From a virus, in IMG/VR virus record IMGVR_UViG_3300022839_000075, positions 1 to 29,213 of that record: a DNA stretch of 29,213 bases, one strand, 5' to 3'. Every line of letters begins with the position of its first letter. The first letter of the stretch is position 1. A model generated the notes under the pieces. It was given only the letters and a program-made list of their open reading frames with translations. It was not told the DNA's origin and ran no database searches. Below are positions 1 to 29,213 of the stretch, piece by piece. Position numbers and translations under genes: made by a program.

Positions 1-130
1 CTGTCTTTTTAATATTAGGATCTCTAGTCTCTAAATCTATTGCTATAGTAGAACGATCGCTTAGATCTGGGTAGCTAGTGGGCGGTGTCCAGTCACTATC
101 AGTCGTTGTAAATGTAAGTTCAGTAGCCAT
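1..130 (-). CDS. polA: DNA polymerase I (family A), N-terminal fragment
   Basis: Only the first 43 codons are inside the window; the gene runs off the left edge. The ATG at 130-128 is preceded by a strong Shine-Dalgarno (SD). The fragment contains SDWTPP (residues 12-17), YPDL (20-23) and AIDLETRDP (30-38). D32-L-E34 fits the Exo I motif (DxE) of the 3'-5' proofreading exonuclease domain of phage family-A polymerases, which typically begin this way. The start codon overlaps the stop of the preceding mini-gene (TAATG), so translation is probably coupled. It is the last gene visible in the replication block after primase and helicase, where a replicative polymerase is expected. The polymerase domain itself is not seen. 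Confidence 0.85.
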   Translation of the reverse strand, partial: MATELTFTTTDSDWTPPTSYPDLSDRSTIAIDLETRDPNIKKT

Positions 131-234
131 TACTTTTCTCCTCTTTTAGTTCTCTTGCCATATAACTTTTGCCAAGACCAACTGGTTAAATATGTTGAAT
201 AATGATATATCCGTTCAAGTATATAACGTTTCAT
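130..234 (-). CDS. 34-aa mini-protein upstream of DNA polymerase
   Basis: An ATG at 234-232 overlaps the stop of the 77-aa gene (ATGA), and its own TAA overlaps the polymerase ATG (TAATG). The peptide is basic and aromatic, begins MKRYILERIYHYS and contains a WSWQKLYG motif. I recall similar 'W-KLYG' mini-proteins beside replication genes in marine phages, but I cannot assign a function. Both ends being coupled to real genes argues that it is translated. It may act mainly as a coupling leader for polymerase. Confidence 0.6.
   Translation of the reverse strand: MKRYILERIYHYSTYLTSWSWQKLYGKRTKRGEK
138..143 (-). promoter_or_regulatory. Shine-Dalgarno of the DNA polymerase gene
   Basis: The minus strand reads GAGGAG, 7 nt before the polymerase ATG at 130. 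The site lies inside the last codons of the 34-codon mini-gene, so ribosomes finishing that gene would sit on the polymerase start. Confidence 0.75.
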
Positions 235-464
235 GTATTAAATACCGATTCCATATCTTCTTCAATATTTTCATTCTCTTTAGTTTTAGAAGAAATTTGT
301 TCCTTACAATAATTTTCTATTGCTTTAGGATCTTTTATAAGAGATAATATTTCTAAAAAACATTCAATTCTAACTTTATTTTTAATTTTTGTAGATTTTA
401 ATTGTCCTAGATAAGCTCTATTTTTTTGTGCCCATTCTTTATGAGTTATTTCTCCATTTATCAT
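231..464 (-). CDS. Hypothetical protein, 77 aa
   Basis: A small, highly charged protein that begins MINGEITHKEWAQ and ends in an acidic tail (ENIEEDMES). No family is recognised. It is predicted largely helical, with no membrane segment or cysteine cluster. Its ATG overlaps the stop of the upstream 46-aa gene by ATGA, and its own stop overlaps the next start in the same way, so it is embedded in a chain of coupled genes running from the DUF3310 gene to DNA polymerase. Position suggests a role in DNA metabolism or early takeover, but nothing in the sequence shows it. Confidence 0.75.
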   Translation of the reverse strand: MINGEITHKEWAQKNRAYLGQLKSTKIKNKVRIECFLEILSLIKDPKAIENYCKEQISSKTKENENIEEDMESVFNT

Positions 465-601
465 TTTTTCTTCCTTTGTTTATTTTTTCTACCCATATAC
501 CAATCTCCAGGTTCATAATCCCATTTTTTACCGTGGTGGCCCCTAATATTAGCATAAAGCATTCTAAGTTTAACGATTATTTTTCTTACTCTTCGTATCA
601 T
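461..601 (-). CDS. 46-aa basic mini-protein
   Basis: An open frame from ATG at 601 to TGA at 463-461, overlapping the 3' end of the DUF3310 gene by 32 nt and the start of the 77-aa gene by 3 nt (the shared ATGA). The product starts MIRRVRKIIVKL, carries the motif WDYEPGDWYMG and ends in a Lys/Arg-rich tail. A shorter start exists at an internal ATG (33 aa, at 559-561). Neither start has a convincing ribosome site, so coupling to the upstream gene is likely. Without it there would be a roughly 105-nt hole in an otherwise gapless operon. Function unknown; the charge suggests nucleic-acid contact. Confidence 0.55.
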   Translation of the reverse strand: MIRRVRKIIVKLRMLYANIRGHHGKKWDYEPGDWYMGRKNKQRKKK

Positions 602-836
602 CTTTTAATTTTAATTTTTCTAGTTCACAGTAATGTATGATTTTATCAAGGTCTTGTTCTGCTGTTCCTTTAAATAAATATCTACAAACATATTTTACCA
701 CACATCCCTGAAAGAATGATAGATTGTTTTTTGAAATAAATTCATAAGGTTGTATTTTAAAATTATCTTTATAATGAGATCCACCTACCTGCCTACCTTG
801 TGGAAACGTTTCGTCAAACATATCTTTATTACTCAT
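570..836 (-). CDS. DUF3310 protein (T7 gp1.7-like nucleotide kinase family)
   Basis: The 88-aa protein has the DUF3310 signature: GGSHY (residues 18-22), IQPYEFI (28-34), the Phe-rich central helix and VVKYVCRYLFKG followed by DLDKIIHYCELE. The family includes T7 gp1.7, a nucleotide kinase acting on dGMP and dTMP, so a role in supplying precursors for replication is plausible. The C-terminal tail is lysine-rich. Its start overlaps the end of the upstream helicase gene by 8 nt. Family assignment is firm; enzymatic activity is inferred from the T7 member, since many homologues are untested. Confidence 0.8.
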   Translation of the reverse strand: MSNKDMFDETFPQGRQVGGSHYKDNFKIQPYEFISKNNLSFFQGCVVKYVCRYLFKGTAEQDLDKIIHYCELEKLKLKDDTKSKKNNR

Positions 837-2400
837 CTATACTCCTTTTATAGTTAGAAAATATTTTACCCATAGGAAAATAAAATTCATGATTTGTTGC
901 TAGTAAATGAAGTGTCTTTTTAGCACGAGTCACTCCTGTATACCAGACTCGGGCTTCAGCCATTTTATCATTACCATTCTTACTATTAAAATGAGATGGC
1001 CAATTAGACTTCTCATATATAATAACATTGTCTGCTTCTCCTCCTTTAACGGAGTGAATAGTGTCAATAATAATGTTAGCTTTGTCATCAAGTTCTACAT
1101 TGTTTTTTAACATAGTTTCAAAATAATCCAAGTCCTTTATAGTAAATTTACGGTTTAGTACTTCCCACCAATTGTTGTTAGGTGTATGTAGTCCTGCTTG
1201 AGTTTTTAAAAATTGTAGATCTAAAGGTTCATTAGGATGAATAGCTGACCAAGATTTAGCATCTATCTTTCTCCACCCTCTTTTTATTTCTTGGATAAAG
1301 TCATACATAATTCCCACTTCTTCTTTGTTAAGAGTTCCTCCTTTTTTTAACTTCTCCCAATAAGAAATAGCTAACCATTTGTTCATATTAAACGATTTAT
1401 TACCTCTCATGTCTTGGAAATATAAGCCTTTTGCTCTAGCAAAATCTCTTAATTCGTTTACATTATTTCTTACTCTTCCTAAAATTAGCCAGGAGCCCTC
1501 TATTTTACCTATTGGAATCTCATTAAACTTAGAGTATCTCTCTATGTAACCTCTTACATTGTTGCTAGTAAATTCTTTTTCTTGTCTTACAGTTATAAAT
1601 TTTAATATTTCTTTTGATAAACTATGAACATCTTTGTTTAATCTATATGATTTTTTCAAGGTAAATACTTTTCCAGGGAAAGTTAGGAAAGAATGTACAT
1701 CTGCACCATTCCATTCATATATGGCTTGATCATCATCTCCAGCTAAATAAATTCTTTTTGCTTTTTCTGCTATCTTGTAGACAAATTTCCATTGAAGTGG
1801 AGTTAGATCTTGAGCCTCATCTACTATAAATACTTTGTAATGTTGTGGATTAACTTCTTCAATATATTTTTCAACCATATCTGTAAAGTCTATTTTATGA
1901 TTCTTTTTAAATTTTTCATAATTTCTTATGATGTCTCTATATTGAATTAACCTTCCTCTTTTAATTGTCTCTCTTCTAAAAGCTTCATCTGGTTCAATTA
2001 ATAAATTTCTAGATTTGTCATATACTCTAAGAAACCAGTTATTAAATACCCTGTTGTTCATGTCTTCATCACTCATGTTAGCTGAAACAGTTCCCCAATC
2101 CGTATGAAACTCCAACATATCTATTCTAGGATCTACCACTTGAACGTTATCTAAATGTTTTTTACAAAAAGAATGAATAGTTCTAAAATTATCAAAATCT
2201 TCCTCCTTATAATTTGTAAATTTTTTAACTACTCTTGATACAGCTTCGTTAACAGCTTTGTTTGTGAAAGATACATAGACAATCTCATGAGGTTGTACAC
2301 CTAACCTTAACCATTTTTCTATTATTTTAATAAGCCTCGTGGTTTTACCTGTACCAGGAGGCCCAAATATTTTAGCAGTTTTATTGATTATCTGGATCAA
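829..2400 (-). CDS. UvrD/Rep-like superfamily 1 DNA helicase
   Basis: A 523-aa ATP-dependent helicase of the UvrD/PcrA type. Walker A is GPPGTGKTT (13-21), motif Ia is near VSFTNKAV (43-50), and Walker B with the DEAQ box is IVDEAQDLT (192-200). Motif III is GDDDQAIYEWNGAD (221-234), motif V is THSVKGGEADNV-like (DTIHSVKGGEAD), and motif VI is WYTGVTRAKKTLHLL near the C-terminus. The TTG start at 2400 is forced by Walker A lying only 12 residues in; the start is inside the upstream primase gene (20-nt overlap). With no DnaB-type helicase seen in the window, this may be the fork helicase or a recombination helicase working with the PD-(D/E)XK nuclease. Confidence 0.92.
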   Translation of the reverse strand: MIQIINKTAKIFGPPGTGKTTRLIKIIEKWLRLGVQPHEIVYVSFTNKAVNEAVSRVVKKFTNYKEEDFDNFRTIHSFCKKHLDNVQVVDPRIDMLEFHTDWGTVSANMSDEDMNNRVFNNWFLRVYDKSRNLLIEPDEAFRRETIKRGRLIQYRDIIRNYEKFKKNHKIDFTDMVEKYIEEVNPQHYKVFIVDEAQDLTPLQWKFVYKIAEKAKRIYLAGDDDQAIYEWNGADVHSFLTFPGKVFTLKKSYRLNKDVHSLSKEILKFITVRQEKEFTSNNVRGYIERYSKFNEIPIGKIEGSWLILGRVRNNVNELRDFARAKGLYFQDMRGNKSFNMNKWLAISYWEKLKKGGTLNKEEVGIMYDFIQEIKRGWRKIDAKSWSAIHPNEPLDLQFLKTQAGLHTPNNNWWEVLNRKFTIKDLDYFETMLKNNVELDDKANIIIDTIHSVKGGEADNVIIYEKSNWPSHFNSKNGNDKMAEARVWYTGVTRAKKTLHLLATNHEFYFPMGKIFSNYKRSIDE

Positions 2401-3922
2401 AGCTAGGCATCTTCTTGTTAAAGTTAACGTTACGGTCTTTTACAGATTCAAACTTAGGTTTAGATATTTTCCAAAGTCTAGCTGTGTATTCCTTATGCTT
2501 CCTTATATACTCTGCTCCATTGTCTATTAATATTTCTTTTACTTCTGGAGCCTTTAAGTTCTGACCTTCTTTCTTTAAAAACTTTTTAAAGACCTCTAAT
2601 CTAAAAAACATATAACCATCTTCTTCATAAACATAATCACTTTGTGTTTGAGATATATCATCTGCAACTTGGTTATCATCAATAAAGTTTTTGAATATGT
2701 ATTCAAATTCATCTTTATCATCATCTGTAAAGTCATAACCTTCCACATCAGTTTGTATTGTTTTAAGATAATTTAACCATAAATGAAATGATTCCTTCTC
2801 CATAGTTTTCCAAACAATATCTGTATCAAACAACTGTGTTTTAAGTAATTGTTGCTGACAAAGTTCTTGTCCAGTTAATCTTATAGGCTTCTTATCAATA
2901 GTTAAAATATATTTAGGTGGCTTAGTATTAATCTTTTGAAAAGAATCTACAGAAAAACTATAGTTACTTTTACCTATACCTAACTTTCTTTTAATACATA
3001 GATCTTGGTTACAAAACCTTTTAGCAGGCGGAGTGTTACATTTATAATTATATTCTTTTTCTTTAGTTAAAGAATTAATAATTGTAGCCTTAACTTCTTT
3101 TGCAGGTAATGCATTTTCTCCCCAAGCTTTATTTACTTCTTGAAGATCATGTTCCCATGCTCCTTCTTTACCTAACTTCTTAATCATACATACACCCACA
3201 TTAAACAAAGCTTCGTTTCTACCACCTTGCTCCATTTGCGTTGTCATAAATGATTGTACACATGGAGGATATTCCTTAAACATATCGTCTCCGTTTTCCT
3301 GTACTTCAATTTTTATTGCATAGAAATCTTTCGGTTTTAATCTAAACTTAGCAACAGCTTCTGGTAATTTCTCAAAAGGTATCGAGTGGCCGTTGTCATC
3401 TAATGCATATCGCATAGTCATTTCTGCATTAAAGTAAGGTAGATTTAACCAATTACCTATAGTTCCTAGTTCTACATTAATTGTTCTTTGTTTAGGAAAT
3501 ATTTCACAGTCTCCAAAACCTAATACTCCGGCTATCTCAGTTAATTTATTAATCATCTCAGATGCAGTTATCACACCATCAATATGTAAAAATAAATGTA
3601 ATCCACCAGACTTAGATCTATAAGGAAAGAGTGGAAGTTTTAGTTCTCTAATTTTTTTAATAGTAGATTTAATATCCATAGAATATTTATCTACATCAAT
3701 ACAGCCCCACTTACAGTTATTGTCCTTCATAATTGGAACAATACCTATAGAGACTTCACCTTTTAGATGTTTTTCAAATAGTTCGTTTGTTACAGACCCT
3801 TTCTTAGTAAGCGCTTTACCTTCTGCTTTACCATCAGACCTATGAGCCCCATTGAGCTCATAGGTACCGTAAGCGGAGTCTAATCCGCCGAATAGGTCGC
3901 TAAAAAATTCTAGCGATTCCAT
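2381..3922 (-). CDS. Archaeo-eukaryotic-type primase (AEP / TOTE-like primase)
   Basis: A 513-aa protein with the AEP catalytic pattern. Metal-binding CIDVD (74-78, DxD) is followed by SGGLHLFLH (105-113, the sxH motif), then IFPKQ (141-145) and NWLNLPY (157-163). The order and spacing match primases of the TOTE/PrimPol-like group found in phages. A second region has PPC (218-220), GGRN (232-235) and a Cys cluster C294, C303 and C308 with a typical CNTPPAK...CNQDLC layout, probably a zinc or Fe-S C-terminal primase domain. It would lay primers for the family-A polymerase downstream. It starts 2 nt after the previous gene with no SD, so translation is probably coupled. No DnaG or T7-type primase is visible in the window. 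Confidence 0.85.
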   Translation of the reverse strand: MESLEFFSDLFGGLDSAYGTYELNGAHRSDGKAEGKALTKKGSVTNELFEKHLKGEVSIGIVPIMKDNNCKWGCIDVDKYSMDIKSTIKKIRELKLPLFPYRSKSGGLHLFLHIDGVITASEMINKLTEIAGVLGFGDCEIFPKQRTINVELGTIGNWLNLPYFNAEMTMRYALDDNGHSIPFEKLPEAVAKFRLKPKDFYAIKIEVQENGDDMFKEYPPCVQSFMTTQMEQGGRNEALFNVGVCMIKKLGKEGAWEHDLQEVNKAWGENALPAKEVKATIINSLTKEKEYNYKCNTPPAKRFCNQDLCIKRKLGIGKSNYSFSVDSFQKINTKPPKYILTIDKKPIRLTGQELCQQQLLKTQLFDTDIVWKTMEKESFHLWLNYLKTIQTDVEGYDFTDDDKDEFEYIFKNFIDDNQVADDISQTQSDYVYEEDGYMFFRLEVFKKFLKKEGQNLKAPEVKEILIDNGAEYIRKHKEYTARLWKISKPKFESVKDRNVNFNKKMPSFDPDNQ

Positions 3923-3924
3923 AT

Positions 3925-4731
3925 TTAAAACGGTGCTGATGTTACTTGTGGCTCGCCTTCTTGAGAAAGATTCACCTTAGTATTTCCTTGCTTACAAGTT
4001 TCATAGAACGACATAGCCGTATCCATTAAGTCTTGATTAGGAATGTCTTTATGGTGTTCAACTTCCCATCCAAACCAAGAACCTAAACTATTCTTTTCAA
4101 GCATAGTCTTCATCAAATAAATTTGAGACCATGTTGGTGGTTGGAACATTCCGTTTTTACCTTTTCTTCTCTGAGAAAGCATCATTGAATTCCACTTCTT
4201 AGACTTCTTAGCTTGAGTGGCCTTCATGACTATAACTGCTGTCTCTGACGGTTGATCGTTTTCATCCACGACTACTACATAGTGATAATGAGTAGGTTCA
4301 ATATAATTACCACTTGGTAATCTATCTTTTCTATCATCACCTCTAATTGTTTTAGTCATAATGTCTGAATCCGCAGCATATGAATTAACAGGTGCAACAG
4401 AATTCTGTGTACCTCTGTCAGCCCACTCTACGTATTCAAATTTATAAAAACAAGGAACGACTTTAAAACCGTCCTTACCATTATAAAGTTTATTCAGAAC
4501 AGTATTAATTACCTGTCCTGGTCTTGCCTTCTCAATAAACTTAGAATCACCTTGAGTTACGTGAGGTGAATTGTTAGTGAGGATCTTTAAGAACGGAAGT
4601 GATACATCATTTGATGTAATGTTTTCCGCTCCTGCACCAGCTAACCGTTCCAATGATGAAACATCTAGTGATGGGGCAGATGCAGTTTCTTTTTTAACTA
4701 CTTCTGATTTTGGCGTTTCTAATTGTGCCAT
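3925..4731 (-). CDS. Conserved phage protein, possible ssDNA-binding protein
   Basis: A 268-aa soluble protein with a low-complexity N-terminus (residues 1-35), then a conserved core: LPFLKILTNNSPHV, ARPGQVINTV, VVPCFYKFEYVEW and later KSKKWNSMM, WSQIYLMKT and GSWFGWEV. I recall this family as common in replication modules of marine podoviruses and siphoviruses, usually next to primase and helicase, and usually listed as hypothetical. The aromatic-rich beta core and the position suggest ssDNA binding, but no diagnostic motif is visible. An AGGAG ribosome site precedes the ATG. Family recognition is moderate; function is inference. Confidence 0.6.
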   Translation of the reverse strand: MAQLETPKSEVVKKETASAPSLDVSSLERLAGAGAENITSNDVSLPFLKILTNNSPHVTQGDSKFIEKARPGQVINTVLNKLYNGKDGFKVVPCFYKFEYVEWADRGTQNSVAPVNSYAADSDIMTKTIRGDDRKDRLPSGNYIEPTHYHYVVVVDENDQPSETAVIVMKATQAKKSKKWNSMMLSQRRKGKNGMFQPPTWSQIYLMKTMLEKNSLGSWFGWEVEHHKDIPNQDLMDTAMSFYETCKQGNTKVNLSQEGEPQVTSAPF

Positions 4732-4749
4732 GTGTTACTCCTATAGTTG

Positions 4750-5292
4750 TTACTTGTTAGTTTTTATCTTAGTTCTATTAGCAACGTATAACCCAAATAA
4801 GTCTGAGGGTATAGTTTTATTTTTCTCGGATTGCTCTTTAACAAATCCTCGAAGCGTTTGCCAATGGATGTCTTCTTTTTGGTCTACGACAAGACCTTTA
4901 GCTTCTAGCTCAGCTTTTACTCTAGCTGCGTCAGAATCTTCTCCTTTACTAAACGATAAGGTTAAGTTGTTTTTAACCAAATCCCCAAAGTTATTATCAC
5001 GTAGCCATTTAAAAGCATCCGCTTTTTTATCTTCTGGGATCTTCGCATAGTAATAAGGTGCAACCTCAACAGAAGAACCATCTTCTAGTTTGAGCATTGA
5101 TATACCTGCCTCAGACATTACAGCAGGGATAACTTCTTCAGATAAACGTAGTTGCTCTGCTTTAGCATTTTTAAGTGCTATCTCAGCTTGTTCTACAGTT
5201 TTATTTTGAGAAAGTAATTCATTGCATAAATTTGCAATATCTTTGGTTTTATCGGTGTCTATACTTATATTTGTTAGTTGTTCTAGGTTCAT
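4750..5292 (-). CDS. Conserved replication-module protein of unknown function
   Basis: A 180-aa protein and the first gene of the replication operon, directly behind the divergent promoter region. Residues 20-55 look like a coiled coil (Glu/Lys/Leu-rich, following QNKTVEQAEIALKNAKAEQ). A conserved-looking core follows: LEDGSSVEVAPYYYAKIPE, AFKWLRDNNFGDLVKN, then HWQTLRGFVKEQ and PSDLFGLYV. I have seen the same motif order in other marine phages next to primase genes, but I know of no assigned function. A very good SD (AAAGGAGGT) precedes the ATG, suggesting high expression as the leading gene. Confidence 0.7.
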   Translation of the reverse strand: MNLEQLTNISIDTDKTKDIANLCNELLSQNKTVEQAEIALKNAKAEQLRLSEEVIPAVMSEAGISMLKLEDGSSVEVAPYYYAKIPEDKKADAFKWLRDNNFGDLVKNNLTLSFSKGEDSDAARVKAELEAKGLVVDQKEDIHWQTLRGFVKEQSEKNKTIPSDLFGLYVANRTKIKTNK

Positions 5293-5299
5293 AAAAATG

Positions 5300-5308
5300 A
5301 CCTCCTTT
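5300..5308 (-). promoter_or_regulatory. Strong Shine-Dalgarno of the replication-operon lead gene
   Basis: The minus strand reads AAAGGAGGT, 7 nt before the ATG at 5292. It is the best ribosome site seen in the window. The divergent gene starting at 5353 has none. Confidence 0.85.
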
Positions 5309-5314
5309 ATTACC

Positions 5315-5343
5315 TTGACTATATAGTCATTAAAACCTATAAG
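5315..5343 (+). promoter_or_regulatory. Sigma70-type promoter driving the rightward helicase gene
   Basis: The -35 is TTGACT (5315-5320), the spacer is exactly 17 nt, and the -10 is TATAAG (5338-5343). The expected start point is about 5350, only about 3 nt before the ATG at 5353. The mRNA would be leaderless or nearly so, which agrees with the complete absence of an SD for that gene. Confidence 0.65.
5316..5329. repeat. Perfect 14-bp palindrome in the divergent promoter region
   Basis: TGACTATATAGTCA is its own reverse complement. It covers most of the rightward -35 and the whole leftward -10, so a dimeric regulator bound here would block or choose between both promoters. Operator function is inferred from position only. 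Confidence 0.6.
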
Positions 5344-5347
5344 TCAA
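5318..5347 (-). promoter_or_regulatory. Sigma70-type promoter driving the leftward replication operon
   Basis: On the minus strand the -35 is TTGACT (5347-5342) and the -10 is TATAGT (5323-5318), each 5 of 6 to consensus, with an 18-nt spacer. Transcription would start near 5311, giving a short leader that contains the strong SD. Its -35 overlaps the -10 of the opposing promoter and its -10 overlaps that promoter's -35. Confidence 0.6.
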
Positions 5348-5352
5348 CCACT

Positions 5353-6783
5353 ATGTTGAACTTGTTTAACTTTAAAACCGCTCCTTACGAGCATCAAAAA
5401 ATTGCCCTAGAAAAATCCTGGAATAAATTAAATTACGCTTTCTTCATGGAAATGGGAACAGGTAAAACAAAAGTTACAATAGATAATATCGGTTTACTAC
5501 GACTTCATGAAGGTATTACAGGTGTTTTAATTATTGCACCTAAATCCGTATACACGGTATGGGCCTATGATGAGATCGAAAAACACATGAGTCCAGATAT
5601 TGACTACACTACTTACATTTGGAATATAGATAAACCTAAAAAATTAGATAAAGCTTATAAAGTAAATAAAGATTTAACTATTTTTTGCATGAACGTTGAA
5701 GCCTTGTCTACTGCTAGAGGACTTAAAGGTGCTACAGAGTTTTTAAAAAAACACAAAGCCATGACTATTGTAGATGAGTCCACTACAATTAAAAATCATA
5801 AAGCCATACGAACTAGAAATATTTTAAAATTAGCTAAATACTCTTTCTACAGAAGAATCTTAACAGGTTCTCCTGTTACTAAATCACCATTAGATTTATA
5901 TACTCAGTGTGGTTTTTTAAATGAAGATCTATTAGGTTTCTCTTCTTACTATACATTTAGAAATAGATATTGTGTTACACACAGATTAGATTTAGGTGGA
6001 GGAAAATACACTGAAATACCTAAGTACTATGTAAAACTAGAGGAACTTGAAGAAAAATTAAAAACGTTTTCTTACCGTGTTACTAAAGATGAATGCTTAG
6101 ATCTGCCTCCTAAACAATATACCAAAAGATATGTAGATATGAATGAAGAGCAAGAAAGAGTTTATAAATCTTTAAAACAATCTGCTATTGCCATCATTGA
6201 AGATGAAACTGTTTCTTATAATAATAAGTTAACTGAAATAATTAAACTACATCAAGTAGGTAATGGTTTTGTAAAAACAAATGATGCGGAATTAAAAGAA
6301 TTTAAAAATCCTAAACTACATGCTTTGTCGGATATAATTGAAGAAGCAAATGGTAAAATGATTATATGGGCTAACTATATTTATAATATAGAAAACATTA
6401 TTGAATTTCTTCAAGACAAATACGGTAAAGCTTCTGTAGTTGCAAATTATGGTGCAATTGATTCTGCTAAAAGAACTATTGCTATGAAAAGATTTCAAGA
6501 AGATCCTGAATGTTTATTCTTTGTAGGTAATCCTACCACAGGTGGTTTTGGACTTACTTTAACTGCAGCAACTAATGTAGTTTATTTTTCTAATAACTTT
6601 AACTATGAAGTTAGAAGACAATCCGAAGATAGAGCCCACAGATCTGGTCAAACTAAAACTGTTTTATATACAGATATTATATGTAAAAATAGCTTAGATG
6701 AACGTATTTTAAGTGCTCTTCACCAAAAAGATAAATTAGCTATAGCAACCATGGGAGATGAGTTTAAAAACTGGTTAAAATAG
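5353..6783 (+). CDS. SNF2/DEAD-like superfamily 2 helicase (ATPase)
   Basis: A 476-aa protein with a Q-like entry YEHQ (12-15), Walker A MEMGTGKTK (32-40) and a DEST box in place of DEAH/DEAD (IVDESTTIKN, 139-148). Motif III-like LTGSPV lies at 170-175. The C-terminal RecA lobe has GFGLTLTAATNVVYFSN and the SNF2 motif VI QSEDRAHRSGQ, followed by DERILSAL. The family includes SNF2-like phage helicases that remodel protein-DNA complexes or help replication and recombination. It is one of only two genes on the plus strand and starts from its own promoter with no SD. It ends 14 nt before a 55-aa gene and converges on the nuclease gene. Confidence 0.92.
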   Translation: MLNLFNFKTAPYEHQKIALEKSWNKLNYAFFMEMGTGKTKVTIDNIGLLRLHEGITGVLIIAPKSVYTVWAYDEIEKHMSPDIDYTTYIWNIDKPKKLDKAYKVNKDLTIFCMNVEALSTARGLKGATEFLKKHKAMTIVDESTTIKNHKAIRTRNILKLAKYSFYRRILTGSPVTKSPLDLYTQCGFLNEDLLGFSSYYTFRNRYCVTHRLDLGGGKYTEIPKYYVKLEELEEKLKTFSYRVTKDECLDLPPKQYTKRYVDMNEEQERVYKSLKQSAIAIIEDETVSYNNKLTEIIKLHQVGNGFVKTNDAELKEFKNPKLHALSDIIEEANGKMIIWANYIYNIENIIEFLQDKYGKASVVANYGAIDSAKRTIAMKRFQEDPECLFFVGNPTTGGFGLTLTAATNVVYFSNNFNYEVRRQSEDRAHRSGQTKTVLYTDIICKNSLDERILSALHQKDKLAIATMGDEFKNWLK

Positions 6784-6797
6784 TTTATACTCATTCA

Positions 6798-6965
6798 ATG
6801 AGAGACAATAAAATAATAGAAAACTTCATTAAAGAAAAATATAAAAAAATAAAAGAGATGGCTTTGTTTAGAAACTTAAAGAAAGAAGTTGAAACAGGTG
6901 CTAATGGAACTCAAGATTACATTATTAAAGAAGGACCTAATAAAGATAAATTAGCTAAGAAGTAA
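6798..6965 (+). CDS. 55-aa charged mini-protein downstream of SNF2-type helicase
   Basis: An ATG at 6798 opens a 55-codon frame ending at TAA 6963-6965. The product is Lys/Glu-rich, with IIENFIKEKYKKIKEM helical near the start, then ETGANGTQDYIIKEG and a lysine tail. There is no SD. It follows the helicase by 14 nt on the same strand, so it probably shares its mRNA. Its last 11 nt overlap the last codons of the opposing nuclease gene tail-to-tail. No family is assigned. The full frame fills an otherwise empty 170-nt gap, which supports it. Confidence 0.55.
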   Translation: MRDNKIIENFIKEKYKKIKEMALFRNLKKEVETGANGTQDYIIKEGPNKDKLAKK

Positions 6966-7686
6966 CTTTGAGATAAGTCTCAAATCTTTCCCACCATTTA
7001 TCTTGATAATCTTTTAACTCTTGTCCTTCTAATGAAAATTCTTGATAATTAAAATCTCTTGAACACATACATATTTTAACTTGATCTATTTTCCCATACA
7101 TACTTTCATGAGCTAAACTATAGGCTCCTAGTTGAGTAAAATAATCTTGAACAGCACTCCACTCTCTTCTTTTAGGTTTGTTAGTCTGTTTCCAATCAAA
7201 GATAGTTACTTTATCATCTATAACTCCGATACAATCGGTTGCTCCCGCAAATTTTTCTGGGAAAGCTAAACTAATTTCATTTCCCCAAACTTCAGTTAAT
7301 CCACTAATATTTTTAAGAATAGTATGAGCCATCTTTCTTGCTCTATTTCCTTTCTCAGAAATATTTAAATAACCTTTTCCCTCTAAATATTTTTCAATAA
7401 CTAAATGCATTTCAGTTCCCATAGAAGCAGCATCATTTTTAATTTTTTCTGCCCCCTCTTCTCCGACACGTTGCTTCCATCTTTCTAAAGCTTCTATAGA
7501 TTCTTTGTCTTTTGTGGCTCCAAGTATAGTGGTTACAGAAGGTAGTTTAGTTCCATCCACAGAATACATACGTTTGCCTGTTTTAGGATCTTCTGCTCTG
7601 GAGTATCTTTTATAGGGAAATTTTTCTATTAATTCAAGTTCTGTTAAAGTAAAGGAATTGTCTTCTAAGTTTTCTGTAAATATCAT
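6955..7686 (-). CDS. RecB-like PD-(D/E)XK nuclease
   Basis: A 243-aa nuclease of the Cas4/RecB-like phage exonuclease type. The visible pattern is LPSVTTIL (48-55), MGTEMH (89-94, with the His typical of RecB-like nucleases), an acidic position near GNEIS (135-139), GATDCIGV with D151, the core DWK (164-166), and the Q-x-x-x-Y signature QLGAY (185-189). Activity is expected to be Mg-dependent DNA end processing, for recombination, replication or host DNA breakdown together with the UvrD-like and SNF2-type helicases. It starts 12 nt after the holin-like gene and ends overlapping the opposing 55-aa gene. Confidence 0.85.
   Translation of the reverse strand: MIFTENLEDNSFTLTELELIEKFPYKRYSRAEDPKTGKRMYSVDGTKLPSVTTILGATKDKESIEALERWKQRVGEEGAEKIKNDAASMGTEMHLVIEKYLEGKGYLNISEKGNRARKMAHTILKNISGLTEVWGNEISLAFPEKFAGATDCIGVIDDKVTIFDWKQTNKPKRREWSAVQDYFTQLGAYSLAHESMYGKIDQVKICMCSRDFNYQEFSLEGQELKDYQDKWWERFETYLKVTS
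6967..6984. terminator. Possible weak hairpin between converging genes
   Basis: TTTGAGA-taag-TCTCAAA makes a perfect 7-bp stem with a 4-nt loop, beginning 2 nt after the stop of the plus-strand 55-aa gene. It is followed on the plus strand by TCTTTCCC, a poor U-tract, so it would be a weak terminator at best. It also lies inside the coding end of the minus-strand nuclease gene. Confidence is low. Confidence 0.3.
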
Positions 7687-7698
7687 TCCATATTAATA

Positions 7699-7878
7699 CT
7701 ACATATGATTAGAAAGTACAGCTAAAAGTATAGCTCCTAAACCCCCAATAATAAACTTCTCTAATCTATTTATACGGGTTTCTATCTTTTCAATTTTTTC
7801 GAATGTTTGTTTTTGCATTAATCTGCAGATCTTTTCATGGTATTCAATTTTATCTAAAGCTGAAGTTCTTTTAGGCAC
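7699..7878 (-). CDS. Holin-like / XhlA-like small membrane protein (59 aa)
   Basis: A GTG start at 7878 overlaps the stop of the large internal virion gene by 8 nt and has GAGG 6 nt upstream (7885-7888). The product has a charged, coiled-coil-prone stretch (residues 9-41, with KIEKIETRINRLEKF) followed by one hydrophobic segment FIIGGLGAILLAVL (42-55) and a short SNHM end. This layout, an amphipathic helix then a C-terminal membrane helix, matches the XhlA-type haemolysin/holin-like family. Position right after the virion genes fits a lysis role. No endolysin is visible nearby. It could instead be another small membrane protein. Confidence 0.65.
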   Translation of the reverse strand: MPKRTSALDKIEYHEKICRLMQKQTFEKIEKIETRINRLEKFIIGGLGAILLAVLSNHM

Positions 7879-10800
7879 TTAGAACCTCGTCTGCTCTTTT
7901 GTAGGCATCTTCTACTAATCCACCTTCATTCATTTGTTGAGGTTGATTTTTATTAGCTAGAGCTTGACCTAATGTATCTTGAGGGAATAATGTTGCAAAT
8001 TTTTCACCTTGATTTGCTGTTGGTTGAGTGGCCGTTGGCATAGTAGTCGTTGGTGATTGTGCTGCAATCGGCTCTACTGGAGGCGTGTTAACCGGTGCTT
8101 CTGCTGCCAGTTGTAAAGGATTAGAGTTCATTAATTTTTGAAATTGATTATGGCTAGCACCCATTATGGAAGCGCCAGTTAAATATTCTTCTCCTGCTCT
8201 TCTCATTTCAGGACTTAACATTTTACTTACATCATATTCTGGATAAATTCTGTCTCTTGTAAATTTAGACATACTTCCAAAATCATAACTATTTCCTAAA
8301 GGAACATTAGGATCTAATGATATTAATTTTTGTCTGACTTCTTCAAAATCTATTTTATTAGGATCCACTCTAAATTCATCCCCCATTGCTTCAAACAAAC
8401 TATTAACTGTTCTTCCATAAGTTAATAAAGCATCGTTATAAAGTTTAGGAGTTAAAGGTATTCTTCCTTTTCCAGGAAAAATAGAATCTGCGTCTGCATT
8501 TAATAAAAATCTATGTGCTTTATTCATCTCCATTACATTTTCAGCTACTTTAGCACTTGCGATAACTTCACCAAATAATCTTGCACCTAACATAAGTTTT
8601 AAAGTATTTCCTATACCTAAAACTGCTCCTGTTACTGCTGTAGTAGTCATACCCCCTTGTCCACTACCTGCTCTTAAAGTTAAACTTCTTTGAATAAATT
8701 TAGCAGGATCTGTAGATGGAACACTTTCCATAGCTCTTTTAACTTCAACAAGATCTTCAAACATTTTAAGAGCTTTGTCTCCTTTTGGTCCACCGCCAAA
8801 TATTTCTCTTATTTTATCTTTACCTTGTTTGTTATCAATTCCTAAATTTTTAGTTAGATCATCAATACCTAATTGTCCAAAATCATGGTTACGTATTAAA
8901 CCTTCATTAAGATTAGCTACTCCGTCTCCTTGAGTAAATATTCTTGCATCCACATCTGTTACGCTACTTATTTCATCAGTTCTAGTTTTAGCTCTAACTC
9001 TTCTTTCTGTTTCTAAGTCCAGTGGATTAAAATTCTTTCTAACAAAACCTTTATCAGCTGCTCTAGCAGCAATAGCTTGAGCACTTAATCCTTTTAAATC
9101 TCTAATAGGATTAGAAGTAGCTTTGTTAATAGATTCCCATAACCACTGTTTAACATATCTATCCCACACTGCTTGTGATTCTTTACTAACAGGTATTTTA
9201 ACTGTTCTATCTATCGTACCATCTGCTTTTAATATGTCGTATGAAGAATCAGTAACTCCTAGTATTTGTTTTAATTGTTTAATTGCTAAAGGACTATCTC
9301 CAGATAAAGTTCCTTTTATTACTTTGTCAAAAACTTGATCGGGTGCAATAGATTCTATACCTGTCATATCTATACCTTTACTAGCAAATAATTTTCTATC
9401 TACTGCCATTAATTTTCTAGCTACAGAAGATTTTTCAAAAGGTCTTAGAACCATAGAATAATAAGCGTTAGCTTCTTGTAATTGTTTCAAAGCTGAATTT
9501 GCTACATTAATATTTGTATCCAAGAAAGCTTCTGCTGCTTCTGGGCCTTCTTGAGAAAGTTTCATTCCATACTCATCTTTAAATATTTTATCTTTTAATA
9601 CATCTCTGTTAGCGGCTTCTCCTAAAGAGTTTACATCATTTTCAAAAGCTTTTTTAAATCTAATTACTTCATTATCTACTACTTTAAAATTACTACCTGA
9701 ATATGCTTTAGTTAACATTTTAGATAAACCCAACATATCACTTAATCGAATGTATCCTCCTTTATTGTAGTAATCATTTGGATCCGTTAATTTATTTAAA
9801 TATTTAACGTATTGAACCATTGGATCATCTACATCTGTTAAATCTTTAGCTCCTTTTTCTAAACCCTCCCAAATATCAAATCTTTCTGGATACTCTAATT
9901 TTAATCTATCTAATAATGTTTTAGTAACGTTTCTTACATTTGTAGTTGGTATAAAAGTAGGATTACCTAATTGTTCGTAATGATTTCTAAATCTTCCGTA
10001 TTCATCATCAATAGTTTTCCAAACGTTTTTAAACTCACTTTTTATTTGATTAACACCAGCGTAGTTAAGAATACTATTATTAACCATTGGTGGAAGTTCT
10101 AAGTTATCCATAGTGTTTAATAATTGTTCTTGAGTTAAATTAGCATTAAAAGTTCTATTAAAATCTTTTAAAGGTTGTCCTACCAAAGGGTATACCCCAA
10201 GAGTAGTAAAGAATTTTTTTGTAAAGCCTTGCCAAGCTCCTTTGAATCCGGGATTGTCTGCTGGAATTAAATCTACTATATTTATTTTTTGGTTAGATCT
10301 TTCTGCTGCTGCAGCTATTGCTTTTGCTTGTGGTTTATCTAAATCTAATGAAGATTTAACCATTCCTTTAGCATTTCTAACTACTCCTATTAAACCTAAA
10401 GCTCCCCCTGTCCATAACATTTCATCTCTACTTGCTCTAAGTCCATTTAAAAACATTCTTTCAACAAAAGGTAGTTTTCTTTCATCACTATCTGTTAGTT
10501 CAGCTAAATCTTTTGAAGTAGCTCCTACAAAATCAGCACCTAAATTAGATATATCAAATGCAGCACTTCCTCCAAACGCTCCTCCTATTGCTCCTAAAGA
10601 CGCTTTAGCTTCAACTGCTAACGCTGGACTAGGTCCAAACTTTTCTACTTTTTTAAAAAAATCTACAGTGTTATCTAGCATTCCAATTGTATTACCTAAT
10701 AATCTAACTGGAGCACCTATAGGTCCAGGTACTTTTTTTAATTTTTTAGCAAACTCACTCATTTTAGATAATCTTTTATCGTAAATACTTGATCCTGCTA

Positions 10801-11158
10801 CGTATCTGTTGTCTATACCGTAATTATCTTTGAAACCATTTTTAACATAAGAACTTATTAAAGATTCTCTTTCTACCATGTAAGGAAGCATTCCAAAACC
10901 TAATGTTCCTGCTAATACCATATCTCCTCTACCAATTCCTGTAGAAGATTCCATAGGCTTTAACCTTGCCATTTTACCTTTAGCTACACTCATGGCCCCC
11001 AAGTCAATTAATCTTTCGTACTCACCTACGTTTTTATATCCAGTTAATTCACCTGTTTTAAAGGCATCGTCTAGAGCACCTAACTGATCTTGACTTAAAG
11101 AACGAGTGTCTATTTGTTTTGCATCAATAGCTTTTTGTAATTGATTTATAGCTACCAT
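7871..11158 (-). CDS. Large internal virion (ejection) protein
   Basis: The 1095-aa product is the largest gene here and the last of the internal virion block. It is Ala/Gly/Lys-rich with several hydrophobic or glycine-zipper stretches that could insert in a membrane: residues about 80-95 (MVLAGTLGFGMLPYMV), 185-205 (KASLGAIGGAFGGSAAF), 247-261, and a long one around 850-880 (AVTGAVLGIGNTLKLMLGA). The middle is helical and charged. The C-terminus has a Pro/Thr/Gln-rich linker, then QMNEGGLVEDAYKRA. Size, position after other virion genes and composition resemble podovirus gp15/gp16-type proteins that form the DNA-ejection channel. No transglycosylase or peptidase motif was recognised. The start overlaps the previous stop (TAATG). 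Confidence 0.65.
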   Translation of the reverse strand: MVAINQLQKAIDAKQIDTRSLSQDQLGALDDAFKTGELTGYKNVGEYERLIDLGAMSVAKGKMARLKPMESSTGIGRGDMVLAGTLGFGMLPYMVERESLISSYVKNGFKDNYGIDNRYVAGSSIYDKRLSKMSEFAKKLKKVPGPIGAPVRLLGNTIGMLDNTVDFFKKVEKFGPSPALAVEAKASLGAIGGAFGGSAAFDISNLGADFVGATSKDLAELTDSDERKLPFVERMFLNGLRASRDEMLWTGGALGLIGVVRNAKGMVKSSLDLDKPQAKAIAAAAERSNQKINIVDLIPADNPGFKGAWQGFTKKFFTTLGVYPLVGQPLKDFNRTFNANLTQEQLLNTMDNLELPPMVNNSILNYAGVNQIKSEFKNVWKTIDDEYGRFRNHYEQLGNPTFIPTTNVRNVTKTLLDRLKLEYPERFDIWEGLEKGAKDLTDVDDPMVQYVKYLNKLTDPNDYYNKGGYIRLSDMLGLSKMLTKAYSGSNFKVVDNEVIRFKKAFENDVNSLGEAANRDVLKDKIFKDEYGMKLSQEGPEAAEAFLDTNINVANSALKQLQEANAYYSMVLRPFEKSSVARKLMAVDRKLFASKGIDMTGIESIAPDQVFDKVIKGTLSGDSPLAIKQLKQILGVTDSSYDILKADGTIDRTVKIPVSKESQAVWDRYVKQWLWESINKATSNPIRDLKGLSAQAIAARAADKGFVRKNFNPLDLETERRVRAKTRTDEISSVTDVDARIFTQGDGVANLNEGLIRNHDFGQLGIDDLTKNLGIDNKQGKDKIREIFGGGPKGDKALKMFEDLVEVKRAMESVPSTDPAKFIQRSLTLRAGSGQGGMTTTAVTGAVLGIGNTLKLMLGARLFGEVIASAKVAENVMEMNKAHRFLLNADADSIFPGKGRIPLTPKLYNDALLTYGRTVNSLFEAMGDEFRVDPNKIDFEEVRQKLISLDPNVPLGNSYDFGSMSKFTRDRIYPEYDVSKMLSPEMRRAGEEYLTGASIMGASHNQFQKLMNSNPLQLAAEAPVNTPPVEPIAAQSPTTTMPTATQPTANQGEKFATLFPQDTLGQALANKNQPQQMNEGGLVEDAYKRADEVLSA

Positions 11159-13365
11159 TAATTACCTCCGGCTATAGGTATAGTAGTTAAAATTTTATTT
11201 CTTTCAGTTTTATTTTTTGTTCTTTGATTAGATAAGAAATCTGCTTGTTGTTTAGAATATAATTGTTCTACTCCAGGTACATTTTCTTTAAAGTATTGCA
11301 TAGAAGATTCTGTTCCACCATTTTGTCTGTATGACATAGCAAATGACTGAGCTTTATCTTCAAATTCTTTTTTTAAATTCATGTAGTTTGCTCTAACCGT
11401 TTTAGCTGAACCGTAAAATTTAATAATTTCTGTACGTTGAGCAGCATTTTCAATATCTTTTTGAGTCAATCTATCTTCTGCTTTGTTTGCATTCGCAACA
11501 AGATATTTCATTCTTTGTTCAATTAAAGCTAATTTAGTAAATCTTGCTAATTCATCATCAGAAGGTCTTGATAAAAATCCTCCTCCTCTTTCTTTATAAG
11601 AAGCTTTAGCCATTTCGTTTGCTCTTTTCTCTACTTTACCCATGTCTTTATCGTATTCTTTAAGCATTTTTTCAGTTGCTTTCATACCTTCTTCGGTACC
11701 ATCATTATTTCTCATTAAACTTTTTATTTCAGAATCAAAATCAGAACTTGTTATTCCATTTGTCCCCGTAACTTGTTCAAGAGTTCCAAATATATCTTCT
11801 TTTGCTAAACCAAATGCAGCACTAAACGTTCCGTCTTGTGGAAGAGAGTTAATAACAAAATCAATCATTTCAGCTCCTCTTTTATTTTCCTCTAAGTTAG
11901 ATGCATATAAATTCATTTTGTCTGAATTTATTGGTCTTTCATATGCTCCTGCTGTAGCTTCAACAACTTCATTATTTTTATTTCTATGATAAATTTTTCC
12001 GTCTTTACCCATCATTCCTTTAACATTATAGAACTGTCCTGGGTATGCGGGATCTTCTACGCTGAATACTTTATCTCCACCTACAAAACCTGGTCCAGCT
12101 TTTGCAGCTTTTGCCGCCGCTGCTTTAGATTTTAAAAATGATTGAGCTAAAACCATATCTTGATTTTTTTGAGCTAAGGCTATGTTCATCAAATCAGTAC
12201 TCGCAGATTCTAAACCTTGTCCTGCTATATCTACTAATCCAGACAAACCTCTTTGATTACTTTTTCCTGTCATTAATTTTGCTGCAAATTTCATGGCTAT
12301 TAAATTATTTAAATTACCGCTACCGCCTGTCATTTGATCTAGTTCATTTTTAAATGTTTGAAATTCTTTACTTAATGGAGATAGATTATTTGCTTTTTTA
12401 ATTTCATTCTGTCTATTCTTAACCATTCTATTTACTTCATCATCTGTCATTCCTTCAATATTTTGAGTCACTTGATTAATCTGTCCATCTATAGTAGGTG
12501 CAACAGGTTCTGGATCTTGACCGTTTCCGTCAAATCCAGATAGTCTAAGAACATCTGGTAAAGGTACATCAGTTTGTTCAGCTATTTTTTTTAAAGTTTC
12601 CTCTCCTACTGAAGCAAGATTATTTACATCTAATCCAAGTTCTTCTGCAATTGCTATAATTTTATTTGCTTTAGGTAAGTCTTCATTTAATTGAAGTTCT
12701 TCTGGAGTAGAAGGATTTTCAACTCCAATAACTTTAGGTTTAAAGTTTTTTTCCATTTCCTTATAATCTTTTAAATTTTGAGTAACTTTTTTCTTTGGAT
12801 CTGGATTATATTCTGGTTTAGAATAAATTAATCTTTCTTCAATAGATTTTACTCCTCCAGAAACTTGACTTAAATCAGATGCAGTTCCATCTCCTTGCAT
12901 ACCTTGACCAACTAAAGCTGTACCAATAGATCCTACAGCTGTTTTACCTGGATTGTTTATTAATGCTTGAGCAACAGGAGTTGCTCTTGATGCTCCAAAT
13001 TCTCCTAGTTCTCTTATAGCTGCAATTCCAGATCTTCTAGCAGTAGAGGGTAAAAAAGCAGCACCTGGTACAGCGTAAGCAGCACCTTCTAAAAATTGTC
13101 CTGTGTCTCCATCTCTAACTCCTTTGGCCATTTCATTAATACCATAACCTGCAGAACCTGCTTCTAATCCTGTTAGTGCAGTTGAAACTTTTGGTCCCGC
13201 CATTTTATTTCCTAAATATCTAAATGCAGGAGCAGCGACTGCTCTAGCAGTATTTGCTGCTGACATAATTCCCCCAACAAAAAATTTAGGAACAGCTTTA
13301 CTATCAACTACTCTAAGTTGAGTGGCTCTCTTTCTGAATAAAGGTCTCATTAAGGTTTTATCCAT
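11158..13365 (-). CDS. Internal virion protein (large, 735 aa)
   Basis: The protein has an N-terminal basic region, then FFVGGIMSAA (28-37), then an Ala/Gly-rich hydrophobic stretch to about residue 190 with repeated small-residue segments. From about 195 on it is charged and helical, including NKIIAIAEELG, QTDVPLPDVLRLSG, the Q/N-rich NGQINQVTQN-like region and a long helical C-terminal third. It sits between the Gln-rich 361-aa and the 1095-aa proteins, the usual place for podovirus internal core or ejection proteins. No enzymatic motif is seen. The assignment is by context and composition; I do not recognise a named family. Confidence 0.6.
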   Translation of the reverse strand: MDKTLMRPLFRKRATQLRVVDSKAVPKFFVGGIMSAANTARAVAAPAFRYLGNKMAGPKVSTALTGLEAGSAGYGINEMAKGVRDGDTGQFLEGAAYAVPGAAFLPSTARRSGIAAIRELGEFGASRATPVAQALINNPGKTAVGSIGTALVGQGMQGDGTASDLSQVSGGVKSIEERLIYSKPEYNPDPKKKVTQNLKDYKEMEKNFKPKVIGVENPSTPEELQLNEDLPKANKIIAIAEELGLDVNNLASVGEETLKKIAEQTDVPLPDVLRLSGFDGNGQDPEPVAPTIDGQINQVTQNIEGMTDDEVNRMVKNRQNEIKKANNLSPLSKEFQTFKNELDQMTGGSGNLNNLIAMKFAAKLMTGKSNQRGLSGLVDIAGQGLESASTDLMNIALAQKNQDMVLAQSFLKSKAAAAKAAKAGPGFVGGDKVFSVEDPAYPGQFYNVKGMMGKDGKIYHRNKNNEVVEATAGAYERPINSDKMNLYASNLEENKRGAEMIDFVINSLPQDGTFSAAFGLAKEDIFGTLEQVTGTNGITSSDFDSEIKSLMRNNDGTEEGMKATEKMLKEYDKDMGKVEKRANEMAKASYKERGGGFLSRPSDDELARFTKLALIEQRMKYLVANANKAEDRLTQKDIENAAQRTEIIKFYGSAKTVRANYMNLKKEFEDKAQSFAMSYRQNGGTESSMQYFKENVPGVEQLYSKQQADFLSNQRTKNKTERNKILTTIPIAGGN

Positions 13366-13369
13366 AATG

Positions 13370-14455
13370 CTACGCTCTTCCAGTAGTTGCTGCTGCGCTT
13401 TGAAGGGCAGGAGCTTTATTTAAAGCTGAGTAAGTTGCGTATGCTCCGAGTCCAGCACCTGCTGCTTGAGCAAGTGGATTAGTTCCTGGAGAAGTAGATT
13501 GAGTAATAGCAGACTGAGTTGTAGGTCCTGCAGCATACATATTTTTAACAAACTCTGCTCTTTGAAAAGGTTCGTAAGCTCTTTGTAGTTCTGTTTGTCT
13601 TGTAGCATCTAGCGCTTGTTGACCTAATTGTCTTTGTAAACCACCAGCAGCCATTAATTGATTAATGTCTTGTTGAGCCATACCTTGTTGCGCCTGACCC
13701 ATTTGAGCATATTGAGAACCTGCATTCAAATTTGTCTGAGCTTGTAAATTTTGGTTATTTTGAAATGAGTTCATTGCATTTTGAAAAACTGTACCTTGAG
13801 CTTGTCCTATTGCTGATAAAGTTCTTCCACCTAATTCTGCTCTTTGAACACCTTCCCGTCCGCCACCAAATGCTCCGCCCATAACTGCATTTTGACTTAG
13901 TTGGTTTTGTTGCATTTGAGATTGTCTATTAATTTCATCTGTAACGAAAGATGAATAAGGATTTAAATAATTTTGAAATTGTGAAGAAGTAGGATCTAAA
14001 GCTGCCGCATTTTGTGCATTTAATACTGATCCAATACCTGCATTCATAGTATTAGCGCCAACCCCTGTAGTTCCTGATTGAGTAATACCTTGTTTCTCTA
14101 ATGTACCCATTCCTTGTACATTAATTTGAGGAATGTTAACTGGAGTTTTTGCAAGCTCCGCTGCAGTATCCATTAAACCAAGTTTTCTTTCTTCTATCCC
14201 TGGTGCTTCTCTTATATATTGTGTAGTAGTAGAAGGTGCTGCTCCACCACCGCCTCCACCACCAAAATATTGTGGTAAACCTGTTTCTAAATTTATTGTT
14301 CCAGAACCACCGTGGTTAATTAATAATTTTTTTTCAAAAGGATTAATATGAGCTAATTCTGTATCCCCGTTAATACCTTTACTAGCAATTTCTTTACCTA
14401 GTTTTTTAAATAACTCTATTTTTTCTTTTATATTTAATTTTTTAATATCTATCAT
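13370..14455 (-). CDS. Gln/Ala-rich internal virion protein
   Basis: A 361-aa protein with an N-terminal helical 40 residues, a run of seven glycines near residue 70 (YFGGGGGGGA), and a middle with the motif MGGAFGGGREGVQRAELGGR. The second half is dominated by Gln, Ala and Asn (for example QAQTNLNAGSQYAQMGQAQQ), probably a long coiled coil. The 'GGAFGG-REG-QRAELG' motif recurs in internal virion proteins of marine podoviruses in my recollection. It starts with an ATGA overlap from the GNAT-like gene. A structural role in the capsid core or ejection complex is inferred. Confidence 0.6.
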   Translation of the reverse strand: MIDIKKLNIKEKIELFKKLGKEIASKGINGDTELAHINPFEKKLLINHGGSGTINLETGLPQYFGGGGGGGAAPSTTTQYIREAPGIEERKLGLMDTAAELAKTPVNIPQINVQGMGTLEKQGITQSGTTGVGANTMNAGIGSVLNAQNAAALDPTSSQFQNYLNPYSSFVTDEINRQSQMQQNQLSQNAVMGGAFGGGREGVQRAELGGRTLSAIGQAQGTVFQNAMNSFQNNQNLQAQTNLNAGSQYAQMGQAQQGMAQQDINQLMAAGGLQRQLGQQALDATRQTELQRAYEPFQRAEFVKNMYAAGPTTQSAITQSTSPGTNPLAQAAGAGLGAYATYSALNKAPALQSAAATTGRA

Positions 14456-14874
14456 AATTCTTTTTCTACTTGTACATGTGTTGCTGAGTAACCTTTTTCT
14501 TTGAACATAGAGACATAACCCGGCCTTGAAAATATTTCCATTTTTTTACAACCTTGTTCTTTAGCCCATTCAGAAATTTTATCAACATAGTCAAACCACT
14601 CTTTATAACGTTTACCAGTGACAATTTTAGTGTCGCAAACACTGTAATTAGGGTATTTTCTAATTTCAGTAACACAAACACAGAGAACTTCATTAGTTTC
14701 TGTAATAACCACCCAAAGCTGCATTTTACCTTGTTTACAATATTCTTTAATATGTTCTTCACTTACAAATCCTCCCGCTCTGATACACGCTTTTCGAATT
14801 AGATTTTTTACTAAATTCCATATACCGTCTATCTCCTCTTTAGTGAACTGAATCAGTTCTGTTTTTGTTTGCAT
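14452..14874 (-). CDS. GNAT-like acetyltransferase-fold protein
   Basis: A 140-aa protein with QLWVVITE (52-59), then TEIRKYP (69-75), then VTGKRYKEWFDYVDKISEWAKEQGCKKMEIFSRPGY, ending MFKEKGY. This strand-helix order and the WA-x-x-x-GC-x-x-x-E-x-x-x-RPG pattern match the GNAT-fold proteins that many podoviruses carry among internal virion genes, sometimes annotated as gp13-like internal proteins. The acetyl-CoA loop (Q/RxxGxG/A) is not clear, so catalysis is uncertain. It overlaps the upstream gene by 35 nt and the downstream one by ATGA, so it is expressed with the virion proteins. Confidence 0.6.
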   Translation of the reverse strand: MQTKTELIQFTKEEIDGIWNLVKNLIRKACIRAGGFVSEEHIKEYCKQGKMQLWVVITETNEVLCVCVTEIRKYPNYSVCDTKIVTGKRYKEWFDYVDKISEWAKEQGCKKMEIFSRPGYVSMFKEKGYSATHVQVEKEL

Positions 14875-15868
14875 TTATTAAATCAAAAATTCTTTTAAAT
14901 TGTTTTTGTTGATCGTAAAAAAACTTAGATCCTTTTTTTCTTTGATCTGATTTATCGCTAGGATTTGCTCCAGCAATAATACCTGCACCTAAAACTGCAT
15001 GAGATCTAGATACAAACTCTCCATCAGCTAATTGAGCTAACATAGTATCTTCGTGATCTTTTCCATGACCTGTTCCATCTAATACAAAACCGTTTGCTCT
15101 GTCATAGTTATTAGAATCATTTTCATCATGAGTCATTTTAGTAGGAAGCACTTGTCCCATTCCACCTTCATTAAATTTTGCAATACTAGCAAGTCCACCA
15201 GTATTCATTTCAACTGCTTTAAATGTTTGAGTAGGCTCGTCTCCTAAAACTTCTTCCGGTGTTACAAACTCTCCAGGTTGTACTAAAGGAGAATTTATTC
15301 CTGTTGAATAATCTCTTGTTTGAAATCCAGTTGGAGTTCCTCCAAAACCAGCATTAGCATATTTTGTGTAAGCTTGATTAGGTATAGGTAAATACGTTTT
15401 ATTAGGACCGTCATCACCTGCTAGTAAAGGAAGTGCCATAGATGCTGCTGCTATTTTTCCTGCATCAGATTTAGGTACAAAACCTTTTAAAGTTTCCATA
15501 ATTCCAGTTGATGCTGGTTTTGCCGCTGTTGCTCCTGCTCCTGACATAGCAGAACTTCCTGCTGTTGCAAAAGGTGAGTTAGCTGCTACTGTTCCAGTAC
15601 CTGCTGGTACTGCTGTAGTTGCTGCTTGTGAAGCGAATTGTGGGAATAGACCTCTTAAACCTTGAGCCGCTGAAGTTTGTCCTATACCTTGAATAGTAGT
15701 TCCTGCTGTAGTTGCTGATCCAAAAGGAGTAATTCCACCTACTCCAGCCATTCCTCCTAATTGACCCATCGTACCTATTAGCATAGCGTCTCTGAAAGAT
15801 CTTTTAGTAGATTTACCTCTGAGTTTTTGTGTACCAAAAGTCAGTAAGGCCATTGTAAATGGGTCCAA
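14840..15868 (-). CDS. Virion protein with DG...LADGEFV motif
   Basis: A 342-aa protein. The N-terminal half is Ala/Gly/Thr-rich and mildly hydrophobic. Residues 221-238 hold two MNTGGLA/FNEGGMG motifs, and residues 264-296 hold DGTGHGKDHEDTMLAQLADG followed by EFVSR and AVLGAG. In my recollection the latter is a hallmark of internal or tail-associated virion proteins of marine podoviruses. The start is TTG at 15868, chosen because AGGAG lies 6 nt upstream; an internal ATG five codons later has no such site. It leads the internal virion block after the sugar-modification genes. Confidence 0.65.
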   Translation of the reverse strand: MDPFTMALLTFGTQKLRGKSTKRSFRDAMLIGTMGQLGGMAGVGGITPFGSATTAGTTIQGIGQTSAAQGLRGLFPQFASQAATTAVPAGTGTVAANSPFATAGSSAMSGAGATAAKPASTGIMETLKGFVPKSDAGKIAAASMALPLLAGDDGPNKTYLPIPNQAYTKYANAGFGGTPTGFQTRDYSTGINSPLVQPGEFVTPEEVLGDEPTQTFKAVEMNTGGLASIAKFNEGGMGQVLPTKMTHDENDSNNYDRANGFVLDGTGHGKDHEDTMLAQLADGEFVSRSHAVLGAGIIAGANPSDKSDQRKKGSKFFYDQQKQFKRIFDLINANKNRTDSVH

Positions 15869-15893
15869 TTTTAGCTCCTGTTCCTAAATTTTA

Positions 15894-15909
15894 TAAGTTA
15901 TATAACTTA
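15894..15909. repeat. Perfect 16-bp palindrome in a 55-bp gap
   Basis: TAAGTTATATAACTTA equals its own reverse complement. It lies between the glycosyltransferase stop and the TTG start of the 342-aa virion gene, one of the few real gaps in the late operon. It has no loop and no U-tract, so it is more likely a protein-binding or processing site than a terminator. Confidence 0.45.
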
Positions 15910-15923
15910 CAAATTCTACCATT

Positions 15924-16748
15924 TTAGTCAGTCTTTATCAACTCATCCGCAAAACGACCAGTATATTGATGTTCTCCAATATGAGTTATGTGATCCATAA
16001 TCCAAGCATGGCATTCACCTCCAATGTCTTTCCATCTTTGGCAAAAAGCAAAATCTTCTCCTGTGTAAGTATGTTTAATAGGATCAAATTGAGTATCAAA
16101 GAAGTTCCAAAAATCAGGTAGTTTTTCATTCTTACCATTAATTATCTGGTCTTGATCAATTCTCATTTCAGGGTAAGCCTCTATCATTTTAAGGATTACT
16201 TCTCTTTTAATTAACATAAAACCTGTTGGAGAATGCTCTACTTTAATAACTCCATCTTTAATTTTAATAGCAGAATTATTTTCTACTTTCATAGGGTATC
16301 TGTAAAAACCTTTGTTTCTTAAATCTTTAGCTTCTTTAATTTTACCTTCTTTAATCATGTGCATTCCTTTATCCCAATTTATATCTTTTAAAGGATATGG
16401 AATAGAAATAACATCTTTATCACAAGCCACCAATCTTTCTGGAGCAGATTCATTAAAAGAAATATCTGAATCAACAAATAATAAATGAGTAGCATCTTTT
16501 TGTTGTAAAAATGCACTTACACACATGTTTCTTCCTTGAGTAACTAATGAAGATTTCATTATAGAAAACCATAATTTTACATTCTTTTTAAAACAATATT
16601 TTTGTAAATTTAATAAAGCTTGAGTATAATGAATAGAGCATTCACTATGAACAGGTGTTGCTACAAATAAAGAATAGCCTGCTTTTTTCTTAGTGTCCGG
16701 TGTTGATTGTTCTTCGTTAAACCAAATTGGTTCGTGATTTTGCATCAT
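15924..16748 (-). CDS. Glycosyltransferase, GT-A fold
   Basis: A 274-aa protein that begins its fold at LFVATPVHSE (27-36), continues with SLVTQGRN (67-74) and has the metal/nucleotide-sugar DxD motif in LLFVDSDISF (89-98). The YTGEDFAFCQRW region downstream carries the acidic ED-x-x-x-C-x-R acceptor-site pattern of family-2-like transferases. It would move a sugar from a nucleotide donor to an unknown acceptor. There is no membrane segment. It overlaps the preceding GT4-like gene by 32 nt, so the two are made together. It is followed by internal virion genes. Confidence 0.8.
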   Translation of the reverse strand: MMQNHEPIWFNEEQSTPDTKKKAGYSLFVATPVHSECSIHYTQALLNLQKYCFKKNVKLWFSIMKSSLVTQGRNMCVSAFLQQKDATHLLFVDSDISFNESAPERLVACDKDVISIPYPLKDINWDKGMHMIKEGKIKEAKDLRNKGFYRYPMKVENNSAIKIKDGVIKVEHSPTGFMLIKREVILKMIEAYPEMRIDQDQIINGKNEKLPDFWNFFDTQFDPIKHTYTGEDFAFCQRWKDIGGECHAWIMDHITHIGEHQYTGRFADELIKTD

Positions 16749-17661
16749 AAGCTCCTTGTAAAAAGTTAGTCCATTCGTTTTTTCTATTTTCCCAACTATA
16801 AAATTTCTTATAAAAAGATACTTGTGAATCTAATAATTGTTGCATTCCCACTGAATGAAGTTGTTCTGAAATTCCTTCAATTGCATAAGCAAAACATTTA
16901 GCTAAATTTTTGTAATCTCTATCATATTGAACGTAAGTCGGCCACTCTGAACACGTTTCAAACAAAGCTCCGTAATTAGTTACAATTCCATGAAGTCCAC
17001 TTCCTAAAGCTTCGATAGCTGACATACAAGAAGTTTCTTCCCATATATTGGGATAAGCAAATATTTTATATTCACCCATCTTCTTTATTATTTTTTCGTT
17101 AGAAGCATAGCCTATGTAATTTACATTAGGTAATTTTTTAGCTTGTTCATATAATTCTTGATAAGAGGTATCATTAGCTTTTTTAAAAGCATCTCCATAT
17201 ATTTGGGTAGAGGAATAAACATCTAATTCTATTAAAGGATTTTTAATTAACTGCATAGCACCTAGTAATACAGATAGTCCTCTCCATGGAGTAGAGGTAT
17301 ATATTAATTTTATTTTATCACCGTTCTTGTGAGTAGGTTTATCCGCAAATTTCTCTATAGCATTTTTAATAACTACACATTTTTCGGGGGGTACTTTAAA
17401 TGCCATTCTAAACTTTTCTGCACACCAATGAGAGTTAAATACATACCAATCATATTTACTATGATTAGATTTATCTTTAAACCATGGAGCCAGATTACCT
17501 TGGTCATATGAGTTTTGTACCCAAAGAATATTAATTTTATCTTTAGATAAAGGTATTTTTTCTGGAATAGATGTAGTTATCTGAAACTTATCTAACAACG
17601 TATTATCTACGTGTTTATATAACTGAGCATATTGAAGCTCCGTTCCACCTAATGGTTGCAT
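16717..17661 (-). CDS. Glycosyltransferase, GT-B fold (GT4-like)
   Basis: A 314-aa protein. The N-terminus is short: GGTELQ, the glycine loop that normally follows a first beta strand, is at residues 5-10, and an in-frame stop just upstream proves the ATG at 17661 is the furthest start. Other GT4-like features are INILWVQNSYD (43-53), IKNAIE (98-103), STPWRGLSVLL (123-133) and the donor-binding EX7E motif E209-E217 in IWEETSCMSAIEALGSG. The missing first strand is either a family trait, since I recall similar short starts in other phages, or an N-terminal loss. It is coupled to the GT-A enzyme. Confidence 0.8.
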   Translation of the reverse strand: MQPLGGTELQYAQLYKHVDNTLLDKFQITTSIPEKIPLSKDKINILWVQNSYDQGNLAPWFKDKSNHSKYDWYVFNSHWCAEKFRMAFKVPPEKCVVIKNAIEKFADKPTHKNGDKIKLIYTSTPWRGLSVLLGAMQLIKNPLIELDVYSSTQIYGDAFKKANDTSYQELYEQAKKLPNVNYIGYASNEKIIKKMGEYKIFAYPNIWEETSCMSAIEALGSGLHGIVTNYGALFETCSEWPTYVQYDRDYKNLAKCFAYAIEGISEQLHSVGMQQLLDSQVSFYKKFYSWENRKNEWTNFLQGAYDAKSRTNLV

Positions 17662-17671
17662 AAATTAATTG

Positions 17672-17863
17672 TTATTGAGTTTCACCGTCCACAGTCATAG
17701 AAGCTACAGTAATTTCTAAATCTTGTTGAAAATCTTCTGCTGTAGTATCTGTATTTGAATCAGCTACATCTGCATCAAATGCTGCTTTATCAGTGTAGAT
17801 TACACCTGTTCTTTTGTGTTTAACAATTTCTTTTGCTTGTGCTGGTATTCTTTTTATTTCCAT
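17672..17863 (-). CDS. Hypothetical protein, 63 aa
   Basis: A small protein with a basic first third (IKRIPAQAKEIVKHKRTG) and an acidic, Thr/Asp-rich second half (DVADSNTDTTAEDFQQDLE). The first part, ending GVIYTDKAAFDADV, reads as a small beta-hairpin-like unit. No SD precedes the ATG. It lies between the basic 45-aa gene and the glycosyltransferases. I recall similar small proteins in marine phage tail/late regions but have no function to offer. Confidence 0.65.
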   Translation of the reverse strand: MEIKRIPAQAKEIVKHKRTGVIYTDKAAFDADVADSNTDTTAEDFQQDLEITVASMTVDGETQ

Positions 17864-17895
17864 ATATCTTATATAATACTTTTAAGTTTATTTGT

Positions 17896-18033
17896 CTAGC
17901 CCTTACCTTGGCCTTTGTATCTTCGAGTACGTTTTTGTCGTTTCTCATTTTTATTTAAACATTTTTTATGTTGGCGTGGTCCTCTTTTTTTAGGTTGATT
18001 ACGTTCGTGGTGTTCTTTAGATTTTTTAGCCAT
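17896..18033 (-). CDS. 45-aa very basic protein
   Basis: An ATG at 18033 overlaps the stop of the carbamoyltransferase gene (TAATG); TAG is at 17898-17896. By count the 45 residues include 20 Lys or Arg and 4 His, plus one Cys, with KKRGPRQHKK in the middle and RRYKGQGKG at the end. It has no hydrophobic core, so it is probably disordered alone and binds nucleic acid or an acidic partner. I recall similar 'GPRQHKK' mini-proteins in marine phages. Coupling to the upstream gene and a fully open frame support it. Confidence 0.65.
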   Translation of the reverse strand: MAKKSKEHHERNQPKKRGPRQHKKCLNKNEKRQKRTRRYKGQGKG

Positions 18034-19535
18034 TATTTTTTAAAGATTTCATTGCCGATTACTAATATATCGATATTAGAATTATTGAAAAATTTTTTAG
18101 CGTCTTTAATATCAGACATTATTGGTTTTCCGTTAATATTAAAACTTGTGTTCAACACAATAGGGCATCCTGTTTTTTTGTAAAATTCATTAATTAAATT
18201 ATAGTATACTTTATTTGCTTTATCTACACTTTGATATCTACATGTGCCGTCTATATGGGTTATACTTTTTAAATTTTCATTATTAACACTACCTACATAA
18301 AGCATAAAAGGGTTTTCAATATCAGTATTGAAATATTCTTTAACATGTTCTTTTAATATAGACGCACCAAAAGGTCTGTAAGTTTCTCTTTTTTTAATTT
18401 TGTTAATTATATTTTTTCCATTTTTTACTAAAGGGTTAAATAGTAAAGACCTATTCCCTAAAGCCCTAGGACCTATTTCTCCATTACCTTGATACCAGGC
18501 AACGATACACCCTTGTTTTAAATATTCCGCAGTCTCTTTAAAAGTTTTTTCATTTGGCTTAGTTAAAGGTTCTTCGTCAGATTGAATGTATGGAAAATTA
18601 TTTAATTTAAATTTTGGTAAATTATTTTTAATTCTTAAATACTCTAAAGCTCCCAAGGAAAGACCCTCATCATTACAATGGGGAGGTATAATTAAATTTT
18701 TAAATTTATTTTTAAGAGCAGTATTCCATATAACATTTTGAGCAACACCACCAGAGTAAGATATATAGGCATCATAATCTTTATTGGTTACTTCCTCAAA
18801 AAAATTAATTAATATATCTGATACTTTATCGTGGACTGTTCTTATCCAATCTAAAGGCTGCAGTTCTGCTAACAATAGATTTTGTTTATACTCTTTGTAA
18901 TTATTAAAATCAAACAATTTATTTATAGAATATATATTATAATCTAAAGACTTTTTAAATTCTGGTAAAATATTTCCATAAGATTGAAGACCCATTAACT
19001 TTCCTGCAATATCATAAACTTGTTGTGAATTTATCCCAAAAGCTTTACCTACTTTTGCCATAGCTAATCCTAAAGATCCATTTTTTTTTGCATAACCTCT
19101 TTTATGTATTTTGTTATCTATAAGAACAGTCCATGCATTATTAGCGTCTCCAAAACCATCAATTATAATTTCGTATTTTGGTCTTGTTTTATATAGTGGC
19201 CAACAACTTAAAGCATGGCCAAGATGGTGGTTTATTCTATAAACTTTATTTTTTACAGGTAGGTGTTTAAAATTAACAGCTGGATAAAACTCTTCATTAT
19301 CTAAAGGTAAGTTATAAATCCAGGGGTCTACAACAATAGCTATCTCATCTATTTCACTAGCTTTAATATTAAATTTTTCTTTTAAATCTATTTGCCATTC
19401 AAATAAATTGTTATATGCGTGATGTTTCTGTTTGTGTAATCTTTCGGTTTTAAGATAACAAACTTTTTCTCCATCGTATAGAGAAAAGTTACTATCATGC
19501 TCACATAGCCTTAACCCCAACAGCTTTTTAGCCAC
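18033..19535 (-). CDS. O-carbamoyltransferase (NodU/CmcH/TobZ family)
   Basis: A 500-aa two-domain enzyme. The N-terminal Kae1-like domain shows INHHLGHA (101-108, the metal-binding HHxxHA), DGFGD (126-130), a glycine loop ISYSGGVAQN (258-267) and PHCNDEGLSLGA (285-296). The C-terminal YrdC-like domain shows GEIGPRALGNRSLL (352-365), YRPFGASIL (386-394) and LNTSFNINGKPI (461-472). The family makes carbamoyl-AMP from carbamoyl phosphate and ATP and transfers the carbamoyl group to a hydroxyl, known on nodulation factors, antibiotics and, in some phages, on modified cytosine. All key motifs are intact. The GTG start overlaps the previous stop (TAGTG). The acceptor here is unknown; neighbours include two glycosyltransferases. 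Confidence 0.9.
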   Translation of the reverse strand: MAKKLLGLRLCEHDSNFSLYDGEKVCYLKTERLHKQKHHAYNNLFEWQIDLKEKFNIKASEIDEIAIVVDPWIYNLPLDNEEFYPAVNFKHLPVKNKVYRINHHLGHALSCWPLYKTRPKYEIIIDGFGDANNAWTVLIDNKIHKRGYAKKNGSLGLAMAKVGKAFGINSQQVYDIAGKLMGLQSYGNILPEFKKSLDYNIYSINKLFDFNNYKEYKQNLLLAELQPLDWIRTVHDKVSDILINFFEEVTNKDYDAYISYSGGVAQNVIWNTALKNKFKNLIIPPHCNDEGLSLGALEYLRIKNNLPKFKLNNFPYIQSDEEPLTKPNEKTFKETAEYLKQGCIVAWYQGNGEIGPRALGNRSLLFNPLVKNGKNIINKIKKRETYRPFGASILKEHVKEYFNTDIENPFMLYVGSVNNENLKSITHIDGTCRYQSVDKANKVYYNLINEFYKKTGCPIVLNTSFNINGKPIMSDIKDAKKFFNNSNIDILVIGNEIFKK

Positions 19536-19879
19536 TATACATCTTCTCTGTTTATTTCTAATATTGATGCTGTGATATGTAATCTATTTGCGTCTGCAGC
19601 AACTACTTCCAATACTTCATTTTCTTGCATAATTAAAGGTTCATTTATTAATTGCTCTGTAGCATTACCTGCTATAACTTTATTTTTAAATAAAACAATT
19701 CCACCTCCTGCACCAGGATCTCCTGGATATAAAGTAGCTGTTATGTCACTACCATTATTAGTGTCATCACAAACTAAAATAGATTTTATAATAGCTCTAG
19801 AGTTTGAGGGTACAGTATATAAAGTTGTAGCTGTAGCAGCCGTCAAATCAAGTTTTGCGTTTTTATATATATTAGCCAT
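19535..19879 (-). CDS. Small virion-type beta protein, 114 aa
   Basis: A compact beta-rich protein: LDLTAATATTLYTVPSNSRA near the N-terminus, then IIKSILVCDD, GSDITATLYP and a C-terminal ENEVLEVVAADANRLHITAS. This pattern (Y-x-V-P, then I-K-S-I-x-V-x-N/D, then strand repeats) is common in small phage proteins found beside tail genes, in my recollection. I take it as a tail-associated or decoration protein. It starts immediately after the stop of the 54-aa gene (TAA-ATG) and ends overlapping the carbamoyltransferase start. Confidence 0.6.
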   Translation of the reverse strand: MANIYKNAKLDLTAATATTLYTVPSNSRAIIKSILVCDDTNNGSDITATLYPGDPGAGGGIVLFKNKVIAGNATEQLINEPLIMQENEVLEVVAADANRLHITASILEINREDV

Positions 19880-20044
19880 TTAATTTACAAACCAAGTATA
19901 TCTTTCTAATTCTTGTTTTAGGTCTTCTTGAAAAGAACTATTTAATTGATTCTTCATTGTCTCTAATGATTGAAGAAGTTGTTGTTGATTTTGTGGGTCA
20001 TAGTCTACAGTAGGTTCTGGAATAAAATTAGTTACTTTAGCCAT
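19880..20044 (-). CDS. 54-aa tail-region mini-protein
   Basis: An ATG at 20044 overlaps the stop of the large tail gene (TAATG); its TAA abuts the next gene's ATG with no gap. The product begins MAKVTNFIPEPTVDYDP and continues as a Gln/Leu-rich helix (NQQQLLQSLETMKNQL) ending in ERYTWFVN. Very similar small proteins follow the same tail gene in other marine phages, from memory. The helix could pack against the tail hub or act in assembly. Exact fit between two genes on both sides strongly supports translation. Confidence 0.7.
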   Translation of the reverse strand: MAKVTNFIPEPTVDYDPQNQQQLLQSLETMKNQLNSSFQEDLKQELERYTWFVN

Positions 20045-22191
20045 TATCTTCTACCATCGGGTTGTATGTCCGCTCTAAAAGTTCCGTATCTCCAAGTCTC
20101 TCCACTAGATAGATTAGCTATTTTTAAACTAGCCGCTCTTCCTCTAGCACGTGTGTCTATTTTTTGAGTACTTGATGTTACAGAGAAAGGTCCTAAAGAA
20201 GAACTAGCCGCTGTATCTGATGGATAATCTTTTAATAAAATAGTAACTGTTGCAGTTCCATCTAGTCTTTGAAAATCAGGTATAAATCTTCTAACTTTTG
20301 TAAAGTATTCTCCGTCACCTTCTACATGTATCATAAAATCTCCAGTTTCAATATAAGAAGAGATTGCTGTAGTTACTCCCTTATCAACTTGATCTACTCC
20401 CGTCTCATGTATCCAATATGTAGCAGATCCAGAAGCATTTGTCACTCCCTGTATAACTGGGAAAGTAGGTACTCCCGCATCATAAAAAGAAGTAGCATAA
20501 GGTTTATCAAATAAATGAGCATCGTAATAAGAGGTTCTAGCTAAAGAACTTGTATACCAAACTTTTTCTGAATAATTATATGTAACACATCTATCTATTT
20601 CAGTAGATGTACTTGAAGGATAAAACCAATTTATTTCATTAAATAATGAGTTGTGACTAGCGTAAACTATTTTTCCAGAATCATAATTAAAACCTAGATC
20701 TCCTGGGTTAGCTGTATTAAATACAAAATCTTCTACTGAACAAGGTATTTTAACAACTGTTCCATTGTAAGCGTTAAAAGAACCTGCGTCATCCATCCAA
20801 TAAACAACACCATCTACGAAAGCCATAGAATGTGAGCTCATTAAACCACAGTTAGATCCCACCTTTCTAATACTAAAAGTAAAAGGTGCTCCAACATATT
20901 GCATTGTATAAGCTGCAGTATCTGTAAAAACTAACATATAATCTTTTGCTTTTACAGCACCTATAATTTCAGTTCCATCGTCTATTCTAAAAGTACCTGC
21001 TGTATTAACAGAAGTTGGTTGATAATCAGTAAAGTCTTCTTGATCAGAAAATCTTATTAACATTGCATCAAAACTTGAAGTATCTCCAATTGTTGTTTCC
21101 GTTCCTAGATGTATAAAATGTCTGTCTGTGTCTGATACAATTGAAACACTTGTTTTAGTAGGGGCTCCTGACATAAGAGTACATCTAATAGATAAAGCGT
21201 TATTATTATTACTTATAGGTTGCCAAGTAAAAGTTCTTCCTCTTGATATAGTAGCTGTTAGTATTTGTCCAAAATTATCTAAAGCCCAATCAGCTGGATC
21301 TAGTCTAACAGAAGAAGATAAAGATGCTGAGCCCCATCCTGTAAAATATTCTACTCCCGCTAAAGTAGCATGAGCTGATCGTGTTCCAGCCACTGCTCTT
21401 GTAATTCCTGTAAGATCATTCGTAGATATACCAGTGTAAGAAATAAATTCTGCTCCAACTTTAATTATTCCCGTTGTAGGAAAACCTGTTGTTGATGTAA
21501 GTGTAATAGAAGTTCCAGAACCTCCAGTACCTGCAGTGTCGTCTAATAAAGCACCGTTTAAAGTTGTAGTAAGTCCGGATGCTCCTCCGTAAGATGCCGT
21601 ACCAAAACCAAAACCAAATGTTTGTCCAATAGGACCTACTTTAACGTATCTGTTTATAGTACATGCACCTGACGCTGCAACAGTGGTTCCAGCATTAGTT
21701 GCCATAGTTATTGTAAATGTATTAATTGTTGAACTGGTTACTTCAAAAGTTTGATCGGTAAAATTAGCTGCAGTGTACCCTGCACCAACTGGTGGGGTTA
21801 CACTTGTAAAAGTAAAGTAGTCTCCGGCAATCATATTATGCCCCGTTAAGTTAACGGTGACCGTTGGCGAGGTGTTTGTAGTATCAAACGTTCCTCCCGT
21901 TTGCGCTGTCTCTAATGGAGTAATATCGTAATACGCTCCTCCATAATAAATATATAATCCTCTCTGAGAGCCAAGTGCTACATATTTATGGCCATCTAAA
22001 TCTGCCCATTGGTGTTGTGCTCTTACGGCACCCGCTAAGGTATCTGAAGTAGTCGAAGACCATCCTCCTATTTTTTCAGGAAATCCATAACGAAATCTTA
22101 CAAAATCTCCATCTACGTATTGCCCTTCAGCAGCAGTATCTGTAATTTGTTTGTTAAATCCTGGTCTTATATTAATTAAATTTAAAGCCAT
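20044..22191 (-). CDS. Large tail protein, P22 gp10-like (DNA stabilisation / tail hub)
   Basis: A 715-aa beta-rich protein. The N-terminus INIRPGFNKQITD, then EGQYVDGDFVRFRYGFPEKI and GGW, is the recognisable signature of a family in marine and enteric podoviruses annotated as P22 gp10-like packaged-DNA stabilisation or tail proteins. Further blocks such as HQWADLDGHKYVALGSQRGL, an inserted Thr/Gly/Ser-rich domain (about 100-280), AMLIRFSDQEDF and a C-terminal SLKIANLSSGETWRYG fit a beta-propeller-like tail hub. The inserted domain is low-complexity and may be exposed. It precedes several coupled small genes. Confidence 0.7.
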   Translation of the reverse strand: MALNLINIRPGFNKQITDTAAEGQYVDGDFVRFRYGFPEKIGGWSSTTSDTLAGAVRAQHQWADLDGHKYVALGSQRGLYIYYGGAYYDITPLETAQTGGTFDTTNTSPTVTVNLTGHNMIAGDYFTFTSVTPPVGAGYTAANFTDQTFEVTSSTINTFTITMATNAGTTVAASGACTINRYVKVGPIGQTFGFGFGTASYGGASGLTTTLNGALLDDTAGTGGSGTSITLTSTTGFPTTGIIKVGAEFISYTGISTNDLTGITRAVAGTRSAHATLAGVEYFTGWGSASLSSSVRLDPADWALDNFGQILTATISRGRTFTWQPISNNNNALSIRCTLMSGAPTKTSVSIVSDTDRHFIHLGTETTIGDTSSFDAMLIRFSDQEDFTDYQPTSVNTAGTFRIDDGTEIIGAVKAKDYMLVFTDTAAYTMQYVGAPFTFSIRKVGSNCGLMSSHSMAFVDGVVYWMDDAGSFNAYNGTVVKIPCSVEDFVFNTANPGDLGFNYDSGKIVYASHNSLFNEINWFYPSSTSTEIDRCVTYNYSEKVWYTSSLARTSYYDAHLFDKPYATSFYDAGVPTFPVIQGVTNASGSATYWIHETGVDQVDKGVTTAISSYIETGDFMIHVEGDGEYFTKVRRFIPDFQRLDGTATVTILLKDYPSDTAASSSLGPFSVTSSTQKIDTRARGRAASLKIANLSSGETWRYGTFRADIQPDGRR

Positions 22192-22236
22192 AAAAGCATT
22201 ATACCTTAAAATATAACAGAATAACAGAATAGAAGA

Positions 22237-22461
22237 TTACTTAGTTTCTATATTTTGACCCATTATACTAGTGAGTTCAGCCGTTTCCTTATTGAATTTT
22301 TTGTTACATTCTATTGCTAATGAAACAAACATATTAGTACAATGTTTTAAAGATTCAGCGGGTAATAATATTTTTTTCTTTTCCTTAATTATTTCAATCT
22401 CTTCTTCAGTAAATACTATTTCTCCTGAACCATATTTATCGTTTAATTGATTAATTTTCAT
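22237..22461 (-). CDS. Hypothetical protein, 74 aa
   Basis: A charged helical protein: KINQLNDKYGSGEIVFTEEE, then IEIIKEKKKILLPAESLKHC and TNMFVSLAIECNKKFNKE. Two cysteines are present but no motif. AAGGAG lies just ahead of the ATG. It follows the second oxygenase by 8 nt and precedes the large tail protein by about 45 nt. No family is recognised; a small partner of the tail or oxygenase genes is possible. Confidence 0.65.
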   Translation of the reverse strand: MKINQLNDKYGSGEIVFTEEEIEIIKEKKKILLPAESLKHCTNMFVSLAIECNKKFNKETAELTSIMGQNIETK

Positions 22462-22469
22462 AAATCTCC

Positions 22470-23042
22470 TTATCCAATGGTTTCCGCAGTATTATCCGGC
22501 ATTCCCCAGAAGGGTCTTGTGTCCAAATAGCGATCTGCATTCTTACCATTTTTATCTACGTAATGCAAGAAAGCCTGTATATGAAAATCTCCTTGAAATT
22601 CCTTACGGTAGTGAGGTAATTGTCTTCCAAGATATATCACTGCTTCGCCTTTATTTAGGTGTACTGGTTTTTCTTCTATATATATTGGCCATGGTGTACC
22701 GTCATTATTAATATTTAATGTTACACTAATTTCACAAGAACGTCTATCTATGTGACTTGCTAAAGAAGAAAATTTTGTATAGCATCTCCAAAAAGCATAA
22801 GTTGGTAATAGTTCTATACCAGTTTCTTTTTCCATAAGTGGTAATTGTTTAAGCATCAAAGCTTCAATAGTCGGATCTCCATAAAATTTAGAATCGGGTA
22901 TCCCCATCTCTTTTGATTGATCAAAATCTGTAGTATTTGTTCTATGCCTAATTTCACAATAGTTACTTAATAAGTTTATCTCATCTTCAGATAAAAAATT
23001 TTTAATTATTTTATAAGTAAAATCTTTTCCTATAACGCCCAT
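22470..23042 (-). CDS. Fe(II)/2-oxoglutarate oxygenase (second of a tandem pair)
   Basis: A 190-aa dioxygenase-fold protein. The iron triad appears as H97-x-D99 (SHIDRR) and a distal His at H144 in RQLPHYR or H154 in DFHIQAF. Other conserved parts are ISVTLNINNDGTPWPIYIEE (105-124), GEAVIYLGRQLPHYR (132-146) and QAFLHYVD (156-163), a pattern I know from small phage oxygenases. They use O2 and 2-oxoglutarate to hydroxylate proteins, nucleic acids or small molecules; the substrate here is unknown. It overlaps the first oxygenase by 13 nt, so the two are co-translated and probably act together. Confidence 0.8.
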   Translation of the reverse strand: MGVIGKDFTYKIIKNFLSEDEINLLSNYCEIRHRTNTTDFDQSKEMGIPDSKFYGDPTIEALMLKQLPLMEKETGIELLPTYAFWRCYTKFSSLASHIDRRSCEISVTLNINNDGTPWPIYIEEKPVHLNKGEAVIYLGRQLPHYRKEFQGDFHIQAFLHYVDKNGKNADRYLDTRPFWGMPDNTAETIG

Positions 23043-23626
23043 GCTACTACCGAATACCTTTCTCCCTCAGTCACAGGCATGACACAGTGAGGGTATAAAT
23101 AATTGCTAGGCCATATTATCATTCTATTTTCTTTCTTTTCAATTGTTGTAATTTTTTCTGAGTTAGGGTATTTAAAACACAGGTCACCTCCCTCGTAATT
23201 ATCATTAATCATAAATATACAACTAAATTGTCTTGGAATTTTTGGGCTATGATCTGTATGAAATTTGTAATGTCCCCCTTCTCCATACTTTAAAACTTGT
23301 ATATCATTAATAACAAATGAATTAGAAATTTTATGAAAGTATTGATAGTTAGTAATACAAATTTTTAGATGTTTTACTAAATAATTACACCATAAAACGT
23401 CAGTGTAAGAAGTTGTATTAATATTATTTAAACCCCAAGAACCTACTTTTCTTATCTTTTCATCTAAAATAGGTTTGTCATCACCTAGTATTGATGCCCC
23501 TTCAAATTTATTAGAATCTTTACATATTTTTTTAAACGACTCTAAAGTTTTATTTGGTATGACATCATTAAAAACTGTAATATATTTATGTAAATCATAA
23601 TTTACTTCCATGTTTTTTTTCTCCAA
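23030..23626 (-). CDS. Prolyl-4-hydroxylase-like Fe(II)/2-oxoglutarate oxygenase
   Basis: A 198-aa protein matching the P4H catalytic core. Iron ligands are H123-x-D125 in GGHYKFHTDHSP and H180 in WPSNYLYPHCVMPV; the 2-oxoglutarate-binding Arg is R190 in GERYSVVAWAL. The jelly-roll strands IFMINDNYEGGDLCF are present. All residues needed for catalysis appear intact. Such enzymes hydroxylate proline or other side chains; they are frequent in marine phages with unknown targets. It overlaps the upstream 248-aa gene by 25 nt and the second oxygenase by 13 nt, forming a three-gene coupled unit behind the tail-fibre genes. Confidence 0.85.
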   Translation of the reverse strand: MEKKNMEVNYDLHKYITVFNDVIPNKTLESFKKICKDSNKFEGASILGDDKPILDEKIRKVGSWGLNNINTTSYTDVLWCNYLVKHLKICITNYQYFHKISNSFVINDIQVLKYGEGGHYKFHTDHSPKIPRQFSCIFMINDNYEGGDLCFKYPNSEKITTIEKKENRMIIWPSNYLYPHCVMPVTEGERYSVVAWAL

Positions 23627-24348
23627 AATAATTTTTTATAATTATGTACTATATGTTTTAGCATAAAAAACCTGTCTTCTAAATATTTTTTGTCACTTTT
23701 AGTTTTAATTTTCATTTTCCAATTTTCTCTTTTAAAAGGTATGCATTGAACATAAGGAGTTCCTCTTTCAATAATTGTATCTAGTTCATTATACTTATCA
23801 CCATTTATAACAATTGGAAAATTTACTTCATTTTTAAAAGTATCTGTATCAACTATACCAGCAATAATTGAAAAACGATCATCTGCATTATTTAAAGGTG
23901 GGACAAAAAGAGTAGAATATCCAGGCGGTGTTGTTATTATCCATGGATTTAAAATTTTATGAAAAGCTAACTTTTTATTTTTTTCTACTAAAGGGCTTCC
24001 CTCTAATTGTTGGATAGAATGACACTCTGGTCTTCCTCGATAATTAATATTTATTCTTTCAGCAAGGCTATTCATCATTTGTTGAGCTGAATCAAAACCA
24101 GTTTTTTTCTCCCCGTCAATTTCAACATTGTGTTTTATTCTATAATCGGTTGCTATTTTTAAAAGATACCCAGAGGTGAGTGTATCTAAAAAAGGCATAC
24201 AACCTTTTACAGTCTGATTTTCGTAACTATGTGTAAGATTTTTATACCATTCTGGTATATTTGTTTTTGTAGGAACTGGTAAATTATCTTGATTGTTTCT
24301 TATAAATTCTTTACTCGCTGAAAAAGTTATTATATTATCTAACATCAT
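23602..24348 (-). CDS. Uncharacterised marine-phage family protein, 248 aa
   Basis: The motif order is IPEWYKNL (33-40), VKGCMPFLDTLTSGYLLKIA (48-67), then FHKILNPWIITTPPGYSTLF, FSIIAGIVDTDTFKNEVNFP, IERGTPYVQCIPFKRENW and a basic C-terminus with WRKK. I recognise this as a widespread family in cyanophages and other marine phages, always listed as unknown (possibly the DUF6065 family; I am unsure of the number). It often lies near oxygenase genes. No catalytic signature is obvious; the compact conserved aromatic and proline pattern suggests a beta-rich binding protein. Here it is coupled to two oxygenases. Confidence 0.65.
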   Translation of the reverse strand: MMLDNIITFSASKEFIRNNQDNLPVPTKTNIPEWYKNLTHSYENQTVKGCMPFLDTLTSGYLLKIATDYRIKHNVEIDGEKKTGFDSAQQMMNSLAERININYRGRPECHSIQQLEGSPLVEKNKKLAFHKILNPWIITTPPGYSTLFVPPLNNADDRFSIIAGIVDTDTFKNEVNFPIVINGDKYNELDTIIERGTPYVQCIPFKRENWKMKIKTKSDKKYLEDRFFMLKHIVHNYKKLFWRKKTWK

Positions 24349-24363
24349 AGATGTTTAGCACAT

Positions 24364-24804
24364 TTACGGGATTTGTAAAAGATTTAAATAAGTAATTCCA
24401 TTATCTTGACAATATTTTTCCCAGTTAACAATAGGGTATGTTACAGTTGAAGTATCAAAAGTATCTAAATAATTACTATAGCTTACAAACTGAGTATATA
24501 AAGTTTTAGCTTGAGTATTGGCGTTTGCATTTTGAATAAAGAGATCAATATTCCATTTCAGTGTCTTTAAATATTGAAACAATTCCTCTGCATTTGAAAT
24601 TTCTCCAGGATTTAGATTGTCAATAAATGTAATGGTACTTCCATTTATATTAAATAGATCTATATGTAATTTAAATTTTATAAAATCAGAATCACTAATA
24701 TCTACTACTGAATGAGGTGTATTTAAAGCAGTTAACTCATTTTTTTCAGTTTCGTTTGCTGCGATTCTTAGTAAATTATTATTAAGTGTAATTGCGTAAG
24801 CCAT
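24364..24804 (-). CDS. Hypothetical protein behind tail fibre, 146 aa
   Basis: A soluble protein starting AYAITLNNNLLRIAANETEK, then helical with many Asn and Leu, ending in an aromatic stretch YPIVNWEKYCQDNGITYLNL. Its start overlaps the stop of the tail-fibre gene (TAATG). Genes directly after a fibre with such coupling are often fibre-assembly chaperones, but I see no motif of the known Tfa families. Function is inferred from position only. Confidence 0.65.
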   Translation of the reverse strand: MAYAITLNNNLLRIAANETEKNELTALNTPHSVVDISDSDFIKFKLHIDLFNINGSTITFIDNLNPGEISNAEELFQYLKTLKWNIDLFIQNANANTQAKTLYTQFVSYSNYLDTFDTSTVTYPIVNWEKYCQDNGITYLNLLQIP

Positions 24805-26042
24805 TATGCGTTCCCATCATCAAAGTAAAATAGTCCACCAGCTCCACCTGCATCAGAAGGAGTTGGACTCGGACCACCATTATCTGGTCCTTCAAAATTA
24901 GTACCAGTCCCTGTGCCTGCATTTACAATAAACATTGTTCTCTTAGGTAATTCAATTCCACCTGGAGCTGTACCCGCTGCACCTGGGTTTGCTCTAGTCG
25001 GTTGAAAAGCAGGGCCACCCCTTGCTCCACCACTTCCACCATTTGCAGTAAAACTTGAAACTGTTGATGCAGAACCTGCGTTACCATCACCACCGCCAGT
25101 ACTTGGGCTACCTTTTGTTCCCCCAGCACCTAATGAGTAAGGAACAGCCGCCCCGCCTGTAACTGGACCAGAATAAAATCCTAAACCACCATTTCCACCA
25201 GAACCACCGTGTCTTCCAGGTGCCTGTGTTGAAAATCCACCAGCACCACCGCCTGCACCACAAAGGTACGCATAAAAATTATTTGCAGCTGGATTTGCAG
25301 TTACGTTACCACTATTAGGGCCAATCTCAGAAAAATGCATAACATAAGCTCCATCTCCACCGGCTCCACTTGCAGCAGCAGTCAGTCGTCCTTGAGCATC
25401 TACAGTTATGTTTGCAGTTGTATAAGCACCTGCAGTTACTGCAGTGTTAGATAATTTATCTGGCGTAATTGAATCGTCAGCAATTTTAGCAGTTGTAATT
25501 TGTAAATCTGAAACTTTAGCAGTTGTAATTTGATTGTCTGAAATTTTTGCAGTTGTAACTGCGTTGTCTGCTATTTGTGCAGTTGAAATTGTTCCAGTAA
25601 TATTTGCAGCCGCAATAGTTCCACCTAAAGTATCTAAAGATATTTCATTTAAATTTGTTCCATCTGAATATGCAGCAAATATTTTTGCAGCATTTAAAGT
25701 AAAGCCCGTTCCACTAGCAGTTTTAATAACTAGGTTAGCTGGGTTAGTTAAACCACTACAATCAAAAATATAAAATTTTTCAATTCCATCTGGAATAGTA
25801 CAAATTGTACTTGCTGCAATAGTTGCAGTAGCAAATTTAATAACCATATTTCTAGCATTAGACAAAGTTGCGTCTGTCATAGCAAGAGCTAAAATTGAAC
25901 CTGAATTTAGTGTTACTTGTTCAAAACCTGCAACAGATTGTTGAATTAAATTTATATTTTGATTAGTTTTATCTCCCCAAGTACCGGCGTTTTCGCCAGT
26001 CACCATAAGTTCTAAACCGAGATCTGAATAAGCTGATGTCAT
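24804..26042 (-). CDS. Tail fibre / receptor-binding protein with Gly-rich tip
   Basis: A 412-aa protein. The N-terminus SDLGLELMVTGENAGTWG (5-22) is the conserved virion-attachment end of many marine phage fibres. The middle has an ITTAKISDNQ-type repeat (four 10-residue units). From about residue 245 to the end it is glycine-rich (GAGGGAGGF, HGGSGGNGGLG, GGSGGARGG), resembling the polyglycine-II tip domains of T-even gp38-type adhesins. Near the C-terminus is GGPSPTPSDAGG, a Pro/Ser/Thr-rich loop. It presumably trimerises and binds the host surface. An AGGAG site lies upstream of the ATG. Confidence 0.8.
   Translation of the reverse strand: MTSAYSDLGLELMVTGENAGTWGDKTNQNINLIQQSVAGFEQVTLNSGSILALAMTDATLSNARNMVIKFATATIAASTICTIPDGIEKFYIFDCSGLTNPANLVIKTASGTGFTLNAAKIFAAYSDGTNLNEISLDTLGGTIAAANITGTISTAQIADNAVTTAKISDNQITTAKVSDLQITTAKIADDSITPDKLSNTAVTAGAYTTANITVDAQGRLTAAASGAGGDGAYVMHFSEIGPNSGNVTANPAANNFYAYLCGAGGGAGGFSTQAPGRHGGSGGNGGLGFYSGPVTGGAAVPYSLGAGGTKGSPSTGGGDGNAGSASTVSSFTANGGSGGARGGPAFQPTRANPGAAGTAPGGIELPKRTMFIVNAGTGTGTNFEGPDNGGPSPTPSDAGGAGGLFYFDDGNA
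25471..25590 (-). repeat. Four 30-bp tandem repeats in the tail-fibre gene
   Basis: Units at 25471-25500, 25501-25530, 25531-25560 and 25561-25590 share GCAGTTGTAA-type cores at identical phase and encode ten-residue TTAKI(S/A)D-like units. They would add length to the fibre shaft and are prone to unit gain or loss by slippage. Confidence 0.75.
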
Positions 26043-26087
26043 AAAATTTTATGCTCCTGTTTTTTATATATTACAATATTACTATAA

Positions 26088-27047
26088 TTAAGCTGCTAGA
26101 TCAACCGGTGTCCATGTAACCGATGTACCTACATCTACCTCAGCCCATGCAATTACATTAGGTGTAGCAGTACTAATTGTCATTCCTATACCTGTAAGAG
26201 TTACAACACCACTACCCGTGATGGTTACCTGACCTGTTGTATAAGTAGCTGAAATACCTGTTGCATCGTATTTGGATACAGGAGTAATATCTCCCATAGC
26301 CATTGTAGATCCAATACCTGTTAAAACTACAACACCAGTACCTGTTTGATCGTCGTCTCCTAGTACATACGTAGCAGACATACCTGTTATATCTACTTCT
26401 ACTTTAGGAGAAGCTTCTACATCTTCTATAGTATAAGATAACCCAATACCTGTTAATTCAACTAATGAATGACCTTCTATAGATACATCATTAATAACTG
26501 TTCCTAGTAAAAAACTATGTGCAATCTCATGATCAGAGTTAGCTGAAGTTCCTACTGGAGTAATTTCTTGCTGTAAAGCAATACCTGTTATAGCTACTAC
26601 TACATCAGTAAAGGCATCTTCATTACCAATGGCTGCAGAAAGAGAAATTCCTTGAAGTTGAACGGAGTAATTATCTCCCCATGCCATACTTCCCCAATCA
26701 TCCCTTCCCCAACCTGATCCAATTAAAAATTGATCATCAATAGTAACTGAATTAATTGTAGAAGATATTAAAGAACCTGTAGCATTAGCTCCAATACCAG
26801 AAGCTGAAGTACCTATTGCATAAGATAAATCTATTCCAGTTGGAGATACGTCAGCGGAAGCACCTGCTACCACTCCAACATTAATTATAGATAAGGATAT
26901 TCCAGTTACAGAAACAACTGCATCTGCTGTGGTAGTAGAACTACCTATTGAATATGATGAGGCAACGGATGAAGTAAGTACGGTTTCATCAGATAGGTCT
27001 CCCCATTCCGATGCTCCCCAACTTTTTTTACCCCATCCAGTTGCCAT
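26088..27047 (-). CDS. Repetitive TGI-repeat structural protein, 319 aa
   Basis: The protein opens with a tryptophan motif GWGKKSWGASEWGD (4-17), which recurs as GWGRDDWGSMAWGD at 112-125. The rest is a series of about nine units of the type V-x-x-TGI-x-x-x-x-x-(I/L)G (for example VTGISLS, PTGIDLSYAIG, LTGIGLSYTIE, LTGIGSTMAMG), predicted as beta strands. I recall similar proteins in uncultured marine phages beside tail genes. A decoration or tail-associated fibrous role is likely. No enzymatic motif is present. Confidence 0.65.
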   Translation of the reverse strand: MATGWGKKSWGASEWGDLSDETVLTSSVASSYSIGSSTTTADAVVSVTGISLSIINVGVVAGASADVSPTGIDLSYAIGTSASGIGANATGSLISSTINSVTIDDQFLIGSGWGRDDWGSMAWGDNYSVQLQGISLSAAIGNEDAFTDVVVAITGIALQQEITPVGTSANSDHEIAHSFLLGTVINDVSIEGHSLVELTGIGLSYTIEDVEASPKVEVDITGMSATYVLGDDDQTGTGVVVLTGIGSTMAMGDITPVSKYDATGISATYTTGQVTITGSGVVTLTGIGMTISTATPNVIAWAEVDVGTSVTWTPVDLAA

Positions 27048-27065
27048 AATTCATAACTTTGTTGA

Positions 27066-27506
27066 TTACGATATTCTTAAAATCGCTTGAGTATCGTTTG
27101 CATTAGGGAACTGAATAGTAAATGTTCCAGCTGTTGCAGTTTTGTCTCCACCAAAGTCAAGTACACATACAGATTTAGCAGCTTCAGATGTATTGTAAAT
27201 CAAAGCTCCTCTTGCTGTTAATGTAACTCCAGTGAATGATAAATCATTAAAGTCAGTAAAAGCTGTAGTTCCATTTACAGAAACTAAAGCATTAACTAGC
27301 GCTCCGCCACCGGCTGCGTATTGACCAGTGTCTGGCACTTGTCCTCCAACACCTACTGCGTATGAAGTAGTATCAGCTCCGATAGTTGACGCACTTGTGT
27401 ATAGTGCTAATTTAAAAACATCTCCGCCTGATGCGGCAAAGTTGTGTATCCCTTGAAAAGTTTGTTCTTTAAAAGAGTTCGTGATTGCATTTGTAGTAAT
27501 AGCCAT
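27066..27506 (-). CDS. Conserved small virion structural protein, 146 aa
   Basis: The sequence pattern is NSFKEQTFQGIHNF (10-23), VFKLALYTSASTIGADTTSY, a GG-rich turn, VNGTTAFTDFNDLSFTGVTL, ARGALIYNTS, VCVLDFGGDKTATAG and FTIQFP. It is a family I know as a widespread short structural protein of marine and other podoviruses and myoviruses, usually near tail or decoration genes; the exact role is unsettled. It lies between the adaptor-like protein and the TGI-repeat protein. An AGGAG site precedes the ATG. Confidence 0.7.
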   Translation of the reverse strand: MAITTNAITNSFKEQTFQGIHNFAASGGDVFKLALYTSASTIGADTTSYAVGVGGQVPDTGQYAAGGGALVNALVSVNGTTAFTDFNDLSFTGVTLTARGALIYNTSEAAKSVCVLDFGGDKTATAGTFTIQFPNANDTQAILRIS

Positions 27507-27530
27507 AATTTTTCTCCTATTTTATAATTT

Positions 27531-28190
27531 TTATGGTGATGGAGAAGGCACTTTAACTCGTGGCACTCCATCGGTGTATTCGTCTCTACGTCTTCTGCCC
27601 ATTTGTTGTAAAGCAAAAGATTGTATTTGTTCATTATACTTGTCAGAATACAGTTTGTACATATCAGCAGGTCCTTTTAAATAAGCAAAAGACTCAACTA
27701 AAACTCCGTACAATAGTAATGATTGCTGGTAGGTAGACAAGTAAGTAGTGTTAGAACTCGTAAAATGAGGGGGATATTTAATATAATTAATTTGAACTTG
27801 TCCAGCTGCTGCCGTGGCATCTGGTGTTGGGGCTACTAAAAAATTATTCTCATCCCAGTTTGCATAATATAAAGGAGAGCCTGTAGCTCCATCATTATTA
27901 TATTCAGAGATAAAACTAGTATCTCTTTTTTCTAAAAAAGTTCTAGTATCTGATATAATAGTCTGTACGGATCTTAAAATAAGCATATCAGAAGGTAAAG
28001 ATATATATCTTTGACCAGAGATAAAACTAGCAGTTGAGTATTTTCTTAAATCATCATAATCTACTTTACCCGCAATATCTAATTCTGTGTTAGTAGTAAA
28101 TTGATCAATTAAAGTATCCGTTAATACATTAGAATCTACTTCTGTATAACTTCTTATTTGAGCTAAAAAATCTATGTAACTAATTGCCAT
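27531..28190 (-). CDS. Head-tail adaptor-like protein
   Basis: A 219-aa helical protein. Its layout matches the phage adaptor family known from SU10-like and other short-tailed phages: N-terminal helices with TDTLIDQFTTNTELDIAGKV, a strand with ISLPSDMLILRSV, a GSPLYYANWDENNFLVAPTPDA turn region, QVQINYIKYP and a long C-terminal helical part with SFAYLKG and a basic RRRRDE segment. It would sit under the portal as part of the neck. It overlaps the preceding gene by TAATG and follows the gp4-like protein, consistent with connector order. Confidence 0.65.
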   Translation of the reverse strand: MAISYIDFLAQIRSYTEVDSNVLTDTLIDQFTTNTELDIAGKVDYDDLRKYSTASFISGQRYISLPSDMLILRSVQTIISDTRTFLEKRDTSFISEYNNDGATGSPLYYANWDENNFLVAPTPDATAAAGQVQINYIKYPPHFTSSNTTYLSTYQQSLLLYGVLVESFAYLKGPADMYKLYSDKYNEQIQSFALQQMGRRRRDEYTDGVPRVKVPSPSP

Positions 28191-28549
28191 TATGAAATCT
28201 CCACTGTTATTTGACCTATTTGAGTACCTATTTGTCTTGCTCTATTTTGAGCAGAACCATCGTCTGGTTGCATTCCATTTGAATTAAAAGCAAATAATCC
28301 CGGTAAGGTTAAATCTATTGTAGTAAATCTAGATCCTCCAGAATTAAATGTAAAGTCCTGTGCTCTAGGATTCTGTAAAGCTATAGCATCTCCAACAACT
28401 CTTCTACGTCTTATCTGTGGATGCTTAGGCTCGAACTCTGAAGTATGGACAAGTGCTCCCGTCCACTCTCTAACCATTTCTTTATAGGGAAACGCCTGAC
28501 CTGAACGGTCAGATATTGCCATTGATCTTCTACCTTGAGCGTAAGACAT
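28190..28549 (-). CDS. Neck-region protein with degenerate zinc-ribbon motif
   Basis: A 119-aa protein with AISDRSGQAFPYKEMVREWTG (11-31) followed by ALVHTSEFEPKHPQ (32-45). Related phage proteins that I recall carry Cys at the spots occupied here by the two Ser of SDRS and by H and S or E in VHTSEF, forming a zinc ribbon; this copy has none of the cysteines. The C-terminal half (FTFNSGGSRFTTIDLTLPG) is beta-rich. It is coupled on both sides (TAATG) to the gp4-like and adaptor-like genes, so it is probably a small connector protein. The fold is inferred from the conserved non-Cys residues. Confidence 0.65.
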   Translation of the reverse strand: MSYAQGRRSMAISDRSGQAFPYKEMVREWTGALVHTSEFEPKHPQIRRRRVVGDAIALQNPRAQDFTFNSGGSRFTTIDLTLPGLFAFNSNGMQPDDGSAQNRARQIGTQIGQITVEIS

Positions 28550-29213
28550 TATACTCCATCTCCAAAGTAAGTCATTGGCGAAACATATAAAGAAGTTCTT
28601 TGACCATCTTCATCTAAAGCTCTAATCATTTCATCTTCATAAGTTTGTTTTAAAAGAGGCACTCTATCTGCTGCATATTGAAAAGAAAGATAATAAGATA
28701 GTCCTGCAATCATGCACGGTAAAAATCTAAATACCGCATCTGGATTATTTGAATAAGCTCCAGCATCTTCAATTCTTTTAACTACATAAAATTTTACATA
28801 AGTATAAGTCGAAGCATCGGGTGCTTGATATAAATAAATTTTAGGAGTGGTTTGTCTATCAACATAATATTGAGAAGGTTGACCTTGATTTAGTTTATTA
28901 GGAAGAGCAGCATAATTAGATCTATCTACTTTAGTTAAAGACACATCTTGAGTATTAGCTGTATCATTTCCTCCTCCCGTAGTTGAAACAAAAGCTTCTA
29001 AGACATCACTTACATCTGAATTACAAGTATATTCTGCTTGTCCTGCAACAAGAGCTATCTCATCTAATTCAACTTTCCATAAATGAACCCCTCTATTGCC
29101 CCAGTCAGAAAACAATACGTTTAAATTTCTTCTTGCTTTTCTTAAATCATTTCCAGAGTTAGGTCGTACTCCACATCTGTTAAATGCTTCATCTATAACT
29201 TCTTCTATAGTTA
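28549..29213 (-). CDS. P22 gp4-like tail/neck accessory protein, N-terminus cut off
   Basis: The frame stays open to the right edge of the window, so the start lies outside. A TTG at 29115 is an internal codon and not the start: the upstream codons encode IEEVIDEAFNRCGV and LRKARRNLNVLFSDW, the conserved beginning of the P22 gp4-type family (helix, then ARR-LN-L-W-NRG-LW). The visible 221 codons include NRGVHLWKVELDE, a beta region YVDRQTTPKIYLYQ, and a helical C-terminus LSYYLSFQYA. It forms the first ring below the portal in P22. It ends overlapping the next gene (TAATG). Confidence 0.75.
   Translation of the reverse strand, partial: TIEEVIDEAFNRCGVRPNSGNDLRKARRNLNVLFSDWGNRGVHLWKVELDEIALVAGQAEYTCNSDVSDVLEAFVSTTGGGNDTANTQDVSLTKVDRSNYAALPNKLNQGQPSQYYVDRQTTPKIYLYQAPDASTYTYVKFYVVKRIEDAGAYSNNPDAVFRFLPCMIAGLSYYLSFQYAADRVPLLKQTYEDEMIRALDEDGQRTSLYVSPMTYFGDGV

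Follow-up and report, generated by a model that had tools for sequence, protein, structure and literature searches.

The window, a stretch of viral DNA of 29,213 nucleotides, belongs to a pelagipodophage of the HTVC023P type, one of the viruses that infect SAR11-type bacteria in the ocean. Pfam, phrog and fold evidence confirmed all five enzymes named by the first-pass annotation, namely two 2OG/Fe(II) oxygenases (P4H and OXY2), two glycosyltransferases (GTA and GTB) and one O-carbamoyltransferase (CARB), which together span 7.7 kb and all lie on the minus strand (Table 1). The isolates HTVC033P and Mosig carry the same enzymes close to their tail-fibre genes. Relatives also hold sulfotransferase-like, methyltransferase-like and GT-like genes in the tail-proximal region, as judged from sequence motifs, and phrog_3347 (annotated as 'galactose-3-O-sulfotransferase') is present in a 53.8-kb record in which the window's region recurs unchanged. 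Promoter and terminator scans returned no more than chance.

Table 1 Features of the enzyme and tail-gene region, in window coordinates
Feature	Coordinates	Strand	Evidence or remark
GT-A-like protein (GTA)	15924-16748	-	phrog_1574, E 2.6e-37; backbone gene
GT-B glycosyltransferase, group 1 (GTB)	16717-17661	-	PF00534, E 7e-9; backbone gene
NodU/TobZ-type O-carbamoyltransferase (CARB)	18033-19535	-	PF16861 1e-56, PF02543 8e-16, phrog_1601 1e-152
Tail/virion protein (TAIL)	20044-22191	-	phrog_3287; between cassette and CARB
Small cassette protein	22237-22461	-	function unassigned; after OXY2 in most loci
Second 2OG/Fe(II) oxygenase (OXY2)	22470-23042	-	phrog_2954; AlphaFold2 fold, Foldseek
P4H-like 2OG/Fe(II) oxygenase (P4H)	23030-23626	-	PF13640, E 1.3e-18
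h23602, cassette member	23602-24348	-	phrog_7084; 25-bp overlap with P4H gene
Small protein after fibre	24364-24804	-	no family match; conceivably a fibre chaperone (guess), from gene context
Tail fibre	24804-26042	-	phrog_31104/28766; N-terminal part conserved, C-terminal tip (~residues 240-412) rich in Gly

The P4H-like oxygenase was found to contain the HxD...H iron triad and the distal Arg (HTD, PH and R in the window, by alignment), consistent with the earlier statement that one of the two oxygenases has all catalytic residues. Its partner, OXY2, has no Pfam match of its own. The AlphaFold2 model of OXY2 (pLDDT 93) adopts a double-stranded beta-helix fold for which Foldseek ranked prolyl hydroxylases on top (E from 3e-7, probability 1.00), and the triad H97-x-D99...H144 is invariant in 32 relatives, placing the protein among the 2OG/Fe(II) oxygenases. 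Its iron triad is thus complete and only the canonical 2OG-anchoring Arg/Lys about 10 residues past the distal His is missing, a position taken by His in the window and by other residues in relatives; the invariant R146, two residues past the His, may act as a stand-in. Since hhalign of OXY2 against P4H was weak (E 0.011), structure comparison was used in its place, and PDB sequence searches with OXY2, GTA and h23602 profiles gave nothing usable. In ACG-2014f the two oxygenases are naturally fused, with OXY2 as the N-terminal and P4H as the C-terminal half.

The same gene pair, phrog_2954 adjoining a 2OG oxygenase, has been described in pelagiphages as a 'ferrochelatase' and its neighbour, with the 'ferrochelatase' presented as a headline auxiliary gene (PMC9599517, PMC11561400). 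This label is wrong, because the fold, the invariant HxD...H and the natural fusion with P4H all show a 2OG oxygenase; a search of 32 phrog_2954 homologues gave no ferrochelatase Pfam match at E up to 1. The heme reading therefore has no basis in the phrog_2954 protein, which we relabel as a 2OG oxygenase.

CARB contains both the Carbam_trans_N and the Carbam_trans_C domain, with conserved HHxxH and C-terminal motifs and with H103, H104, H107, D126, R357, R362 and N462 invariant in an alignment of 15 sequences. It is a TobZ-like O-carbamoyltransferase, predicted to transfer carbamoyl to a hydroxyl. The gene is optional, occupying a slot between h19535 and h17672, and most cassettes (the phrog_7084, P4H and OXY2 genes) occur without it.

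We next profiled the neighbourhood of CARB across diverse phages. A 2OG oxygenase directly adjoins CARB in 21 of 40 loci, compared with 10.5 +/- 2.1 expected for random genes, the density of 2OG genes drops with distance from 0.36 to 0.03 per kb, and a census of CARB neighbours is headed by two 2OG Pfam families. Co-occurrence had been proposed as a check on the enzyme set; it exceeds the local background for 2OG oxygenases, and glycosyltransferases are not enriched around CARB. In other phages, CARB follows the capsid gene with no 2OG genes near, or is surrounded by genes with sugar, cofactor and methyl-transfer enzyme annotations.

Identity comparisons connect the cassette with CARB. OXY2 is 74% identical within CARB-positive loci and 48% to CARB-negative loci (P 0.001), with corresponding values of 66 vs 42% for P4H (P 0.00075) and 74 vs 51% for h23602 (P 0.003), in a permutation test that draws on only four non-redundant CARB-positive loci, ignores phylogeny and has a lowest possible P of ~0.0006. 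Neither TAIL (P 0.34) nor h27531 (P 0.82) tracks the presence of CARB in the same test. In the CARB-bearing locus L091, identity to the window is 56–67% for the backbone and 63% for TAIL, compared with 75% for the fibre, 82% for h23602, 78% for P4H, 85% for OXY2 and 82% for CARB. TAIL is outside the oxygenase-CARB unit, because its identity does not track CARB and in L091 is below that of the cassette and CARB. In another relative the cassette is inverted as a block, the small cassette protein included. h23602, a conserved partner absent from the first-pass list of enzymes, occurs in 22 of 24 loci with the small fibre-following protein and in 0 of 16 without it; its Foldseek matches are dUTPase-like beta folds (E ~1e-3) with large rmsd and are tentative.

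The fibre tip varies together with these genes. It is 62–82% identical to the tips of the CARB-bearing loci L014 and L091, and 24–48% identical (last three segments) to those of L011 and L027, which resemble the window in the backbone; the few CARB-positive relatives also have the window's Gly-rich tip. Fibre tip and partners thus behave as an exchangeable host-recognition module set against a conserved backbone.

The glycosyltransferases behave differently. GTB has a GT-B group 1 domain and GTA the DxD motif of the GT-A type, the latter assignment being the weaker: GTA has no Pfam match above cut-off, and 16 of 21 relatives show weak PF03452 (Anp1) matches, with the DSD invariant. The pair is found both with and without CARB, and its similarity does not follow CARB (permutation, GTB P 0.27, GTA P 0.71). 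All nine relatives that have the window's GT alleles (94–97% identical) are without CARB in the slot, and those with a visible upstream region differ in their fibre tips and cassettes. We therefore rejected a GT-CARB coupling; the pair follows the backbone, and its proposed role as the middle step of a pathway is not sustained. What survives of the linked enzyme unit is the oxygenases and CARB, going with the fibre tip. Inheritance of these enzymes with the tip, and of the glycosyltransferases separately, suggests tailoring of the tip or of its receptor.

A Pro/Ser/Thr-rich loop of the fibre had been singled out as a possible target. This did not hold up: the closest relatives with CARB have GGPTTTPSEQGG and GGPNPVPGAVGG in place of GGPSPTPSDAGG, so that the prolines of the PSPTPS loop are kept and the Ser/Thr are not. 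Fibre composition was likewise rejected as a target signature, with no association with the cassette for Gly-rich fibres (P 0.10) or for proline content (6.4 vs 6.0%, P 0.30), in a weak test whose 'cassette-absent' group includes loci with OXY2 elsewhere. A virion protein may be hydroxylated or carbamoylated; to our knowledge, a carbamoylated virion protein would be the first of its kind.

Beyond the enzyme families, folds, co-segregation and neighbourhood enrichment observed here, we infer the reaction order, the substrate and the purpose of the module. Our leading interpretation, held tentatively, is a swappable host-recognition module with adhesin-linked hydroxylation and carbamoylation. 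Its members would be the fibre tip, the protein encoded after the fibre, the phrog_7084-P4H-OXY2 cassette with its translationally coupled genes, and the optional CARB. The two oxygenases would hydroxylate side chains, and CARB would cap a hydroxyl with carbamoyl, either the newly made one or one on a sugar. The most likely substrate would be the module's own adhesin, the Gly/Pro-rich fibre tip, whose stability or receptor binding may thereby be tuned, with the downstream GT pair serving a constant backbone function and no obligate step. A narrower version is doubtful: hydroxylation of proline (or other residues) plus O-carbamoylation would mature the tip, and this chemical tailoring of an adhesin, exchanged along with the tip allele, would help to set host range. 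Few unexplained genes of marine phages are as common as those for 2OG oxygenases, to which a role in metabolism or DNA repair is usually assigned. Their inheritance alongside a fibre tip and CARB offers a specific, testable alternative, service in host recognition.

The same co-segregation would fit enzymes that act on the host surface, altering the receptor bound by the fibre tip and sparing progeny from sticking to debris or from reinfection; altering the receptor of this particular tip would explain why the enzymes swap together with it. The sulfotransferase-, methyltransferase- and GT-like genes of relatives, phrog_3347 and the sugar-modifying annotations around CARB elsewhere are in keeping with this explanation, which we nevertheless regard as rather unlikely, as the oxygenase folds are nearest to prolyl (protein) hydroxylases and the enzyme genes lie within the structural block, making late expression probable. 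It is also unlikely that there is no common pathway. Because fibre, cassette and CARB are close neighbours, they could be moved together, without shared function, by recombination in a hypervariable region beside the tail genes; metaviromic islands with fibre genes are known, Fe(II) oxygenases are already counted among their genes (PMC3909814), and the slots here are occupied by many different genes. Against such a chance gathering of accessory genes, CARB and the cassette co-segregate in L091 across a TAIL gene of different ancestry, the 2OG enrichment recurs in many unrelated loci, and ACG-2014f has the two oxygenases as a single fused protein. The full chain as first proposed, a virion protein hydroxylated, glycosylated and carbamoylated, has every enzyme class within one late block and a parallel in the collagen-modifying enzymes of mimivirus, collagen glucosyltransferase included (PMC9546862), but is improbable given a constant GT pair independent of CARB and cassette. 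DNA base modification, in which a 2OG enzyme would make a hydroxymethyl base for glycosylation or carbamoylation, is very improbable, as the first-pass annotation had suspected: a phage-type carbamoyltransferase acts on 5-hydroxymethylcytosine (MetaGPA, PMC8670742) and the tentative fold of h23602 is dUTPase-like, but the 53.8-kb record, itself possibly incomplete, has no thymidylate-synthase-type gene (dCMP hydroxymethylase) and no DNA C5-methyltransferase (PF00145), 47 of 50 CARB records also lack the former, the oxygenases resemble prolyl hydroxylases most closely in fold, and GT group 1 adjoins CARB in unmodified contigs (PMC8670742).

Compared with known systems, the window CARB shares both domains (PF02543 and PF16861) with the phage CARB of the MetaGPA 5-hydroxymethylcytosine system (PMC8670742), whereas its neighbours are 2OG oxygenases rather than a thymidylate-synthase-type partner. 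Its domains and conserved motifs also align with TobZ, of the TobZ/GdmN/NodU O-carbamoyltransferases, the window protein being viral and shorter (500 aa). Both oxygenases have the fold and iron triad of P. putida P4H/EF-Tu (4iw3), PBCV-1 vCPH (5c5t) and PHD2; P4H also retains the 2OG-binding Arg, whereas OXY2 does not, and the fibre is Gly-rich yet not collagen-like Gly-X-Y. In metaviromic islands (PMC3909814) and the fibre-chaperone modules of Alteromonas phages (PMC10579305), as here, a variable fibre-tip region is exchanged with cognate partners; in the window, the tip is accompanied by two tandem 2OG oxygenases and by CARB, the presence of CARB following the cassette type.

The closest named relatives of the window, a virus fragment of 29,213 bases, are the Pelagibacter phages HTVC027P and HTVC023P. 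The 53.8-kb record IMGVR_UViG_3300022865_000009 (L106) matched all tested window genes from 28549 leftward at 99–100% protein identity and was therefore used as a more complete copy, which may itself be incomplete. All five enzymes named in the first-pass annotation were located on the minus strand of the window. Overlaps and short gaps define coupled gene groups, with overlaps, calculated from coordinates, of 25 and 13 bases in h23602-P4H-OXY2, 1 base in h19535-CARB and 32 bases in GTB-GTA.

Coordinates of features in the window and in compared loci
Feature	Record	Coordinates	Remark
GNAT-like gene	window	14452-14874	
GTA, GT-A-like glycosyltransferase	window	15924-16748	
GTB, GT-B glycosyltransferase	window	16717-17661	
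CARB, O-carbamoyltransferase	window	18033-19535	
TAIL, tail protein	window	20044-22191	separates cassette from CARB
OXY2, 'ferrochelatase'	window	22470-23042	second 2OG oxygenase
P4H, 2OG oxygenase	window	23030-23626	
h23602, phrog_7084 protein	window	23602-24348	GIVDTD motif
2OG genes	L106	13291-14259	outside window; weaker for the second
phrog_3347 'galactose-3-O-sulfotransferase'	L106	16380-16949	outside window
2OG gene	L106	17919-19033	outside window
Sulfotransferase-like gene	L032	3940-4533	tail-proximal
Sulfotransferase-like gene	L038	8482-9051	tail-proximal
Sulfotransferase-like gene	L096	3-506	tail-proximal
Sulfotransferase-like gene	L099	1087-1629	tail-proximal

We then compared 80 tail-anchored and 22 CARB-anchored loci gene by gene. 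In loci reaching far enough, the GTB-GTA pair kept a fixed place, CARB present or not; CARB was optional in the slot between h19535 and h17672, and the h23602-P4H-OXY2-h22237 cassette moved as a block, inverted whole in L026. Nine loci (L009, L015, L023, L024, L026, L027, L044, L048 and L051) carried a GTB 94–97% identical to that of the window; none had CARB in the slot, and their visible cassettes were just 34–62% identical. In the other-backbone loci L057, L016, L014 and L091, identity was 78–89% for h23602, P4H and OXY2 and 82–93% for CARB; the L091 CARB and cassette remained at 78–85% with a TAIL of different type (63%) between them. The fibre tip followed cassette and CARB, not the glycosyltransferase-type backbone (62–82% in L091 and L014; 24–48% over the last three segments in L011 and L027). 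Permutation across 16 non-redundant loci, four of them CARB-positive, a small set uncorrected for relatedness, yielded P values of 0.00075 to 0.003 for cassette genes against CARB presence, and 0.11 to 0.82 for TAIL, h17672, GTB, GTA and h27531. Of the linked pathway proposed at first pass, the connection of hydroxylation and carbamoylation with the fibre holds; including the glycosyltransferases was wrong.

The GNAT-like gene is 99–100% identical in L015 and L051 and about 30–35% in other relatives of similar backbone, indicating exchange on its own. The sulfotransferase-like genes are putative, read from P-loop-like HIPHTGG, HIPKNGG or QKNGCTS starts. The 41-kb record of L067, a locus with neither CARB nor cassette, has one 323-aa frame with a C5 DNA methylase domain.

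A CARB profile search brought in 80 loci, almost all of them additional to the earlier sets and of wider diversity. Across 77 non-redundant loci, 2OG genes thinned out with distance from CARB, with a density of 0.36 per kb inside 1.5 kb and 0.03 per kb at 6–8 kb. Among the 40 loci whose flanks were long enough, 21 had a 2OG gene immediately next to CARB, where genes drawn at random from those loci gave 10.5 ± 2.1 (about 5e-4). This places oxygenase-CARB co-occurrence, a kind of test proposed at first pass, above the local background; excluding the window's close relatives gave 17 of 35 against 8.6 ± 2.0. Because the 2OG profiles derive from the tested loci themselves, we made an independent Pfam count: among 83 CARB neighbours, 2OG-FeII_Oxy_5 occurred in 17 and Oxy_3 in 14 (these may overlap), glycosyltransferase group 1 in 4 and tryptophan halogenase in 3. 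The halogenase genes adjoin CARB at three loci. CARB follows the capsid gene in some cyanophages and in Mosig lies amid genes whose annotations point to sugar, cofactor and methyl-transfer enzymes.

OXY2 has a match (E 6e-47) to phrog_2954, which bears the label ferrochelatase. We reject this identity: 0 of 32 OXY2 relatives, including the HTVC023P 'putative ferrochelatase', match Pfam ferrochelatase models at E up to 1; the AlphaFold2 model (pLDDT 93) has among its best solved-structure matches bacterial PKHD and prolyl hydroxylases, PHD2 and a chlorovirus collagen prolyl hydroxylase (E from 3e-7); H97, D99 and H144 are invariant; and the 362-aa 'ferrochelatase' of cyanophage ACG-2014f is an OXY2-P4H fusion (first half 36% identical to OXY2, second 30% to P4H). 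The marine phage 'ferrochelatase' (phrog_2954 and phrog_3531) is thus a 2OG oxygenase, with activity probable rather than certain because the canonical 2OG-binding Arg is absent. The label underlies two published papers: the 2OG oxygenase reported to adjoin every ferrochelatase (PMC9599517, mSystems 2022) becomes one half of an oxygenase tandem, and a new name is needed for the seasonally enriched phrog2954 'ferrochelatase' (PMC11561400, ISME J 2024). The 2OG oxygenases here also match phrog_274 'DNA endonuclease V' and phrog_2297 'DNA endonuclease', labels that are probably wrong.

The h23602 model weakly resembles dUTPases and its GIVDTD motif resembles dUTPase motif III, tentatively suggesting a dUTPase-like fold. 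Haloarchaeal tailed viruses (L109, L110, L112) carry phrog_7084 relatives where the tail gene block ends, beside ribonucleotide reductase or thymidylate synthase genes.

Co-segregation, together with the proximity of the same enzymes to tail-fibre genes in the isolates HTVC033P and Mosig, makes the fibre a candidate, unproven substrate. Two results speak against a simple proline target in the fibre loop that was named at first pass as one possible target: Pro is kept and Ser/Thr are not, and fibre composition showed no association with the cassette. The main rival to a fibre substrate is that the enzymes act on the receptor instead; modification of DNA, already doubted at first pass, is unlikely. 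Gly-rich fibre paralogues in L002, L076 and L083 share a recurring GNTPPVSPPQGNPGG-type motif within otherwise variable proteins, and these phages carry 2OG genes close by.

The region fits a known kind of element, the exchangeable host-recognition island (PMC3909814, PMC10579305). What is new here is that the window's island bears cognate oxygenases and a carbamoyltransferase.
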